Source: Sulfurimonas sp. (GTDB taxonomy: Bacteria; Campylobacterota; Campylobacteria; Campylobacterales; Sulfurimonadaceae). Taken from it: DNA of 64,000 nucleotides. Below the pieces are notes generated by a model. That model was given only the letters and a program-made list of their open reading frames with translations, made no database searches and was not told where the DNA came from. Both the position numbers and the translations under genes were made by a program. The DNA lies in the NCBI GenBank assembly GCA_016744115.1, contig JADGEZ010000002.1, positions 28,409 to 92,408 on the forward strand, in the 5' to 3' direction. Shown here piece by piece: positions 1 to 64,000 of the stretch; the stretch's first letter is position 1; each line of letters opens with the position of its first letter.

Positions 1-904
1 TTGTAAAGATACCTGTTATTGGAGTTATTGCATTTTCTGCAATATTTTTATGAGGTGTCATTATATTATCATCAAAGTCTTCTACTACTATTGTTGGAGC
101 TTCTGTTGGAGCTGGGGTTGGAGCTTCTGTCGGTGCTGGGGTTGGAGCTTCTGTCGGTGCTGGGGTTGGAGCTTGTGTTGGAGCTGGGGTTGGAGCTTCT
201 GTCGGAGCTGGGGTTGGAGCTTCTGTCGGTGCTGGAGTTGGAGCTTCTGTCGGTGCTGGAGTTGGAGCTTGTGTTGGAGCTGGGGTTGGAGCTTCTGTCG
301 GTGCTGGAGTTGGAGCTTCTGTCGGTGCTGGAGTTGGAGCTTGTGTTGGAGCTGGGGTTGGAGCTTGTGTTGGAGCTTCTGTCGGTGCTGGAGTTGGAAT
401 AAACTCATTTTCCCCTAGAGATTCAGTATCTCCTGAAAATGACACATCTCTTAAACCACTAGCTGTAATATCTGTAGAATCAGCATCTCTTGCACTAAAG
501 TTAGCCTCTTGTCCATCTAATGTACCTCCTTCATCTTCACCAGCTGCAGTTTCATCTAAGTCTTCATCCTCTGATTCCTCTGCCTCTTCTTCACTATCAT
601 CAAGTGCAGCTAAAATACCATCTGCTCCATTGACATTTTCTTCCGCTAATATTGCTTCCATGATTTCAGTATCGTCTAAAGAAGCATCAAATTTTTGCTC
701 TGAAGATCCAGAAATTACAATCTTATCGTTTGTGTTTAACACTATTATATTGATATGTGAGGAAGAAGAGTTTTTATCATCACCAAAAACAATCATACCC
801 TCAATAATTTCATCACCATTATTTAAAGGGATAATATTCCCCTCAACATCTTTAGCAAAAAATTTACCCTCTATCCCTTCTACTCTACCTATCATAGTTT
901 TCAT
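1..904 (-). CDS. Large LapA/BapA-type adhesin, N-terminal part (continues beyond the window start)
   Basis: This frame is open from an ATG at 904 to the first base of the window, about 301 codons, so only the N-terminus is seen. AGGAG lies 7 nt before the ATG. Residues 1-100 resemble the retention module of Lap-type adhesins, beginning [16 protein letters not shown]. An acidic stretch follows (about 102-130) and contains TAAG at about 119-122, the motif cut by the periplasmic protease LapG in LapA. A Pro/Ala/Thr-rich stalk of 8-residue repeats starts at about 170. No signal peptide is visible, as expected for type I secretion; the secretion genes lie just upstream on the same strand. By family knowledge the protein would be a giant surface adhesin for biofilm formation. 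The remaining domains are outside the window. Confidence 0.85.
88..398 (-). repeat. Tandem 24-bp coding repeat (about 13 units) in the adhesin
   Basis: Near-identical 24-bp units encode the 8-residue motif PTPAPT[E/Q]A. The E and Q versions alternate irregularly and the unit next to the upstream flank is shortened. Because 24 is a multiple of three and no unit contains a stop in other frames, spurious ORFs appear on both strands. The unit probably forms an extended stalk, and unit number could vary by slipped-strand mispairing without a frameshift. Confidence 0.93.
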
Positions 905-943
905 AATAACGCTCCTAAATAAAATTATATTTTAATTATTCCC

Positions 944-949
944 ATTATA
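944..949 (-). promoter_or_regulatory. -10 element of the adhesin promoter
   Basis: A perfect TATAAT on the minus strand lies 39 nt upstream of the adhesin start codon, inside the 127-nt gap after the LuxR gene. Transcription would start near 937. There is no recognisable -35, which is usual for sigma-70 promoters in this phylum. It implies that the adhesin has its own promoter as well as any read-through from the secretion operon. Confidence 0.6.
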
Positions 950-970
950 GAAAGATTTTGATTTATTGGC

Positions 971-990
971 TATTGTCCATAGGGACAATA
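971..990. promoter_or_regulatory. 8-4-8 inverted repeat, candidate activator operator for the adhesin
   Basis: The arms TATTGTCC and GGACAATA are perfectly complementary around a 4-nt centre. The dyad centre (980.5) lies about 43 bp upstream of the transcription start predicted from the TATAAT at 944-949. That is where LuxR-type activators bind at class II promoters. The LuxR-family gene next door is the obvious candidate ligand. No T-run follows on either strand, so a terminator is less likely. Binding is inference. Confidence 0.5.
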
Positions 991-1031
991 TAAGTAAGAG
1001 TAGATAAAATAGTTATAAGTAATAGGCTTAT

Positions 1032-1616
1032 CTATCTAAGATAAAGTGCTAAACCAAGCCTATCTTTTACTAATAATTTTTTATAAATATGTGAAGCATG
1101 AGCTTTAATAGTTCTTGGTGTAATCTCTAATAATTTAGCAACATCCTTATAAGTGTGTCCATCTTTTAATAATAATGCGACCTCTTTTTCTCTATCACTT
1201 AAAAGATCTAATTTATCAGGATTACTAATATTTTTAGATTTTGGAATATCTGCAATTAACATAGTTATAAATTCTGGGTACAACCAAATCATATTTTCTT
1301 TTATAGTTTCTATTGCTGAGACGATAAAATGTCCTCTCATAAACGCATTCCCATACCCTTTTGCACCATGAGATAAAATATATTTTGCTGTTTGTATATC
1401 TGGTGTTCGATGCAATACTAGTACCTTATTTTTAAGTGTCAATACCTTTAAAATATTTTCACAATTTGTATTACATGCAGAATAATTAATAATAATTAAA
1501 CTATTTTTAAGGTTTTCAAGTTCTTTTATTTCATCAATTAAAATACATTCTTTATCCAAAGACCTTTCCCAATGTTCTATTAAAAGAATATCATCACTAT
1601 ATAAGACTACTTGCAT
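1032..1616 (-). CDS. LuxR-family transcriptional regulator with degenerate receiver domain
   Basis: The 194-residue protein has a C-terminal LuxR/GerE helix-turn-helix (about 130-194; LSDREKEVALLL, then TPRTIKAHASHIYKKL). The N-terminal 120 residues are receiver-like but lack the phospho-acceptor: the position after the third strand reads IIINYSA, with N44 where Asp is expected, and the usual Lys is not evident. It is therefore probably not a phosphorylated response regulator. CsgD and VpsT are known LuxR-type biofilm regulators with degenerate receivers, but no c-di-GMP-binding motif can be claimed here. It begins 1 nt after the HlyD stop and ends 127 nt before the adhesin, so it likely controls that gene or its secretion system. 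Confidence 0.85.
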   Translation of the reverse strand: MQVVLYSDDILLIEHWERSLDKECILIDEIKELENLKNSLIIINYSACNTNCENILKVLTLKNKVLVLHRTPDIQTAKYILSHGAKGYGNAFMRGHFIVSAIETIKENMIWLYPEFITMLIADIPKSKNISNPDKLDLLSDREKEVALLLKDGHTYKDVAKLLEITPRTIKAHASHIYKKLLVKDRLGLALYLR

Positions 1617-1617
1617 G

Positions 1618-3000
1618 CTACCTCTCCGTAAATGTATATTGTTTAGTTTTTAAAATAGGTTTTAATATATAATCTAGAACGCTCTTCCTTCCTGTAATAA
1701 TATCAACACTCACTGTCATACCTGGAATAATTCTTAGTTTAGTTCCTTGTCTCTCTAAATAATTTTTGTTTGTTTTAATCCTAACCGTATAAAAAACATT
1801 TTCTTTTTGATCGGTGATAGTATCTGCACTAATATGCATAACCTCACCATCTAATCCACCATATATAGCAAAATCATAAGCAGAAAATTTCACAATAGCT
1901 TTTTGACCAAAGTATATAAAGGCTATATCTGCGGGTTTAATCTTTACTTCAACAAGGAGTGTAGAATTTGTTGGGACAATTTCTAAAATATCTCCACCAG
2001 GTTGCACAACACCACCTACAGTATGTATAAAAAGTTTTTGAACGATACCTTTCATCGGAGAACGAACTAAAGTCCTTTTTACTTGATCGTGTAGTGCATT
2101 TGAATTTGCTCTATAGCCCTTAAATTCAGCCACTACTTCATTAAGCTTTAATTTCGCTTCACTACGAGAGTTTAAAATACTTTCTTTAATCTTACTTTGA
2201 GCTTCGGTAATAGCTGATTTCAACCTAGGAATTGCCAATCTTGCAGAATCATATTTGTCTTTAACTTCATTTGCTTCTCTTTGGAGTTTTAAAAAATCAA
2301 TTCGAGAACGAACACCTTTTTTAACCATAGGTCTTGTCATCGTCACTTCTACATTTATCAATTTCAAAGAAGCTTTCATACTATTTCTCGTACTTTCTGC
2401 TTCTGATAGCTCATGCTTTCTTTGTGAAAGTTTTGCTTTTAAAGCGTTTAACTTAGAAGCAAGTTGCTGTTTGTTTGTTTCATATAAACTTTTTTCGTTT
2501 TCTATGAGCTGAGGCATTCTCTTTTGCATACTATTTGATACTTTAAAGTATATACCCCTTGCTTCAGCTGTTAAACGCACTATTTTTGCTTCAAGAGCAT
2601 CGGCTTTAATAGCATTAGTACTAAAAGAAGATTGAGATTTTTGATTATTTATTCTAATGAGAATTTGACCTTTTTGAACTATTTGACCTTCTGTTACTAA
2701 AATTTCTTCAACAATTCCACCCTCAAGGTTTTGAATCATTTGATTCTCCCCACTTGGAACAATATCCCCATCACCACGAGCTATCTCATCAATCTGTGCA
2801 AAACTAGCCCATATCAAAAACATTGCCACAGCAACAATCCAAAAATACATAATAGTTCTAATCTTTCTTGGTGTAGATTGAAGTATAGCAGAACTAAGAG
2901 AGTGCATAAACTCATAATCTTTTTCAGATAGATTTTTTTCTGTTAAATTCTTTTGTGTTAAATTTTTTTCAAACAAAAAAGTCTTTAGCTTCTTAAACAT
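1618..3000 (-). CDS. Type I secretion membrane fusion (HlyD/LapC-like) adaptor
   Basis: The 460-residue protein has a charged cytoplasmic N-terminus with a short degenerate KNL(T/S)EK repeat, one membrane segment (about 50-72) and a lipoyl-like domain (GDGDIVPSGENQMIQNLEGG). A long periplasmic coiled coil (about 140-300) and the HlyD C-terminal beta domain follow. It joins the inner-membrane ABC transporter to the TolC-type channel. I chose ATG 3000 over GTG 3009 because AGAGG sits 8 nt before the ATG, whereas it would almost touch the GTG. The start overlaps the end of the ABC gene by 8 nt, which suggests translational coupling. Confidence 0.92.
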   Translation of the reverse strand: MFKKLKTFLFEKNLTQKNLTEKNLSEKDYEFMHSLSSAILQSTPRKIRTIMYFWIVAVAMFLIWASFAQIDEIARGDGDIVPSGENQMIQNLEGGIVEEILVTEGQIVQKGQILIRINNQKSQSSFSTNAIKADALEAKIVRLTAEARGIYFKVSNSMQKRMPQLIENEKSLYETNKQQLASKLNALKAKLSQRKHELSEAESTRNSMKASLKLINVEVTMTRPMVKKGVRSRIDFLKLQREANEVKDKYDSARLAIPRLKSAITEAQSKIKESILNSRSEAKLKLNEVVAEFKGYRANSNALHDQVKRTLVRSPMKGIVQKLFIHTVGGVVQPGGDILEIVPTNSTLLVEVKIKPADIAFIYFGQKAIVKFSAYDFAIYGGLDGEVMHISADTITDQKENVFYTVRIKTNKNYLERQGTKLRIIPGMTVSVDIITGRKSVLDYILKPILKTKQYTFTER

Positions 3001-5149
3001 GAGAATCACCTCTTAAATTTTTTGTAACCTCCTCTTTTGAACCATCTAAAATCATTTTTGATTGATGCATAACCATAACCCTATCTACTAAAGAAAGAAG
3101 CGTTAATTTTTGTGTAACTATTATCATTGTTTTATCTTTTAATTCATCTTTTAAATGCTTAATCAGTTCGGCTTCTGATGTTTGGTCCATTGCGTTACTT
3201 GGTTCATCCATTAACATAATATTACTATTTCTAAGAAGTGCACGAGCTACACCGACACTTTGTCTTTGCCCACCTGATAGCCCTGCACCTCGCTCCCCTA
3301 TTGGCATCTCATAACCTTGGGGATGAGTATGTACAAACTCATAAGCACCACTTAAAATAGATGCACGAATAACATCTCTATCACTAGGATGGCGTTGCGA
3401 TGAGATAATATTTTCCTTTAAAGTTCCTTTAAAAAGATGAATATCCTGAGGTACATAACCCATAGATCGTCTTAAATCAGCTGGATCAATTTGTGCAATA
3501 TCTATACCATCTATCAAAATTGTACCGCTATCTACCTCATAAAGTTTTAAAATAAGTTTGGTAATCGTACTTTTACCAGATCCTATTCTACCAATGATAG
3601 CTATTTTTTCACCTGGATTAATTATAAAACTCACATTAATCAACGCTGGTATTTCTGAACTAGGATATGTGAAATTTACATTTTTAAACTCTATCTTTCC
3701 GCTTAGTTTTGGTCTTTCTAAAAATTGTCTTCCTGCTTCTCTTTCAGCTGGTTGAGAAATAATATCATCCAAGGTATCATAAGATGTTTTAGCATCAGAA
3801 TAATTTGATATAAGTGCAGCTGCTTGACCCATAGGGGCAACTGTACGAGAGGTAAGAATTACAATTGCAATTAAGCCCCCCATCGTTAGATCAAACTCTT
3901 GAATCATATAAACACCAAAAACAACTACAAAAACTGTATTCAACTGGATAAGTAGATTAGTTATATTTGGTATTGAAGATGATAAAAGTCTGGATTTGAG
4001 ATTTTTTTCAGCAATCTCTCCTGTTGACTCTTCCCATTCCCATTGCATTTTTCCTGCCATACTCATAGATTTTACAGTTTCTATATTTTGCAAAGACTCT
4101 ATAAGTATCCCATTCTTTTTTGCAGCAGCTTCATGTGAACTTTCAATGCTTTTTCGTAATGGTTTTTTAATAAGCATCGCATATAAAAACATCAATAACA
4201 TTGTAGTTATTGGAACAAAAACTAAACTACCACCAATATAATATATAACAAATAAAAAGATAATAGCAAAAGGCAAATCAATAACAGCTGTCATTGTAGC
4301 TGTTGTAAAGAATGAACGAACAGATTCGAAATTTTTAAGATTACTTGCAAAAGATCCTACTGACGATGGATGCACTGCCATTTTTAAATCTAATACTTTT
4401 TCAAAAATAATAGAGGACATAATAATATCACTTTTTTTACCTGCTATTTCTAACATATAACCTCTAGTAAACTTCAAAAAGAAATCCAATACATATATCG
4501 CAATAATACCAACACTAAAGACCATCAATGTTTCTTGTGCATTGTTGGGAATAACCCTATCATACACATTCATAGTAAAGAGTGGTGTGGCTAAGACAAA
4601 TATATTGATAAGTAAAGATGCCCATAAAACATCTTGATATATTCCCCTAGATAAGTTTATAGTACTCCAAAACCAATGTTTTTGTTTGATTTGAAGTGTT
4701 CTAGAGTTTTTATCTCCATATTGAAATTGTCGCTTTAACATAAAAGCAAAGCCTAAATATTCACTCTCCAAATCTTCTGCACTCATCCACTCCTCAGTGC
4801 CATCACCATCTGGATAGATGATTTTTACTTTTTTTCTATCTTTTGAAAAACTCTCTAATATACAAGTATAATCATTACTTAGAAGAAGTATCATAGGAAG
4901 TTGGAGTTGAAGCATCTTGTTAATCGGTCTTTCTATAAGTGTTGATTTAAGACCTGCACGACCTGCAACTCTTGAAAAAAGAGATTTAGAATTTCCAACT
5001 GAAAAAAGCTCTTGCAACTCTCCTGAATCATGTACAGGTAAGCCAGCCATTAAAGACTCTTGTGTAAAAGGCTTATGAAATAGTTTCGTATAAAGAACAA
5101 GAGAATCAAGGAGAGAGTCTTGTTTTATTAAGATATGTTTATTGCTCAT
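2993..5149 (-). CDS. Type I secretion ABC transporter with C39-like domain (LapB/HlyB type)
   Basis: This 718-residue inner-membrane exporter powers adhesin secretion. The N-terminal 125 residues look like a C39 peptidase domain but lack the catalytic Cys, so it should bind substrate without cleaving it, as in HlyB and LapB. The transmembrane domain spans about 165-440. The nucleotide-binding domain carries Walker A GRIGSGKST (about 520), signature LSGGQRQ (about 625) and Walker B LMDEPS (about 647). It lies 15 nt downstream of the OmpA-type gene and overlaps the HlyD gene, so the set forms one operon. The non-cleaving domain fits an adhesin without a double-glycine leader. Confidence 0.94.
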   Translation of the reverse strand: MSNKHILIKQDSLLDSLVLYTKLFHKPFTQESLMAGLPVHDSGELQELFSVGNSKSLFSRVAGRAGLKSTLIERPINKMLQLQLPMILLLSNDYTCILESFSKDRKKVKIIYPDGDGTEEWMSAEDLESEYLGFAFMLKRQFQYGDKNSRTLQIKQKHWFWSTINLSRGIYQDVLWASLLINIFVLATPLFTMNVYDRVIPNNAQETLMVFSVGIIAIYVLDFFLKFTRGYMLEIAGKKSDIIMSSIIFEKVLDLKMAVHPSSVGSFASNLKNFESVRSFFTTATMTAVIDLPFAIIFLFVIYYIGGSLVFVPITTMLLMFLYAMLIKKPLRKSIESSHEAAAKKNGILIESLQNIETVKSMSMAGKMQWEWEESTGEIAEKNLKSRLLSSSIPNITNLLIQLNTVFVVVFGVYMIQEFDLTMGGLIAIVILTSRTVAPMGQAAALISNYSDAKTSYDTLDDIISQPAEREAGRQFLERPKLSGKIEFKNVNFTYPSSEIPALINVSFIINPGEKIAIIGRIGSGKSTITKLILKLYEVDSGTILIDGIDIAQIDPADLRRSMGYVPQDIHLFKGTLKENIISSQRHPSDRDVIRASILSGAYEFVHTHPQGYEMPIGERGAGLSGGQRQSVGVARALLRNSNIMLMDEPSNAMDQTSEAELIKHLKDELKDKTMIIVTQKLTLLSLVDRVMVMHQSKMILDGSKEEVTKNLRGDSHV

Positions 5150-5164
5150 GCTTTTTGAGTCCTT

Positions 5165-6268
5165 TTAATTAAACAGTTTAACCTCTATACGACGATTTGC
5201 TGTACGCCCTTGATCTGTTATATTTGTCATTAATGGTTCTAATTCACCACGACCACTAGTTTCTATACGATTTGCATCTATTCCTTCTTTAATTAAGGCT
5301 ACTTTTAATGCCAATGCACGGTTGAGAGATAAACCTTGATTGTAAGCCATAGTTCCTCTACTATCTGTATGTCCAATAACCTGGATTTTATACACTAAAT
5401 TTTCTTTTAGATACTGTGCAAAATCTATCACTTTGTGATATGAAGACTCAGGGATTATCGAAGATTTGTGTGCAAAATTAAGTTTTAGATCCTTAATTTC
5501 TGGACAACCTCTATCATTAACACTCAGTCCTTTTATAGTGTCAGCACAATCATCTTGATAATCAAATACACCATCACCATCACTATCAATAGGACAACCT
5601 TTCTCATCGACACTTACTCCACTTGGAGTCCCTAAACAATCATCCAAATAGTCAAGTATTCCATCTTCATCTTCATCAAGAGGGCAGCCATTTATATCCA
5701 CCTTTACATTTTCGGGTGTAGATAAACATTTGTCATTTTGGTTAAAAATTCCATCTTTATCATCATCTTTATCTATGCTTATATCTTTTATTAGCTCTTT
5801 TTTATTCTCAGCACCCGAAATTACATACATACTTAGCATCACTCTATTTGATAGTTCAATCCCATCATTTGTCGCTGTAGTAAATCCAAGGTTTTTAGAG
5901 CTTCTATATTCGAGTGTAATTATCTCTTTTGGTATATTGTTTTCTTCTAATTTTTTTGCTATTTTTAGAGTGAGTTCTTTACTCAAACTCAGAGCATCAT
6001 CACGATTGAGTTTATCACTAGAGTGACCAAGCACGCTTAATTTAATATTTTTATTTACTGCAATATATTGCTTGATTGTCTTAAAGATTTCATCCAACAC
6101 TAACTCAGAAGTATCCTCGTAAATGGCATCAAATCTTTTTATCTCTATAAATTCTCCATCCATAAATTGATCAGTTTTTTTTAAAGAAAAATTTAATGGG
6201 TTTAAGTTATCGTAAGTCCCTGCAAATAAGGAACTTAGCATTAAAATACTTAATAAATATTTTTTCAT
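5165..6268 (-). CDS. OmpA-family protein with thrombospondin type 3 repeats
   Basis: The 367-residue protein starts with a signal peptide (MKKYLLSILMLSSLFAG). The centre (about 165-260) holds three thrombospondin type 3 repeats of the DxDxDGxxDxxDxC type, which normally bind calcium. The C-terminus (about 270-367) is a clear OmpA peptidoglycan-binding domain (IGHTDSRG, then GRTANRRIEV). Residues 30-150 look like a second, diverged OmpA domain (LGHSSDK, later LSNRVMLSMYV). I prefer ATG 6268 to ATG 6274 because AGGAG lies 6 nt before it. It sits between the TolC and ABC genes and probably anchors the secretion channel to the wall; that role is inference. Confidence 0.9.
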   Translation of the reverse strand: MKKYLLSILMLSSLFAGTYDNLNPLNFSLKKTDQFMDGEFIEIKRFDAIYEDTSELVLDEIFKTIKQYIAVNKNIKLSVLGHSSDKLNRDDALSLSKELTLKIAKKLEENNIPKEIITLEYRSSKNLGFTTATNDGIELSNRVMLSMYVISGAENKKELIKDISIDKDDDKDGIFNQNDKCLSTPENVKVDINGCPLDEDEDGILDYLDDCLGTPSGVSVDEKGCPIDSDGDGVFDYQDDCADTIKGLSVNDRGCPEIKDLKLNFAHKSSIIPESSYHKVIDFAQYLKENLVYKIQVIGHTDSRGTMAYNQGLSLNRALALKVALIKEGIDANRIETSGRGELEPLMTNITDQGRTANRRIEVKLFN

Positions 6269-6282
6269 TCGCATCTCCTAGA

Positions 6283-7908
6283 TTACTCTTCTTTTTCATC
6301 TACGATAAGATCAGGTTTTTTATTTTCACAACCCTTAGCATCAACTTCAGCATTTAATACACTAAAAGGACATTCATCTTTTTCATTAATCACGCCATCT
6401 TTATCGTCGTCTCGTTGAACTTTTATACACCCATAAGGCATAATATCATTGTTTAAATGTGAATTATCACAAAGGTCTATATTGTCAGCTATATTGTCAT
6501 GATCAGCATCTAACTCCACTGGTACGGTATCTAAAACTTCTTTTGCATCAACATTGAGTGTAAGATTTACTTTTGAAGTAAACTCTTGATTATCTCCATT
6601 GATTGCAGAAACGAGAAGACCCATAGCATCTAAAATACGATATTTTGCAAAAAGTTGATCATATTCTGCTTTAATGATTTGAGAACGAGAATTAATTACA
6701 TCATTTTGTGATGAAAGTAAATCAAGAAGAGATCTTCTTCCTAAATCATATTCTTCTTTATATAGTTCTAATGTATCTTCAGAATACTCTGAATAATCTC
6801 TTAAATCTTTTAATTGTTCTTCAACCATATGATAAGCATTCCAAGAAAGATCTAGCCCTTCTACTACCTGTCTCTTAAGATCTCTTTGAATCTCTACTTC
6901 TTGAGAAATTTTACTAACACGCTTTTGTACTCGCGCAGCATCAACTCCGCCACGAAATAGATTATATGTCATTGTAATACGAGCATTAAACCTATCATCA
7001 GCTTGTTCAAGACCATCACCAAGTTCTTCATGATCATTAAAAACCTGACTTAGTTCTAAATCTAATTTTGGATAATAATCTTTTTTTCTTTCTTTCCAGA
7101 GTGATTCTGCACCCTTAATATTATATTTACTTATGAGCAAAGAGGGATTATTATTTATTGCATATAAAGCAGCACGCTCAATACTTGAAGGCATATTTAC
7201 ATCTAAGTCAGGTTTACTCATTTGGGCTATGATTGGTAAACGGCCTAAAATTCTTCTATATTTATATTCAAAATCTCTAGCATTATTTTTTGCTACAGTT
7301 AGATTCGATTTAGCCAAAGAAAGAGTTGATTGGATTTTTTTTACTTCTGAATTTGTTGTGAGTCCTGATTCAAAAAGATCTTTTACCTTTGAATAAATAC
7401 TTTGATTTATTTGAACATTTTCTCTCGCTGTTTCTACTAATTCGCTTGCTTTTAGTACTTCTATATAGACATTAGCCATCTTAAATGCCATATCGTTTGA
7501 TTTTTCTAGGTACATATATGCAGTAACTAAAATTTTAGATTTTTCATAATCAACTTGGTGGCTCGTTCCAAAGCCATTAAAGAGATTTTGTGTAAGGATT
7601 AAAGAACTCTCATAATTTCCATAAGTACTTTGTTTTACATTATGCTTCCAATCATCAGTTTTGCTAGAACTTTTTATCTCACCAGCTCGATTATATCCTG
7701 CACTAGCTCTTAAATCTAAGCTTGGATAATATCCAGCTTTAGCAATATTTAAATCTTGTTGTGAAGCTCTAAAAATTTTAAGTCTTTCTTGAATGAGAGG
7801 ATTAGTATTTAAAACCTCAACGATATTTTCTTGTAATGTTTGAGCAAAAACTGTAGATGTATATAAAAATACAGCTACAAGCAATGACATCATTTTTTTT
7901 CCAAACAT
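6283..7908 (-). CDS. TolC-family outer membrane channel with C-terminal thrombospondin type 3 extension
   Basis: The 541-residue protein has a signal peptide (ending VFA-QT) and two outer membrane efflux repeats over about 25-445, the usual TolC fold length. It would form the outer-membrane channel of the type I system (LapE/AggA role). The C-terminal 80 residues are an added tail with two calcium-type repeats (DADHDNIADNIDLC and DDDKDGVINEKDEC). This matches the repeats in the downstream OmpA-type protein. It is the first gene of the minus-strand secretion operon, with 14 nt before the next gene. Confidence 0.92.
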   Translation of the reverse strand: MFGKKMMSLLVAVFLYTSTVFAQTLQENIVEVLNTNPLIQERLKIFRASQQDLNIAKAGYYPSLDLRASAGYNRAGEIKSSSKTDDWKHNVKQSTYGNYESSLILTQNLFNGFGTSHQVDYEKSKILVTAYMYLEKSNDMAFKMANVYIEVLKASELVETARENVQINQSIYSKVKDLFESGLTTNSEVKKIQSTLSLAKSNLTVAKNNARDFEYKYRRILGRLPIIAQMSKPDLDVNMPSSIERAALYAINNNPSLLISKYNIKGAESLWKERKKDYYPKLDLELSQVFNDHEELGDGLEQADDRFNARITMTYNLFRGGVDAARVQKRVSKISQEVEIQRDLKRQVVEGLDLSWNAYHMVEEQLKDLRDYSEYSEDTLELYKEEYDLGRRSLLDLLSSQNDVINSRSQIIKAEYDQLFAKYRILDAMGLLVSAINGDNQEFTSKVNLTLNVDAKEVLDTVPVELDADHDNIADNIDLCDNSHLNNDIMPYGCIKVQRDDDKDGVINEKDECPFSVLNAEVDAKGCENKKPDLIVDEKEE

Positions 7909-8168
7909 AATATTTCCTTTTTTACTTTATTTTGACATGATGACTCAAAGGTATTGAGTAAGTAATTAATTTATATTTTATCAAACTAATGCTTAATACC
8001 CTGAAGAAAAAATATTTTATTGATACATTAGCAGTATCATTTATAAAATCAATTTTAAAATCATTAAAACCTTGGTGGATATATCGTCATAAGTCCAAAC
8101 AACATTAGCTTTTATAGGATATAATAGTCTTAAGATCGTGATTTTATAAGAAAATTCAAGGAGTTCAC
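7909..8168. other. Divergent intergenic region
   Basis: This 260-nt AT-rich gap separates the secretion operon (minus) from the small gene at 8169 (plus). A plus-strand TATAAT is at 8120-8125. No equally clear -10 was found for the secretion operon. No RNA gene or repeat is visible. Confidence 0.5.
8120..8125 (+). promoter_or_regulatory. -10 element upstream of the small orphan gene
   Basis: TATAAT lies 43 nt upstream of the ATG at 8169, giving a start site near 8132. AAGGAG then lies just before the ATG. Confidence 0.55.
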
Positions 8169-8636
8169 ATGTTTGTATCGTCATATAGCACACATATCCA
8201 AACTAATAACTCTGATAAAGTTACTAAACAAGCTCTTGAAAAATCTTATACTGAGTCCTTTAGTTCTAAAATACCATCTAAGGTACAAACATCTAGTGTA
8301 ATAAATTCTAATATTCCTATAAATTATATATCTCAATCCTTAGTTTTAAACAATAAACAAAATTTAGAAGATAAAAAAAATGAAGTTAAAGATAAAATAA
8401 AAAATGATGTAAACAAATTTTCAAAAAGAAATTCACTTTTAAATGCTAAAAAATCCTATGAAGTAAATGCTAAAAGATTTTCACTTCTTAGCATTCCTAA
8501 CATAACACTCAATCAAACGCCCTTAACACAAAATACTTTACCAAAAGAACCTCAAGAAATAAAAGAATTAAATCTAAGGCACAAAATGCTCAATACTTAC
8601 ATCGCTAATGATAAGTACTTTAAGGTAAGTGCTTAA
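8169..8636 (+). CDS. Hypothetical protein, 155 residues
   Basis: I do not recognise this protein. It is Ser/Asn/Lys-rich and contains no Cys or Trp. There is no signal peptide or membrane segment, and the first 60 residues look disordered. A Lys/Glu-rich helical stretch lies at about 70-100 and a short possible helix at the C-terminus. A promoter-like TATAAT and a good AAGGAG before the ATG support a real gene. Its stop overlaps the stop of the convergent ymdB gene by 4 nt. The divergent neighbour is the adhesin secretion operon, but a shared role is only a guess. Confidence 0.7.
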   Translation: MFVSSYSTHIQTNNSDKVTKQALEKSYTESFSSKIPSKVQTSSVINSNIPINYISQSLVLNNKQNLEDKKNEVKDKIKNDVNKFSKRNSLLNAKKSYEVNAKRFSLLSIPNITLNQTPLTQNTLPKEPQEIKELNLRHKMLNTYIANDKYFKVSA

Positions 8637-9442
8637 CTCTCCTCCCACGCCTGAGTTTTTAAAATTTTTCCATCATCAAATTGTTTTAATTTAAAAGCAC
8701 TCGAACATTTTCCATCGCTTATATCCATAACAGCAATTTGAAGAATCTTTTTACATTTTTTTGGAATATCAAAGTGTCCTTTCATCCCTGTTAAAAACTG
8801 TTTTAAAGGAACTTTAGCATCCATCCCAATGATATTATCTCTACAACCACTTAAACCTATATCACTTAGGTATGCTGTTCCTCGAGATATTTGAAAATCA
8901 TCTGTACTTACATGAGTGTGCGTTCCGATAATTCCTGAGACTTCACCTTGAAGTAGCATCATCATCCCACGCTTTTCACTTGTAGCCTCTGCATGAAAAT
9001 CTATAAAAATATTTTTGACACCCTCTAATTTTAAACTCTCTACTGTAGTTTTAGCACATCTAAAAGCATTATCACACATAGGCATACTAAAGTGACCCAT
9101 AAGGTTTAAAACAGCTAGTTTTTCGCCAGATACTTCATAAACCTTACAACCAGTTCCAGGAACACCCTGGGGATAATTATGAGGGCGAAGAAGTTCATGC
9201 GTATCAAAGAGTGATAAAATGTCTTTTTTATCCCAAGTATGATTACCACCACTCATAACATCAATACCATAAGAAATTAACTCATTTGCGTTTTTTGCAG
9301 TCAAACCAAAACCGTGAGAAGCATTTTCATAATTTGCTATGATAAAATCAATTTTATATTCTTCTTTAATTTTGGCGAGATATATCTTTAGCATATCTCG
9401 TCCAGGGCGACCTACAATATCACCTATGAAAGCTATTCTCAT
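8633..9442 (-). CDS. ymdB: YmdB-family metallophosphoesterase
   Basis: The 269-residue protein matches the TIGR00282/YmdB family in length and motifs: GDIVGRPGR at the N-terminus, NYENASHG, GGNHTWD, DFHAEATSEK and GTHTHVSTDD supply the metal-binding Asp, Asn and His residues. Bacillus YmdB is a cyclic-nucleotide phosphodiesterase that influences biofilm and motility choice; the substrate here is unknown. Its ATG overlaps the end of mfd by one base, so the two genes are translationally coupled at the end of the long minus-strand run. Confidence 0.9.
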   Translation of the reverse strand: MRIAFIGDIVGRPGRDMLKIYLAKIKEEYKIDFIIANYENASHGFGLTAKNANELISYGIDVMSGGNHTWDKKDILSLFDTHELLRPHNYPQGVPGTGCKVYEVSGEKLAVLNLMGHFSMPMCDNAFRCAKTTVESLKLEGVKNIFIDFHAEATSEKRGMMMLLQGEVSGIIGTHTHVSTDDFQISRGTAYLSDIGLSGCRDNIIGMDAKVPLKQFLTGMKGHFDIPKKCKKILQIAVMDISDGKCSSAFKLKQFDDGKILKTQAWEES

Positions 9443-12432
9443 TACAGTACCTTTGGCTTGTTATTTCTCAGATAGAATAGACTTGATTTTATAATGTCAT
9501 CATCATCTTTTGAATCTGCTTTTATACTTTCTTTGGAATCATTAAAGTATGTAAAAGTTATGTTTTGTCCGTAATTGGAAATAGACTTAATATCTTTTTT
9601 TAATGCAAGAAGCTTAATTACCATCAGTTCTATAAACTGTTTTGTTGGCGTATTTAACTCTCCAAACCTGTCTATAAGTTCTTCTTCAATCTCATAAATT
9701 TCAACGCTATTTTCACATTGAGATAATCGTCTATATATATCAAGGCGTAATCTATCTTCATTGACAAGCTCATCGGATATATAGGCAGAAATTGTAAGTT
9801 TTATATCTACTTTTACTTTTTTATTCTCTTTTGTATTACTTAATTCTTTTATGGCATCTTCTAACATTCTAAGGTAAAGCGAATACCCTATGTTTTTTAT
9901 ATGACCACTTTGGGCATCACCTACTAAGTTACCTCCACCTCGTATCTCTAAATCATGATGTGCTAAAACAGAACCAGAACCTAAAAAAGAGTTTGACTCA
10001 AGGGCAAGAAGCCTTTTTTTTGCATCATCTGTGAGAAGTTCTTTACTCTTAACAATAAAATAAGCAAAACCCTCAACATGTCCACGACCAACACGACCAC
10101 GAAGCTGATGTAAGTCTGCCATTCCAAACCTATCAGCACCATCTATCAAAATAGTATTTACATTTGGCATGTGGATACCTGATTCGATAATACTTGTCGC
10201 TATCATCAAGTCATACTCCCCTGCTTCAAATTTAAGTAACTCTTTTTCCGTTTGAACTGCTGGAATTTTTGAATGCAGCATAATCACTCTTAAATCAGGA
10301 AGAAGTGCTTTTAGCTCTCCTAACTTTATAGGCATATGCTCAATAGAATTATGCACATAAAAAACTTGTCCGCCACGGCGTAATTCTCTTAAAATTACTT
10401 CTTTCACAAGTTTTTCTTCATACTCTTTAACAAAGGTTCTCACACCCTGTCTCTCACTTGGAGCATTTAAGAGTTGAGACATAGTTTTTATAGAACTAAG
10501 GGCTTGGTTAAGGGAGCGAGGTATTGGAGTGGCACTCATGCTTAAAATATGCACATTATGATATAACTCTTTAATCTTCTCTTTTTGCTTGACTCCAAAC
10601 TTATGTTCTTCATCTACTATCACAAGCCCTAGTTTTTTAAACTCTAAACTAAAGAGTGAATGAGTTCCTACTACTGCGTCAATCTCTCCTGAGGCTAGTC
10701 CTTTAATAATATTGTTTTTATCTTTTGTGCTTACAAATCTATCAAGCTTAGCAACTCGAATCCCTAAGGCATCAAACCTTTCAAATAAAGAGCGATGATG
10801 CTGTGAAGAAAGCAGTGTTGTTGGAACGATAAGGGCTGTTTGGTATCCTGACTTGTAAGAGGCGAAAATAGCATTCATTGCAACTTCTGTTTTACCAAAA
10901 CCTACATCACCACTTAATAATCTATCCATAATGTGTCCAGAAGAAACTTGTCCTAGTATCTCATTTATAGACTGAGTTTGATCTTGTGTATATTCAAATC
11001 CACTCAAGACTTGAAACTCTTTTAACTCTTTTTTATTTACTCTTATTTTAGGTGCTTTTATCAAAGCTCTTGACGCTGCAATATTTAAAATAGTTCCTGC
11101 AATCTCAAAAAGACGCTTTTTAACTTTTTCTTTTAACTTAGCAAAGCTTCCTTTACCTAGTCTATCAAGGACTGGGGTTGAACCCCCTGCTGCAATGTAA
11201 CGGTCGATAAAATCAAGATTTTCAACAGGAAGTAAAATTTTATCATCGCCGATATATTTAATAACTATAAAATCTTTAATCCCTCCAAGAATTTCCATTT
11301 GTTCAATATTTTCAAAAATACCAACACCATAATCTTCGTGGACTAGATAATCACCCTTTTTTAAATCATCTAATAAAATAGCAGATTTTCTTCGTCGTCT
11401 TTTTTTATCAGGTTTATTTAAAGATATAACTAACTCTTCTTTGGAGATAATATTTAAAATATAAGGTGCATAAACCTGTTTAATATCTTTTAAATCAAAA
11501 AGACCCATCTGTTTCATAACAGCTTTATTGGCTGCGATTATAGTGATTTTTTTATTTTTATGAGCTTTAATAAGGGAGTGAATATCTACTACTGCTAAAT
11601 CTTTATAATCATCACTTTGCTCTAATATTTCTGCGTCAAAAAATTCTCGTGAAACTTGGGGTTCATTGATGCCATAAGCGTCTATAAGAAGTGAATCAAG
11701 ATTTTTACAAAGAAGAATTTTTTTATCTTGTAAAAAATTAAAAGCCTTATCTTGAAGATGCCATAAACCTAGAGATGCTATATCTTTAAGCATCGCATCA
11801 AATTCTGAGACTTGTATTTTTTTATTTAAAGCATTAAAACTCTCTTCATCTAAAGAGTAAAAAGCACTTGTTACTTCAAAGGCTTCTAAATCATCCCCTA
11901 AGGTTATTTGTGATTCTAATTCAAAAAGTTTTATTTGCTCTATTGTTTCATCAAAGAGTGATATTCTTATAGGATTTTTATTTGAGGGAACATATATATC
12001 AATAATATCTCCACGAAAAGATATTTCACCCTCTACTTGAACCATATCTACAAAGGTATATCCCCAAAATAGCATCTGCTCCTTAAAACTTTTTAAATTA
12101 ATTTCTGAGCCAAACTCTATAGTTTGTGATTGAAGTAAATCTGACGAGGGAAGATGAAAGAGCAGTGTTTTAAGAGGTGAAATTACTAGTGGTTTTTTCT
12201 TTTGTTTATAATAAAATCTAAGCTTAGAAAAAAGTTCATGCAACTCTTCTTTATACACACGCAAGTCATCCCCATAACTTGGACGAAAATCTGGAAAAAC
12301 TATTACCTCTTGATTAAAAAAATTAGCTACATTCTCTAAGTCTAGTGCCTCTTTAAAATCTTCACAGATAAGAAGTTGTGTATCGAACTTCCTAACTCTT
12401 TTGTAGTATTGGAAAAAGGCACTTTTTGACAT
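9442..12432 (-). CDS. mfd: Transcription-repair coupling factor Mfd
   Basis: Mfd removes RNA polymerase stalled at DNA lesions and recruits UvrA. The N-terminal UvrB-like modules (about 1-300) lead into the RNA-polymerase-interacting domain (GDYLVHEDYGVGIF, about 365). The RecG-like translocase has Walker A GDVGFGKT (about 510), DEEH (about 607) and GRVGRGHVEG. The C-terminal TRCF domain closes the protein. At 996 residues it is shorter than E. coli Mfd (1148), as is usual in this phylum, and no domain appears broken. It lies 8 nt after the bactofilin gene. Confidence 0.96.
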   Translation of the reverse strand: MSKSAFFQYYKRVRKFDTQLLICEDFKEALDLENVANFFNQEVIVFPDFRPSYGDDLRVYKEELHELFSKLRFYYKQKKKPLVISPLKTLLFHLPSSDLLQSQTIEFGSEINLKSFKEQMLFWGYTFVDMVQVEGEISFRGDIIDIYVPSNKNPIRISLFDETIEQIKLFELESQITLGDDLEAFEVTSAFYSLDEESFNALNKKIQVSEFDAMLKDIASLGLWHLQDKAFNFLQDKKILLCKNLDSLLIDAYGINEPQVSREFFDAEILEQSDDYKDLAVVDIHSLIKAHKNKKITIIAANKAVMKQMGLFDLKDIKQVYAPYILNIISKEELVISLNKPDKKRRRRKSAILLDDLKKGDYLVHEDYGVGIFENIEQMEILGGIKDFIVIKYIGDDKILLPVENLDFIDRYIAAGGSTPVLDRLGKGSFAKLKEKVKKRLFEIAGTILNIAASRALIKAPKIRVNKKELKEFQVLSGFEYTQDQTQSINEILGQVSSGHIMDRLLSGDVGFGKTEVAMNAIFASYKSGYQTALIVPTTLLSSQHHRSLFERFDALGIRVAKLDRFVSTKDKNNIIKGLASGEIDAVVGTHSLFSLEFKKLGLVIVDEEHKFGVKQKEKIKELYHNVHILSMSATPIPRSLNQALSSIKTMSQLLNAPSERQGVRTFVKEYEEKLVKEVILRELRRGGQVFYVHNSIEHMPIKLGELKALLPDLRVIMLHSKIPAVQTEKELLKFEAGEYDLMIATSIIESGIHMPNVNTILIDGADRFGMADLHQLRGRVGRGHVEGFAYFIVKSKELLTDDAKKRLLALESNSFLGSGSVLAHHDLEIRGGGNLVGDAQSGHIKNIGYSLYLRMLEDAIKELSNTKENKKVKVDIKLTISAYISDELVNEDRLRLDIYRRLSQCENSVEIYEIEEELIDRFGELNTPTKQFIELMVIKLLALKKDIKSISNYGQNITFTYFNDSKESIKADSKDDDDIIKSSLFYLRNNKPKVL

Positions 12433-12440
12433 TTATTATC

Positions 12441-12845
12441 TTAAGAAGAGGCTATTTTTTTCGTTGTTGAGATTGCAGGTTGAATATTTTTGACAATACT
12501 ATTACCTTCAAACACACCTTTAGACTCAATGACAAGTTCAGATGCTTCTATAGTTCCACTTATTCTTCCAGAAGCTTTTATCTCAACTTTTTCAGCACTC
12601 ACTGTACCCTCAATAAAACCTTGTACGACAAGTCTTTTTGCTGTAAGTTCACCTTTGATATGACCATTTTTTCCAATATTTATCTCATTTTGAGAATTAA
12701 TCGAACCTTCAAACTTTCCATCTACATATAAGTTACATGTAAGAATCATTTCCCCTTTGATGGATGAGCCAACTGTGATGATAGTTGTGCTCGAGTCGGA
12801 TTTGTTACTCTCACGTTTGCTGTCGCCATTATTAAAGATTGCCAT
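12441..12845 (-). CDS. ccmA: Bactofilin (polymer-forming cell-shape protein)
   Basis: The 134-residue protein is a beta-helical bactofilin: TIITVGSSIKGEM begins the core, followed by repeated short strands (NLYVDGKFEGSI, HIKGELTA, FIEGTVSA, RISGTIEA). Bactofilins polymerise without nucleotide and position wall enzymes. In Helicobacter pylori CcmA acts with the M23 peptidases Csd1 and Csd2 to give helical shape. Here the gene overlaps the upstream M23 gene by 100 nt in another frame. The overlapped part encodes the conserved start of the core, so the overlap is not a start-site error. Confidence 0.92.
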   Translation of the reverse strand: MAIFNNGDSKRESNKSDSSTTIITVGSSIKGEMILTCNLYVDGKFEGSINSQNEINIGKNGHIKGELTAKRLVVQGFIEGTVSAEKVEIKASGRISGTIEASELVIESKGVFEGNSIVKNIQPAISTTKKIASS

Positions 12846-13702
12846 GGTATTTTCTTTTCCTTTTCAAATATTTCATTGTAGTTTTGTGCATTCCATTTTA
12901 TGAACCAAAATGGGTTTACCGGTCTTGACATGAACCTCACTTCATAGTGTAAATGAGGTCCATTGCTTGTACCAGAATTACCTGTATATGCGATTAAATC
13001 TCCCTTCCTAACAAAAGTACCTGATTTTATCACAACTTTGTTTAAATGTCCATATAAGGTCTTAAATCCATAATTATGTTTTAAAATAACTAATCTTCCG
13101 TAACCACTTTTTGTATGTTTACCTGCAAATTCAACCATTGCATCAGCTGTTGCATATATGGGTGTTTTCATTCTAGCTCTCATATCTGTACCACGATGAA
13201 ATTCTTTTCTTAAAAGTATTGGATGTTTTCTATAGCCATACTTACTCGTAATTCCAAGATATTTTATAGGGGAGCCACTTGGTATGAATTGCAAAAGTGT
13301 AATCATATCTTTTGAGGTTAATTTTGCTATATCAACTCTCTTTTTTAAGGGCATGTCTTCTTGAGGTGAAAGTCCCATAAGAGATTCAATTTCAGTGAGA
13401 GAATCTGATATTTTATCTAACTCTTTTTTTTTATTTTCAAACTTATTTTGTGCATTTTTGATATTTTTACTTAAAGTTTTATTTTGCCCTTGTAACTTTG
13501 TAAAACTCTTCTGTTCACTCAAGCGTTTCACCTCAATAGCATCAACCTCATTGTTTAAATATAAAATTGCCGCTAAAGATATCAAACCTACAAATCCAAA
13601 AAATAAACCTGCATATAAAATTGCTTGTTTGACGAAATGATGGAGGTTGTACTGTTTTACTCCATTATCATCATGTATTGTAACTGTAAAGTGACTATCC
13701 AT
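12746..13702 (-). CDS. M23-family peptidoglycan endopeptidase (Csd1/Csd2-like)
   Basis: The 318-residue protein has one membrane segment (about 27-50), a coiled coil (about 55-105) and a C-terminal LytM/M23 domain. The zinc ligands are seen in FHRGTDMRA and HLHYEV, so it should be catalytically active and cleave peptide crosslinks in the periplasm. Its pairing with the bactofilin is the arrangement of the H. pylori cell-shape genes. It overlaps folC by 8 nt at its start and the bactofilin gene by 100 nt at its end. Which Csd paralogue it equals cannot be decided from sequence alone. Confidence 0.9.
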   Translation of the reverse strand: MDSHFTVTIHDDNGVKQYNLHHFVKQAILYAGLFFGFVGLISLAAILYLNNEVDAIEVKRLSEQKSFTKLQGQNKTLSKNIKNAQNKFENKKKELDKISDSLTEIESLMGLSPQEDMPLKKRVDIAKLTSKDMITLLQFIPSGSPIKYLGITSKYGYRKHPILLRKEFHRGTDMRARMKTPIYATADAMVEFAGKHTKSGYGRLVILKHNYGFKTLYGHLNKVVIKSGTFVRKGDLIAYTGNSGTSNGPHLHYEVRFMSRPVNPFWFIKWNAQNYNEIFEKEKKIPWQSLIMATANVRVTNPTRAQLSSQLAHPSKGK

Positions 13703-14846
13703 TATTAACCTTTAAAAATTCTTCTACTACCCTAAATGAACCAAATACTAGATACTTTTTATTTTTATCTATTTTATTAAAACTATAGTATTTTACCTTT
13801 AAAGCAGTTAAAACACTTTGAAGTTTATCCTTAGATTCTACTCTTTTATCTTCAATATTGATAATTTCTACACTTGATATAATTGGTTTTAATATATATA
13901 GCATTTCAGCATACTCTTTATCACGGTATGTATTATATATAAGCGTATACTTTTCACCCTTTAAAGCCTTTACAATCGACTGTGCTGCTAAGGGATTATG
14001 CCCAACATCTATAATTATATTCTCACTAATATGTGTTAATCTTCCAAATAATCTTGAATTATTAAAATCTTCTACCTCATATCTTATCTTAAAATATTTC
14101 AATGCACAAACACTCAACTTTAAATTATCTTCTAAGTAATTTACTAAAAATAATTCTTTTGAAATAAGGGAAATTTTTTTAAAATCTTCTTCTAATAAAA
14201 GATCATTTATTGAAAAAATATTACATTTTTTTTGCTCTATGAGTTCTTCTACTTTCTCATAAACCTCTTTATAATTTTGTTTTGCGATAATCGCATATTT
14301 TTGTATAGCATTTAATTTTTCATTTGCAATTGATTGTATGTTTGAACCTAAAAAATCTTGATGATCATAAGCTATAGGGGTAACTAAAGTTAAATCTTTA
14401 GCAAAGACAGCAGTAGCGTCATGCTCCCCACCTAGGCCAGCCTCAAGAACTACAAAATCACACTCAAAAAATACTAACATTGCTAAAAATGTTGTATATT
14501 CAAAATAACTTAAAGAGTCAGCATCATTGACACTTAAAATACTTTGTAACTTTTTATGTGCTAATTCTAAAGTAGCATCATTTACATCTGAACCATCTAA
14601 GTAGATTCTTTCATTAAACCTGGAAATATGAGGGGATGTATAATGACCTACTTTATAAGATTTCCTATAAAGAGCCGTAGCTAAAAATCTTCCCGTTGTA
14701 CCTTTAGCATTTGTACCTATGATATGAATAATCTTTTGCTTAGAAAAATTAGACTTAATCTTTTCATAAATGCGAGGCATCCTTTTATAATCAATCTCTT
14801 TATAATACAAAGGTTTAGTCTCTAAATAATCAAATAATGTTATCAC
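13695..14846 (-). CDS. folC: Bifunctional dihydrofolate/folylpolyglutamate synthase FolC
   Basis: This Mur-ligase-type enzyme adds glutamate to dihydropteroate and folates. The P-loop reads GTNAKGTTG (about 44-52), a slight variant of the usual GTNGKGS. It is followed by HYTSPHISRFNERI, the family's folate-binding segment, and by LEAGLGGEHDAT. At 383 residues it is slightly short for the family. It overlaps its upstream and downstream neighbours by 4 and 8 nt in the leuS-lptE-cyclase-folC-M23 run. Confidence 0.92.
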   Translation of the reverse strand: MITLFDYLETKPLYYKEIDYKRMPRIYEKIKSNFSKQKIIHIIGTNAKGTTGRFLATALYRKSYKVGHYTSPHISRFNERIYLDGSDVNDATLELAHKKLQSILSVNDADSLSYFEYTTFLAMLVFFECDFVVLEAGLGGEHDATAVFAKDLTLVTPIAYDHQDFLGSNIQSIANEKLNAIQKYAIIAKQNYKEVYEKVEELIEQKKCNIFSINDLLLEEDFKKISLISKELFLVNYLEDNLKLSVCALKYFKIRYEVEDFNNSRLFGRLTHISENIIIDVGHNPLAAQSIVKALKGEKYTLIYNTYRDKEYAEMLYILKPIISSVEIINIEDKRVESKDKLQSVLTALKVKYYSFNKIDKNKKYLVFGSFRVVEEFLKVNNG

Positions 14847-16390
14847 TTCTTATACGCGACCTGGTCTCTTCCATCATATTTTGCCTGATACAAATACTCA
14901 TCAGCAGACTTAATCACTCCATCAAGGCTTATATGTATTGCTCTTTCTGAAACACCCGCACTTACTGTTACATTTATTCTCTTATTTTTATACATAAACT
15001 TAGCCTTTTGAACATGTATTCTAACTTTTTGAGCAAATATAACACCCCCTTTCGTATCCGTTTCACTCAAAATAGCTAGAAACTCTTCACCTCCAAATCT
15101 ACCTATAATATCAACTGATCGTCCCTCATCTTTAATGATTTTTGCAAAGGCACTTAAAACAGCATCTCCAGCGTCATGTCCATAAGTATCATTTACGTCT
15201 TTAAATTTATCTAAGTCAAACATAACTATAGAAAAATTATGACTATACCTTTTAAATTCTTCCTCTTTAATCAGCATAAACTCATCTAAAGCTCTTTTAT
15301 TATAGAGTTTTGTTAGAAAATCTTCTCTTGATTCTTGCTTTGCTGATTTCAAATCTTTTTCAAGTTTTTTAATTTTTTTAGCCAATTGATTTATTTCACC
15401 ATTATGATCTTTTAAATCTTTACTAAGGAGTTGCGTATTTTCTTCTAAGGCTAAAGCGATAGTAAAAAGTTTTTTATGTGCAACTTTGAAATTCAATGTA
15501 TCTGATTCATTATTGGACTCTAGTTCTGATTTAATTTTTCTAATTTCAACTGTAGAATTATCAGATTTTTCAATCATATCTATAAGTCTAAGAGAAAGCT
15601 TATCTAAAACTCCATCAATAGACTCAACCATCTCTTTAACACTATCTTTATCGAGTGCTATTCTAAAAAGAATAGCCGATTTTATTTCGCTACACATATC
15701 TTGACTATCAAGTAAAGCTGGATTATTTTTTATTTTTTCACTCGTATTCGAAATTTTATCATTAGCACTTGATGCAATAGAAGGAACTAAAGAAGAGATA
15801 ATTAAAGATGATATTTCTGTTAAATTTAGCTTAGGAGAAGAACTTATTTTACCACTAGAAATATTTAAATTTTCGATACTTTTTTTCAAGTTATTTGTAT
15901 CAATATCACCAAGTGAACTTAAGGTATTTAAAAATGAATCGTTGTAAGTTGTTAAAAAATTTATCCATAACTGTCTAAATTGATCCATTTGTGCTGCACT
16001 TGGATTTGATTTTAAAAGCTCTTGTAATTTTTTGGCTAAATCACTCGCATCTTTATTATGAAGAACTTCTATAACTTGTAATATTCTTTTCATCAGTACA
16101 CTTTGTGATTCAAGTAATTCTGCATTTATCGTAGTATTCATACGGCTAAGTTTAGAAATTAAAAATCGTGTGAGTTCTTGCATATTTTTTATTCTATATT
16201 GAACAAGTTCTTTTTGCAAGTCTTTACTCATACTTTTAATGTACTTATCTACTTGATTACAGTCTTCTGTACTCGTACCTGCTTTATCCGCTTCTTTACA
16301 AAAAGCTTCTGCATAAGCATCTGGAGTTAATAATTTTCCTTCTAACTCAAGCCTTTTAACAGCTTTTTTAATAATATTTTGAATAGTCAT
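14843..16390 (-). CDS. Cytosolic GGDEF diguanylate cyclase
   Basis: The 515-residue protein has no signal or membrane segment. About 330 N-terminal residues are mostly helical, end in a coiled coil (about 290-345) and match no domain I know. The GGDEF domain (about 350-515) has an active GGEEF site and an RSVD inhibitory site five residues before it, so it should make c-di-GMP with product inhibition. It sits inside a housekeeping run, overlapping folC by 4 nt and following lptE by 29 nt. The input signal is unknown. Confidence 0.92.
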   Translation of the reverse strand: MTIQNIIKKAVKRLELEGKLLTPDAYAEAFCKEADKAGTSTEDCNQVDKYIKSMSKDLQKELVQYRIKNMQELTRFLISKLSRMNTTINAELLESQSVLMKRILQVIEVLHNKDASDLAKKLQELLKSNPSAAQMDQFRQLWINFLTTYNDSFLNTLSSLGDIDTNNLKKSIENLNISSGKISSSPKLNLTEISSLIISSLVPSIASSANDKISNTSEKIKNNPALLDSQDMCSEIKSAILFRIALDKDSVKEMVESIDGVLDKLSLRLIDMIEKSDNSTVEIRKIKSELESNNESDTLNFKVAHKKLFTIALALEENTQLLSKDLKDHNGEINQLAKKIKKLEKDLKSAKQESREDFLTKLYNKRALDEFMLIKEEEFKRYSHNFSIVMFDLDKFKDVNDTYGHDAGDAVLSAFAKIIKDEGRSVDIIGRFGGEEFLAILSETDTKGGVIFAQKVRIHVQKAKFMYKNKRINVTVSAGVSERAIHISLDGVIKSADEYLYQAKYDGRDQVAYKK

Positions 16391-16419
16391 ACCTAATCCC
16401 TTTGAAATTCTTATCTAAC

Positions 16420-16911
16420 CTAAGCACCCTCTGCTGACACTTTAGCTACAAATGCCTTAATAGCTTTTTGTGAAGAAAACTGGGTTGCCTCAAATCTTTG
16501 TTTATCTGTTATAACAGCATTAGCAGTAATTTTAAAATCATAAGTACCATAGACCTTATAATCTTGTTGTTGATTTTCATTTTTTCTATTTATCAGTAAC
16601 TCTACGCTTGTTCTATAAGAAACTACAAATCCTTGTGCATCATACTCAATGGGTGTATATATTAAGTTCCCAAGTTTTAGCCTTAAATGTGTTGTTGAGA
16701 TTTCTTTACTTACTAAAGAAGCATGAAAAACCTCTAAAACAGCTACATCAACTGCATCTTTAATAAGAACAGTATTTTCAGGGTCAATTCCAGAAATAAC
16801 TACACTTGTACTTATTTTATCTCCAAGAATTTGACGCGAATATTTAGCACTAGGCTTATATCCACAAGCTGAACAAAGTAATATTACTAAAACTACAGAT
16901 ATAAATCTCAT
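16420..16911 (-). CDS. lptE: LPS-assembly lipoprotein LptE-like
   Basis: The 163-residue protein starts with a lipoprotein signal (MRFISVVLVILLCSACG), putting the acylated Cys at about residue 16. The body is mixed alpha/beta, as in LptE, which plugs LptD and helps insert LPS in the outer membrane. Direct sequence similarity to LptE is weak. The position immediately after leuS is the strongest support, since leuS-lptE is an old linkage also found in E. coli. I chose ATG 16911 rather than TTG 16917. A generic lipoprotein is the alternative. Confidence 0.7.
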   Translation of the reverse strand: MRFISVVLVILLCSACGYKPSAKYSRQILGDKISTSVVISGIDPENTVLIKDAVDVAVLEVFHASLVSKEISTTHLRLKLGNLIYTPIEYDAQGFVVSYRTSVELLINRKNENQQQDYKVYGTYDFKITANAVITDKQRFEATQFSSQKAIKAFVAKVSAEGA

Positions 16912-16913
16912 GT

Positions 16914-19364
16914 TCAATTTTTCACCACTATATTTACAAGTTTTTTAGGAACAAGTATCTCTTTAACTATTTCCTTATTATCTAACCATTTGGCAGCTTT
17001 TTCTTTAGCAAATCTAATAATCTCATCCTTGCTCGCATCGCTAGCTATCTCAATCTCTGCCCTTCGCTTACCATTAATAGACACACCCAAAGTGACACTA
17101 TCTTCTACAAAAACCTCTTGTAAAACTATCTGAGGGTTTAAGTTATTGAGTGAAAAATATTTCTCACTTATCTCTGATGCTGTGTGAGGAATAACAGGTT
17201 CCATTATTGATGTAAGAATCCAATATCCCTCACTCCACACATCAGAATTATTCTGAGAATTGAGTGCATTCATAGCTTCCATAACACCTGCTATCATAGT
17301 ATTAAAAGTATGTTTCTCTCTAAATACATCATTGGCTCGAACTAAGGCTTCATAGACTTTTTTTCTAGCAAATTTTTCTTCCTTTGAAAGTTCATCGTGT
17401 TTAATTTTAGGAATTGTATCACTCGCAATAATATTTGAGCTTCTATCAAAAAATCTTTTAATAAACTTATAAGAACCCTCAACACCACTATCATTCCACT
17501 CTAGTTCTTGTGTTGGTGGAGCTGCAAATAGGATAAAAAGCCTTGCCGTATCTGCACCATACTTTTCTATGATAGCATCTGGATCAACTGTATTTCCCTT
17601 AGATTTAGACATTTTAGCACCATCTTTGAGAACCATACCCTGAGTAAGGAGATTATCAAAAGGTTCATCAAATTTTAAATAGCCTAAATCACGGAAAATC
17701 TTTGTGAAAAATCTTGCATACAAAAGGTGAAGCACTGCGTGTTCTATTCCTCCGATATATTGATCAACACCCATCCAGTATTTGATCTGTTCTTGTGAAA
17801 AAGCTTCCTTTTGCATATTTTCTTTTGATGCACAAAATCTTAAAAAATACCATGAAGATTGAACAAAAGTGTCCATTGTATCAGTCTCACGAATTGCATC
17901 TTTACCACACTTAGAACACTTACAGTGTTTGAAAGTTAGATGATTATCAAGTGGATTACCCTCTCCTGTAAACTCAGCATCTTGAGGTAGCGTTATAGGA
18001 AGATTTTCTTTTTTCTCCATCACTAAACTGCAATCTTCACAATGGATAAAAGGGATAGGAGCACCCCAATATCTTTGACGGCTTACACCCCAATCTTTAA
18101 GTTTGTAGTTTGTAGTTTTTTTACCAATCTTGTTTTCTTCAAAAAATTTGATAATGTTATACTGTGATTTTTTAGAATTCATACCATCAAACTCACCCGA
18201 GTTAAAAAGCTCACCAACTTCTGTATAAGCTTTACCCACTTCAGCCACATCATTAAAAGCTTTGATAACTGCATAAATATTTAAGTCGTATTTTTTCGCA
18301 AAATCATAATCTCTATCATCATGAGCAGGAACAGCCATAACAGCACCTGAACCATAATCCATGAGAACAAAATTAGCAATCCACACGGGAATAGACTTTT
18401 TTGTTAATGGGTGGATAACATTTAAGCCCAGTGATACACCCAATTTTTCTTTTTGTCTTTGTATCGAAGAGGTGGTTTTCATAGCCTTAATTTGAGTGAT
18501 TATATCTTCGCTTAAAAGCTTGTTTTCAATCATATAAGTAACGATAGCATGTTCAGGAGCAAGTGCCGTATAACTCACACCATAAATAGTATCAGGACGA
18601 GTTGTAAATACATCAAAACTCTCAAAATTAGAATTTAATTTTTCTTTTGAAGACTCATCAAAGAACAAATCAAAGGCTAAACCATTAGATTTTCCTATCC
18701 AATTATCTTGCATAGTTAAAACTTGTTTAGGCCAAGCACCCTCAAGGGTTTTGAGTGAGTCTAAAAGTTCATCAGCATATTTTGTAATTCTAAAATAGTA
18801 CTGATTCATATCTTTTTTAACTATGGGAGTATTACATCTCCAACAGCATCCATCAATGACCTGCTCATTAGCTAAAACAGTTTGATCGTGAGGACACCAG
18901 TTTAAAAGACCTTTTTCACGATAAAGTAAATCTTTTTCATACATGTCAATTATAAAAGCTTGTTCAAACTTCGTATAAAGCTCATCAGATGTAGCCATTT
19001 CACGCTCACGAGAAAATGAAAAACCAAGAGAGTAAAACTCATTTTTCATATACTCGATATTGTCATAAGTCCAGCCTTTAGGATGTGAATCATTTTTAAT
19101 CGCTGCATTTTCAGCAGGCATTCCAAAACTATCAAAACCTATGGGATGAAGTACATTAAAGTTTTGTTGTCGGTAGTATCTCGCAAAAGCATCAGAGATT
19201 GAATAGTTTCTCACATGCCCCATATGCAATCTCCCACTGGGAAACGGAAACATACTTAAAATATATTTTTTCTCTTTAGTAAAATCTTCACTTGGTTCAA
19301 AACTATTGTTTTTTTTCCAATACTCTTGCCATTTTTTTTCTATTTTTTTTGAACTATATTCCAC
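16914..19364 (-). CDS. leuS: Leucyl-tRNA synthetase
   Basis: This class I synthetase of 816 residues charges tRNA-Leu. The HIGH-type motif is HMGH (about 47-50), in [15 protein letters not shown]. The editing domain includes [11 protein letters not shown], and the KMSKS loop is at about 584. Zinc-binding Cys pairs are visible (CPHD, CCWRCN, CSKCGK). The start codon is GTG, 2 nt after the stop of the preceding gene. The downstream lptE overlaps or abuts the stop. Confidence 0.97.
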
Positions 19365-19366
19365 TT

Positions 19367-19705
19367 TTAATACTCATCCCTTGATTTCATACTTTCAATA
19401 TAAACTAAACCTATTGAGAAAAGGTTTGCGATTAATGCACCGATAGTTAAGGCAATTGCCCATTCTAAGTTTCCAGCAAGTTCAAGATAAATAAATGCTG
19501 GGATAAGATGTAAATCAGCCACCAAAGATGACGCCAATAACTCAGCTGAAAGTAAATTTCTAACCCCAATTTTAAGAAGGGTTGAGACAAGATTTAAACT
19601 CGCTGCAACAAAAAGTGCAGTAGCACTATGCTCGTATAAAAATCCTGCAATTGATGTTAAACTCATCAAAGAAAAAAAGACATATATTACCTTACCCCAG
19701 TCCAT
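19367..19705 (-). CDS. DUF6394-type small membrane protein
   Basis: The 112-residue protein has three to four hydrophobic segments (about 5-22, 30-48, 62-78, 82-104) and no recognisable catalytic motif. I believe it belongs to DUF6394, a small family annotated in Campylobacterota; the family name is from memory. A clear AGGAG lies before the ATG. It stands 70 nt after secF and 2 nt before leuS, so it is probably the first gene of the leuS transcript or a continuation of the sec operon. Confidence 0.72.
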
Positions 19706-19775
19706 TAAAACTCCTCAGATTAATTAAGTTCATTATACAAAAAATATCTTAAGGAGTGACTGAAATTATAAAGTG

Positions 19776-20747
19776 TTACATTATTCCTGATTCGTACTGA
19801 TCACGCATTCTTTGTTTTTCTGCTTCTCTTTTCGCTTTGTTAGCTAATTTAGCATGATAAGTTTTTACATCAAAACCAAACCAAATTAAGATAGGTGATG
19901 CAACAAAAACTGATGAGTATGTTCCAACTACTACACCCACAAGAAGCGTAAATGCAAAAGCATGAATAATCTCACCTCCGAACATAAACAAGGTAAACAC
20001 AACAAAGAAAGTTGTCAATGAGGTTAAAGTGGTTCTTGCTAGTGTTCTTGTTATAGACTCATTCACTATACCCGTTAAGTCTGTCTTTTTAGAGTTTGTA
20101 ACACCCTCACGAATCCTGTCAAACACGATAATAGTATCATTAAGAGAGTATCCAAGGATTGTTAAAAGAGCTGCTAAAACATCAAGGTTTACATCTAAGC
20201 CAACTAAGGTTATAGCACCAAGAGCGATTGAAACATCATGTACAAGAGCGATGATTGAGGCAACTGCAAAACGCCATTCAAACCTAAATGCTACATAGAT
20301 AAGAATGCCCATCACTGCTAAAAGCATTGACATTATCCCTTTTTCTTTGAGTTCTGCACCCACAGTTGGACCAACTATATCCACACGACGAACCTCGAAA
20401 TTTCCAGTACCTTGTAATGCTTCTCTTGTAATATCTCCAATATCTACACTTACATCTCCTGATGTAGTCTTCATACGAATAACCACCTCATCAGGTGAAC
20501 CAAACTCTGTAATAGTAGCACTTGCAAAAATATCATTCGTTTTGAGTTTTGCTCTCATCTTATTAATTGGAGCAGGAGTATCATACTTTACTTGAACTAT
20601 AGTGCCCCCTGCAAAATCAACACCATAGTTTAAACCCTTTGTTATCAAAAGAGTGTAAGAGGCTGTTAGTAAAGCAAGAGAGACAAACATCGCAAATTTA
20701 GATCTAGCCATAAAATTAAAGGTTCTTGTATATTTAAAAAATTCCAT
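19776..20747 (-). CDS. secF: Protein translocase subunit SecF
   Basis: The 323-residue RND-type membrane protein partners SecD to drive late translocation with the proton gradient. It has TM1 near residue 20, the family motif YGVDFAGGT after it, a periplasmic domain, and a C-terminal five-helix block with LTILGYSLNDTIIVFDRIRE. SecD ends 2 nt before its start. Length and motifs are complete. Confidence 0.96.
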   Translation of the reverse strand: MEFFKYTRTFNFMARSKFAMFVSLALLTASYTLLITKGLNYGVDFAGGTIVQVKYDTPAPINKMRAKLKTNDIFASATITEFGSPDEVVIRMKTTSGDVSVDIGDITREALQGTGNFEVRRVDIVGPTVGAELKEKGIMSMLLAVMGILIYVAFRFEWRFAVASIIALVHDVSIALGAITLVGLDVNLDVLAALLTILGYSLNDTIIVFDRIREGVTNSKKTDLTGIVNESITRTLARTTLTSLTTFFVVFTLFMFGGEIIHAFAFTLLVGVVVGTYSSVFVASPILIWFGFDVKTYHAKLANKAKREAEKQRMRDQYESGIM

Positions 20748-20749
20748 TA

Positions 20750-22315
20750 TTAGCCCTTAATCCCAAACCATAAACGGTTATTTTTACTTTTTTGTATTTT
20801 CTGCTCTAGCATTTGATAAATCCCATGAGTACCTAAAATCGCTGTAAGCATTGAGGCTAAAATACCAATACTAATCGTAATAGCAAAACCTTTAATAGCC
20901 CCTGTTCCATAAGCATATAAAACAACAGCTGCTATAAGCGTTGTGATATTAGCATCAAGAATAGCACGCATTGCATTTGCATATCCATCTTCTATTGCTT
21001 TGTGCATTGATTTACCCTCATATACTAGCTCTCTAATTCTCTCAGAGATGATAACATTGGCATCAACTGCCATACCAACAGTTAAAACAATTCCAGCCAT
21101 ACCAGGTAAGGTTAAGGTAGCTCCAAAAAGACTCATAACTGCTAAGATGATAAATAAATTAGCAATCAATGCAATATTTGCTATTAACCCTGCCATTCGA
21201 TAATAAATTACCATAAAAATAATGACTAAGATAAAACCTCCAGCAAGTGCTATCATACTTGCTCTAATAGAATCAGCTCCGAGGCTAGGCCCTACTGAAC
21301 GTTTTTCCATTAGGTAAATTGGTGCAAGTAATGCTCCTGAACGCAAGGCAATTGCTAAATCTTTGGCTTCTACTACGCTATAATTTCCAGAAATCTGTCC
21401 AGAACCTCCACCAATACGCTCGTTAATGACAGGGTCAGAATAGACTTTGCCATCAAGAACAACCGCTAGTCTTTTTCCAACACTTTTTCCTGTAAAATCA
21501 CCAAAAATCTCAGCACCCTCAGCGTTTAACTTAAAGTTAATTAGAGGTCTATTGTTTTGATCAAAGCCCATATTTGCATCAATGAGCATCCCCCCATCTA
21601 AAATGGGGATCTCGCGAACAAGATATTTAATATCTGGATTTTTTGCATCTTCTAAAATCACATCACCGTATTCTCTTGCATCAGAATCACTCATAGTATA
21701 AACACGAGCGGCTCTGTCTTCATCTACTGCCATAAGTTCGAGCTTTGCAGCACGAGAAATCAACTCTCTGGCACGCTGTTCTTCTTCTTGTGTTTTAATC
21801 CCTGCTAGTTGAACAAGTATTTTCTCTTCGCCTTGACGAGCAACTACTGGTTCAGCTAAACCAAATTGGTCTAGTCTATTTCTTATAGTTTCTATAGCTT
21901 GAGAGATAGCTTCTTTTTCAGTCTTGATACGCTCTTCTTGTGTTAAAGAAAGAGTAAAACTCTCAAGATTTATAGAGATATTTAAACCATCCATAGCATC
22001 AAAGAATTCTTTCATTTGTTTTGTATCATCAGAATCAAGAAGAGTAAAGTTTATTGTTATTTCATTAAAAACTAAATCATCCACTAATATATCATTTTTA
22101 TCTGAAAAATGTTTGATACTAGCGGTTATTGATTTTATGCGAGAGGCTGTTGCTTGCTTAGTTTTTACACCAAGAAGCATATGAAGCCCACCTTGCAGGT
22201 CAAGTCCAAGAGTTATTTTTTTTCCATTTTGCGTTTGTAAAAGAGATGGCATTGAAAAAAATACACCAAAAATTATCGCTAATGCGAAAATTACTATGCG
22301 ATAATTAAGCCTCAT
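20750..22315 (-). CDS. secD: Protein translocase subunit SecD
   Basis: This 521-residue partner of SecF has TM1 at about 6-25, the motif GLDLQGGLHMLLGV, a large periplasmic P1 domain and the C-terminal RND helices (VGMAVDANVIISERIRE). I chose ATG 22315 rather than the upstream TTG 22333 because family members begin with MRLNYR-like sequence at this point. The ATG overlaps the last 11 nt of yajC, which suggests coupled translation. Confidence 0.95.
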   Translation of the reverse strand: MRLNYRIVIFALAIIFGVFFSMPSLLQTQNGKKITLGLDLQGGLHMLLGVKTKQATASRIKSITASIKHFSDKNDILVDDLVFNEITINFTLLDSDDTKQMKEFFDAMDGLNISINLESFTLSLTQEERIKTEKEAISQAIETIRNRLDQFGLAEPVVARQGEEKILVQLAGIKTQEEEQRARELISRAAKLELMAVDEDRAARVYTMSDSDAREYGDVILEDAKNPDIKYLVREIPILDGGMLIDANMGFDQNNRPLINFKLNAEGAEIFGDFTGKSVGKRLAVVLDGKVYSDPVINERIGGGSGQISGNYSVVEAKDLAIALRSGALLAPIYLMEKRSVGPSLGADSIRASMIALAGGFILVIIFMVIYYRMAGLIANIALIANLFIILAVMSLFGATLTLPGMAGIVLTVGMAVDANVIISERIRELVYEGKSMHKAIEDGYANAMRAILDANITTLIAAVVLYAYGTGAIKGFAITISIGILASMLTAILGTHGIYQMLEQKIQKSKNNRLWFGIKG

Positions 22316-22571
22316 CCTCGTACTTTTTTGCAATAGAATCTTTTGTGATTTGAGCTACAACATCAGAGTTCATTTTAATACTTAAAAAGTTTTCTTCAAC
22401 CTTATGAATCGTAACAATAAAACCACCATTTGTAATAACTTTATCACCTTTTTTCAGTGCCTTTATCATCTCGGCTCTTGCCTTAGTTTCTTTTTGTTGT
22501 GGGCGAATAATCACAAAATACATAATTGCGATTAAAAATATGAATGGTAATAATTGAGAGATAATATCCAT
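22305..22571 (-). CDS. yajC: Preprotein translocase accessory subunit YajC
   Basis: The 88-residue protein has one N-terminal membrane helix (about 5-22), then the family motif YFVIIRPQQKE and a small cytoplasmic domain with KKGDKVITNGG. It joins SecDF and YidC at the translocon. It is first in yajC-secD-secF, with its own promoter just upstream. Confidence 0.95.
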   Translation of the reverse strand: MDIISQLLPFIFLIAIMYFVIIRPQQKETKARAEMIKALKKGDKVITNGGFIVTIHKVEENFLSIKMNSDVVAQITKDSIAKKYEDEA

Positions 22572-22605
22572 GTAAGTGTTCCTTTGTTTGTTTAAAATTA
22601 TCGCG

Positions 22606-22611
22606 ATTATA
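22606..22611 (-). promoter_or_regulatory. -10 element of the yajC-secDF promoter
   Basis: TATAAT on the minus strand, preceded by TTTG, lies 34 nt before the yajC ATG. Transcription would start near 22599. A GGAA ribosome-binding sequence follows. Confidence 0.6.
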
Positions 22612-22644
22612 CAAAAAAAATAGTAATAAAATACTGAAATACAC

Positions 22645-22650
22645 TATAAT
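22645..22650 (+). promoter_or_regulatory. -10 element at the lnt start (possible leaderless mRNA)
   Basis: TATAAT ends 6 nt before the lnt ATG at 22657, so transcription would begin at or beside the start codon. No Shine-Dalgarno sequence is visible. Confidence 0.5.
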
Positions 22651-22656
22651 TAGATT

Positions 22657-23892
22657 ATGATACAAAAATTTAATCGCATACATATCTCACAAAAATTTTC
22701 TTATGACTTAGCTATTGGGCTTTTCATTGCTCTGCTCTTTAGTGCTTTTATCTACCTAGAACATTTTACTTTTACATTAAAACTATTAAATACTCTTTTT
22801 GCTTTAAGTTCTCTAGCTCTTTTGCTTTATGCAACAAAGAGGACTATTTTAATTGCAGGTTTTTTTATAGGGATACTTTGGTTTTATTGGATTGGATATA
22901 GTTTTAAATATCAGGGTGTTGGATATATGACACCTATTGTCACGCTTAGCTTTGGCTTTATTTATATGCTATTTTTTGGTGTACTAGCACTTACAAAAGA
23001 AGTTTTTATTCGAGCTATTTTACTTTTTGCACTTAGTTTCTTCGAGCCTTTTGATTGGAATTGGTTGCAAATCGAGCTTATTTTTGTGGAGAGCTATATA
23101 GGAATATTCAAATACCAACTTATTCTTGTTTTACTTGCTCTTTCATTACCTCATTACCTTAAAAAAACTTTTCATTATATGCCAATCATCTTTATCTTCT
23201 TTGCTTTTGAATTTCATTCCCCTACTCAAGAACTTAGTAAATTAAAAATCAAACTGATTCAAACAGATATTAAACAAGAAGTTAAATGGTTAAAAAAAAC
23301 ACAAGCACCAACCATTAAAATGATTGCTAATTATATTCATGATGCCATTAAAAATGATTATGATATGATTGTTTTACCTGAGTCTGTCTTTCCACTTTTT
23401 TTAAACAAACACCCTACACTTTTAAACTCACTCAAAATGCTCTCTAAAGATATTGTCATTGTAGCGGGTGGTCTTTTAAGTGAAAATAAACAGCATTTCA
23501 ATGCTACCTATATTTTTCAAAATGGCTCATTTATTATTGCTAAAAAACTGGTTTTAGTCCCTTTTGGTGAGTATATCCCTCTTCCAAAATTTGCTAGAAA
23601 ATTTATAAATGAGACTTTTTTCGCTGGAGGATCTGATTTTTTTACAGCTGATTCACCTACAGATTTTATAGTGGGAAATGAAAAATTCAGAAATGCTATC
23701 TGCTATGAAGCAACATGTCAAGAGCTGTATGAGGGAGATGTAAAGTTTATTATCGCATCAAGTAACAATGCTTGGTTTGCACCTACTATTGAGCCAACCA
23801 TGCAAAACTTACTTCTTAGATATTATGCAAAAAAAAATAATGTTACTATTTACCATTCTGCTAATTACAAAGGCACTGGTATTATCAGATGA
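22657..23892 (+). CDS. lnt: Apolipoprotein N-acyltransferase
   Basis: Lnt adds the third acyl chain to lipoproteins in the inner membrane. The 411-residue protein has about six N-terminal membrane segments (about 18-200), then a nitrilase-type domain. Its catalytic Glu is in VLPESVFPLF, a Lys lies in the AKKLVLVPFGEYIPLP region, and the nucleophile Cys is in NAICYEATC. It is shorter than E. coli Lnt (512) but complete for this phylum. The start may be leaderless. It fits a genome with several predicted lipoproteins in this window. Confidence 0.9.
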   Translation: MIQKFNRIHISQKFSYDLAIGLFIALLFSAFIYLEHFTFTLKLLNTLFALSSLALLLYATKRTILIAGFFIGILWFYWIGYSFKYQGVGYMTPIVTLSFGFIYMLFFGVLALTKEVFIRAILLFALSFFEPFDWNWLQIELIFVESYIGIFKYQLILVLLALSLPHYLKKTFHYMPIIFIFFAFEFHSPTQELSKLKIKLIQTDIKQEVKWLKKTQAPTIKMIANYIHDAIKNDYDMIVLPESVFPLFLNKHPTLLNSLKMLSKDIVIVAGGLLSENKQHFNATYIFQNGSFIIAKKLVLVPFGEYIPLPKFARKFINETFFAGGSDFFTADSPTDFIVGNEKFRNAICYEATCQELYEGDVKFIIASSNNAWFAPTIEPTMQNLLLRYYAKKNNVTIYHSANYKGTGIIR

Positions 23893-23940
23893 TAGAAAAT
23901 TATCCTAAAAGTAATACTATAGCCGATATTTTTAATTACA

Positions 23941-24025
23941 CGGCTGATTCATACAACCTGTCATTCTCAACTTGATTCAGAATCTAGTATAAGAAATTAG
24001 ACCCTGAATCAAGTTCAGGGTGACA
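23941..24025. repeat. Hairpin repeat, family 1, copy 1
   Basis: The copy begins with ACGGCTGATTCATA-like end sequence and contains two 27-nt arms (23959-23985 and 23999-24025) that pair with a few G-U or mismatched positions. The right arm is itself a palindrome, CCCTGAATCAAGTTCAGGG. Related copies are at 25752-25881 and 28635-28722. No right terminal repeat is visible here. It lies between the convergent genes lnt and the S8 peptidase and could end both transcripts. Confidence 0.82.
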
Positions 24026-24053
24026 TAAGTTTTATATGTCCTATTACTTAAGT

Positions 24054-25244
24054 CTAATTTGCTAATTTTTTAGCTTCAGTAACTGCCTTTATTGCATTTA
24101 TTTTGCCGTAGGCTCTTTTTTCATCAAATCCATTTTTATAATTAGCATTAACACCGCCTATTTTGTTTGCTGTTGCTATTAATATATCTCTTACCTCTTT
24201 AGGTCTAATATTTGGATTTACAGCATACATTAAAGCGATAACTCCTGCCACTACAGGTGTTGCAAAACTTGTACCACTTCCAAATGAATAGCTATTAGAT
24301 ACTAATCCATAATTTTCTATAGAACCTTGACTCCCCGTGTCATCTAATCCCAATATACCAACAGAAGTATTAAAATCACCACCTGGAGCTAATATATCAA
24401 TTTTTGAACCATAATTTGAATAAGTCGTTACATCATTGTTTTCACCACTAGCTCCAACACCTATTACCCATTCCACCTCAGATTCATCCTTTAAGGTATC
24501 ATTTAAAGATTTACCATCATTTCCAGAAGCAAACACAACGCTTATACCTGCGTCATATAAAGATTTTAATTCCGCTTCTACAGCTTCTGAAACATCATCA
24601 GTCCCCCAACTACAACTAATCACCTTAGCTCCATTATTTTTAGCGTATTCAAAAGCTCTAATCGTTTTTATATCACTTCCATCATTGTTTTTAATAAGAA
24701 TTAATTTTGATTCAGGTGCAGTTCCTATAATACCTTTTCCATTTATGGGTGATGCAATAAATCCTGCACAAGTATTTCCATGCGACGCCTTGGCAATATC
24801 ATTAGATCTATTTGAAATATCATTATTATCATCATCTGCATTATATGCCAAATAAATATTAGTTTTTAAATCCTCATGATAAATATCTCCACCATCATCG
24901 ATGACTGCAACCAAAACTCCCCCACCCTTTGTGATTTTCCATGCATCAAGTATATTTATATCTGCATTTTCGCTAACTTCATCAACTCTATATTCATCGT
25001 TTAAAGCAGCACTTACTTTTTGTGCAATTTTCTCTCTATTACTATTGTTTGAATCTATGTGCCATAAATACTTATAATATTTTTCCAAAGACACATTTAA
25101 GCTTTTATCCTCATCTTCTGGTTTTGGTTTATTTTCTATCTCGGTTTTTGGCTTTTCATTATCGCTACTTCCACCGCCACATCCCCCTAACAATAAGACT
25201 GAGGCTACAATGCTTGTAATTATAATTTTTTTAATGTCATTCAT
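24054..25244 (-). CDS. S8-family (subtilisin-like) serine peptidase, predicted lipoprotein
   Basis: The 396-residue protein has a lipobox (LLGGC, Cys at 22) followed by a Gly/Ser and Lys/Glu-rich tether. The subtilase triad is complete: D116 in AVIDDGG, H155 in SHGNTCAGF, S326 in GSGTSFATPVVAG, with oxyanion N242 in ASGND. Residues 50-65 resemble the N-terminal stretch that follows the pro-domain in normal subtilases, so no pro-domain is encoded in this frame. A pro-domain-like protein is encoded immediately upstream and overlaps as TAATG. It is likely cell-envelope anchored; substrates are unknown. Confidence 0.9.
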   Translation of the reverse strand: MNDIKKIIITSIVASVLLLGGCGGGSSDNEKPKTEIENKPKPEDEDKSLNVSLEKYYKYLWHIDSNNSNREKIAQKVSAALNDEYRVDEVSENADINILDAWKITKGGGVLVAVIDDGGDIYHEDLKTNIYLAYNADDDNNDISNRSNDIAKASHGNTCAGFIASPINGKGIIGTAPESKLILIKNNDGSDIKTIRAFEYAKNNGAKVISCSWGTDDVSEAVEAELKSLYDAGISVVFASGNDGKSLNDTLKDESEVEWVIGVGASGENNDVTTYSNYGSKIDILAPGGDFNTSVGILGLDDTGSQGSIENYGLVSNSYSFGSGTSFATPVVAGVIALMYAVNPNIRPKEVRDILIATANKIGGVNANYKNGFDEKRAYGKINAIKAVTEAKKLAN

Positions 25245-25633
25245 TATCTTCTCTTTCTTTCTTTAATAAAATTAGGATGAGCGAACTCTACATGAGTACT
25301 TTCAAATAATTTTCTTGACATAGAAAAAATACTATCATAATCTTCAATTTTTACAATAAAAATTTTATCTGTTAGTTTTGAATAATTTCTAAGATTAAAA
25401 CTATTTAATAACTTTGCACAATTAATCCCTTCTTTACATTGAACAAGTATCTCATTGCTTATCCCTATCTTTTGTCCATATATATTTTTATAAAAATTTA
25501 TATCAGAATTTTTTACACTTCTTGATATATTAATATTTTCAAGTTCAACTAATTTACCGCTTTTATAATAACTCTCATTTGCATAAGATACTGAGACTAT
25601 TCCTGCAAGCATTAACATTGTAATTTTTTTCAT
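25244..25633 (-). CDS. Secreted pro-domain-like protein for the adjacent subtilisin
   Basis: The 129-residue protein has a Sec signal peptide (ending SYA-NE) and about 110 mature residues. The C-terminal half resembles a subtilase pro-domain: a hydrophobic strand (IFIVKI), then a helix, and HVEFAHPNFI, the sequence that normally precedes the cleavage point. It ends in basic residues. Its stop overlaps the peptidase ATG as TAATG, so the two are made together. It probably acts in trans as folding chaperone and inhibitor; that is inference. AGGAAAT lies before the ATG. Confidence 0.75.
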   Translation of the reverse strand: MKKITMLMLAGIVSVSYANESYYKSGKLVELENINISRSVKNSDINFYKNIYGQKIGISNEILVQCKEGINCAKLLNSFNLRNYSKLTDKIFIVKIEDYDSIFSMSRKLFESTHVEFAHPNFIKERKRR

Positions 25634-25751
25634 TTTTATTTCCTGTATTATATTTTATCTCATAGTATGTATTTCAAAGACTATAACCAATAATTATAGC
25701 AGATTAATTTAGTAAAAGAGTTTTTATAAATCATATTCTTTAAATATCTGT

Positions 25752-25881
25752 TCACGGCTAATTCATGCTGTCTGTTATTCTAAACTTGCTGTCATTCTAA
25801 ACTTGATTCAGAATCTAGTAGACCCTCATTCAAGTTTAGGGTGACCAAAGATCTAAATAAGCTTGTATGAATCAGCCGTGA
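25752..25881. mobile_element. MITE-like hairpin element, family 1, copy 2, with target duplication
   Basis: The 130-bp element has terminal inverted repeats (TCACGGCTAATTCATG left; its complement TATGAATCAGCCGTGA right). It is flanked on both sides by the direct repeat ATATCTGT (25744-25751 and 25882-25889). The interior carries the same 27-nt arms as the other copies (25790-25816 and 25820-25846) and an extra partial duplication of the left arm. It encodes nothing. The 8-bp duplication points to transposition by an unidentified transposase. It lies between the divergent subtilisin pair and ppk1. Confidence 0.85.
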
Positions 25882-25923
25882 ATATCTGTTACTCTGTGCT
25901 ATCTTTTAGTAGATTTTAAGCTC

Positions 25924-25929
25924 TATAAT
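25924..25929 (+). promoter_or_regulatory. -10 element of the ppk1 promoter
   Basis: TATAAT lies 43 bp after the end of the MITE-like element. Transcription would start near 25936, downstream of the in-frame GTG at 25930. That GTG is therefore not a usable start from this promoter. Confidence 0.55.
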
Positions 25930-25986
25930 GTGTCCAATCAAAGGAACAATAGATATAATAGAAAATATATAAAAAGAGGAATACCC

Positions 25987-28086
25987 TTGATTACAAACTT
26001 AAAAAATCCAAATCTTTATAATAACCGTGAACTTTCATGGTTGCAGTTTAACACTAGAGTACTCAAACAAGTTCATGATGAATCTTTGCCGCTACTAGAA
26101 AGACTAAAATTTTTAGCTATTTATGGAACAAACTTGGACGAATTTTATATGATTCGTGTCGCTGGTCTTAAAAAACTTTTTGCAGCAGGTATCATTGTTT
26201 CAGGAGCTGATAGACTTACGCCCTTGCAACAACTTCGTGAGATTAGAAAATATTTGCATCAAGAACAACAAGTTGTTGAGCATTGTATGACAGGAATTCT
26301 TAAAAAGTTAGAAGAGGATGGTCTTTTTATAAAATCCTATGATGAAGTAAATCAGAATGAAAAAAACACTTTAAATAGATATTTTAAAGAAAATATTTAT
26401 CCTGTTATTATTCCTATCGCTATTGACGCAACGCACCCTTTCCCTCATCTTAACAACCTTAGTTTTGGGCTTATCGTAAAGCTTAGTGATGATGATAATG
26501 AGTCTATAGAGAGATTTGGCATCATTCGTGTGCCTCGTCCACTTGAGAGATTTGTTGAGCTTGATAATGGTACTTTCATCCCTATAGAGAGTGTAGTAGC
26601 TCAACATGTTGAGGATCTTTTCCCTGGTTATTCTCTCATCAAATATTCTTCATTTAGAGTGACTAGAAATGCCGATTTAGAGATAGAAGAAGAGGAAGCT
26701 GATGATTTCATGGAAATTCTCGAAGAGGGTCTAAAACTTCGTCGTAAAGGGGCTATGGTAAGGCTTGAAGTTGGTATTCGTGGTGATGAAGAGATAGTTG
26801 ATTTTTTCAACAGACATACAAATGTATATAAAGATGATATTTATAGATTTCATACATTTTTAAACCTCTCTTCTTTATGGCAGATTGTTGGACACAAAGA
26901 CTTTGCACACTTACTATTGCCACCATTTAAACCAAAAAATTTACCACCTTTTGATTGCAGTGAAGATATTTTCACTACTTTAGATAAACAAGATGTTTTA
27001 CTTTACCACCCTTATGAGAGTTTTGAACCTGTGGTAAGACTTATCCAAGCAGCCTCAAAAGACTCTGATGTTGTTTCTATAAAAATGACACTTTATCGCT
27101 CAGGTACAAATTCACCTATCGTTCAGTCACTTATAAGTGCTAGTGAATCAGGCAAGCAAGTTACCGTTATGGTTGAGTTAAAAGCTAGATTTGATGAAGA
27201 AAATAATCTTATCTGGGCAAAAGCACTAGAAAAATCTGGAGCTCATGTTATCTATGGTATCAAAGGTTTTAAGGTACATGCAAAAGCAGCTCTTGTAACA
27301 AGACGCAAAAATGGAAAACTTATCCAATATGCTCACTTAGGCACAGGAAACTATAACCCAACCACCGCAAAGATTTATACAGATATGAGTTATATGACAT
27401 CTAAGGTTGAAATCACAAACGATTTAACAAGGTTCTTTCACTTTTTATCAGGTTTTAGTAATAAAGGCAAACTCAACGAGCTTTATATGGCTCCAGCACA
27501 AATAAAACCTAAGATTTTATCCCTTATACAAAATGAGATGAGAAAAGAAAAAGATGGGCATATCATCGCTAAAGTAAACTCCCTAGTTGATGAAGATGTT
27601 ATCAGAGCACTTTATAAAGCAAGTCAAGCTGGTGTAAAAATTGAGCTTATTGTTCGTGGAATTTGTTGTTTAAAACCAGCAATAAAAGATGTAAGTGAAA
27701 ATATCAAAGTAATCTCCATACTTGGAAAATACCTCGAACATCCAAGAGTATTTTACTTTAAAAATGATGCTACACAAGTATATATCTCTTCAGCTGATTG
27801 GATGCCTAGAAATCTTCTTAGACGAGTTGAGCTTTTAACAGGTATCCCAGACCTTGTAGCAAAAGAAAAGATTCTTCAAATCTTACAACTTCAATGTTCA
27901 GATAATGTTCTCTCCCATGAGCTTCAAAGTGATGGAACATACCAAAAAGTTAAAAAACAAAATTCTAAAAATATCAATAATCATAAATTTTTAGAAGATT
28001 ACATAAACAGAATTTCAAAAGCAACAAAGAAAAAATCACCTCAAGAGATACAGCATATTGCAGCACGACTGTTTATGGAAAGTTAA
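25987..28086 (+). CDS. ppk1: Polyphosphate kinase 1
   Basis: The enzyme makes inorganic polyphosphate from ATP. Family motifs are complete: YNNRELSWLQFN at the N-terminus, the phospho-His in KGFKVHAKAALV, YAHLGTGNYNPTTAKIYTD, and the second conserved His in LEHPRVFYF. I chose TTG 25987 because AAGAGGA lies 6 nt before it and the predicted transcript starts after the upstream GTG at 25930. This gives 699 residues, a normal length. The carbonic anhydrase-like gene follows after 11 nt. Confidence 0.94.
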   Translation: MITNLKNPNLYNNRELSWLQFNTRVLKQVHDESLPLLERLKFLAIYGTNLDEFYMIRVAGLKKLFAAGIIVSGADRLTPLQQLREIRKYLHQEQQVVEHCMTGILKKLEEDGLFIKSYDEVNQNEKNTLNRYFKENIYPVIIPIAIDATHPFPHLNNLSFGLIVKLSDDDNESIERFGIIRVPRPLERFVELDNGTFIPIESVVAQHVEDLFPGYSLIKYSSFRVTRNADLEIEEEEADDFMEILEEGLKLRRKGAMVRLEVGIRGDEEIVDFFNRHTNVYKDDIYRFHTFLNLSSLWQIVGHKDFAHLLLPPFKPKNLPPFDCSEDIFTTLDKQDVLLYHPYESFEPVVRLIQAASKDSDVVSIKMTLYRSGTNSPIVQSLISASESGKQVTVMVELKARFDEENNLIWAKALEKSGAHVIYGIKGFKVHAKAALVTRRKNGKLIQYAHLGTGNYNPTTAKIYTDMSYMTSKVEITNDLTRFFHFLSGFSNKGKLNELYMAPAQIKPKILSLIQNEMRKEKDGHIIAKVNSLVDEDVIRALYKASQAGVKIELIVRGICCLKPAIKDVSENIKVISILGKYLEHPRVFYFKNDATQVYISSADWMPRNLLRRVELLTGIPDLVAKEKILQILQLQCSDNVLSHELQSDGTYQKVKKQNSKNINNHKFLEDYINRISKATKKKSPQEIQHIAARLFMES

Positions 28087-28097
28087 GGATAGTTAAA

Positions 28098-28634
28098 ATG
28101 ATACATAAATATAAAAACATGACTCCTAGTCTTGGAAAAGGTACATGGATAGCTCCATCAGCAGATGTAGTTGGTGATGTTACTTGCGGAGAGGATTGTT
28201 CTATTTGGTTTGGAACTGTAATTCGTGGTGATGTTCACTATATCACAATTGGAAATCGTGTGAGTATTCAAGATTTAAGCATGGTACATGTAACACATCA
28301 TAAAGGTGGGGATAAGCATAAAGTCGGTGATGGACACCCTACTATCATAGGAGACGATGTCACCATAGGTCATAGAGTTATGCTCCATGGTTGTACCATA
28401 GAAGATGCTTGTCTTATCGGAATGAGTGCTACTATTTTAGATGGTGCGGTTATAGGAAAAGAATCTATCGTAGGAGCGAGTTCACTTGTTACTAAAAATA
28501 AAGTATTTCCACCTCGTTCTCTCATCATGGGAAGTCCCGCTAAAGTAGTAAGAGAACTGAGTGACGCAGAGGTAAAAGAACTGTACGCATCAGCTCATAG
28601 ATATGTGGAGTTTAAAAATAATTATCAAGACTAA
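28098..28634 (+). CDS. Gamma-class carbonic anhydrase family protein (YrdA-like)
   Basis: The 178-residue protein is a left-handed beta helix of hexapeptide repeats. The three metal-binding His positions of the family are present (VHVTHHKGG, and GHRVMLHGC with two). It may hydrate CO2, though many YrdA-type proteins show little activity. It follows ppk1 closely and shares its transcript; a hairpin repeat lies directly after its stop. Confidence 0.9.
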   Translation: MIHKYKNMTPSLGKGTWIAPSADVVGDVTCGEDCSIWFGTVIRGDVHYITIGNRVSIQDLSMVHVTHHKGGDKHKVGDGHPTIIGDDVTIGHRVMLHGCTIEDACLIGMSATILDGAVIGKESIVGASSLVTKNKVFPPRSLIMGSPAKVVRELSDAEVKELYASAHRYVEFKNNYQD

Positions 28635-28722
28635 TCACAGCTGATTCATGTAGTCTGTCATTGTGAACTTGATTGAGAATTTAGCACAAGACACTAGACC
28701 CTGAATCAAGTTCAGGGTGACA
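28635..28722. repeat. Hairpin repeat, family 1, copy 3
   Basis: The left end TCACAGCTGATTCATG matches the family end with one change. The 27-nt arms are at 28656-28682 and 28696-28722; the right arm is identical to that of copy 1. The right terminal repeat is missing. It fills the convergent gap between the carbonic anhydrase gene and argJ, where its stem could end both transcripts. Confidence 0.82.
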
Positions 28723-28757
28723 AAAGAGGTAGAAAATTCGTATTACCCTGCAAGACT

Positions 28758-29933
28758 TTAAGTCCTATAATCAGCGTTTATTTTGATATATTCATAGCCT
28801 AAATCACATCCAAAAGATGTAAAACTTCCATCTGCTATGCCTAAATCACAAGAGATAGTAAACAAACTTTTTTGCATCACTTTTGAAGCTTTTTCTTCCT
28901 TAGCATTATCAAATAATAATCTTCCTTTGTCGTAAACACAAAGTTCATCAAAGGAAATACTTAAAGTTTCCTCATCTGCTTCAACTCCTGATGCTCCAAC
29001 TGTTGATGCTATCCTTCCCCAGTTTGGGTCTTCTCCATAAAGGGCAGTTTTTACAAGAAGAGAGTTTGATAAAGCTTTGGCTACTATCTCCGCTTCTTTG
29101 TCATTTTTAGCCCCCTTTACTTTATATGTAACAAGTTTTGTAGCACCCTCGCCATCTCGCACCATCTCACGAGCTAAAAAAAGCATAATTTTTTCTAAGG
29201 CTTCTTTAAATGCTTCTTTTTCATACGCTCCACTCAAAGCATTTGATAAAAGCATCACCGTGTCATTTGTTGAAGTATCTCCATCTACACTTGCTGCATT
29301 AAATGTTTTTTTTACTGCTTCATCAAGTATCGCTTGCATCTCATTTTTTGATACATCTGCGTCAGTTGTTATAAAACATAACATCGTTGCCATGGCTGGA
29401 TTTATCATACCAGCACCCTTTGCCATTGCCCCTATATTAAAACTACTACCATCATCAAGTTCTACTTTGTAAGCTTTTTGCTTTGAAAAACCATCAGTTG
29501 TCATGATAGCTTTTGCTGCATTTGATGGATTTTTTGCGTTTGTATTAAAAAGCTTGATTCCAGCTTTAATCTTTTCCTTTGGAAGTCGCACGCCTATCAC
29601 ACCCGTTGAACTCATCACAGGATTTATGACATTTTTACAAGTTTCTAAAATCTCTTCTATATCTTGTATCCCAACTTTTCCCGTCATCGCATTTGCATTT
29701 TTAGCATTTATGAGAACAAAATTTGTCTTAAAATTACCCTTAGAGAGGAAATGTCTTATCGGTGCAGCCGTCATTTTATTTGTAGTAAACACCGATGTTA
29801 TCTCACACTCTTTTTGGCTATAAATAAAAGCCATGTCTAATTCATTGTTTGATTTAAGTCCTGCACTTACACCATCTGCAAAAAAACCTTCACTTGCACA
29901 TACACCAGCATCTATTTCTCTTAGTTTATACAA
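28758..29933 (-). CDS. argJ: Bifunctional ornithine acetyltransferase / N-acetylglutamate synthase
   Basis: ArgJ recycles the acetyl group in arginine synthesis. The 391-residue precursor has the self-cleavage site in KGAGMINPAMATML, where the Thr becomes the nucleophile of the beta chain. Also visible are GEDPNWGRI and DGDTSTNDTV, both typical of the family. The gene overlaps the upstream channel gene by 8 nt. Length is normal. Confidence 0.95.
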   Translation of the reverse strand: MYKLREIDAGVCASEGFFADGVSAGLKSNNELDMAFIYSQKECEITSVFTTNKMTAAPIRHFLSKGNFKTNFVLINAKNANAMTGKVGIQDIEEILETCKNVINPVMSSTGVIGVRLPKEKIKAGIKLFNTNAKNPSNAAKAIMTTDGFSKQKAYKVELDDGSSFNIGAMAKGAGMINPAMATMLCFITTDADVSKNEMQAILDEAVKKTFNAASVDGDTSTNDTVMLLSNALSGAYEKEAFKEALEKIMLFLAREMVRDGEGATKLVTYKVKGAKNDKEAEIVAKALSNSLLVKTALYGEDPNWGRIASTVGASGVEADEETLSISFDELCVYDKGRLLFDNAKEEKASKVMQKSLFTISCDLGIADGSFTSFGCDLGYEYIKINADYRT

Positions 29934-31056
29934 ATTTTAATTCCTTAGGCTTCATTCTTTGTCTAAATATTACCTTTGCCACTTCAATATCTTTTTGAGT
30001 ACCAATTATAAGTAACTTACACTCGCTAGTAATAAGAACATCACCCTTTGGCATAGAAAGAAATTTTCCATCTTTTTTAGTAATTCCGATTATGGAAGTA
30101 TTTGTCATATCTCTTAAATGCGTTTCTTTGAGTTTTTTCAGTACTGCCCAAGAGTATTTTGGGATTAAGACCTCTTCCATATCAAGAGGATTATCACTTT
30201 TATATAAAAACTCTTCAAGTAAGTTTTCCATATCAGGTCGTGCTGCCATTGCACTTACTCTTTTAGCAGTCAGCATAGTAGGAGAAACTACTGTATCTGC
30301 TCCTAATTTTTTTAGCTTTTCTACATCACCAGTATTTTCAGCAGTAGAAATTACATAGTATTTATTTGGAAGTTCATGCTCTTTTTCAAACAGTCTTACT
30401 GATGCAATAAGGGCAATATTATCTGCAATAGAACTCGATAAACTAATCATCCCTTTTGCTGAGGAGAGATGAGCTTTAAGCATTGTAAGTTCAGCATGAG
30501 GCTCGGCTTGAAGATAAGTTGTGTATTTATTTTCTATCGCCCATTCATGTATCTGGGGTCTAGGATCTACAACAACAAAAGGGATATGATTTTTTCGCAG
30601 TTGTTTTGTAACCTCAATAGTATAATCGTTATGATAACAAACAACAAAATGCTTTTTAAGCCTTAGTATTTGATACAACATTCTTCGCTCCTTTAAAATG
30701 GCAACTATATTTCCCCTACTTAACTCTGCAACTAAGATACCTATAGCACTTGAAAAGGTAGCAAATCCAGCGATAATAAGAGTAATTGTAAATATTCTCC
30801 CAGCATCAGAAAGTACACCCATTTCACCAAAACCAACAGTGGTAAAAGTTATACCTGTTTGGTATATAGCATCCATTAATGCAAAGTCATCAATTATGAC
30901 ATAACCGATAGTTCCTACCATCATAGTTAATACAGTAAGGATTAAAGGTAATCGAAATGCTTTGAGATGAGGATAAATTTCAGGGAGTAAATTAGCTTGG
31001 GGGGTGGGAGTTTTCTCCCAATGTAGAAAGTTTTGAATCCTGTTAAGAAGATTCAT
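29926..31056 (-). CDS. Two-helix potassium channel with RCK (TrkA-N/TrkA-C) domains
   Basis: The 376-residue protein has TM1 (about 34-53), a pore loop with filter TVGFGE (about 72-77), TM2 (about 88-112), then a Rossmann-type RCK domain (about 135-260) and a TrkA-C domain (about 290-370). It would be a ligand-gated K+ channel of the MthK type. The filter reads GFGE in place of the common GYGD; GFG-type filters do occur in K+ channels. It lies between rpmB and argJ on the minus strand. Confidence 0.88.
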   Translation of the reverse strand: MNLLNRIQNFLHWEKTPTPQANLLPEIYPHLKAFRLPLILTVLTMMVGTIGYVIIDDFALMDAIYQTGITFTTVGFGEMGVLSDAGRIFTITLIIAGFATFSSAIGILVAELSRGNIVAILKERRMLYQILRLKKHFVVCYHNDYTIEVTKQLRKNHIPFVVVDPRPQIHEWAIENKYTTYLQAEPHAELTMLKAHLSSAKGMISLSSSIADNIALIASVRLFEKEHELPNKYYVISTAENTGDVEKLKKLGADTVVSPTMLTAKRVSAMAARPDMENLLEEFLYKSDNPLDMEEVLIPKYSWAVLKKLKETHLRDMTNTSIIGITKKDGKFLSMPKGDVLITSECKLLIIGTQKDIEVAKVIFRQRMKPKELKFV

Positions 31057-31075
31057 CTTAATCTCCTAAGAATAC

Positions 31076-31264
31076 TTAAGAATTTTTCTTAAGTGTTCTT
31101 AACTCTCTTGCAGAAATTTTAATTTTCTTTGTAGTACCATCTTCTAAAGTGATACGAACTGTTCTTAGATTTACTAAGAAACGACGCTTTGTTCTGTTTT
31201 TTGCATGTGAAACATTGTTCCCACTCATAGGGCCTTTGCCACTAATAGCACATCTTCTAGCCAT
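31076..31264 (-). CDS. rpmB: Ribosomal protein bL28
   Basis: The 62-residue protein begins [16 protein letters not shown] and contains KRRFLVNL, the bL28 signature. The usual zinc Cys pairs are absent apart from one Cys, as in the zinc-free form. AAGGAT lies before the ATG and a strong promoter upstream. It is followed after 19 nt by the channel gene. Confidence 0.95.
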
Positions 31265-31299
31265 CTTGAGATCCTTATTGTTAAGTTTTAAAGTTGCGA

Positions 31300-31305
31300 A
31301 TTATA
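31300..31305 (-). promoter_or_regulatory. -10 element of rpmB
   Basis: TTTTGGTATAAT on the minus strand is a near-perfect Campylobacterota sigma-70 -10 region. It lies 35 nt before the rpmB ATG. Confidence 0.7.
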
Positions 31306-31442
31306 CCAAAATAAAACAAAATTATAACTTAATTTTACATTATTTTTAATAGGTTTTTATTCAAGTAAAAATAAAATTTTAGTTCTAATTTATTATAGAA
31401 AAGATAAAATAGAATTACAAAATTATTTAAAAGCAGTATAAA

Positions 31443-32240
31443 TTGATTACAAATGAAATTATTAATGATTTTATAGAAAAAATACCACCCGCTCCTAAAG
31501 CACTTCAAAGTACAATTATATTATTAAAGGAGGGAAAACTCATACAAGCATCCCAAATAGCACAAACTGACTTAGTACTGAATGCTTATTTGAAGAAAAT
31601 TGTTAATAAACCTATTTATGGTTTTAAAAATGAGGTCAATGAAGTCTCTCAAATATTTGGAATATTAGGGGTCTCCTCAGCACAACAAACGGTATATAAT
31701 TATATGATGACGCTTCTCTCTACAGATAAATGGGAATTGTTTCAACTCAAAGAATCAAGCTTTTATGAACTCCAAGCAAGATTATCTCGAAAATGGAAAC
31801 AAATATTAGAACACTTAAATATTAATGATATGGAGATAGAAAGTGCTATTACACTTTTGCCTGCAAGTATCATTGTCGCAGAAGCTCTTTTTAAGAGTAA
31901 AAAAACGGATGTTAATTTATTGAGAAGCGTGAATGATCTTGATTTAAATACTATCTTATCTCGTTTATGCTCGCAAGATTTATTTGATATTTGTGAAAAA
32001 ATCGCTCTTAAATGGGAGATGCCTTTAAGCATTACTCAGATTGTTCAAGCCTCATCAGGCTTTAAACCATTAGAAAATAAGCAGTTAAATGTTCTTGGAA
32101 AATGGATGCATTTACTTTTATTTTATGAGCTGTCACAGCCCTTATTTATAGAAGCTGGACTTAATAACTTTATAGACTTTAAGATTGAATATGTGGGTGA
32201 TATTTATGACGAATTTGCAAGTGTTATGGATATATCATGA
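31443..32240 (+). CDS. HDOD-domain signalling protein
   Basis: The 265-residue soluble protein fits the HDOD fold: IPPAPKALQSTIILLKEG starts the domain, and QIFGILGVSSAQQTVYNYMM matches its central helices. HDOD proteins are catalytically silent HD relatives used as scaffolds in c-di-GMP, motility and chemotaxis signalling. The start is TTG 31443; no in-frame ATG exists nearby. The last 4 nt overlap the start of the STAS/CheX-like gene, so the two are coupled. Confidence 0.75.
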   Translation: MITNEIINDFIEKIPPAPKALQSTIILLKEGKLIQASQIAQTDLVLNAYLKKIVNKPIYGFKNEVNEVSQIFGILGVSSAQQTVYNYMMTLLSTDKWELFQLKESSFYELQARLSRKWKQILEHLNINDMEIESAITLLPASIIVAEALFKSKKTDVNLLRSVNDLDLNTILSRLCSQDLFDICEKIALKWEMPLSITQIVQASSGFKPLENKQLNVLGKWMHLLLFYELSQPLFIEAGLNNFIDFKIEYVGDIYDEFASVMDIS

Positions 32241-33631
32241 GAGCTGTAGTTAAAAATGGCGTAGGTATTTTTTCACCTCAAGGCTTCTTAGATGGGAACA
32301 ATGGAGATGCATTTTTAAGCCTTGAGGATATTCATGCTACTATAAAAATAAATGCTGACATCATTTTAGTATCTCTTAAAAAAGTAGTATTTTTTAATCG
32401 GAATGGTTTAGATATATTTGTAAAAATGTTCACAAAAATAAGAGAAGAAAAAAAAATTCCTGTTGGTTTTTGTGATTATGATTTAAAAAAATATAATACG
32501 ATAAAAACATTTTACCAAAATGAACTAGATTTTTCCCTCTTTTCTTCCCAAGATATTGCAGGTTTATTTGCTACAAATTATAAAAATAAAATTCAAAGTG
32601 TCTTGCTATATAATGAAGATAAATCTCAACGATCAGCAATGGCAATAGAGTTACATGATTCTGGACATAACCCTATTATAGCCCAAACACTAGCTGAATT
32701 TAAAAAGAAAAAAAATATTCCCAATACTTATGATATTGCTGTAGAAAACACTTATTTAGGTCAAATGGGAGAGAATGTATCGGCTCGTGTTACAGGAAAT
32801 TCCATCATATATACTGTGTCTACTTTTCTTGATGCAGACATTGGCAATATGTTTAATATAACTTATCATAACAACTCACTTAATATAGGCTTTAGACTCT
32901 TTATATTTGACTCACATAAAGTTGTAAGTATGAATATCCATGCCCTTAACTTTTTTTCACGATTATCAAGTTCAGGAGCAGAATATAATGCAACTATCTG
33001 TTTTGTGGGTTTAACATTTGAAAAAATTCCACAAGTCTTTAAAGAAAATATGGAAGATGCAGGAATTATATTTTTTGAAAAAATGGAAGATATTTTAGGC
33101 AATAAAAAACTTTTAAATGAGTTGGGTGCTAGTTCTGTTACAGCTGTTAAAAATAAAAGAGTTATCAATAAAATAACAGTAAATGAACTTCCAAAATTCA
33201 TAGATGCTACGGTCTCAACTATAGAGATGATGACAAATTCAAGCGCTATAAAAGAGGCTGTTAAAATTCAGTCTATGCAAGTATCAGATTATGAAGACAA
33301 AATTGCAAGTTCTATTGGCTACTATGGAGATATAGATGGTATGCTTATACTTGTTTTTCCAAAAGGAATTGCTAAAAAAGCTTGTCAACTTTTAATCGGT
33401 GAAGAAACAGATGATATGGAGTTGATTTTAGATACACTTGGTGAACTTGTAAATATAGTTGGAGGTAAGGTAAAAACTTATTTAAATGATAATAAAATAA
33501 ATGTCAATATCACACTACCAAGAACATATCAAGATACTAACTCTCTTCTTGAAATAGTGCAAAATAGAAAAGGAGTTCAGGTAGATTTATCCTTTGATAA
33601 TGATAAATTTTTATTTTTCTTGACTAGATAG
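32237..33631 (+). CDS. STAS-like / receiver-like / CheX-like fusion protein
   Basis: The 464-residue protein appears to have three parts. Residues 1-105 resemble a STAS domain (ADIILVSLKKVVFFNRNGLD). Residues about 125-200 resemble a receiver (IQSVLLYNEDKSQR) without clear phosphorylation residues. Residues about 320-464 resemble CheX, including GELVNIVGG with the Glu-x-x-Asn pair that CheX uses to remove phosphate from CheY. It overlaps the HDOD gene by 4 nt. I infer a cytosolic signalling protein acting on a CheY-like partner. The CheX call is good; the other two are tentative. Confidence 0.7.
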   Translation: MRAVVKNGVGIFSPQGFLDGNNGDAFLSLEDIHATIKINADIILVSLKKVVFFNRNGLDIFVKMFTKIREEKKIPVGFCDYDLKKYNTIKTFYQNELDFSLFSSQDIAGLFATNYKNKIQSVLLYNEDKSQRSAMAIELHDSGHNPIIAQTLAEFKKKKNIPNTYDIAVENTYLGQMGENVSARVTGNSIIYTVSTFLDADIGNMFNITYHNNSLNIGFRLFIFDSHKVVSMNIHALNFFSRLSSSGAEYNATICFVGLTFEKIPQVFKENMEDAGIIFFEKMEDILGNKKLLNELGASSVTAVKNKRVINKITVNELPKFIDATVSTIEMMTNSSAIKEAVKIQSMQVSDYEDKIASSIGYYGDIDGMLILVFPKGIAKKACQLLIGEETDDMELILDTLGELVNIVGGKVKTYLNDNKINVNITLPRTYQDTNSLLEIVQNRKGVQVDLSFDNDKFLFFLTR

Positions 33632-33644
33632 TTAAGAGTTATTG

Positions 33645-33650
33645 TATAAT
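33645..33650 (+). promoter_or_regulatory. -10 element of rpe-trpF
   Basis: TATAAT lies 29 nt before the rpe ATG, predicting a leader of about 23 nt with AGAGGTGAT as ribosome-binding site. Confidence 0.6.
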
Positions 33651-33679
33651 TTCATTACATAAAATATAGAGGTGATATC

Positions 33680-34321
33680 ATGCTAGTAGCTCCAAGTGTT
33701 CTTTCTGCTGATTTTGGCAATCTGCAACGAGATGTTGAGGAGATTTGTAATGCTGGATGTAATTTAGTCCATATTGATGTTATGGATGGACACTTTGTTC
33801 CAAACTTGACTATCGGTCCTGTTGTAGTTTCAGCTATTGCTGCGTGTGCTACAAAACCTTTAGATATTCACCTCATGGTTGAAAATAATACTTTTTTTGT
33901 TGAACTTTTTGCACCTTTAAAGCCTCAATACATCTCTTTTCACATAGAAGAAGAAAAACATCCACATCGCTTAATTCAAAAAATCCGTTCTCTCGGTATA
34001 AAACCTGCAATCGTTTTAAACCCTCATACTCCGCCTGAATCTGTTGAGTATCTACTCAAAAATTTAGATATGATTCTTTTAATGAGTGTTAATCCTGGTT
34101 TTGGTGGACAAAGTTTTATTGACAGCGTTATCCCTAAAGCTAAAAGATTGAGTGAGATGAGAAATAGACTTAATCCTAAATGCCTTATAGAAGTTGATGG
34201 CGGAGTGAATGATCAAAATATTCATGCACTTAAAGAGGCTGGAGTAGATATAGTGGTCGCAGGTTCTTATGTATTTAAACATGAAAATAGAGCCAAAGCC
34301 ATAAAGAGTTTACAGATTTAA
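33680..34321 (+). CDS. rpe: Ribulose-phosphate 3-epimerase
   Basis: The 213-residue TIM barrel interconverts ribulose-5-P and xylulose-5-P. Motifs: VAPSVLSADFGNL, HIDVMDGHFVPNLTIGP, LDIHLMV, MSVNPGFGGQ and EVDGGVN supply the metal and phosphate ligands. It leads a plus-strand cluster; trpF begins at its last base. Confidence 0.96.
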   Translation: MLVAPSVLSADFGNLQRDVEEICNAGCNLVHIDVMDGHFVPNLTIGPVVVSAIAACATKPLDIHLMVENNTFFVELFAPLKPQYISFHIEEEKHPHRLIQKIRSLGIKPAIVLNPHTPPESVEYLLKNLDMILLMSVNPGFGGQSFIDSVIPKAKRLSEMRNRLNPKCLIEVDGGVNDQNIHALKEAGVDIVVAGSYVFKHENRAKAIKSLQI

Positions 34322-34905
34322 TGCGTACTAAAATTTGTGGTATTACAAACTATGAGGATGCAATAGATGCTATTGATGCAGGGGCAGATGCCTTAGGTTT
34401 TGTTTTTTATGAAAAATCACCTAGATATATAACAATTCCCCAAGCACAAGCTATTATAGAAAAACTTCCTCCCTTTATTGAAAAAGTAGCCTTATTTGTA
34501 AATGTTGATGCACAAACAATAAATACAACATGCCAAGAGATTGGAGCAACTTTAGCCCAACTTCATTTTGACGCCGACATTTATACATATAAAGCATTAA
34601 ATATTCCTCATATCAAAGTGATTCGAGCTAAATCAAAAGAGGATATATTTGCATACAAGGATGAATACCGTTTAGTAGATGTATTTTGTGAAACCTATGG
34701 TGGATCAGGAAAAAAAATAAATATAGAATGGTTTAAAGGCCTAGATAACTCTAAGATTATATTAGCTGGTGGACTTGATTCCACAAATGTTGCCTCACTT
34801 AAAAAATATGGTTTTTATGGTGTTGATGTAAGTTCTGGAGTCGAAGCTACTCTAGGAATTAAAAACTCTCAAAAAGTAAAAGATTTTATACACAATGCTC
34901 GCTAA
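34321..34905 (+). CDS. trpF: Phosphoribosylanthranilate isomerase
   Basis: TrpF catalyses the third step of tryptophan synthesis after anthranilate. The 194-residue barrel begins MRTKICGITN, with the catalytic Cys, and has DALGFVFYEKSPRYI, DVFCETYGGSGKKI (catalytic Asp, then Gly-rich) and LAGGLDSTNV. No other trp genes are nearby. It overlaps the exonuclease gene by 11 nt. Confidence 0.95.
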   Translation: MRTKICGITNYEDAIDAIDAGADALGFVFYEKSPRYITIPQAQAIIEKLPPFIEKVALFVNVDAQTINTTCQEIGATLAQLHFDADIYTYKALNIPHIKVIRAKSKEDIFAYKDEYRLVDVFCETYGGSGKKINIEWFKGLDNSKIILAGGLDSTNVASLKKYGFYGVDVSSGVEATLGIKNSQKVKDFIHNAR

Positions 34906-35704
34906 TAATTTTTCTCTTGATGATAAAAGTATTTCACGACTATCAAATCGTGGACTTCCATTAGAGACTCTAAAATCTCAAATCAATGATAGCCTTGATT
35001 ATTCCCTTAAACTATGGAGAACACAAGGTTTAAATATTATAAAATCTAAGGGTTATTTTTACTTTAGCACAAAGTTTATGGCACTTGAAAAAGCTGAATT
35101 TTGTATAGTAGATATTGAAACAAATGGCTCAAAAATAGAGAAACATCAGATTATAGAGATTGCAGGTGTAAAAGTTAAATATGGTAAAATAATTGAGCGT
35201 TTTGAATCTTTAGTAAAATGTAATGAAATTAATGAACATATTACTGCTATAACTGGAATTAAGGTAGAAGATACAAAAAATGCACCGCCACTTAAAGAAG
35301 TTTTATATGATTTTAAACATTTTTTAGGTGATGCAATTTTTATTGCACATGATGTAAAATTTGATTATAAATTTATATCTCTTTCTTTGGAAAAAATAGG
35401 ACTAAAACCTCTACTTAACAGAAGTTTATGCTCACTTGCTTTATCCCAGCGAAGTATTGTTTCTTATAGATATGCACTTTCATATCTACATAATACCTTT
35501 AATCTCAATCCAAACCCCAATCACCATAGAGCTATGAGTGATGTGATAACAACTTATGAGCTCTTTAAACTTTGCTTGGAAAATATAAATGAGAGTATAA
35601 ATAATGTTGAAGATTTGATACGCTTCTCTCAAACCGCACAAAAAAAGAAAAGACCAAAGTTTGACCCTTTTTTACGAAGTCCTATTTTAGAAGGAACAGA
35701 GTAA
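34895..35704 (+). CDS. DnaQ-like 3'-5' exonuclease
   Basis: The 269-residue protein has a DEDDh exonuclease domain from about residue 65: FCIVDIETNGS (Asp, Glu), FIAHDVKFDYKF (Asp) and HHRAMSDVITTYELF (His, Asp). It could be the proofreading epsilon subunit or a separate exonuclease. The N-terminal 60 residues are specific to this phylum as far as I know. It overlaps trpF by 11 nt, and its stop lies 2 nt from the convergent accA stop. Confidence 0.87.
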   Translation: MLANNFSLDDKSISRLSNRGLPLETLKSQINDSLDYSLKLWRTQGLNIIKSKGYFYFSTKFMALEKAEFCIVDIETNGSKIEKHQIIEIAGVKVKYGKIIERFESLVKCNEINEHITAITGIKVEDTKNAPPLKEVLYDFKHFLGDAIFIAHDVKFDYKFISLSLEKIGLKPLLNRSLCSLALSQRSIVSYRYALSYLHNTFNLNPNPNHHRAMSDVITTYELFKLCLENINESINNVEDLIRFSQTAQKKKRPKFDPFLRSPILEGTE

Positions 35705-35706
35705 AT

Positions 35707-36642
35707 CTATTCTGTAAAAGCTCCAATACTTGTGAGCCTATCATATCTTTCTTGCATTCTTTGCTCAGTACCCATTTCACGAAGTTCTTTCACTTTTGTT
35801 AAAAAATAATCTGCAATTGCTTTAGCGCTAGCATCTCTGTTTCTATGGGCACCAATAAGTGGTTCATCCAGTATATCATGAATCAAATCAAGTTCTTTTA
35901 AGTCTGAACTCGTAATTTTCATAGCATTTGTTGCGGCTTCTACTTTCTTAGGATCATTCCATAAAATTGCCGAACAACCTTCAGGAGAGATAACAGAAAA
36001 AACAGAATATCGCATCATAGCAAATCTATCAGCCACGCCAATGGCTAAAGCTCCCCCTGAACCACCCTCACCAATAACGATAGATACTGTTTGAGTATCA
36101 AGTTCAGCAAGTTCTAAAAGATTTCTAGCAATGGCTTCGGATTGGTTTCTTTCTTCAGCTCCTAAACCTGGGTATGCACCAGGGGTATCTATTAGCATTA
36201 AGAGTGGAAGATTAAATTTTTCTGCAAGTTTTGCTGCTCTAAGTGCTTTTCTGTATCCCTCGGGGTGTGGCATTCCAAAATTTCTTCTTATTTTATTTTT
36301 TGTGCCACGACCTTTTTGCTCACCAATAACAATAACTTTCTCATCACCAATATAACCCATAAAACAGATAATAGCATCATCATTACGATAATGTCTATCT
36401 CCATGAATTTCATATTTATCACGCATAATTAAATTAATATAATCAAGAGCATAAGGGCGATCAAGGTGACGAGCAAGTTGAAGTTTTTGAAAATCAGTTA
36501 AATTACCATAAGTTTTTGAAACTTCTTTATCTAAATCTTCTTGATATTTCATAACTTCACTCTCGTCATGACGAACCTGTGCAGAGATGATATTTTCTTG
36601 AATAGTCTTGATATTTTGTTCAAAGTCTAAATATGTAGCCAA
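35707..36642 (-). CDS. accA: Acetyl-CoA carboxylase, carboxyltransferase alpha subunit
   Basis: The 311-residue protein matches AccA in length. It shows [24 protein letters not shown], the Gly-rich [15 protein letters not shown] and [10 protein letters not shown]. With AccD it transfers CO2 from biotin to acetyl-CoA to start fatty acid synthesis. It follows fabF by 13 nt. Confidence 0.96.
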
Positions 36643-36655
36643 GATAAATCCTTAT

Positions 36656-37873
36656 TTAGATTTTTTTAAAAATTAGAACGCCGTTTGTTCCACCAAAACC
36701 AAAGGAGTTACTCATACAAACATTAAGCTCCTCCTTCCTTGCACCAGTACTAACATAATCTAAATCACAATTTTCATCACTTGTTGTGTAATTTATTGTT
36801 GGAGGAATAATACCATCTCTCATAGCCATCAAACAAGTTACAGCCTCTATACCGCCAGCAGCACCTAAACAATGACCAATTTGACCTTTAATAGAACTCA
36901 TTGGAGGACAATTTTCTTTTCCTCCTAAAAGTTCTTTCACTGCTGCTGTTTCATTTTTATCATTAATAGGTGTCGATGTACCATGAGCATTTACATAATC
37001 AATTTTAGGTTCACCTGCCATTAAATATGCAGCTTTCATAGCACGAGCTGGACCATCTAACGATGGAGTTGTTATATGATTTGCATCTCCTGATTCACCA
37101 AAACCGATAAGCTCACCATAAATATTTGCACCTCTAGCCTTTGCAGATTCATACTCTTCAAGTACAAGTGCTGCAGCACCTTCTCCCATGACAAAACCAT
37201 CACGATTTGCGTCAAATGGACGAGATGCTCCTTTTGGGTTATCATTGTTTGTCGAAAGTGCTTTCATTGCAGCAAATCCACCAATACCGACACCTGTAAT
37301 AGCTGACTCAGCCGATACTACTAACATTTTTTCAGCACCATTACACATGATAGTCTTAGCGGCTTCACTAATGGCATGCGTACCAGCTGCACAGGCAGTA
37401 ACACTTGAAAGGTTTGGACCTTTTGTTCCGTGTTGTATTGATACAAATCCACCAAGCATATTTACGAGAGCACCGGGAATAAAGAAAGGGGAAATTCTTC
37501 TAGGACCTCTATCTGCTAAAATTTTTGAGTTCTTCTCAATCGAAGGAAGGCCACCAATTCCAGATCCAGCAGAGATACCAAATCTACTCATATCAGTATC
37601 ATCTGGAAGTTTTGCATCAGCCATTGCTTCTTGTGCAGCCTTTAAACCTAGTTGAATAAATCTATCAGCTTTTTTTACCTCTTTTGGAGCCATAACTGTT
37701 AAAGGATCAAAATCTTTTACTTCTCCTGCAATTTTGACATTATAGTTTTGAGGATCAAAGATTGTAATAGTATCTATACCACACACACCATCGCATATAG
37801 CTTTAAAAGATGTTTCTTTATCATTCCCAACTGAGTTAATCATGCCTAGACCAGTTATTACTACTCTTCTCAT
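36656..37873 (-). CDS. fabF: 3-oxoacyl-ACP synthase II
   Basis: The 405-residue condensing enzyme elongates acyl-ACP. The active-site Cys is in SSVTACAAGTH, and the two His residues are in NAHGTSTPIND and IGHCLGAAGG. SFGFGGTNG lies near the end. It sits between acpP and accA in the acpP-fabF-accA order, with a stem-loop in the acpP-fabF gap. Confidence 0.97.
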   Translation of the reverse strand: MRRVVITGLGMINSVGNDKETSFKAICDGVCGIDTITIFDPQNYNVKIAGEVKDFDPLTVMAPKEVKKADRFIQLGLKAAQEAMADAKLPDDTDMSRFGISAGSGIGGLPSIEKNSKILADRGPRRISPFFIPGALVNMLGGFVSIQHGTKGPNLSSVTACAAGTHAISEAAKTIMCNGAEKMLVVSAESAITGVGIGGFAAMKALSTNNDNPKGASRPFDANRDGFVMGEGAAALVLEEYESAKARGANIYGELIGFGESGDANHITTPSLDGPARAMKAAYLMAGEPKIDYVNAHGTSTPINDKNETAAVKELLGGKENCPPMSSIKGQIGHCLGAAGGIEAVTCLMAMRDGIIPPTINYTTSDENCDLDYVSTGARKEELNVCMSNSFGFGGTNGVLIFKKI

Positions 37874-37948
37874 TTAATTCTCCAAAATAAAATATTAAAA
37901 TACTTTTAAAAATTCGTTCTTACTTTACAAACTTTTAAAAATATTTAG

Positions 37949-37964
37949 CTGAGCCTAAGCTCAG
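37949..37964 (-). terminator. Stem-loop just after acpP, possible partial terminator
   Basis: CTGAGC and GCTCAG pair perfectly around a 4-nt loop 5 nt after the acpP stop. The transcript then reads CTAAATATTTTT, a weak U-run. It may let acpP be expressed above fabF-accA or protect the acpP 3' end. Confidence 0.5.
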
Positions 37965-37969
37965 GTAAA

Positions 37970-38197
37970 TTACTTGTTTTCGATATATGCAACTACATCA
38001 TTAAGTGTCTGAATTTTTTCTGCTTCATCATCAGGAATTTCAATATCAAATTTCTCTTCAAGAGCCATTACTAATTCAACAACATCTAGGCTATCAGCAC
38101 CTAAGTCTTCAACAAACTTCGCATCATTTTTAACTTCATCTGCATTTACGCTTAATTGCTCAACTACTACTTCTTTAATATCATCTATAAGTGCCAT
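37970..38197 (-). CDS. acpP: Acyl carrier protein
   Basis: The 75-residue acidic protein has the phosphopantetheine Ser in [15 protein letters not shown]. It carries growing acyl chains for FabF and other enzymes. AGGAG precedes the ATG and a TATAAT lies 34 nt upstream. Only the fatty-acid genes fabF and accA follow. Confidence 0.97.
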
Positions 38198-38230
38198 TAT
38201 AGCTCCTGTTTTTTAATTTTTATTCAAGTA

Positions 38231-38236
38231 ATTATA
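38231..38236 (-). promoter_or_regulatory. -10 element of acpP
   Basis: TATAAT on the minus strand within TTTGTTATAATTAC lies about 34 nt before the acpP ATG. Confidence 0.6.
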
Positions 38237-38329
38237 ACAAATTTAACTTAATGTAGTTTATATTTTATTTCAAAGATAGCTTAAATGTAATATTTTAGCT
38301 ATTTTGAGTCTCATTAATTAGATTTTATT

Positions 38330-38338
38330 GGGGGGGGG
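38330..38338. repeat. Nine-base poly-G tract
   Basis: A run of nine G on the plus strand (C on minus) stands out in very AT-rich intergenic DNA. It is about 130 nt upstream of acpP and 27 nt beyond the stop of the small exported-protein gene. In Campylobacter and Helicobacter such tracts often vary in length, but this one is in no reading frame. Confidence 0.9.
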
Positions 38339-38364
38339 TAATTATTATTTTAAAGAGGCTATTC

Positions 38365-38586
38365 TTATTTACGAAGACTTGCATAAATTTTCAACGCTTC
38401 GTAATCTCTAATTAATTCTCTAGCATCTCTTTCTTGAACAATCATATCTCGTTTTTCGCTCATCATTTTTACATATAAATCATTTTTGTAATCTGTATAT
38501 TTCATCAACTCACTCGTCATCTCAAAAGTTTCTGCTTGTAGGGATACTGCTATTATAGCAGCTAGTATCAAGGTATTTCTTTTCAT
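38365..38586 (-). CDS. Small exported protein, 73 residues
   Basis: The protein has a signal peptide (MKRNTLILAAIIAVSLQA) and a mature part of about 55 charged residues that is probably helical. I do not recognise a family. I chose ATG 38586 over ATG 38598 because GGAAG lies 5 nt before it. It is probably periplasmic. The neighbours are acpP and a cytochrome gene, both on the same strand, with gaps over 100 nt. Confidence 0.65.
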   Translation of the reverse strand: MKRNTLILAAIIAVSLQAETFEMTSELMKYTDYKNDLYVKMMSEKRDMIVQERDARELIRDYEALKIYASLRK

Positions 38587-38700
38587 TTGTACTTCCATCT
38601 TTTAATATTTTTGGAAGTATATCTAAAATTTACTGTTTTTTTACTTATTTTTATAAAAAGTTTTAATTACTAAAAGAAAAATCTCATAAATACACATTTA

Positions 38701-39807
38701 TTATTTTATTTCAAAAACTTTCTCTTTCATAATATTAAATTTTTTAGCTTTTTCATTATTTTCTAAAGAAAACTTTTTTAAAATTTTAGGGTTCACTAAG
38801 AAATATCCAAGAGTAACTTTGACTTTATCTCCAGATTTTAATGAACTCTTGTACTTTATAATGCGTGTTTCTTTTGCTTGAATCATAGTATTTTTTACAA
38901 TTTCATTCGCTAACCATGGAGGGGAAGATTTTTTATCTTTTCCTATTATTCTAACAAATGATTTTGTTTCAAATTTATTTATATTGTTTCCATTTGTAAT
39001 GCTCACATGTAGTTGTGTAAATCTTAAAGGGTGGAGTAACATGAGATGAGGACTTTGATTATAAATAGAAATATCAAAACCATCAGAATTTTGAATAAAC
39101 TTCACATCTATATATTTTGCTAACATTTCATGCCCAGAATTTGTACCTGGAAAACCATGATAACTATGAGTAGGTGTGTCTTCTTTATTTGAGACTGAAC
39201 CCTTTACCTTAGGCATATGGCATGTGATACAATTATCTTTATCGGTAGGTTCTGACATACTTGTTACACATACATCAAATTTTTGTTTATTCTTTTTATG
39301 CGAGTGGCACCCCATACAAACATTTCCATTTGCAAAATTTTTATTTTCTGCTTGATAATGGAACTTATTTCTCAGTGGCTTTTTCATCGTTGCAAAATAT
39401 TCTTTTTTCTCAGAAGAAATAATGTTTTTATTTGCCATTATCCCATGTTTAACCGACTCTATTCTATGACAATAAGCACAAGAGATAGCTTCATTGTGAG
39501 TAGTGTTATTTGCATCTGGGAGACCTTTAGTCGTTTTTCCCAGCATATCAGACAAATTATTTGCAGTTGGAATATGACATTTTGCACACTTATATTTTTG
39601 TTTTTTTGTGTTTAATGGATGTTTATCCCATATAGCTTTATGAATAGGATCTTTAAAAATTGTAGATTTATTATGCATTGCACCTTGATGTTCTTTGTAA
39701 ATAAGAGGATGGCATTCTTTACATTCAAGATTTGCCTCAAATGTTTTATTTGCTAGTAGTGTAGAGAAGAGTAAAATCGAGATTATTATGAGTTGTTGTA
39801 GTTTCAT
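38701..39807 (-). CDS. Periplasmic pentahaem cytochrome c
   Basis: The 368-residue protein has a signal peptide (about 1-19) and five CxxCH haem sites in the first 200 residues: CKECH, CAKCH, CAYCH, CMGCH and CITCH. The C-terminal 160 residues lack haem motifs and look beta-rich. It resembles electron-transfer multihaem cytochromes such as those related to NrfA and hydroxylamine oxidoreductase partners, but I cannot name the substrate. No reductase genes are beside it. Respiratory use is expected for this phylum. Confidence 0.85.
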   Translation of the reverse strand: MKLQQLIIISILLFSTLLANKTFEANLECKECHPLIYKEHQGAMHNKSTIFKDPIHKAIWDKHPLNTKKQKYKCAKCHIPTANNLSDMLGKTTKGLPDANNTTHNEAISCAYCHRIESVKHGIMANKNIISSEKKEYFATMKKPLRNKFHYQAENKNFANGNVCMGCHSHKKNKQKFDVCVTSMSEPTDKDNCITCHMPKVKGSVSNKEDTPTHSYHGFPGTNSGHEMLAKYIDVKFIQNSDGFDISIYNQSPHLMLLHPLRFTQLHVSITNGNNINKFETKSFVRIIGKDKKSSPPWLANEIVKNTMIQAKETRIIKYKSSLKSGDKVKVTLGYFLVNPKILKKFSLENNEKAKKFNIMKEKVFEIK

Positions 39808-39890
39808 TATTAGTCCTTAAAACTTATATTATAAATCAAAGTACAATATATCTAGCTTAATTTATATAAATTAAAAAAAAAGCATCTCGT

Positions 39891-40892
39891 TTAATTCATG
39901 CAAACCTTATTTTTACCACTATTTTTAGCTTGATAAAGCCCCTCATCAGCTTTTTTTATAACATCTCGTAAAGAAACATCATCTAGATTTATTTGACTTA
40001 ATCCTAAGCTAACAGTAAACTTAATACCATTTACGGAAGTGTCTTCTATAATGCTTCTTATTTTTTGAGAAACAATAAGTGCATTATCTCTATTTGAATT
40101 TGCTAATAAAAGGATAAATTCTTCTCCACCAAATCTTGCCAAAATATCGCTCTCTCGAATGCAAGGGATAATTTTTTGCGGTAAGGCTTTAATAACTTCA
40201 TCCCCCATAGCATGACCATAGGTATCATTAATACTTTTAAAGTTATCTATATCTATCATCACAATACTGATTGGTTTTTTATCTCTTTTTAAAAGAGTAA
40301 TTGTTGATTCTGCAATTTCAAAAAAATATCTTCTATTATATATATTTGTCATATGATCATAGTATGCCATTCTCTCAAGTGATGCATTTAATCTATGAAC
40401 TTCTTCTACGGTGCTAGTTAATTCAAGATGGTTTTCAATCATATTTCTAAACTGAATAATAAGATTTTCTTCTTCAACATCCCAAAAACGCTCACGATTA
40501 TCTAAAACACATAATGTTCCAAAAGGTGTAGAATCTGAATGCCTTATAGGAAATCCAAGGTAAGAAATCATGTTAAAAGCTATATCTGGGTTATCTTTCC
40601 ATGCTTCATCTTTGAGAGCATTAGAGACATGAAGTCTTTTATTTGTGCGGATAACAGTTTCACAGTACAATCCTGAATTGAAAAAATTCTTATTTCCTAA
40701 AAGTTTGTAGGGATTATCTTTACTTTTACTTGTTCTGAAAATTTCAATCTTATTCTCATTTAAACGCATAATTAAAACGGCTGGAACATTCATAAGTATA
40801 GCAAGACAATTGACAATCTCCTGCCACTGCTTAACAATGTCATCATTAACATCAAAAGCCTTTATGCCGTTTTGTAATTCTTGATTAATCAT
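39891..40892 (-). CDS. GAF-GGDEF diguanylate cyclase
   Basis: The protein has an N-terminal GAF domain (about 20-155; FGTLCVLDNRER) and a GGDEF domain (about 170-333). The active site is GGEEF and an RESD inhibitory site precedes it, so it should make c-di-GMP under feedback control. I chose ATG 40892, giving 333 residues, because the upstream TTG 40946 adds a non-conserved stretch. No membrane segment is visible, so it senses a cytosolic signal. Confidence 0.9.
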   Translation of the reverse strand: MINQELQNGIKAFDVNDDIVKQWQEIVNCLAILMNVPAVLIMRLNENKIEIFRTSKSKDNPYKLLGNKNFFNSGLYCETVIRTNKRLHVSNALKDEAWKDNPDIAFNMISYLGFPIRHSDSTPFGTLCVLDNRERFWDVEEENLIIQFRNMIENHLELTSTVEEVHRLNASLERMAYYDHMTNIYNRRYFFEIAESTITLLKRDKKPISIVMIDIDNFKSINDTYGHAMGDEVIKALPQKIIPCIRESDILARFGGEEFILLLANSNRDNALIVSQKIRSIIEDTSVNGIKFTVSLGLSQINLDDVSLRDVIKKADEGLYQAKNSGKNKVCMN

Positions 40893-41071
40893 AATATATC
40901 CATCATTTGAACTGTCATAATGATAGCAAAAATTTTCTATAAGCAATCTTTTTTAGATATTTTTTCTTTTAAATCTTAAGTTATCTTAATATTTTCTTAA
41001 GCACATACTACAACTACAGTCTCTTAAAGCATAATAATCAGCAAAATAACGCTTAAATTACTAAAATTAGC

Positions 41072-41077
41072 TATAAT
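41072..41077 (+). promoter_or_regulatory. -10 element at the uvrB start (possible leaderless mRNA)
   Basis: TATAAT ends 7 nt before the uvrB ATG at 41085, so the transcript would begin at about the start codon. No Shine-Dalgarno sequence is visible. Confidence 0.55.
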
Positions 41078-41084
41078 TCCACCA

Positions 41085-43067
41085 ATGAAAAAAGAAATAA
41101 GTTTTGAAGTAAAGTCATTATTTGAACCAGCGGGTGATCAGCCAACTGCTATTAAAGAATTGACTGACTCTATACTAAAAGGAAATCGTTACCAAACACT
41201 TGAAGGTGTAACAGGTAGCGGTAAAACATACACTATGGCACGAGTTATAGAAAATGTTAAGATGCCTACTATTATTATGACGCATAACAAAACGCTTGCG
41301 GCTCAACTTTACTCTGAGTTTCGTAGTTTTTTTCCTGATGCTCATGTTGAGTATTTTGTTTCGTATTATGACTATTATCAGCCTGAGGCTTACATTCCTA
41401 GACAAGATTTATTTATAGAAAAAGACTCTGCTATAAATGATGAACTTGAGCGTATGAGACTCTCTTCTACTGCAAATCTACTCTCTTATGATGATGTTAT
41501 AGTTATCGCATCTGTATCGGCTAACTATGGTTTAGGTGACCCAGAAGAATATCTAAATATGGTACAAGCTTTAGCCATTGGTGATGAGATAAATCAAAAA
41601 AAACTTTTACTTCGTTTAGTCGAGATGGGCTATAGTAGAAATGATACTTATTTTGATAGTGGACATATTCGTGTTAATGGCGAGAGTTTAGACATTTATC
41701 CACCCTATTTTGAGCAAGAAGCTATCCGTATAGAATTTTTTGGAGATGAGATAGAGGCTATTTACACTTTTGAAGTGATAGATAACAAACGCCTTGAAGA
41801 GCATAAAAAGTTTACTATCTATGCTTGTTCTCAGTTTAGTGTATCTCAGGAAAAAATGGCAGTTGCTATTAAACGCATAGAAGAAGAGCTTGATGATAGA
41901 CTAGCTTATTTTACTTCAGCAGGTAAACATTTAGAGCATCAGCGTCTTAAACAAAGGGTTGAGTTTGATTTAGAGATGCTACAAACTACAGGTATGTGTA
42001 AGGGAGTTGAAAATTACTCTCGACTTCTTACAAATAAAAAAACAGGAGAAGCTCCTTTTACACTCCTAGACTATTTTACTCAAAGAAATCAGGATTATCT
42101 TGTAATCGTTGATGAATCTCATGTTTCTTTGCCTCAATATCGTGGGATGTATGCAGGCGATCGTGCAAGAAAAGAAGTCTTAGTTGATTATGGTTTTCGC
42201 CTTCCCTCAGCACTTGATAATCGCCCACTAATGGCTGATGAGTATATAAATAAAGCACCTCATTACCTTTTTGTCTCTGCTACTCCAGCTGCGTATGAAC
42301 TAGAGATGTCGAGTGTTACAGCACATCAAATTATCCGTCCTACAGGTTTACTCGATCCAATCATAGAGATAAAAACATCAGATAATCAAGTTGAAGATAT
42401 TCATGATGAGATAATCAAAATTGCTGCTAAAAATGAAAGAATCCTCATCACCGTTCTTACAAAAAAGATGGCGGAAGCTCTTGCTAAATACCTTGCAGAC
42501 CTTGGTATCAAGGTTCAGTATATGCATTCAGATATTGACACTATTGAGCGAAATCAAATTATCCGTGCTTTACGAATTGGCGAATTTGATGTGCTTATAG
42601 GAATTAATTTACTCCGAGAGGGCTTAGACTTACCAGAGGTTTCTTTAGTTGCTATCCTTGACGCAGATAAAGAAGGGTTTTTAAGAAGTGAAACTGCCCT
42701 TATTCAAACCATAGGTCGAGCGGCAAGAAATTCAAAGGGCAGAGTAATTCTTTATGCAAATAAAATTACAAAATCCATGAAAAAAGCAATCGACACAACA
42801 AGTTCAAGAAGAAAAATTCAAGAAGCTCATAACAAAGAGCATGGAATTATTCCAACAACAACAATCAGAAAGCTCGATGAAAATCTCAAAGTTGATGATC
42901 ATGGTTATTTGTATGATAAACATAAAAAACGTGATAAAATACCAGCATTAGAAAAAAAAGCAATCACTAAAGAGTTGATGTTAAAAATGAAAGCGGCGGC
43001 CAAAGAGTTAAACTTTGAAGAAGCGGCAAGACTTCGTGATGAAATAATGAAAATAAAAAAATTATAG
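41085..43067 (+). CDS. uvrB: Excinuclease ABC subunit B
   Basis: UvrB verifies DNA damage and recruits UvrC. The 660-residue protein has Walker [11 protein letters not shown] (about 43), the beta-hairpin region [16 protein letters not shown], helicase motif [11 protein letters not shown], and a C-terminal UVR motif ([13 protein letters not shown]). Length is normal. The DedA gene follows after 7 nt. Confidence 0.97.
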
Positions 43068-43074
43068 GATAAAT

Positions 43075-43644
43075 ATGGAAGATACTTTTAGTAGTTTAGC
43101 AACATACGGATATATAGGACTTTTTCTTTACTCTTTTGGTGGTGGATTCATAGCACTCTTAGGGGCAGGTGTTTTATCTTACATGGGTAAAATGGATATA
43201 ACAACTTCAATAGCGGTAGCTTTTACAGCCAATGCTATGGGTGATATGATGCTATTTTATATGGCACGATACCAAAAAACTATGATGATGGAGGGACTGC
43301 GTAAACATAGACGCAAACTAGCTTTATCTCATATAATGATGAAAAAGTACGGTTCATGGATTATTCTCATTCAAAAGTTTATCTATGGCATAAAAACACT
43401 CATCCCTATCGCAATAGGACTTACTAAATATGACTTTAAAAAATTCGCTATATTAAATCTGTTTTCAGCTGCTATTTGGGCTTTAGTTGTTGGCTTAGGA
43501 AGTTATTATTCTGGAAAACCACTTATGCAATTAGCTGGACTTATCGGAGATAAACCATGGATAGCACCAATTATTTTACTTGTAATGGGTGCTAGTTTAT
43601 GGTTTTATCTCGAACAAGCTACTAAGAAGAAAGTTAGGAAATAA
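43075..43644 (+). CDS. DedA-family membrane protein
   Basis: The 189-residue protein has about five hydrophobic segments and the SNARE-associated/DedA pattern, including GANAMGD-like FTANAMGDMMLFYMAR and a charged IQKFIYGIKTLIPI segment. DedA proteins are now linked to flipping undecaprenyl phosphate or phospholipids; which applies here is unknown. It follows uvrB and converges on pckA with 2 nt between stops. Confidence 0.85.
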   Translation: MEDTFSSLATYGYIGLFLYSFGGGFIALLGAGVLSYMGKMDITTSIAVAFTANAMGDMMLFYMARYQKTMMMEGLRKHRRKLALSHIMMKKYGSWIILIQKFIYGIKTLIPIAIGLTKYDFKKFAILNLFSAAIWALVVGLGSYYSGKPLMQLAGLIGDKPWIAPIILLVMGASLWFYLEQATKKKVRK

Positions 43645-43646
43645 TC

Positions 43647-45230
43647 TTAGCTTCCTACTTTTGGTCCATGAGCGTCATAATTTACATGTTCGCCATCTTG
43701 ATATTTTTTATAATTATTGATAAACATCTCAGCAAGTTCATCTCTAGTTTTATCAAATAATTCTTTATCTTCCCAAGCATTGCGAGGATTTAAAATCTCT
43801 GGTTTTATATCACCTAAGGTTTTTGGTACATGAAGTCTAAATGTTTTTGTAACATCAAATTCAGAATTTTTAATACTTCCATCTAAAATAGCATTGATAC
43901 ATGCTCGTGTATTTTTAATACTCATTCGTTTACCGACACCATAAGCACCCCCTGTCCAACCAGTATTTACAAGATAAACATTGACTTTATGCTCATCTAT
44001 CTTCTCTCCGAGAAGTCTTGCATATACTGTTGGATGTAAAGGTAAAAATGCCTCGCCAAAACATGCAGAAAAAGTTGCAACTGGTTCAGTAATTCCACGC
44101 TCAGTTCCAGCAACTTTGGCAGTATAACCACTTAAGAAGTAGTACATTGCTTGTCCTTTAGTAAGCTTAGAGACTGGGGGTAAAACACCAAAAGCATCAG
44201 CTGTCAGAAATATAATATTTTCAGGATGTCCTGCCATTAAATCTTTTTTATGATTTTGGATATGCTCTATAGGGTAAGACACACGAGTATTCTCAGTTTT
44301 TGTACCATCTTCATAATCTACTTCACCCTCTCCATACATCACAACATTTTCTAAAAGTGCATTGGTACGAATAGCATTATAAATTTCTGGTTCACTTTTA
44401 CCATCTAGGTTAATTGTTTTTGCATAACATCCACCCTCAAAGTTAAACACACCATAGTTGTCCCAACCATGTTCATCATCACCAATCAATGCACGATGAG
44501 GATCAGTAGAAAGTGTAGTTTTACCAGTTCCGCTCAATCCAAAGAAAAGTGCAGTATCTCCACTCTCGCCAACATTTGCTGAACAGTGCATAGAAAGTTT
44601 ACCCTCTAATGGTAGCCAATAGTTCATCATCGAAAAAATTCCTTTTTTCATCTCCCCACCATACCAAGTACCACCGATAATTGCAATATTTTTTTCAACA
44701 TCAAAAAGTATAAATACTTCTGAATTAAGTCCGTGTTCTTTCCACTTTTCATTCACTGCTTTACAAGCATTTAAAACAAGAAAATCTGATTTAAATATTT
44801 CGAGTTCTGGTTCTGTTGGACGAATAAACATATTTTTCACAAAGTGTGATTGCCAAGCTATTTCTGAAACAAAACGAACTGAACGCTTTGAAGCAATAGA
44901 AGAACCACAAAAAACATCCGTAACATATAAATCTTTGTTAGATAATTGCTCTTGAGCAACCAATAACAGTTCTTCGAAAATCTCAGAAGAAACTTTTTTA
45001 TTTACATCACCCCAAGCAATATACTTACTTGAGGGCTCTCTATCTACAAAGTATTTATCTTTTGGAGAACGACCTGTAAAAATTCCAGTATCAACCGCTG
45101 TTGCACCTTTATTTGTTTGTTGTACTTCATCATTATCAAGCTCATGCTTAATCAATTCATCATAGCTAAGGTTACGAAATACCTGACCAACATTTTTAAG
45201 ACCTAATTTTTCTAATTCAGCAATATTCAT
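43647..45230 (-). CDS. pckA: Phosphoenolpyruvate carboxykinase (ATP)
   Basis: The 527-residue enzyme converts oxaloacetate and ATP to phosphoenolpyruvate. The P-loop [11 protein letters not shown] (about 235), the upstream substrate-binding [12 protein letters not shown] and the metal site GDDEHGW are intact. It links the reductive TCA cycle and gluconeogenesis in autotrophic members of this phylum; autotrophy here is inference. Confidence 0.97.
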
Positions 45231-45260
45231 AATTTACTCTCAAGTGGTATATTTTAATAT

Positions 45261-45266
45261 ATTATA
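45261..45266 (-). promoter_or_regulatory. -10 element of pckA
   Basis: TATAAT on the minus strand lies about 30 nt before the pckA ATG. Confidence 0.55.
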
Positions 45267-45376
45267 CACTTAATAAACATAAAATAAATATAAAAATTGT
45301 AATTATTTTATAAAATTTGTATAAAAAATTACTTTAAGTATTTTTCGATAAAATTCTTTAAATATTAGATCAGCGG

Positions 45377-45382
45377 TATAAT
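45377..45382 (+). promoter_or_regulatory. Possible -10 element of tRNA-Val
   Basis: GGTATAAT lies 36 nt upstream of the tRNA 5' end. The flanking sequence also looks like a tRNA D-arm, so the assignment is uncertain. Confidence 0.45.
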
Positions 45383-45418
45383 ATTGCTATTGCATAGAAA
45401 ATCGTTCATTTTTAATTT

Positions 45419-45493
45419 GCTTGATTAACTCAGCGGTAGAGTGATACCATGACATGGTATTGGACACTGGTTCGAACCCAGTATCAAGCACCA
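45419..45493 (+). tRNA. tRNA-Val (GAC)
   Basis: All four stems form: acceptor GCTTGAT/ATCAAGC, D stem ACTC/GAGT, anticodon stem ATACC/GGTAT around loop ATGACAT, and T stem ACTGG/CCAGT around TTCGAAC. The anticodon is GAC, the discriminator is A, and CCA is encoded. The D stem starts with A10-U25 rather than the usual G10 pair. It is a lone tRNA between pckA and a flavoprotein gene. Confidence 0.85.
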
Positions 45494-45616
45494 CTAAACG
45501 GACTTACAAAGACTTCGAGAAACTTGACAAAAAATAAATACTTAATACATTACTTTCTATTAATTTAAAAATTATTATTTCATTTGTGAATAATAGGTAA
45601 TATGAAATAGCCGTGT

Positions 45617-45638
45617 GAAAATAATAGTGATTATTTTC
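45617..45638. promoter_or_regulatory. 9-4-9 perfect inverted repeat upstream of the flavoprotein gene
   Basis: GAAAATAAT and ATTATTTTC flank AGTG, 20 nt before a likely -10 element and 33 nt before the ATG. It could be an operator or a weak terminator of the tRNA transcript. Confidence 0.4.
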
Positions 45639-45657
45639 TAAGGATAAATTTTTGTGA

Positions 45658-45663
45658 TAAAAT
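45658..45663 (+). promoter_or_regulatory. -10 element at the flavoprotein start (possible leaderless mRNA)
   Basis: TAAAAT, within TGTGATAAAATTC, ends 7 nt before the ATG at 45671. No clear Shine-Dalgarno sequence is present. Confidence 0.4.
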
Positions 45664-45670
45664 TCTATTT

Positions 45671-46867
45671 ATGAATACAAAAAAGATAGCAATCATAGGT
45701 GCGGGTGCATCAGGTCTTTTGTGTGCAATTTATTGTGCAAGACATAAGATAAAAGTAGATATATACGAACAAAATACAAAATGTGCTAAAAAAATTCTAG
45801 TATCGGGTAATGGTAGATGCAATATTACGAATATAGAGGCGTCTAAAGTAAATTACTTTAGTCAAAATCCTGATTTTATTGAAAATATTTTAGATAATTT
45901 TCCTTATAAAAAGTTTGAACAATTTGCACTTTCTATTGGACTTATTTTAGATGTCAAACTTGATGGAAAAGTATATCCCCTTAGTAATGAAGCAAAAAGT
46001 GTTGCATCCTTACTCATAAATACTGCAAAAATCTTAGGTGTAAATTTTTATATAGAAAATAAAATCACAGATATAAAAAAACTATTTCAAGCTTATGATA
46101 AAGTTGTTGTAGCAACTGGATCATCAGCTGCGTCACACTTAGGGGGTAATGATGATGGCTTAGAGTTCGCTCGTGTATTTAGACATAATATTATCCCAAG
46201 TTATCCCTCACTCGTTCAACTAAAACTTCACTCCTCTTTGCATCAGATAATGAGTGGAACAAAAGTAGATGGTGTAGTTACTCTGCTAATAAACAATAAA
46301 ATCAGTTCTAAAACAAGTGGTGATATTCTTTTTACTTCGTATGGTGTATCAGGTTTTGCAATACTTGACATTTCTCAAGAAGCCTCAGAAGCTTTAATGA
46401 ATTATCAAGTTGTTGATATTAGCCTTAGCTTACTACCAAAATACTCGGTACAAAAGCTCTCTTCGCATATAATGAAAATACTAGAATCAAATTCTAATAT
46501 ATCTCTTTTAAATGTTTTACATGGCTTAATTCCCCTTAAAATTGTAAAAGCACTTTTAGTAAAGCTTGAACTAAATCAAGAGATGAAATCAGCTGAAATA
46601 AATATAAAACTATCCAAAAAAATTGCCAATCAAATCTTAAACTGGAAATTTGAAGTAAAAGATACCCATGGATTTCGTCATGCTGAAGTAGCTGGTGGTG
46701 GGGTTGATCTCAGTGAAATTAATCCAAAAACCATGGAATCCCTAAAAAAGAAAAATTTATACTTTTGTGGTGAAGTACTAGATGTCGTAGGTCAAAGAGG
46801 AGGCTATAACTTTGCCTGGGCATGGGCAAGTGGATATACTTGTTCTAAAGATATAATAAAATATTAA
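45671..46867 (+). CDS. HI0933-family FAD-dependent oxidoreductase
   Basis: The 398-residue flavoprotein has the dinucleotide fold IGAGASGLLCAIYCAR, the family motif KKILVSGNGRCNITN, GFRHAEVAGGGVDLSEI, and a C-terminal FCGEVLDVVGQRGGYNFAWAW. The family (HI0933/YhiN/BaiN) binds FAD, but its physiological substrate is largely undefined. It stands alone, 177 nt after the tRNA. Confidence 0.9.
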   Translation: MNTKKIAIIGAGASGLLCAIYCARHKIKVDIYEQNTKCAKKILVSGNGRCNITNIEASKVNYFSQNPDFIENILDNFPYKKFEQFALSIGLILDVKLDGKVYPLSNEAKSVASLLINTAKILGVNFYIENKITDIKKLFQAYDKVVVATGSSAASHLGGNDDGLEFARVFRHNIIPSYPSLVQLKLHSSLHQIMSGTKVDGVVTLLINNKISSKTSGDILFTSYGVSGFAILDISQEASEALMNYQVVDISLSLLPKYSVQKLSSHIMKILESNSNISLLNVLHGLIPLKIVKALLVKLELNQEMKSAEINIKLSKKIANQILNWKFEVKDTHGFRHAEVAGGGVDLSEINPKTMESLKKKNLYFCGEVLDVVGQRGGYNFAWAWASGYTCSKDIIKY

Positions 46868-46961
46868 CTATCATTATTTAAGTTTAATTAGAGCGTTGCC
46901 TTAAACAATCTCTTTAAGATAAAGATGTTAAAATTACGCAAACAAAGCATAAGGATATAGA

Positions 46962-47522
46962 ATGTTTATAAGTATCATCATCTTTATAGGGTTAGTTTTT
47001 GTACTCATCTTGATGTACAATTCTCTTGTTTCAAAGAAAAATCAAGTTGCAAATATTTTTGCAAGTGTAGATACACAGCTTAAAAAGCGTTATGACCTGA
47101 TACCAAATCTTGTAGCAAGTGTTAGCCAGTATATGGAACATGAAAAATCACTCCTAAGTGAAGTAACAAGGCTAAGATCTGAGGCAAATAAGCCAAATAT
47201 ATCACATGGTCATAAAATGGCTCTAGATGCTAAAATAACTTCAGCACTTGGTTCTATAATGGTAGCAGTTGAAAACTACCCTGATCTCAAAGCAAATGAA
47301 AATGTAATGCACCTTCAATCAACTCTCAATGAACTAGAAGAACAAATCTCTGCGGCAAGGCGTGCTTACAATCAAGCGGTTACAGACTATAACAATGCTA
47401 TTGAGATGCTTCCCACTTCCTTTATGGCTTTAGCAATGAACTATACGAAAAAGGAGTTATTTGAAATTACTAAAGATGAAAGACAAAGCATTAGTGTAAA
47501 AGATCTTTTTAGTTCAAAATAG
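46962..47522 (+). CDS. LemA-family protein
   Basis: The 186-residue protein has one N-terminal membrane helix (about 2-20) and the LemA helical bundle (NQVANIFASVDTQLKKRYDLIPNLV; RRAYNQAVTDYNNAIEMLP). The cellular role of LemA is not settled. It starts a three-gene membrane cluster and ends directly before the DUF3137 gene. AAGGA precedes the ATG. Confidence 0.93.
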   Translation: MFISIIIFIGLVFVLILMYNSLVSKKNQVANIFASVDTQLKKRYDLIPNLVASVSQYMEHEKSLLSEVTRLRSEANKPNISHGHKMALDAKITSALGSIMVAVENYPDLKANENVMHLQSTLNELEEQISAARRAYNQAVTDYNNAIEMLPTSFMALAMNYTKKELFEITKDERQSISVKDLFSSK

Positions 47523-48485
47523 ATGAAAAATTTAAGTGAACTAACTGATTTTTATTATGATACGCTTTATCCAACTTTAATAAAATTAGAAAAGAATAGA
47601 AAAAATGTAAGATATAAAATTGTGCTATTAGCTATTGTAGTATTTTTTGTGACATTTTTAATACTCTATATATTGAATAAATCCTCATCTTTAAATTTTG
47701 ATGTTATTATATTTATAGGCTTTATTTATTCTATGATAGGAACATTCATTTATAAATTTTTGCTCAAAGATTATACAAAAGATTTTAAAGCTACAATTAT
47801 TAAACCACTTATAAATGAGATAGATAAAAACTTAAACTATACTCCTTCTCTTCATGTTTCACAAAGACTTTTTGAAAAATCTAAACTTTTTAAATCTCAG
47901 CTAGATAGATTTAGTGGAAATGATTTTGTGCATGGGAAGATAGATGATATACCAATCCAATTTTCAGATATTCATGCACAAAAAGAAGATAAATTCGATG
48001 ATGAGATCCGATTGGAGACAATATTTCAAGGTCTGTTTATCGTGGCAGAATTTAACAAACACTTTAAAGCTCAAACTATTATTTTGCAAGATCTTGCTCA
48101 AAATACCTTTGGTAAGCTAATAGGTTCTTGGCTTCAGTCAAAGAATGTAACAAGGGATGCTCTTGTTACAATGGATAATGTAGAGTTTGAAAAAGAATTT
48201 GTTGTGTATTCTACTGATCAAGTTGAAGCTAGGTATATCTTATCTCACTCTTTGATGCAAAGACTCCTTAATTTTAAGAAAAAATCTTCTCATCCTGTGC
48301 ATATCTCTTTTATAGATAAATCAATACATATAGCAGTAGAGTATAACAAAGATCTGTTTGAGCCTTCTATATTTTACTCACTCTTAAACCACAAGATAGC
48401 GATGGAATATATCCAAACTCTTCATTTGGCTACTGGCATCATACATGAGCTTAAACTAAATCAAAAACTATGGAGTAAACAATGA
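47523..48485 (+). CDS. DUF3137 membrane protein
   Basis: The 320-residue protein has two membrane segments (about 30-52 and 58-78) and a soluble C-terminal domain (about 110-320) with the DUF3137 pattern (IQFSDIHAQKE, FQGLFIVAEFNK, VEFEKEFVVYSTDQVEARYILS). DUF3137 genes often follow lemA. Function is unknown. It begins directly after the lemA stop and overlaps the EI24 gene by 4 nt. Confidence 0.85.
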   Translation: MKNLSELTDFYYDTLYPTLIKLEKNRKNVRYKIVLLAIVVFFVTFLILYILNKSSSLNFDVIIFIGFIYSMIGTFIYKFLLKDYTKDFKATIIKPLINEIDKNLNYTPSLHVSQRLFEKSKLFKSQLDRFSGNDFVHGKIDDIPIQFSDIHAQKEDKFDDEIRLETIFQGLFIVAEFNKHFKAQTIILQDLAQNTFGKLIGSWLQSKNVTRDALVTMDNVEFEKEFVVYSTDQVEARYILSHSLMQRLLNFKKKSSHPVHISFIDKSIHIAVEYNKDLFEPSIFYSLLNHKIAMEYIQTLHLATGIIHELKLNQKLWSKQ

Positions 48486-49279
48486 ACACAAGAGAGAATC
48501 TTTTAATCCTAAGCATCAAAGACTTTTTAACTATAAAAATGCTTAAATATGCTTTATTTCCTTTTATTATTACTATGATTATAATGTACATATTCTTTTT
48601 TCTTTTAGCAGGTGCTGGACTTGATACACTTGGAAGTTTGGATGTCCAAAGTAGTACAACCTCTATACAAAATGGAGTGCCACATACTGAGTCAATTGAA
48701 GCTCATTTAGAGGGGAGTGCAATAATCAAATTTTTAATGAGTCACGCTATTACATCTTGGATTGCAACATTTTTAATCTATGCTATTGGTGGATTTCTCA
48801 CACTTTATATATCTATAATCGTAGCAGTTCTTGTTATAGGATTTTTAACACCCTTTGTTTTAAGAGAGTTGCACTTAAGACATTATCTAGATGTAGAGAT
48901 GATAGGATACTCAAATATAATTATAGCCCTTCTATCAGTACTTAAATGGGCGGCTATCATGCTTTTACTTTTTATCTTGTTTATTCCGCTTTATTTTATC
49001 CCACTTATAAATATTATAGCTTTTAATTTTCCACTCTATTATTTTTTTCACAAGCTAATGACTTATGATATTGCTACAAATATCTGTACAAAAGAGGAAG
49101 ACTATTTAATGAAGTATAGATTTGGAACTGGATTAAGACTTAAAACTTTAGCTCTTTATCTTATTTCTCTCATCCCTTTTGCTATATTTTTCGGGGCTAT
49201 TTTTTATGTGATTTATTTAGGAAACACCTATTTTACTGGCATAAGAGAAATTAGAAATGAAAATACTCCTCTAAGCTAA
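48482..49279 (+). CDS. EI24/CysZ-domain membrane protein
   Basis: The 265-residue protein has about five membrane segments and the EI24 pattern (ELHLRHYLDVEMIGY, later a long hydrophobic run). CysZ of this family carries sulfate in some bacteria, but no cys genes are near. The hydrophilic loop between TM1 and TM2 is rich in Ser and Thr. It overlaps DUF3137 by 4 nt and the convergent DHH gene by 4 nt. Confidence 0.8.
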   Translation: MNTRENLLILSIKDFLTIKMLKYALFPFIITMIIMYIFFFLLAGAGLDTLGSLDVQSSTTSIQNGVPHTESIEAHLEGSAIIKFLMSHAITSWIATFLIYAIGGFLTLYISIIVAVLVIGFLTPFVLRELHLRHYLDVEMIGYSNIIIALLSVLKWAAIMLLLFILFIPLYFIPLINIIAFNFPLYYFFHKLMTYDIATNICTKEEDYLMKYRFGTGLRLKTLALYLISLIPFAIFFGAIFYVIYLGNTYFTGIREIRNENTPLS

Positions 49280-50358
49280 GAGTCTTCTTCTTTTTTATAT
49301 TCTAAGTCTCCTGCTCGAGACTCTTTATCGCTTATAAGAAACTCTATTTGTTGTTTCACTTTGTCATATCTATACTGTTCTTTAAATCCCATAATTCTTC
49401 CTCCAGCAGCATTTGGATGTCCACCACCACCAGCCCACTCTTTAGAGATTTGAGCAACGCTCACTTGATAATTAGCTCTCAAACTCATCGCTCCACGATA
49501 ACTTACATCCACGATAAAATCATATTCAGGGTAGGCTAGTAAAAAACCATTGCCTACTATGGAAGTATTTCCAACGCCATAACTTAGATAACCTTTATAA
49601 CCTTTATAGTAAATAGTATGAGTAGCTCTTTTAGAACCTAATAAACCCACGACATAGGTTGTAGCAAGATTATCAAGAGTGTTATCAGCATCGACTTTAA
49701 AAAATTCTTTTTTAATTGAGTGGATACTTGCGTCAAGAATAATCGGAGCATTCTCTTTATCTATAAAAGTACTAGCTTTTTTTAAGAGGGAAAGTTTATA
49801 GTTGTTATCTTCATTTGCAAACATTACACGGTTGAGTTCTCTTGTTTCTGTTACAAGTCTCATGCAAACTTTTCCAAGTTCAAAGTTTTCAAACTCCTCT
49901 TGTTTCCATAAATCTACAGCATTGACTACATTTACATATTTCTCCATCCAAGAAGGTTCGTCAAATTCAAAATTTTCTTTTACATAATCATAGACTATTT
50001 TTGTGGCACATCTACTCTCATCAAGATAATACCAGTCATATTTTTTAGCACTTTGAGCACCTGAACCGTGATGATCTAAGAGAGTTATTTTAAGATCAAA
50101 CTTATTTTTATTCATTTTACTTACTTCATGAGTAAGCCATTTTGATTCATCAGCACTAAGGTTCAAGTCGGTTATCAAGATAAGAGCAGTTTTTTTTGCT
50201 TTTGTGATGTTTTCTAAAATTATCTCTAGTTTAGATTTTACTTCAGCCCCATAATTTGCATTATAGTTAGTAATTTCATAAGGTGTATATTTCATAACAA
50301 ATTGACAGCTATAACCATCTAAATCAATATGCGATAAATGATGAATTGTTTCTTGCAT
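49276..50358 (-). CDS. DHH-family phosphoesterase
   Basis: The 360-residue protein has the DHH metal motifs HIDLDG (about 9-14), DLN, and LLDHHGSG (about 94-101). A C-terminal DHHA1 motif GGGHPNAAGG follows. Relatives (NrnA type) degrade short RNAs or pGpG/pAp, so it could finish c-di-GMP breakdown, which suits the three cyclases in this window; that is inference. It follows flhA by 19 nt on the same strand. Confidence 0.88.
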   Translation of the reverse strand: MQETIHHLSHIDLDGYSCQFVMKYTPYEITNYNANYGAEVKSKLEIILENITKAKKTALILITDLNLSADESKWLTHEVSKMNKNKFDLKITLLDHHGSGAQSAKKYDWYYLDESRCATKIVYDYVKENFEFDEPSWMEKYVNVVNAVDLWKQEEFENFELGKVCMRLVTETRELNRVMFANEDNNYKLSLLKKASTFIDKENAPIILDASIHSIKKEFFKVDADNTLDNLATTYVVGLLGSKRATHTIYYKGYKGYLSYGVGNTSIVGNGFLLAYPEYDFIVDVSYRGAMSLRANYQVSVAQISKEWAGGGGHPNAAGGRIMGFKEQYRYDKVKQQIEFLISDKESRAGDLEYKKEEDS

Positions 50359-50377
50359 TTTTATTCCTAGTTTTTTT

Positions 50378-52525
50378 TTAATCTATAACGATACTACCCA
50401 TTACTTCAAATGTTGCACTTGAGTCTATTTCAGCATGAGATAAGGTCACAACATCAAGAGAAAATCTTTCAAATATTTCAGCAACACCACGACGAAGCTG
50501 AGGATCTACGATTATAACAACAGGTGATACTCCTTTTTGAAGTAGTTCAGCAGCTTTGGCACTTGTTGCTTGAATAAGAGAGTTGATTTCACCAACATTA
50601 AGCATTAGATTACTAACCCCCTCTCTTTGTGTTAATTTTTCTAACATTTTTTGTTCAGAAGATGTATCAAAGGTTAAAAGTCTAATCACTCCATCTTCAC
50701 TTGAGTACATCTGTGTAATTACACGGGAGAGTTTTGCTCTTACTTGTTCTGATATAACATCAACATTTTTAGTAAATTCTCCTACATCAGCAATAGTTTC
50801 TAATATACTTAGCATATCTTTTAATGGAATATTTTCGTGCAAAAGAGCTTTTAAAATTCTTTGAATGAGACCAATACTAGCAACTTTAAGGACATCATCA
50901 GTGATAACAGGGAAGTCTTCTTTGATTTTATCAATAAGTACTTGAACCTCTTGTCGTGTAAGTAAATCTTCTGCATTCTTTTTAACGAGTTCGCTCATGT
51001 GTGTTGATATTACAGTAGAAGGATCAACTACAGTATAACCATTTTCTATAGCTAACTCTTTTTCTTGTGCAAATATCCACATAGCATCAAGTCCAAAAGC
51101 AGGCTCTTTTGTAGGTTCTCCAGAAATTTCTCCAGTTGCCATTCCGCTATCCATCGCTAAGAATTTATCAGGTATAATACTCCCCTCTCCGATTGAAATT
51201 CCCTTAAGTAGTATTTGATACTGTTGGGGTTGTAGATGTAAATTGTCTCGTATCCGAACCTGAGGCATCAAAAAACCAAAATCACTTGCAATTTTTCTTC
51301 TCATAGAACGAATACGCTCTAGTAAATCACCACCTTGGGAACTATCTGCTAATCGGATAAGCTGATAACCTAAGGTAAGTTCTAACATTTCGATTTTAAG
51401 TATCTCCTCTAATGCTGTTTCTTCTTCTTTTGCTATCTCTTTATTTGTTTTTTTAGGCTTTATAGTCTCTTGTTCTTGTATATTTTGGGAAGCATCTCCA
51501 TCAAAGATAGAGAACTCCCCTCTCTCATATTTATATATTGACCAACCTAGACCTGCAAAAATAAACCCTACAAGTCCCATAGAAAAGGTAGGAAGACCGG
51601 GAACCATAGCAAATAAAATCATAATAAATCCAACTATCATCATGATCTTTGCATTTCCCATCATCTGATTTACTGCACCCTCTGCGAAGTTATCACCATC
51701 TCCAGAGGAGCGAGTTATCATAATACCTGTAGCAGTAGAGATAATTAGTGCAGGAATTTGTCCCACAAGTCCATCACCAATAGTTAAAAGTGTAAATGTA
51801 GAAGCTGCGTCACCAACAGTCATATCATGTTGGAAAACACCGATCAAAAATCCACCAATGATATTGATGAGTGTAATGATAATACCAGCAACAGCGTCAC
51901 CTTTTACAAATTTAGAAGAACCATCCATCGCTCCATAAAAGTTTGCATCTTGAAGAATCTCTGCACGGCGTTGTTTCGCCTGAGAATCATCAATAAGACC
52001 AGCATTTAAGTCAGCATCAACTGCCATTTGTTTTCCAGGCATAGAATCAAGTGTAAATCTTGCAGCTACCTCAGCAACCCTTGTAGAACCCTTAGTAATT
52101 ACCATAAAGTTTATAAGTACTAAAATCGAAAAAACTATGATACCAATAACAAAATTACCACCAACAACAAAGTCTCCAAAACTAGTGATGATACTACTCA
52201 CATTTTCTGTTCCTTGATGTCCATAACTTAGAATCATCCGTGTAGTAGCGATATTTAAAGAAAGTCTAAATAATGTAATTATTAAAATGAGCGTAGGAAA
52301 GGTTGATAAATCTGTGGGTTTTGGTACATACAAAGAGATTAAAAGTATTAAAACTGCTATTGCCATAGAGATAGTTAAAAAAATATCTAATAGCTCTGAG
52401 GGTAGAGGAACAATGATAATTGCAAGTATACCCATAACAAAAACAACAACACCAATATCTTTTTGCCCTAAAAGAAAATTTAGAACGCCTGCAGTTTGTT
52501 GCTTGAAGCTTTGATTATTTGCCAA
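50378..52525 (-). CDS. flhA: Flagellar export gate protein FlhA
   Basis: The 715-residue protein has the eight-helix N-terminal domain (about 20-330), the FHIPEP region RVAEVAARFTLDSMPGKQMA, ISTATGIMITRSSG, and a cytoplasmic substrate-docking domain (about 365-715). It drives export of flagellar subunits. The Rrf2 gene lies 4 nt upstream, and rpsO is nearby, an arrangement shared with Campylobacter jejuni. Confidence 0.96.
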   Translation of the reverse strand: MANNQSFKQQTAGVLNFLLGQKDIGVVVFVMGILAIIIVPLPSELLDIFLTISMAIAVLILLISLYVPKPTDLSTFPTLILIITLFRLSLNIATTRMILSYGHQGTENVSSIITSFGDFVVGGNFVIGIIVFSILVLINFMVITKGSTRVAEVAARFTLDSMPGKQMAVDADLNAGLIDDSQAKQRRAEILQDANFYGAMDGSSKFVKGDAVAGIIITLINIIGGFLIGVFQHDMTVGDAASTFTLLTIGDGLVGQIPALIISTATGIMITRSSGDGDNFAEGAVNQMMGNAKIMMIVGFIMILFAMVPGLPTFSMGLVGFIFAGLGWSIYKYERGEFSIFDGDASQNIQEQETIKPKKTNKEIAKEEETALEEILKIEMLELTLGYQLIRLADSSQGGDLLERIRSMRRKIASDFGFLMPQVRIRDNLHLQPQQYQILLKGISIGEGSIIPDKFLAMDSGMATGEISGEPTKEPAFGLDAMWIFAQEKELAIENGYTVVDPSTVISTHMSELVKKNAEDLLTRQEVQVLIDKIKEDFPVITDDVLKVASIGLIQRILKALLHENIPLKDMLSILETIADVGEFTKNVDVISEQVRAKLSRVITQMYSSEDGVIRLLTFDTSSEQKMLEKLTQREGVSNLMLNVGEINSLIQATSAKAAELLQKGVSPVVIIVDPQLRRGVAEIFERFSLDVVTLSHAEIDSSATFEVMGSIVID

Positions 52526-52529
52526 GGGA

Positions 52530-52931
52530 CTACTCTAAAATATCTGCTAGTGTTAAGTCTTGTAAAAATATATCTATTTTTCCTTGAAGCTTATTTAAAA
52601 AAGGCCAGATACTACAAATATTTGCCCTATCAGATGGACAATCTTCACGAGAAGGAGCACACTCAAAAACTGCTGGAGCTTTTCCCTCAACTGCGGACAT
52701 AACATCTAGCATATTTATTTGGTTTGCTTGTTTATGCAAAACAAAACCGCCATGAACACCTTTAAAAGATTTTAAAATATTATTTTTTGCTAATGATTGA
52801 AGAATTTTTGCTAAAAAACTTTTTGAAATTGATAGCTCTCGAGAGAGAGTTTCGCTATCCATGGGTGATGATGCTTTTGATAAAACTATTAAAGAGAGGA
52901 TGGCATATTCGCTAGCTCGTGTTATTAACAT
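52530..52931 (-). CDS. Rrf2-family transcriptional regulator
   Basis: The 133-residue protein has the Rrf2 winged helix (SEYAILSLIVLSK, SKSFLAKILQSLAK, GGFVLHK) and three conserved Cys (CAPSREDC, then NIC), which in IscR and NsrR hold an Fe-S cluster. It may sense iron, NO or oxygen; the ligand is not predictable here. It lies 4 nt before flhA, so it may control or be co-transcribed with the flagellar gene. Confidence 0.9.
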   Translation of the reverse strand: MLITRASEYAILSLIVLSKASSPMDSETLSRELSISKSFLAKILQSLAKNNILKSFKGVHGGFVLHKQANQINMLDVMSAVEGKAPAVFECAPSREDCPSDRANICSIWPFLNKLQGKIDIFLQDLTLADILE

Positions 52932-52985
52932 ATATTTTATTCTCTTTATAATTTTAAAAGAATTATAGCCTAAAGAACTTGAAAT

Positions 52986-54239
52986 TTAAACTAATTTAAT
53001 TGTAACTTGATTTCTTCCATTTTCTTTTGAATGATAGAGTGCTTGATCTGATAGCTTAATCATCTCATCAAGATTTTTTGCTAGACCAAAAGAGATACCA
53101 ATAGAAACAGTATATGTTATAGTATTTTTTGAAACTTTTATCTTATTTACCTCAAAAGATTGCCTTATTCTTTCAAAAACTATTTCTGTATTTTCTTGAC
53201 TGATTCCTTCAAGAAGTATGCAAAATTCTTCTCCCCCAAATCTTGCAATCAAATCTGACTTTCTTAGTCTCGCTTCTAAAATAGTTTTAACTTCTTTGAT
53301 AGCTATATCACCGATATGATGTCCATAGGTATCATTTATTTTTTTAAATTTATCTATATCAATTGTAGCCACAGCAACAGAATGTTTTTTTCTTCTATTT
53401 TTTGAAAAGATAGGTTTTCCTGCATCAAAGAAATATCTTCTGTTATACAAACCTGTTAAGAAATCTTTATTTGCCATATCTTTGATCTGAGTGAACAAAT
53501 CCAAAAGTTCTAAATTAGCATTAATTCTAGTAATTATTTCATTATTAGAGAAAGGTTTATGAACAAAATCATTTGCCCCAAATCTTAAAAATTTCGCAAT
53601 TGTTTCTTCTTTTTCTAAAGAACTTATAGCAATAATTGCAAGTTGATCTTTTTTATAATTTTCACGGATTTTAAATGTCAGCTGATGCCCATCCATATTT
53701 GGCATCTCATAATCTGTAATTAGTAAAGAGGTTTGAGGGTTGTCCTTTAAAATTTTTAATGCTTCTACCCCATCTTCAGCTTCTAATATATTTAAATGTA
53801 ATCTTTTTAAAATATTTACTATCGCAGAACGGTAAACAAGAGAATCATCGACAACTAAAATAGTTGTATCATAATTCTTTAAAGTTCTCAAGATAGACTT
53901 AACTGCAAACTTTATACTCGATGGATCGTCTTTGAGTACAAAATCTATTATGTCTCTTTTGAGTATAGACTCTTTTAAATCTTCATCCGCAGTAGCACTA
54001 AGTATTACCGCTGGTATATCATGAGAATTAGCAAGTTTTACAATCTCTCCATTGGATGCATCAGGAAGGTTGAGGTCAAGTAAAGCAGCGTGAAAACCAC
54101 CTTGGTGCTCTCGGATAATATGTAAAGCACTCTTAAAGGTATCTGCAAAATAAGGTTCTATATCATCATATTTTTCTATTTCAAGTTTTAAAAGGGTCAA
54201 AATCGTTTTGCTATCATCTACAATAAGTACTTTTTTCAT
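52986..54239 (-). CDS. Two-receiver diguanylate cyclase (PleD/CbrR-like)
   Basis: The 417-residue response regulator has receiver 1 (about 1-120, phospho-Asp D55), receiver 2 (about 125-245, D176, with Lys in HKPF) and a GGDEF domain (about 255-417) with GGEEF at 335-339 and the inhibitory RKSD just before it. Both receivers look functional. It should make c-di-GMP on phosphorylation, as PleD does; C. jejuni CbrR has the same layout. A TAAAAT ends 7 nt before the ATG (minus strand), so the mRNA may be leaderless. The cognate kinase is not in the window. Confidence 0.93.
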   Translation of the reverse strand: MKKVLIVDDSKTILTLLKLEIEKYDDIEPYFADTFKSALHIIREHQGGFHAALLDLNLPDASNGEIVKLANSHDIPAVILSATADEDLKESILKRDIIDFVLKDDPSSIKFAVKSILRTLKNYDTTILVVDDSLVYRSAIVNILKRLHLNILEAEDGVEALKILKDNPQTSLLITDYEMPNMDGHQLTFKIRENYKKDQLAIIAISSLEKEETIAKFLRFGANDFVHKPFSNNEIITRINANLELLDLFTQIKDMANKDFLTGLYNRRYFFDAGKPIFSKNRRKKHSVAVATIDIDKFKKINDTYGHHIGDIAIKEVKTILEARLRKSDLIARFGGEEFCILLEGISQENTEIVFERIRQSFEVNKIKVSKNTITYTVSIGISFGLAKNLDEMIKLSDQALYHSKENGRNQVTIKLV

Positions 54240-54297
54240 AAATATAATTTTACACTTAGTTTATTAAAATAATATAAAATTAAAGATTTAGCTAATA

Positions 54298-54564
54298 GAC
54301 TTCTTGCAAAACTCCTATATGCCTCAGAGTGATAAGAAGTGCTAAGATTGTGTAAAACAAATTTTTATGCCTAGCCTAATCTAAGGATAAAATATTTTTT
54401 TATGCAAGCTTGGCACTTCTTATCACTTCCGTAGGACACTTTATAGAGAGCTTTACTTGAGCGTTAAATAACCCCAACCGTAGCTTTGGCTACGCTTGAG
54501 AATATTTGCCTTGATTAAAACTCTCTATAAAGTGCTGAGACATATAGGAGCTTTGCAAGAAGTC
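54298..54564. mobile_element. MITE-like element, family 2, with nested hairpins and 5-bp direct repeats
   Basis: The 267-bp element has 24-bp terminal inverted repeats with one mismatch (GACTTCTTGCAAAACTCC at the left), extending to 30 nt with a second mismatch. TAATA flanks both ends (54293-54297 and 54565-54569). Inside, a 15-bp perfect stem pairs 54328-54342 with 54413-54427, and a 14-bp perfect stem pairs 54437-54450 with 54521-54534. A small stem lies at 479-494 of that kilobase (CGTAGC/GCTACG). No coding potential is seen. It fills most of the gap between the two-receiver cyclase and rpsO. Confidence 0.85.
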
Positions 54565-54593
54565 TAATATTTTGTTTATCACATAAATTTAGG

Positions 54594-54599
54594 TACAAT
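54594..54599 (+). promoter_or_regulatory. -10 element of rpsO
   Basis: TACAAT lies 63 nt before the rpsO ATG and only 24 bp after the right-hand TAATA repeat of the MITE-like element. The region upstream of the -10 is therefore next to inserted DNA. Confidence 0.5.
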
Positions 54600-54661
54600 C
54601 TTATTTCGACAACTTGTTTGATTACATTTTGTTAGATTATTATACCACTCAGGAGGCTATA

Positions 54662-54937
54662 ATGGCTTTAGAATCGGCTAAAAAACAAGAGATAGTTACA
54701 AAATATGGAAGAAACGAAACAGATACAGGATCTAGTGAAGTTCAGATTGCACTTTTAACTGCGAGAATTTCAGAACTTACAGAGCATTTAAAAGTATTTA
54801 AAAAAGATCACGCATCAAGACTTGGTTTATTAAAACTAGTTGGACAACGCCGTCGTTTAATGAAGTACTTTAAAAGAACACAAAAAGATGCTTATCTTAA
54901 ACTAGTTTCAGATTTGGGTATTAGAGATAATATCTAG
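54662..54937 (+). CDS. rpsO: Ribosomal protein uS15
   Basis: The 91-residue protein has the uS15 pattern ([15 protein letters not shown], then [29 protein letters not shown]). I chose ATG 54662 because AGGAGG lies 5 nt before it; the longer frame starting at 54614 is not needed. It is a single-gene unit with its own promoter and a likely terminator. Confidence 0.97.
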
Positions 54938-54965
54938 TCTCAATGTTCTATCGTTTTTAATAATT

Positions 54966-54984
54966 AAGCTCAATTTTTGAGTTT
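54966..54984 (+). terminator. Likely rpsO terminator
   Basis: AAGCTCAA and TTGAGTTT pair over 8 bp (one G-U) with a 3-nt loop, 29 nt after the rpsO stop. The following sequence is T-rich but not a clean run. Confidence 0.4.
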
Positions 54985-55074
54985 GATTATTTCTTCTTAA
55001 ATATAATCAAATGATGAACTGCATAGAAATACGAAAAGTAATTAACACTTTATAAATTTTACACTTCTTCGTAG

Positions 55075-55080
55075 TACAAT
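55075..55080 (+). promoter_or_regulatory. -10 element of the chemosensory operon
   Basis: TACAAT lies 32 nt before the PAS gene ATG, giving a start site near 55087. GGAGG precedes the ATG. No further promoter is obvious inside the cluster, whose genes are spaced 0-22 nt apart. Confidence 0.5.
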
Positions 55081-55112
55081 AGCAAAAAAATTGATTTACA
55101 TGGAGGTTTATA

Positions 55113-55541
55113 ATGTCAAAAAAAAATAATGAAATATCTACAGAAGGTTTAACATTTTTAGATGATGGGGAGGTTCTTTATAATGACTTATATCTTTTAT
55201 CAGAAACAGATGATAAGGGAATAGTTGAATACGCAAGTGACTCATTTTTAAAAATAGCCAATATGCACTTAGAAGATATAGTAGGACAACCGCATAATAT
55301 TGTTCGCCATCCTGAGATGCCACGCACTGCTTTTAAATCACTTTGGGATGATATTCAATCGAAAGGTTTTTGGACAGGTTATGTCAAAAATACTCGTAAA
55401 GGTGGAGGATACTATTGGGTCTATGCAACAGTTCTAAAATCAGTAAATAAAAATGGAAACACAAAGTATGTATCTATTAGAGTCAAACCATCTCGTGAAG
55501 ATATAAAAGCAGCTGAAGCGTTGTACGCTACACTAGACTAG
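55113..55541 (+). CDS. Aer-like PAS-domain sensor protein
   Basis: The 142-residue protein is a single PAS domain without signal or membrane segment. GQPHNIVRHPEMPRTAFKSL and GFWTGYVKNTRKGGGYYWV match the FAD-binding PAS of Aer and of C. jejuni CetB, so it may sense redox or energy state. It has no output domain of its own, so like CetB it probably acts on a separate receptor. The receptor gene starts 18 nt downstream, and it is first in the cluster. Confidence 0.88.
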   Translation: MSKKNNEISTEGLTFLDDGEVLYNDLYLLSETDDKGIVEYASDSFLKIANMHLEDIVGQPHNIVRHPEMPRTAFKSLWDDIQSKGFWTGYVKNTRKGGGYYWVYATVLKSVNKNGNTKYVSIRVKPSREDIKAAEALYATLD

Positions 55542-55559
55542 AAATAAAAGGATTCCGTA

Positions 55560-57452
55560 ATGGCATTAATGAAAAAAGGGAACTCAGGATCATCTGTACA
55601 AGCTTTATCTTCTATAGGTGGGGATTCTAAAAGAAGACAAAGAACCTTAGCAAAACAACAACAAATCTCTGAAAGTATTGTTGGTATATCAATGACAATT
55701 TTAGATAATGCACAAGAGAGTGTGTCGGCTATAGAAGAGCTAAAGTCTTCAATGGAACAAATTGCTACAGCTGCTGAAGAAAATTCTGGGGCAAGTGAAC
55801 AAGCCTTGAGTAATGTTAAAAGTATTAATTCAAATATTAGAAGAATGAATTCAACTATAGATACAGTGATAGGTTCTACTATGGCAACGGGTGATAATAT
55901 TATGAACTCTGTTGAAAAGATTAGCTCATCAGTGGCTAGAATGGATGAAGCTGTAGTTGTTGCACAAGAATCATCTAAGAAAAGTGAAGAGTTAAAAGAG
56001 TCTTCTCAAAATATTGGTAACGCGGTCAGTTTTATCGCTAAAATTGCAGATCAGACAAATCTTTTAGCTCTAAATGCTGCCATTGAAGCATCTCGTGCAA
56101 AAGAGCATGGCAAAGGTTTCGCTGTAGTGGCAGATGAAACTCGTGCATTAGCAGGTGAGAGTGAAAAAAATGCTGAATTTATTTCAAAACTTGTCAATAA
56201 AATTCAAGGAAGTATAGATAATATTATTAAAAGCATCGGTGCAACAAATAATATTATTACATCTAATGGCGATAAAGGAAACTTACTAAGCCTAAAAATG
56301 GAAGAGCTTACTAAAATTGCTATTTATTCTGTTGAAGCGGCTAGAAGTGTAAGCTCTTATACAAATAATCTAGGTGACTTCGTTGCAAAAATAAATGATG
56401 GTTCACAAACAATTGCTTCAGATTCTCAAGAGATTGCATTATCAGTTGAAAAAACTTTAAATGGTATTGATATTCAATCAGACGCATTAGCACAAACAGA
56501 AGATGAAATAAAAGACTTATCCACACTTGCAGAAGAGTTAAAATACTCTACAGATTCTATAAAATCTGCTGAGGATATTGCACTTTCAGCTGATACTATT
56601 GGCGGTTCTATGGAAGATATTCAATCCGCTTTAGAAGATGTAACAGATTCCCTTAATAATATAGAATCATCATCTCAAAATACAAATAAGTCAGCATTAA
56701 AAAACAAAGAACTTATAGAAAACGGAATTACAGCAGCTAAAGATATCCATAAACTTATTGAAATAGCTAGAAGAAATTTTGATTTATTAAAAGTTTCCTT
56801 TAATGTTGTTAAGGGAAGCATAGTTGAAATTCGTGAATCATTTAATGAATCTATTTCACAAGGAAATGATGCAGGAAGTGAACTTAGCATTATTGTTAAA
56901 GAAACAAAAAATGTTTATAAAACAGTAGGTAATATTTCTAACTCTATCGTGCAGTTAAATATGCTTGCAATATCAGGATCAATTGAGGCTGCTCGTGCTG
57001 GAGATTTTGGAAAAGGGTTTGCTGTAGTTTCAGCAGATATAAGAAACTTAGCAAAAGACTCAGAACAAAATACCGATAAGATTAATGATATAGTTGAATC
57101 CATGAATTCTGAGATAGATACTGTTAAAAATGATTGGAATAATCTTCTAAGTTCTCAATCAAGTGAACAAAAATCTATAGATAGTCTCATAACTGATATT
57201 ACTCGAATTATTGATATGTTAATTGATTTACTAGATAAATACACAGGGCTTAAAGCTGTAAATGATCAAAATATAGAAGGTCTCAATCAAGTTATGGTTG
57301 GTATTTCTGAAGTACAAAAAGCAGTAGAACTGAGTGCTAGAAATGCAATGGAATCCAGAAAAGCTAGTGAACTTATAATTGAAACTGTTTCTCATATTGG
57401 TGAAGGTGTAGAAGAGTTAGCTGTTATGGCAGATGAACTTCAACAAGGGTAA
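55560..57452 (+). CDS. Soluble methyl-accepting chemotaxis protein with two signalling tips
   Basis: The 630-residue protein has no signal peptide or membrane segment and is almost wholly coiled coil. It contains two receptor tip regions about 300 residues apart. Tip 1 (about 155-205) is canonical: [19 protein letters not shown]. Tip 2 (about 455-505) is diverged: [20 protein letters not shown]. Each has GKGFAVV after it. There is no sensor domain, so the adjacent PAS protein probably supplies input. Vibrio DosM also has two signalling domains and helps build cytoplasmic arrays; that comparison is by layout only. Confidence 0.92.
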
Positions 57453-57457
57453 GAACT

Positions 57458-58822
57458 ATGCAAGTTCAAGAGATATTAATTGTCAAAAATGATAAAGAGA
57501 GTTATGGAATATCTACAAATGATATAAGCCAAATCTCAAGAGTACCATTGTTGATGCCCTTACCTTTAAGACCATTTGGTGTTAGAGGCTTATGTGCAGT
57601 CAGAGGCAATATTGTCACTATGCTTGATATGAATCTTTTACTAAATATGAACGAAGAAGTTGAATATAATAATGATAAATCAAGATTAGTACTCTTAAAT
57701 AATGATCTTGCAACATCCACACTTTTAGTGAGTGAAATATATAATACAGTTGAAGTAGATCGAAAAAACATTGACTATATAAACAAAGCAAATGACCCTA
57801 TAATCGCAATATATAAATATAAAAATGAACTCATACAAGTTGTAGATTTAAAAATTTTATTTAAAAAAATAAAGAAAGTCACAATAGATTCAAAAGAAAT
57901 TGAAAAAGGTAAAATAAAACAAGAACTTGGCAGAGAAGAGGAGTTTAGTCGATTTTTAATTTTCTTGATGCACGATGAAAAATATGCTATAAATATTGAT
58001 TTTTTAAGAGAAATCATTTTAGCTGATACTAACTATACAGATATTTCTGGAAGTTCTAGTGAGGTTTTAGGTTTAATTACTTTGAGAGACGAACTTTTAA
58101 TTGTGATAGATTTGAGAAAACACTATGGTTTTAAAGCTAGTAGACATTATAAAAATCGTATTTTAATAGCTTTTCACGAAGAAAAAAAGATAGGTCTTTT
58201 AGTAGATCAAATACTAGATATTAAAAATTTTTCAAACAATGACATAGAGTATATGCATGATGATTTTAAAGACAATAAACTAGCAGGTGTTATTCATGAT
58301 AAAGATTCATTAATATCATTTTTTGATTCAAGTGTGTTAGAAACTTTGTTTAAAGAAAATGAATCTTATATAGATTATAAGCATGAAATAGATGAAATTG
58401 AAAATGAAAATTTCATCATGGAAGTAATCATTTTTAAACTTGCAGATAAAGAGTATGCTTTTGAAGTTGAAATTGTTGCAGAGATTATAGACATAGTAGA
58501 TTCGACTAAAATAGTGCTTAGTGACGAAGTAATTGATGGTATCATTAATATAAGAGGTCAAGTAGTCGCTATAATATCTTTGTTTAAAAAATTAAATATT
58601 CAAACGCGTATAAATATAGATTCTAAGATAATTATTTGTGAAATAAATGGAATAAAAATAGGATTTATTGTTGATAGTGTAAGTGATATTTTACATGTTA
58701 AAGCAGATGAAGTTAGGGAGCAAGAAGATGCATTATTCTCAAATATACTTTATTTGAATAATGGCAAAAGACTAGTATTATCTATGGATATAGATGTAAT
58801 TATAGCTAAGAAGGATATATAA
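57458..58822 (+). CDS. Triple CheW-domain coupling protein
   Basis: The 454-residue protein consists of three CheW-like domains in tandem (about 1-130, 165-295 and 310-454). Each has the family strand pattern and a turn such as GVRGLCAVRGNIVTMLDM, GLITLRDELLIVIDL or GIINIRGQVVAIISL. CheW links receptors to CheA; three linked copies would join several receptor or kinase partners. It starts 5 nt after the receptor gene and its stop overlaps cheB as TAATG. Confidence 0.9.
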   Translation: MQVQEILIVKNDKESYGISTNDISQISRVPLLMPLPLRPFGVRGLCAVRGNIVTMLDMNLLLNMNEEVEYNNDKSRLVLLNNDLATSTLLVSEIYNTVEVDRKNIDYINKANDPIIAIYKYKNELIQVVDLKILFKKIKKVTIDSKEIEKGKIKQELGREEEFSRFLIFLMHDEKYAINIDFLREIILADTNYTDISGSSSEVLGLITLRDELLIVIDLRKHYGFKASRHYKNRILIAFHEEKKIGLLVDQILDIKNFSNNDIEYMHDDFKDNKLAGVIHDKDSLISFFDSSVLETLFKENESYIDYKHEIDEIENENFIMEVIIFKLADKEYAFEVEIVAEIIDIVDSTKIVLSDEVIDGIINIRGQVVAIISLFKKLNIQTRINIDSKIIICEINGIKIGFIVDSVSDILHVKADEVREQEDALFSNILYLNNGKRLVLSMDIDVIIAKKDI

Positions 58823-59883
58823 TGGCAAAAAAAATTTTAATTGTTGATGATTCAGCACTCGTAAGAAAACAACTCAAAAAGATAATAGAAACATTAGAAT
58901 TTGAAATAGATACAGCTAAAAATGGTCAAGAAGCAGTGGATAAAGCGACATCAATACAGTATGATGTTATTACTATGGATATTAATATGCCAGTAATGGA
59001 TGGTATTGAAGCGGTTAAAAGGATTATGACGGAGAAACCGACAGCGATTTTGATGATTAGTTCTTTAACAACAGAGGATGCAACTATCACGATGGATGCT
59101 TTAGAATTAGGTGCGATTGATTTTATAGCCAAACCTGGTACTATGAATGTGGGTAAACGAGAAAATAGTGACGATATCTTAGAAAAAGTAAAAATTCTTT
59201 CTAAAATACCCTTAAGAAGATTAAAAAGAAAAGCAGTAAAACCTGTCACAAGAGTAAGAAGAAGGACTGAAATCAAAACACAAGAAGAGGTGATCGCTAG
59301 TAGCTTAGATGTAAGAAAAATTGTGCTTATTGGAAGTTCAACTGGTGGACCTGGTTTAATTGAGCAAATTTGTGCATCATTACCTCTTAGCTATAAATAT
59401 CCTGTATGTATAGTTCAGCACATGCCTGAACAGTTTACCGCAGCCTTTGCTAAAAGATTAGATCGTGTTAGTGCTGTAAATGTTCATGAAAGTACTCAAA
59501 ATATGGAATTATTACCAGGAAATGTTTATCTTGCTAAAGGTGGCGTTCATATGAATTTTTCTAAAAAAGTCTCAGGAAAAATAGTTATACGAATGGATAA
59601 AGAAAAAGGTGACAACTTTTTTCAACCATCAGTAAATAACATGATGTTTAGTGCTGTTGAAACTTTTGGAGCTCAAAATCTTGTTGGAGTACTTTTAACA
59701 GGGATAGGTGATGATGGAGCGGATGCAATGGTGCAAATAAAAGAGGGTGGTGGATATACTCTTGGTGAGAGTGAAGAGAGTGCTACTGTATATGGTATGC
59801 CTAAAGTGGCCTATGAAAGCGGTGGTGTTATGGAGCAGTTAGACTTTATGCAGATACTTAAAAAGATAGCAACAATGAAGTAA
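58822..59883 (+). CDS. cheB: Chemotaxis methylesterase CheB
   Basis: The 353-residue protein has a receiver (D53, with Lys in AKPG) and a methylesterase domain with the catalytic triad S173 (GSSTGG), H200 (VQHMPEQF) and D298 (GIGDDGADAM). It removes receptor methyl groups and provides adaptation. All catalytic residues are intact. It overlaps the CheW gene by one base and precedes the HEAT-like gene by 11 nt. Confidence 0.95.
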   Translation: MAKKILIVDDSALVRKQLKKIIETLEFEIDTAKNGQEAVDKATSIQYDVITMDINMPVMDGIEAVKRIMTEKPTAILMISSLTTEDATITMDALELGAIDFIAKPGTMNVGKRENSDDILEKVKILSKIPLRRLKRKAVKPVTRVRRRTEIKTQEEVIASSLDVRKIVLIGSSTGGPGLIEQICASLPLSYKYPVCIVQHMPEQFTAAFAKRLDRVSAVNVHESTQNMELLPGNVYLAKGGVHMNFSKKVSGKIVIRMDKEKGDNFFQPSVNNMMFSAVETFGAQNLVGVLLTGIGDDGADAMVQIKEGGGYTLGESEESATVYGMPKVAYESGGVMEQLDFMQILKKIATMK

Positions 59884-59894
59884 AGGACTTAGTC

Positions 59895-60518
59895 ATGGCA
59901 TTAATTAAAAAACATGTAGCACAAGTGATAGAAGAATTACCAGTATTTGATACGCTTGATGATGCTAAAAATTATTTTAGTTTAAACGAAAGCTCAGATA
60001 AAGCAGATTATGCAGTAGAAGAGATAGCTAGATTTGATGGTGGGGGTAGCTTTTTAGTTTCCTATATTAATAATGAATATGCAGATAAAAAAATATCAAC
60101 GAAAATAGCCTCTGTAATATCAAGTATGAATCCCGATGATGCACCTATTGAAGAAATCATGGATTTACTTAAGTTAAATAATGCATATGCTAGAAGCCTT
60201 GGGATTTCAATTTTGAGAAATTTTGGGGATGCTATGAAATATTACATAGTAAAGTTTTTAATCGGAGATGATAAAGATTTGAGAATTTTTGCTATTAATG
60301 TTTTAGGAGATGTAAATTTCGCACAGTCTAGAGATATGTTAGTAGAGCTTTTAGAAACAGAAGAAGATATAAATGTAGCAATGACGGCGGTGAATTATAT
60401 GGGTGAAATCGGTGAAGTTGAAGATATTGCCTTACTAAAATCATTAAAAACAAAGTTCTCTGGTGACTTTTATGTTGAATTTGCAGTTGATAGTGCAGTT
60501 AAATTGATAAACGGTTAA
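59895..60518 (+). CDS. HEAT-repeat-like protein of the chemosensory operon
   Basis: The 207-residue soluble protein is all-helical with repeats of paired helices (NAYARSLGISILRNFGD; DKDLRIFAINVLGDVN; EEDINVAMTAVNYMGEIG), typical of HEAT scaffolds. It lacks catalytic motifs. Its place between cheB and cheR suggests a binding or adaptor role in the pathway; the partner is unknown. CheR starts 3 nt after its stop. Confidence 0.8.
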   Translation: MALIKKHVAQVIEELPVFDTLDDAKNYFSLNESSDKADYAVEEIARFDGGGSFLVSYINNEYADKKISTKIASVISSMNPDDAPIEEIMDLLKLNNAYARSLGISILRNFGDAMKYYIVKFLIGDDKDLRIFAINVLGDVNFAQSRDMLVELLETEEDINVAMTAVNYMGEIGEVEDIALLKSLKTKFSGDFYVEFAVDSAVKLING

Positions 60519-60521
60519 GTG

Positions 60522-61352
60522 ATGGCACATTTATTATCAGTAGAAAACTTTGCTAAAATTGGTGAGTTTATATATAGAAAAAGTGGTATTTTTTTAGAAA
60601 AAGAAAAGCATTATGATAAATTAGCAAAGTATGTAAATTCTCGTGCTAGAGATTTAGAGATAGATAGTTTTAGAAAGTATTTTTTTAAGCTTCGTTTTGA
60701 TGATGAAGTGGGTGATGAATTTCAAGCTTTAATGAATGCTATCACAGTAAATGAAACTTATTTCTTTAGAGAAAAAGATCAGTTTGAAGTTTTAGTAAAT
60801 GAAATTTTACCAGAATTACATGAGACCATACCAAGCGATAGAACACTTAGAATTTTATCCTCACCATGTTCTACAGGAGAAGAACCTTACTCTATGATAC
60901 TCCATATTGTAGAAGAAGGTGAAGTAGTTCAAAAAAGAGATATAGAAGTAGTCGGTATAGATATAGATTCAACAGTAATTGAGAAAGCTATAGTTGGGCT
61001 TTTTAGTGATAGATCAGTGCATGCGATTCCTAAAGGTATCTTAGCAAAATGGTTTGATAAAAAATCATTAGGTTATCAATTAGGAGAGGATCTCAATGGT
61101 TCAGTTAATTTTCAAGTTGCAAATATTTTTGACAAAGTTCAGATGAGAAAATTAGGAAAATTTGATGTTATATTTTCAAGAAATATGCTTATATATTTTG
61201 ATGATACATCAAGAAAAGAAGTTGCCATGACATTTTATGACATGCTTAATCCAGGAGGTTATGTTTTTTTAGGACATGCAGAATATATGAGTCGAATTGT
61301 TTCTGTTTTTAATGCTAAAAAAGTTAATAATACTCTCATATATCAAAAATAA
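60522..61352 (+). CDS. cheR: Chemotaxis methyltransferase CheR
   Basis: The protein has the CheR N-terminal helices and the SAM-binding domain: ILSSPCSTGEEPYSM, VVGIDIDSTVIEKA, and FDVIFSRNMLIYFD. The motif NETYFFRE is present. It methylates receptor glutamates using SAM. I chose ATG 60522 rather than the GTG three bases earlier, giving 276 residues. No C-terminal pentapeptide-binding or TPR extension is visible. Confidence 0.95.
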   Translation: MAHLLSVENFAKIGEFIYRKSGIFLEKEKHYDKLAKYVNSRARDLEIDSFRKYFFKLRFDDEVGDEFQALMNAITVNETYFFREKDQFEVLVNEILPELHETIPSDRTLRILSSPCSTGEEPYSMILHIVEEGEVVQKRDIEVVGIDIDSTVIEKAIVGLFSDRSVHAIPKGILAKWFDKKSLGYQLGEDLNGSVNFQVANIFDKVQMRKLGKFDVIFSRNMLIYFDDTSRKEVAMTFYDMLNPGGYVFLGHAEYMSRIVSVFNAKKVNNTLIYQK

Positions 61353-61362
61353 GGAAAATAAT

Positions 61363-61737
61363 ATGCCATTAGTAATATTTGTAGACGACAGTGAGACAGC
61401 ATTAGCATCAACAAGAATGGTGACTAATTCAATGCCAATAGAAGTGAAACAATACACACAAGCACAAGTAGCATTAGCGGAGATTAAAGCAGGGATGATA
61501 CCTGATTTAATTATCACAGACCTTAATATGCCAGTGATGAATGGATTAGAGTTTTTACAAGCTTTAAGAGCAGTGCCGTCAACGAGTAGAACACCAACTT
61601 TAATGCTAACTACTGAAACAAAAGCAGAATTAAAACAACAAGGTAAGGTGCTTGGACTAACAGGTTGGATTGTCAAACCTTTTAACCCAGCTCAGTTAAA
61701 ACAAGCAATTACCAGAGTTTTAAGATTACCAGTATAG
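61363..61737 (+). CDS. CheY-like response regulator (first)
   Basis: The 124-residue single receiver has the acidic pair D8-D9, phospho-Asp D53 (ITDLNMPVMNG), Thr83/84 and Lys105 (VKPF), so it should be phosphorylated by CheA. I chose ATG 61363; a longer frame from 61297 would overlap cheR and lacks a ribosome-binding site. AAGGAAA precedes this ATG. It lies between cheR and the CheZ-like gene. Confidence 0.93.
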   Translation: MPLVIFVDDSETALASTRMVTNSMPIEVKQYTQAQVALAEIKAGMIPDLIITDLNMPVMNGLEFLQALRAVPSTSRTPTLMLTTETKAELKQQGKVLGLTGWIVKPFNPAQLKQAITRVLRLPV

Positions 61738-61745
61738 GAAATGAT

Positions 61746-62141
61746 ATGTTAATCTTAGATTCAGTTGATAATTTATTAGAACATATTGAAGAGGTTCAAA
61801 AAGATGTGACACATCTCTCTAGTGAGTCTTTACTTAAAATGTGTGCTTTTATTGAAAATGGCAATATAGAAGTAAATGATGATATTGCAGCAGCTTTACA
61901 GTATCAAGACATCATTACTCAACAATTAAGTGCTACAATTGAAGCAATAAATAGCATGAGAGTAAGTATTAAAAGATTTTCGCATGCCTTTTCGAATGAT
62001 GAAACTTTAGCACAAGATAGCATGAGCAAGTTGCATGATAAATTAAATAAAACTTTAGCAGAGGCTAAAGATAAAAAAAGCAGATTCTCTGGTAAAATAC
62101 TAGATAGTGAAGATGCTGTTGATACGATAGAATTTTTTTAG
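61746..62141 (+). CDS. Small CheZ-like CheY-P phosphatase
   Basis: The 131-residue protein is almost entirely helical. It carries the CheZ active-site pattern: Q54-D55-x3-Q59 within YQDIITQQL, with the Asp-to-Gln spacing of E. coli CheZ (D143, Q147). The C-terminus ends DAVDTIEFF, resembling the CheY-binding tail of CheZ (a VDxLLxxLGF-type end). It is much shorter than E. coli CheZ (214). It lies between two CheY-like genes, exactly the expected substrates. The assignment rests on these two short motifs and on context. Confidence 0.7.
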   Translation: MLILDSVDNLLEHIEEVQKDVTHLSSESLLKMCAFIENGNIEVNDDIAAALQYQDIITQQLSATIEAINSMRVSIKRFSHAFSNDETLAQDSMSKLHDKLNKTLAEAKDKKSRFSGKILDSEDAVDTIEFF

Positions 62142-62150
62142 GAGATTGAT

Positions 62151-62516
62151 ATGGCAACAATAATGGTAGTAGATGATTCTAAGACAGTTAGAAGTTATCA
62201 CAGTTCCATCCTTAAATCTGTTGGGATTGAAGTTTTAGAGGCTGAAAATGGTATGGAAGCACTAGAAAAGAGTTTAGGTGCGGAGATAGATTTATATTTA
62301 GTTGATGTGAACATGCCGGTTATGGATGGATATACTTTTATACAAGATCTTCGAAAACAAGAAAATCATAAAATAGTGCCAATTATCATGATTACAACTC
62401 AAGCTAAAGATGAGGATAAAGAAAATGCTTATAAAGTGGGGGCGAATTTTTTTGAAACTAAGCCTATTAAACCTGATAAGTTACAAGCATATATTGATAT
62501 TTTAGTTAAGAAGTAA
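62151..62516 (+). CDS. CheY-like response regulator (second)
   Basis: The 121-residue receiver has D8-D9, phospho-Asp D52 (VDVNMPVMDG), Thr81/82 and Lys103 (TKPIKP), complete for phosphotransfer. It differs from the first CheY in most surface residues. It begins 9 nt after the CheZ-like gene and ends 10 nt before cheA. One of the two CheY proteins may be the output and the other a phosphate sink; which is which is unknown. Confidence 0.94.
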   Translation: MATIMVVDDSKTVRSYHSSILKSVGIEVLEAENGMEALEKSLGAEIDLYLVDVNMPVMDGYTFIQDLRKQENHKIVPIIMITTQAKDEDKENAYKVGANFFETKPIKPDKLQAYIDILVKK

Positions 62517-62526
62517 GGAAGGTATT

Positions 62527-64000
62527 ATGGATCCGTTATTAGAACAGTTTTTACAAGAAGCAAGAGAAAATTTAGCATTTATTGATCAGAATATTGAAGA
62601 GATTGGTGGTGATGATCCCGAGCTTTTAAATTCTGTATTTCGTGCTGCACATACTCTAAAAGGTGGCAGTGGAATAGTAGGTTTTGAATCTGTAAAAGAA
62701 ATTACCCATCATGCAGAAGATTTACTTGATATGCTTCGTGCTGGAAAGTTGGATTTTCAAGTAAGTATGAAAGAATCTTTGTTTGATGCTTTTGATGAGG
62801 TTATGAACCTTATTGAAGCTGCCGAAGATACTGAAGATATTGTTGATGCTGATGAAGAAACTATTGTAAAGATTGTAAAAAGTTTAAGCTTACAGATGGG
62901 TAAAAATACCTCTGTAGAAACAAAATGGAAAATTCCTTTTATTTTAGCAAGTGATCCATCAATGTTTGTAAATATGCCTTTACAAATATTAAATGGTGTT
63001 GATTGTGTCAAGATACCTTTTATTAATGCTACTTTAGATGAGAATTTTTGTAATCATAGTAACCTTTACGCTGTTTTATTTGATGTAGATGAATCATGTA
63101 TGGTATACGGAAATGATCCAGTCTATGCTTTATCTTTACTTGAAGATAAAGTTTTAGGTGTTTTTTCATGTATGAGTGATAATAATGCTAAATCAGTATT
63201 AAGCGGCACTGAAGATGAGGATGGGTTACTTTTAAAATCAACAATAGTCGCTTATGTTTATGCTAGGTATGAGGAAATTGAAGATTCATTATTTAATTTT
63301 ATTGATGAACTTCAGCTTTTTCCTCTTGATATTGAGACTTTACTTAGTGTTGATGTAGGTGATTACGGACACAATATAGACTCTCTTAAAGAGTTAGTAG
63401 ATATAGCAGATGATTTAGACTTAGTAACTATCGTAGAAGAAGTGAAAAGATCTATGAATTTAATTGGTAAAGGTACATTGCAATATATGCAACTTCAAAG
63501 ATTTTTAGACATTAGGGGTCTCATCGCTGATACTGATACAACTAAACTAGGGAATTTTTTTAATACTTTGTATGATGGAAATGTCTATAAAATGATAAGT
63601 AAAGTAGCAGTAGAGAATATTGAAACTATAGAAGAAAAATCTGTACAAGTAGGCGAAGAAAAAAAAGTTGTCAAAATGGATGAAGTAGGAGTTGTCAAAA
63701 TAGATGAACAAGTAATAGTCTCTCCAGATATTGTAGTAATAAAATCAGATGAATCAACTCAAGCTATTCTTGTAAATATGATGCTTCAACAACTAAAAGC
63801 GATTCAATTTATTGAAAATAAAGAGGATCTTGCTAGAGTAGTTTTTATCATGGAAAATATACGAAAATATTTTTCAAATATGCCAAAAATATTTGCATCA
63901 AAAGAAGATATACAAAGTTTTTTAGAATCTGAATTAGGATCTTTACTACCAAAAATTGAGCTAAAAGAAGAGAATGAAAATATTACTAAAGATACAGAAG
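62527..64000 (+). CDS. cheA: Chemotaxis histidine kinase CheA, N-terminal part (runs off the window)
   Basis: The frame is open from ATG 62527 to the window end, 491 codons. GGAAGG lies before the ATG. The HPt domain (about 1-110) has phospho-His H42 in AAHTLKGGSG. The following 380 residues show no dimerisation or ATPase domain yet, so the P1-P3 interval is much longer than in E. coli CheA. It includes LYAVLFDVDESCMVYGND and a Lys/Glu/Val-rich linker (about 370-400). Kinase and CheW-like domains must lie beyond the window. Confidence 0.9.
   Translation, partial: MDPLLEQFLQEARENLAFIDQNIEEIGGDDPELLNSVFRAAHTLKGGSGIVGFESVKEITHHAEDLLDMLRAGKLDFQVSMKESLFDAFDEVMNLIEAAEDTEDIVDADEETIVKIVKSLSLQMGKNTSVETKWKIPFILASDPSMFVNMPLQILNGVDCVKIPFINATLDENFCNHSNLYAVLFDVDESCMVYGNDPVYALSLLEDKVLGVFSCMSDNNAKSVLSGTEDEDGLLLKSTIVAYVYARYEEIEDSLFNFIDELQLFPLDIETLLSVDVGDYGHNIDSLKELVDIADDLDLVTIVEEVKRSMNLIGKGTLQYMQLQRFLDIRGLIADTDTTKLGNFFNTLYDGNVYKMISKVAVENIETIEEKSVQVGEEKKVVKMDEVGVVKIDEQVIVSPDIVVIKSDESTQAILVNMMLQQLKAIQFIENKEDLARVVFIMENIRKYFSNMPKIFASKEDIQSFLESELGSLLPKIELKEENENITKDTE

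What the first reader, a model, noticed from the sequence alone, without database searches (positions are those of the whole stretch)
55075..64000. Accessory cytoplasmic chemosensory operon of unusual architecture
Ten genes run on one strand from a single predicted promoter: PAS sensor, double-tip soluble receptor, triple CheW, CheB, HEAT-like protein, CheR, CheY, CheZ-like, CheY, CheA. No product before CheA has a membrane segment, so the array would be cytosolic. The combination of a sensorless two-tip receptor, fused CheW domains and a dedicated small phosphatase is not one I know as a described system.
Basis: partly seen in the sequence, partly recalled or inferred. Interest (0 to 1): 0.75.

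Follow-up and report, generated by a model that had tools for sequence, protein, structure and literature searches.

The report
F9 cytoplasmic chemosensory operon in Sulfurimonadaceae
This is a complete gene set for a known kind of free-floating bacterial sensory array (class F9, as in cholera bacteria), here in sulfur bacteria related to Campylobacter, apparently refitted so that separate redox-sensor proteins feed it.

Summary
The ten genes are really there, on one strand, tightly packed and without membrane segments; the operon runs past the window for at least three more genes (CheW with an inserted CZB domain, STAS-like, ParA). It is not an undescribed system: double-tip receptor (DosM) plus triple CheW are the signature parts of chemosensory class F9, whose V. 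cholerae member forms two-layered cytoplasmic arrays. I find CheW3 in 83 of 228 genomes of the host's family, the same order from PAS to CheA in the 41 further loci read (as far as each reaches), and the core order DosM-CheW3-CheB-HEAT-CheR-CheY-CheA in other phyla. The HEAT protein is a common F9 gene. Tip-to-tip spacing of DosM is 300 residues in 42 of 42 family loci and 60 of 64 others. Features of this lineage: an Aer-type PAS protein in its own gene, a CZB domain inserted in an adaptor, a freestanding CheZ-like protein whose counterpart elsewhere is fused to a one-tip receptor, and no other receptor in this genome with a DosM-type tip. Most likely a ParA-positioned cytosolic sandwich array reporting redox state to two CheYs. 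Output and phosphatase activity remain inferred.

The parts
55113..55541 (+). Stand-alone Aer-type PAS protein, 142 aa, no MCP or HAMP
   Evidence: phmmer to E. coli Aer PAS (PDB 8dik) E 5.5e-29 over residues 22-141, RHPEMP for RHPDMP; found in 40 of 42 family loci, directly upstream of DosM
55560..57452 (+). DosM: soluble chemoreceptor with two signalling tips (turn residues 182 and 482), conserved basic N-terminus [16 protein letters not shown]
57458..58822 (+). CheW3: three concatenated CheW domains
   Evidence: Pfam CheW, 3 stretches, E 4.2e-61
58822..59883 (+). CheB (receiver + methylesterase)
59895..60518 (+). HEAT-repeat protein, common F9 gene between CheB and CheR
   Evidence: HEAT_2 E 3e-11; between CheB and CheR in at least 22 of 37 loci of other phyla where both are visible
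60519..61352 (+). CheR methyltransferase (GTG start)
61363..61737 (+). CheY-a, single receiver; counterpart of the CheY that precedes the MCP-CheZ fusion in other phyla
   Evidence: phosphorylation-site residues kept
61746..62141 (+). CheZ-like helical protein, 131 aa; conserved QxQDxxxQQL and C-terminal EFF
   Evidence: no significant Pfam, PDB-sequence, hhalign or fold match
62151..62516 (+). CheY-b, single receiver
62527..64000 (+). CheA, 910 aa; continues to window-equivalent position 65259
   Evidence: L003:8936-11668, Hpt / H-kinase_dim / HATPase / CheW. Beyond the window follow CheW with CZB insert (65261-66022), STAS-like (66037-66306), ParA (66287-67033), then REC-PAS-HK, REC protein, FIST-HK-REC

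Best explanation
A complete class F9 chemosensory system. DosM dimers span two CheW3/CheA base plates and make a membrane-free sandwich array in the cytosol (inferred from homology to V. cholerae cluster I). CheB and CheR tune it by methylation; the HEAT protein is probably a scaffold or regulator of that pair. ParA probably positions and segregates the array on the nucleoid, as PpfA does in R. sphaeroides, perhaps through DosM's conserved basic N-terminus. DosM has no sensor domain and no same-tip partner receptor in this genome, so input most likely comes in trans from the Aer-type (presumably flavin) PAS protein and, where present, the zinc/redox CZB domain in the extra CheW. The array would therefore report cytoplasmic redox or oxygen state through CheA to CheY-a, switched off by the CheZ-like protein, and to CheY-b. 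Gene content, order, tip spacing and sensor homologies are shown; array form, ligand, phosphatase activity and output are inferred.
For: DosM + CheW3, the F9 signatures (definition in PMC9321776). Same order from PAS to CheA in the 41 further family loci as far as they extend; core order in many phyla and constant 300-aa tip spacing. No membrane helices. A separate F3-type set in the genome. PAS is Aer-like, E 5.5e-29. CZB above Pfam cut-off with Zn ligands kept. ParA is Soj/ParA-like and follows F9 genes in Thermodesulfovibrio, Thermodesulfobacterium, a Methylococcaceae MAG and Halorhodospira. The other complete receptors found in this genome all carry the F3-type tip; the DosM tip-1 pattern occurs once per genome in 79 of 80 genomes that have it. 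CheZ-like: D and Q at the spacing of E. coli CheZ D143/Q147.
Against: No experiment in this lineage; F9 function is unknown even in V. cholerae. Straight-helix length for 300 residues is about 45 nm, against 35 nm measured between base plates in V. cholerae. In V. cholerae a second cytoplasmic receptor seems needed in the trimers; none with a matching tip is seen here. The CZB insert is missing from part of the family, so it cannot be the essential input. CheZ identity is motif-level only.
Confidence: 0.72

Rival explanations
1. F9 system whose input is a conventional receptor: DosM is only scaffold, and F3-type soluble receptors (such as the TlpD-like receptor, L101) join its trimers.
For: DosM lacks a sensor domain. 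G000 has a soluble receptor without membrane helix and with a CZB-like C-terminus (L101). V. cholerae arrays contain a second receptor (PMC7534058).
Against: That receptor carries the F3-type tip [29 protein letters not shown], unlike DosM. The conserved operon supplies a PAS gene instead, and in other phyla a one-tip receptor is in the locus while here it is not.
Confidence: 0.2
2. The F9 output is flagellar motility, as an auxiliary input to the motor beside F3.
For: Two CheYs with full phosphorylation sites; most F9 genomes are flagellated (PMC9321776); flhA lies nearby (50378-52525).
Against: No motor-binding feature was tested for either CheY; F3 is thought to serve the motor in this phylum (PMC9321776); F9 CheA deletion has no detectable phenotype in V. 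cholerae under standard conditions (PMC7534058). Downstream REC/HK and FIST proteins suggest other outputs.
Confidence: 0.3
3. The 131-aa protein is not a phosphatase but a structural or docking helix protein.
For: No CheZ match by Pfam, PDB sequence search, hhalign to E. coli CheZ or Foldseek.
Against: Invariant QxQDxxxQ motif, long helices, acidic-aromatic C-terminus like CheZ; homologous-looking tail of MCP fusions next to CheY-a, one of which hits Pfam CheZ weakly (16.9 bits, below cut-off).
Confidence: 0.25
4. A chemosensory class not yet described.
For: PAS in trans, CZB in an adaptor and a freestanding CheZ-like protein are not in the F9 descriptions I read.
Against: The tested F9 signatures are met and the core order is the same as in other phyla.
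Confidence: 0.03

Closest known systems
Class F9 chemosensory system, V. cholerae cluster I
   Same: DosM with two tips, triple CheW, own CheA, cytoplasmic, beside another F class
   Different: No one-tip or PAS-bearing receptor gene in the cluster here; PAS is a separate protein; extra CheW with CZB; freestanding CheZ-like protein. V. cholerae gene sequences could not be fetched for comparison.
Partial F9 sets of Nitratiruptor and Nautilia (Campylobacterota)
   Same: Same phylum, DosM, CheW3, CheB, CheR
   Different: Those lack cheA and cheY; this one is complete and common in its family
R. sphaeroides CheOp3 cytoplasmic cluster with PpfA
   Same: Cytosolic cluster with an operon-encoded ParA-type ATPase
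   Different: Different receptors (TlpT, TlpC), no DosM or CheW3 described
E. coli Aer PAS domain
   Same: PAS over residues 22-141, E 5.5e-29, RHPxMP motif
   Different: Aer joins it to HAMP and a receptor; here the PAS stands alone
CheW-CZB adaptors (Perkins et al. 2021, PMC8262984)
   Same: CheW plus zinc-binding CZB
   Different: CZB sits inside the CheW domain of an F9 operon gene, and is absent in some relatives

Membership tests
Class F9 | Receptor with two tandem signalling domains (DosM) | tested here: met
   two MCP tips at residues 182 and 482
Class F9 | Adaptor with three concatenated CheW domains | tested here: met
   three CheW stretches in 454 aa
Class F9 | 44H receptor length | tested here: inconclusive
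   tip-to-tip 300 aa fits two arms of about 150 aa (22 heptads would be 154); no heptad-class HMM run
Class F9 | Own CheA, CheB, CheR, CheY in the cluster (full set) | tested here: met
Class F9 | No membrane segments | tested here: met
   hydropathy scan
Class F9 | Double-layered cytoplasmic array | not testable with these tools
   needs cryo-tomography
Class F9 | CheA falls in the F9 clade | not tested
   no reference set of CheA by F class was at hand; DosM tree only
CheZ phosphatase (PF04344) | Significant family match | tested here: not met
   no Pfam, PDB, hhalign or Foldseek match for the window protein
CheZ phosphatase (PF04344) | Catalytic D-x-x-x-Q in a helix | tested here: met
   D55 and Q59 invariant in 38 sequences, within helix 45-84 of the model; E. 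coli D143/Q147
Aer-type PAS | Sequence match over the whole PAS domain | tested here: met
   8dik E 5.5e-29
Aer-type PAS | Binds FAD | not testable with these tools
   one motif residue differs conservatively (RHPEMP for RHPDMP)
CZB domain (PF13682) | Above gathering score, with 3 His and 1 Cys | tested here: met
   31.2 vs 29.4 bits; H, C(xxG)xW, HxxxH present
PpfA-like array partitioning | ParA-type ATPase in a che operon with no ParB gene beside it | tested here: met
PpfA-like array partitioning | Receptor N-terminus stimulates the ATPase | not testable with these tools
   only a conserved basic N-terminus is seen

The most novel reading that the evidence does not exclude
A chemoreceptor array whose receptor lattice is DosM alone and whose sensing is done wholly in trans, by a free flavin PAS protein and by a redox domain built into an adaptor: sensing uncoupled from the receptor polypeptide.
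Probability: 0.3. Interest if true: 0.62.

Novelty: new member of a known kind. Interest (0 to 1): 0.36.

Why it matters
F9 arrays are poorly understood, and in the best-studied case, V. cholerae, deleting F9 CheA gives no detectable phenotype under standard conditions. This lineage offers a compact, conserved version in environmental sulfur bacteria, with an obvious candidate stimulus (redox or oxygen), a candidate positioning protein and a candidate phosphatase in one operon. It also shows that the HEAT protein, the STAS-like protein, ParA and a CheZ-like unit recur in F9 loci of other phyla, which gives testable parts of the class beyond DosM and CheW3.

Tried and rejected
Undescribed class: rejected on the F9 signatures. 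Single promoter: sigma-70 scan and sigma-54 search gave nothing above chance. CheZ by sequence or fold: hmmscan, PDB hmmsearch, hhalign against E. coli CheZ and Foldseek all negative, so only the motif and context argument is kept. F9 on plasmids: one weak Methylosinus CheW hit. V. cholerae cluster I itself was not among the pattern hits, so the comparison with it rests on papers. The first Campylobacterota-wide search found only 2 of 298 genomes because it drew few of the carriers; the family-wide search replaced it.

Full report
What is there. Ten + strand genes fill 55113-64000. Pfam confirms a PAS protein, a receptor with two MCP signalling stretches, a protein with three CheW domains, CheB, a HEAT-repeat protein, CheR, two single-receiver proteins and the Hpt start of CheA. 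The window lies in a 2.05-Mb draft genome (G000), where CheA is complete at 910 aa. The operon continues with a CheW that holds a CZB domain, an 89-aa protein and a ParA; then come REC-PAS-HK, a REC protein and FIST-HK-REC. None of the products has a convincing membrane helix. The claim of a single promoter is not supported by the scans.

What it is. A receptor with two signalling domains (DosM) and a triple CheW (CheW3) are named as the unique components of chemosensory class F9 (PMC9321776). V. cholerae cluster I is F9; electron cryotomography shows two hexagonal receptor layers sandwiched between two CheA/CheW base plates 35 nm apart (PMC3964821; PMC7534058). F9 was reported among the classes of free-living Campylobacterota (PMC9239204), while the later paper stresses partial sets without cheA and cheY in Nitratiruptor and Nautilia. 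So the finding is a full F9 system and not an undescribed one. F3-type CheV, CheA and CheW genes of this genome lie on another contig.

How common and how conserved. CheW3 was found in 83 of 228 genomes of the host's family, in 11 of 18 genera. I read 41 further loci. Within the reach of each locus the order is PAS, DosM, CheW3, CheB, HEAT, CheR, CheY-a, CheZ-like, CheY-b, CheA; one locus (L075) shows no recognisable CheZ-like gene. Behind CheA come a CheW (often with CZB), the STAS-like gene and ParA; the first two swap places in some loci, and some have a second such CheW. The REC protein follows in 35 loci. One divergent short locus (L090) shows DosM to HEAT only.

Other phyla. A DNA pattern for the second DosM tip, chosen to exclude the host family's usual spelling, found 89 stretches in public genomes, among them Alphaproteobacteria, Firmicutes, Thermodesulfobacteria, Thermodesulfovibrio, Leptospiraceae and Bacteroidota. 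The core order DosM, CheW3, CheB, (HEAT), CheR, CheY, CheA recurs. A HEAT protein lies between CheB and CheR in at least 22 of the 37 loci where both are visible; this is a lower bound because overlapping reading frames hid some. The distance between the two tips is 300 residues in 42 of 42 family loci and in 60 of 64 others, with 299, 299, 305 and 306 as the exceptions. A straight helix of that length would be about 45 nm, more than the 35 nm measured in V. cholerae; I could not reconcile the two. A DosM tree of 99 sequences joins the family's loci with one further Campylobacterota sequence (L160) and L186 (support 1.0); the sampling by pattern makes this only indicative.

The 131-aa protein. 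Its alignment of 38 sequences has invariant Q52, Q54, D55, Q59 and Q60, and ends in EFF in nearly all. E. coli CheZ has D143 and Q147 in the same spacing, in AQDFQDLTGQ, and ends DDLLDSLGF. AlphaFold gives long helices with a disordered tail. Yet Pfam, PDB hmmsearch, hhalign with E. coli CheZ and Foldseek show no significant match. Support comes from context: in Thermodesulfovibrio, Thermodesulfobacterium, a Methylococcaceae MAG and Halorhodospira, the gene next to a CheY-a-like gene and beside or close to ParA encodes a one-tip receptor whose C-terminus carries FQDVVRQ or a like motif and ends in IELF or similar; the Halorhodospira copy touches Pfam CheZ at 16.9 bits, under the cut-off. I read the window's protein as that domain, set free. 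This is inference.

Input. The first gene is an Aer-type PAS domain, matching PDB 8dik at E 5.5e-29 over residues 22-141, with RHPEMP for Aer's RHPDMP. It has no receptor part. The CheW behind CheA is interrupted by a CZB domain, above Pfam's cut-off; many relatives have it, others have a plain CheW of about 143 aa. The seven other receptors of the genome that I read carry the F3-type tip; one weak MCP-like match at a contig end (C55) was not resolved. The DosM tip-1 pattern occurs once per genome in 79 of 80 genomes that have it; the exception, G305, has the locus on two contigs. So the one-tip receptor seen in some F9 loci of other phyla has no counterpart here, and I think the PAS protein replaces it as the input. 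That it acts in trans on DosM or CheW3 is not shown.

Positioning and output. ParA in che operons without ParB was noted for 37% of 206 species and tied to cytoplasmic clusters (PMC2829493); PpfA of R. sphaeroides is thought to be stimulated by the N-terminus of TlpT (PMC3964821). DosM has a conserved basic N-terminus, [16 protein letters not shown] and relatives, with similar stretches in other phyla, which is a candidate for the same role. The 89-aa protein is predicted to fold as a STAS domain: best Foldseek hit RsbV, E 4.4e-4, with weak STAS_2 Pfam matches for relatives. Both CheYs keep the phosphorylation-site residues. What they act on is unknown.

Verdict. Observation sound apart from the promoter; interpretation right about a cytosolic accessory array, wrong about novelty of the class. 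New member of a known kind, with a plausible but untested sensing variant.

Noticed in passing
L208:13105-14427, L209:4738-5976, L210:4180-5406, L213:2954-4042: One-tip receptors with a CheZ-like C-terminal domain, placed with CheY-a and ParA in F9 loci of several phyla; such MCP-CheZ fusions may be a general F9 part.
   Followed up: partly
L003:13446-18792 (window-equivalent 67037-72383): REC-PAS-histidine kinase, a REC protein with a long unassigned C-terminus (found in 35 of 42 loci) and a FIST-HK-REC protein follow the operon.
   Followed up: partly
L057 (CheB), L069 (CheA, CheR), L209 (ParA): Reading frames of single F9 genes are interrupted in some loci: pseudogenes or assembly errors.
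   Followed up: no
G305 contigs C34 and C35: The F9 locus is present on two contigs of one draft genome, with identical CheW3 match scores; possibly an assembly duplicate.
   Followed up: no
L101:880-1992: Soluble 370-aa receptor with F3-type tip and a CZB-like C-terminus (TlpD-like) in the host genome.
   Followed up: partly
52986-54239, - strand: Response regulator with two receiver-like stretches and a GGDEF-type domain just upstream of the operon region, next to an Rrf2-like gene and flhA (read from the ORF translations only).
   Followed up: no
DosM of all loci: 300-residue tip spacing predicts about 45 nm between tips, against 35 nm between base plates measured in V. cholerae.
   Followed up: no

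Follow-up and report, generated by a model that had tools for sequence, protein, structure and literature searches.

A putative minimal CheZ-like protein linked to F9-class chemosensory clusters in Sulfurimonas

The enzyme CheZ inactivates CheY, the messenger of chemotaxis. The phosphatases CheC, CheX, and FliY differ from the CheZ type in both fold and motif. Several kinds of chemosensory system are relevant to the locus described here. According to passages of PMC9321776, the F9 class is defined by the presence of DosM together with CheW3, full clusters occur in 64 of 2,781 species, and the arrangement in which cheZ adjoins trhP is that of the F3 class. Passages of PMC7534058 describe F9 arrays as double-layered and purely cytoplasmic, with a function that is still poorly understood, and assign VC1394, from the F9 cluster of Vibrio cholerae, the same topology as McpA. 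The McpA-like receptors of F7 systems are described in parts of PMC7184735 as having a highly conserved C terminus whose role is unclear, with Pseudomonas aeruginosa McpA carrying valine at the second of its last five positions.

The DNA analyzed here (the window) is a stretch of 64,000 nucleotides from a Sulfurimonas sp. genome (contig JADGEZ010000002.1). It contains a genuine open reading frame (ORF) for a protein of 131 amino acids (aa), named CZL (CheZ-like), which is probably a pared-down phosphatase of the CheZ kind that serves the F9-class array (cytoplasmic, with DosM and CheW3) specifically. CZL is free-standing and associated with F9 arrays, and it has a receptor-fused counterpart; judged from sequence, there is a good likelihood that the function is CheZ-like. 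No description of a small F9 CheZ-like protein or of a receptor-CheZ fusion appeared among the papers listed by searches of an open-licence library.

The F9 cluster and the distribution of CZL

The gene for CZL lies in a chemosensory cluster that has both the double-signalling receptor (DosM) and the concatenated triple CheW (CheW3) of the F9 class (Table 1). The genes run in the order receptor, triple CheW, CheB, HEAT protein, CheR, RR1, CZL, RR2, and CheA; the F9 gene order is that of the clusters of Methylosinus, Sphaerotilus, Azospirillum, and Methylobacterium. An initial reading of the DNA by sequence inspection (the sequence-only reading) had placed CZL between two cheY genes, and both flanking genes indeed encode receiver-only proteins, RR1 and RR2 (PF00072; E values, 2e−21 and 3e−27, respectively). 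Outside the window, cheA is followed by genes for a CheW-CZB protein and then a ParA-like ATPase. In locus L080, the product encoded immediately 3′ of the F9 cheA (L080:10670-11431) has a CheW domain fused to a zinc-binding CZB domain.

Table 1. Features of the F9 cluster in the window and related chemoreceptors in other genomes
Feature	Position	Strand	Evidence or remarks
Small protein opening the cluster, PAS-type by eye	55113..55541	+	ORF; homologues in the same place in L101-L103
DosM-type receptor	55560..57452	+	PF00015, six stretches; MCP signalling matches across both halves
CheW3, three CheW domains	57458..58822	+	PF01584, three stretches
cheB	58822..59883	+	Named from sequence; cheB annotated at the same place in four other F9 clusters
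HEAT-repeat protein of F9 clusters	59895..60518	+	Domain search; counterparts in other F9 clusters
cheR	60519..61352	+	Domain search
RR1, receiver-only (CheY-like), proposed CZL partner	61363..61737	+	PF00072; likeness to receptor-tail-linked receivers
CZL, CheZ-like protein	61746..62141	+	131 aa; predicted helices 2-38, 45-84, and 86-114; predicted disordered tail 117-131
Q52-Q60 (QYQDIITQQ) of CZL, with proposed catalytic pair D55 and Q59	61899..61925	+	Q52, D55, Q59, and Q60 in 36/36 relatives; CheZ signature D-x3-Q
C-terminal IEFF of CZL, proposed response-regulator docking peptide	62127..62138	+	IEFF in 28/30, VEFF in 2/30; compare IELF, which ends 3/3 F9-linked receptor tails
RR2, receiver-only (CheY-like), immediately 5′ of cheA	62151..62516	+	PF00072; likeness to pre-CheA receivers
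cheA	62527..64000	+	Coding region incomplete in the window; L080 product, 910 aa
Chemoreceptors with a CheZ-like end beside F9 clusters	L087:14252-15757, L088:11721-13187, L094:7813-9270		QFQD[IV]xRQ, C-terminal IELF

A scan of named genomes recovered 22 loci with a CZL relative, mostly from Sulfurimonas. Among 60 related genomes, 16 had a CZL match (E value of 0.01 or better); the match in one of them (G013, locus L039) was judged by its sequence to be an apparently unrelated exported protein and was counted as chance. An evenly drawn sample of 298 genomes from the phylum yielded matches in 10, of which 7 were convincing (L077, L078, and L079 were set aside as chance, judged from their sequences), and presence in so few genomes marks CZL as an accessory gene. 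The family alignment comprised 30 rows after duplicates (L025, L026, L028, and L032), partial sequences (L021, L024, and L038), and the unrelated L039 were set aside; counts out of 36 are these 30 rows plus L096 to L101, which were added only for those counts.

CheW3 was present in 14 of the 60 relatives sampled, and a CZL match was found in all 14. With the chance match in G013 set aside, a true CZL occurred in 1 (G002) of the 46 CheW3-negative genomes (Fisher's exact test, 9e−13, for 60 genomes that are not independent of each other). The order RR1-CZL-RR2-CheA was identified in all 22 loci that span both flanks. A partial F9 set in G080 (locus L104), with no cheA or receivers recognized within 13 kb, had no CZL. 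The F9 copy in G026, one of the 14 CheW3-positive genomes, lacks D55 and Q59, as CZL is reduced to its C-terminal half. RR1 is absent from the same place, and a single event seems to have removed it along with the catalytic half. The remnant in G026 (L038:1423-1659) has 79 codons and ends in IEFF.

Six more loci (L022 and L095 to L099) carry a CZL member in a different che cluster, 3′ of cheR and cheB. The two that were inspected ORF by ORF (L022 and L099) have the order MCP-CheW-CheV-CheR-CheB-366/367-aa protein-CZL, with CheV named by eye. The 366/367-aa protein lying directly 5′ of CZL in these non-F9 clusters (L022:4851-5954 and L099:7718-8818) contains at most a degenerate receiver and has the C terminus DDLIFF. 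An orphan CZL (L100:7829-8218), with the C terminus SELF, lies apart from che genes and near a pair of genes that by eye are BamA/TamB-like.

Similarity of CZL to CheZ

The sequence-only reading had suggested that this protein may be a minimal CheZ, based on a QD-x3-Q motif in a helix, a VDTIEFF tail, and a length about 60% of that of Escherichia coli CheZ. Each of these features was present as described. Residues Q54-D55-I-I-T-Q59 fall inside a predicted helix (residues 45 to 84), the C terminus is VDTIEFF, and the 131 aa of CZL correspond to 61% of the 214 aa of the E. coli MG1655 protein. The motif and the tail were also invariant across the family: invariant columns of the 30 distinct rows include Q52, D55, Q59, Q60, A107, G116, and E129-F130-F131, all 30 rows end in [IV]EFF, and in the larger set of 36, D55, Q59, and the terminal F were kept throughout while E129 differed in 2. 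A scan for the pattern [FYHNRL][QN]D[ILVM]xxQ covered 1,011 different ORFs, each at least 100 aa long, from all DNA collected up to that point. The pattern was identified in 101, comprising 94 members of the CheZ or CZL family, 3 receptor CheZ-like tails, and 4 apparently chance occurrences; the QD-x3-Q of CZL is thus more than chance.

An ordinary 231-aa epsilon CheZ is also encoded in this genome; its gene is on a different contig and adjoins an apparent U32 peptidase gene, matching the F3 arrangement. As this ordinary CheZ is retained, CZL is an addition and not a replacement. A protein search using the genome's epsilon CheZ identified CheZ in 53 of the 60 relatives. Epsilon CheZ sequences (L002:1495-2190 and L113 to L132) start with MTQEELD and mostly end with DDIEAL, which we take to be FliM-like and possibly CheY-binding peptides at both ends. 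One of these (L115) is a naturally short epsilon CheZ of 155 aa in which both terminal peptides are present, and it provides a precedent for a shortened CheZ.

The CheZ relationship proposed for CZL did not extend to curated models. CZL from the window matched neither PF04344 nor NF041271, its Pfam and NCBIfam matches being weak and none of them to CheZ, and for the 30 CZL members both models were absent from the 25 commonest families among the matches listed. This is weak evidence, because the genome's own CheZ also falls below the PF04344 cut-off (14.6 bits; cut-off, 30.7); with NF041271 it scored 206.8 (cut-off, 350). At the level of profile-profile comparison, similarity to CheZ was identified. 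CZL aligned with 30 epsilon CheZ in register at the D-x3-Q helix, with a score of 32.2 (P value, 2.4e−4; best score of 60 column shuffles, 23.4). Against a joint profile of diverse epsilon CheZ and the receptor tails described below, the score was 41.9 over 44 columns (P value, 5.6e−6), and 47 decoy windows from neighboring families reached at best 18.1. The score against seven beta/gamma CheZ (13.9; P value, 0.25) was not above shuffles (mean, 12.1), yet the alignment was in register. Matches between the CZL and CheZ profiles span only 28 to 44 columns around the motif.

A helical wheel of residues 45 to 84 places D55 at 167 degrees and Q59 at −153 degrees relative to the hydrophobic moment. 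Both residues thus point away from the hydrophobic face, and so do D143 and Q147 of E. coli CheZ (170 and −150 degrees). AlphaFold2 (21 sequences; mean pLDDT, 80) predicted a helical hairpin with D-x3-Q on its second helix, a third helix, and a disordered tail from residue 117 to 131; as monomer models only, these are compatible with a four-helix-bundle homodimer. The disordered tail with its [IV]EFF end is unlike DDLLxSLGF and DDIEALLAQFG in sequence. Fold comparison did not single out CheZ, long helical hairpins giving many equal matches, and fold searches with CZL returned generic helical hairpins with no CheZ among the matches listed. Sequence searches of the PDB with CZL and with the family identified no CheZ; the best family match, to Helicobacter pylori HP1531 (1zke; E value, 0.024) over the N-terminal part, was taken as chance. 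Neither a lack of profile-level similarity nor a buried site or folded-in tail was found, and the in-register profile match, the outward-facing D55 and Q59, and the disordered tail support the suggestion of a minimal CheZ. On the basis of the short profile match and the bridging receptor domain described next, CZL is a probable member of the CheZ family.

CheZ-like ends of chemoreceptors and their receivers

Four F9 clusters on plasmids of alpha- and beta-proteobacteria were examined, from Methylosinus, Sphaerotilus, Methylobacterium, and Azospirillum; a stretch from Deferribacter proved not to be F9. Motif scanning identified no free-standing CZL in the four clusters. A search of the plasmid collection with P0001 returned nothing at an E value of 1. 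In three of them (Methylosinus, Sphaerotilus, and Methylobacterium), a neighboring MCP ends with QFQD[IV]xRQ followed further on by a terminal IELF. The Azospirillum stretch examined had no such receptor tail, and CheC is annotated in its neighborhood.

A profile built from the three receptor tails (three rows only) matched both epsilon CheZ (P value, 1.9e−8) and CZL (P value, 5.1e−5) in profile-profile comparisons. Searches with this profile matched 244 of the 298 Campylobacterota genomes, all 20 loci fetched through the search were epsilon CheZ by sequence, and the sole match in the genome of the window was its CheZ (E value, 8.2e−9). The NCBIfam CheZ model reached residues 364 to 456 of the Methylosinus receptor (E value, 5.8e−5, below cut-off) and had no match at an E value of 0.01 in the Sphaerotilus and Methylobacterium tails. 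The profile matches to CheZ, taken with the NCBIfam match, indicate a CheZ-like domain at the C terminus of these receptors. A search of the PDB with the receptor-tail profile matched only helical stretches that look like chance, viral spike helices among them (best E value, 0.0027), which calls for caution with helical profiles.

The receivers could also be paired between clusters. RR1 shared 36 to 40% identity with receivers beside or in the cluster of the tailed receptors and 26 to 31% with pre-CheA receivers, whereas RR2 shared 40 to 44% with the pre-CheA receivers of other F9 clusters and 30 to 37% with the receptor-tail-linked receivers. RR1-like receivers were located both before and after the MCP in Sphaerotilus, before it in Methylobacterium, and apart from it in Methylosinus. 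As an RR1-like receiver, a CheZ-like domain, and an IE[FL]F end are found in both cases, the set recurs in two architectures. A small protein of 77 to 78 aa is encoded after cheA in alpha- and beta-proteobacterial F9 clusters (L087:4280-4516, L088:11176-11412, and L090:8758-8991), and that of Sphaerotilus is STAS-like (PF13466; E value, 3e−4, below cut-off).

Proposed function and relation to known systems

The mechanism of CheZ D143 and Q147 is the model for the roles of D55 and Q59. CZL would dimerize through a hairpin of two helices, the unit that in CheZ builds a dimeric four-helix bundle. The phosphorylated receiver would first be docked by the flexible IEFF tail. The second helix would then bring D55 and Q59 into the receiver's active site, where Q59 would position the attacking water and D55 would contact the conserved lysine of the receiver. 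RR1 appears the likeliest substrate and RR2 a second candidate, given the position of RR1, its likeness to receptor-tail-linked receivers, and its joint loss with the catalytic half of CZL in G026. If CZL is an off-switch specific to the array and paired with its own receiver, this would mark RR1 as a genuine signalling output that can be assayed directly.

Some of these observations could also be accommodated by a non-catalytic receiver-binding adaptor, in which IEFF tethers or sequesters RR1 at the F9 array and the D-x3-Q helix is only a binding surface. The tail is nearly as invariant as the active-site pair, the G026 remnant retains the tail half without D55 and Q59, and the protein adjoining non-F9 copies has a degenerate receiver at most. 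An adaptor is nevertheless considered unlikely, as D55 and Q59 form the exact CheZ catalytic pair and are invariant, solvent-facing, and placed within a CheZ-like stretch. Less probable again is an unrelated coiled-coil array accessory with an independently evolved QD-x3-Q. The curated CheZ models would agree with this in having no match to CZL, short profile matches come easily to helical proteins, as the chance PDB matches illustrate, and D-x3-Q is found in some histidine kinases too. However, the CZL-CheZ score lies well above those of shuffles and decoys and is in register, CZL is connected to CheZ by way of the receptor-tail domain, and the tail, the receiver neighbor, and D-x3-Q recur jointly in the receptor fusions.

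The aromatic C-terminal residues of CZL, and the presence of cheR and cheB in the same cluster, could further be read as signs of a CheR/CheB tether with a C terminus acting like the receptor pentapeptide. None of the 30 CZL members has the x-[HFYW]-x2-[HFYW] pattern that this would require, and the idea was rejected as highly improbable. The phosphatase reading of CZL was preferred.

A broader and more tentative possibility is that a CheZ-type module is a standard, unrecognised part of F9 systems, free in Campylobacterota and fused to a receptor C terminus in alpha- and beta-proteobacteria, in each case with a matched RR1 and the shared IE[FL]F docking tail. It may also explain the conserved C termini of McpA-like (24H) receptors (for example, P. 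aeruginosa CttP and V. cholerae VCA1088) and of VC1394. The x-I-E-L-F end of the F9 receptor tails fits the form of the McpA C terminus. Outside Campylobacterota, McpA-type receptors were sought in six plasmid records with the receptor-tail profile, and no clear further example emerged (the best match in a Cupriavidus record was its own CheZ, with an E value of 0.107); the link to McpA thus draws on the published papers and on inference. If the proposal holds true, CttP, VCA1088, and VC1394 would act as phosphatases, either in place of or in addition to controlling a kinase. It would be unusual for a receptor to be built with a CheZ domain on its tail, and the question of the McpA-type C terminus, as raised in PMC7184735, would become testable.

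Three points go beyond the sequence-only reading: the cluster is of the F9 class, the genome has a canonical CheZ in addition to CZL, and the CheZ-like end of chemoreceptors is the closest parallel to CZL in function. The role proposed for CZL is like that of CheC, CheX, and FliY, but no such match appeared in the CZL domain search. E. coli CheZ (PF04344) has in common with CZL the D-x3-Q motif at the same wheel position, a similar turn-to-motif spacing (by eye), and an acidic end, but is 214 aa rather than 131 aa long, and the profile similarity is not significant. The epsilon or F3-type CheZ (NF041271; H. pylori and Campylobacter jejuni type) shares the QYQDIxxQ helix soon after the turn and a link to CheY. 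CZL differs from it in having no acidic N-terminal region, MTQEELDALM start, DDIEAL tail, or model-level match, and its gene lies in the F9 cluster, whereas this genome has the gene for its F3 CheZ elsewhere. The receptor tails of Methylosinus, Sphaerotilus, and Methylobacterium share with CZL the F9 cluster, an RR1-like receiver, the motif (QFQD[IV]xRQ in the tails), and a matching end (IELF versus IEFF); in these three the domain is fused to an MCP, whereas CZL is free-standing.
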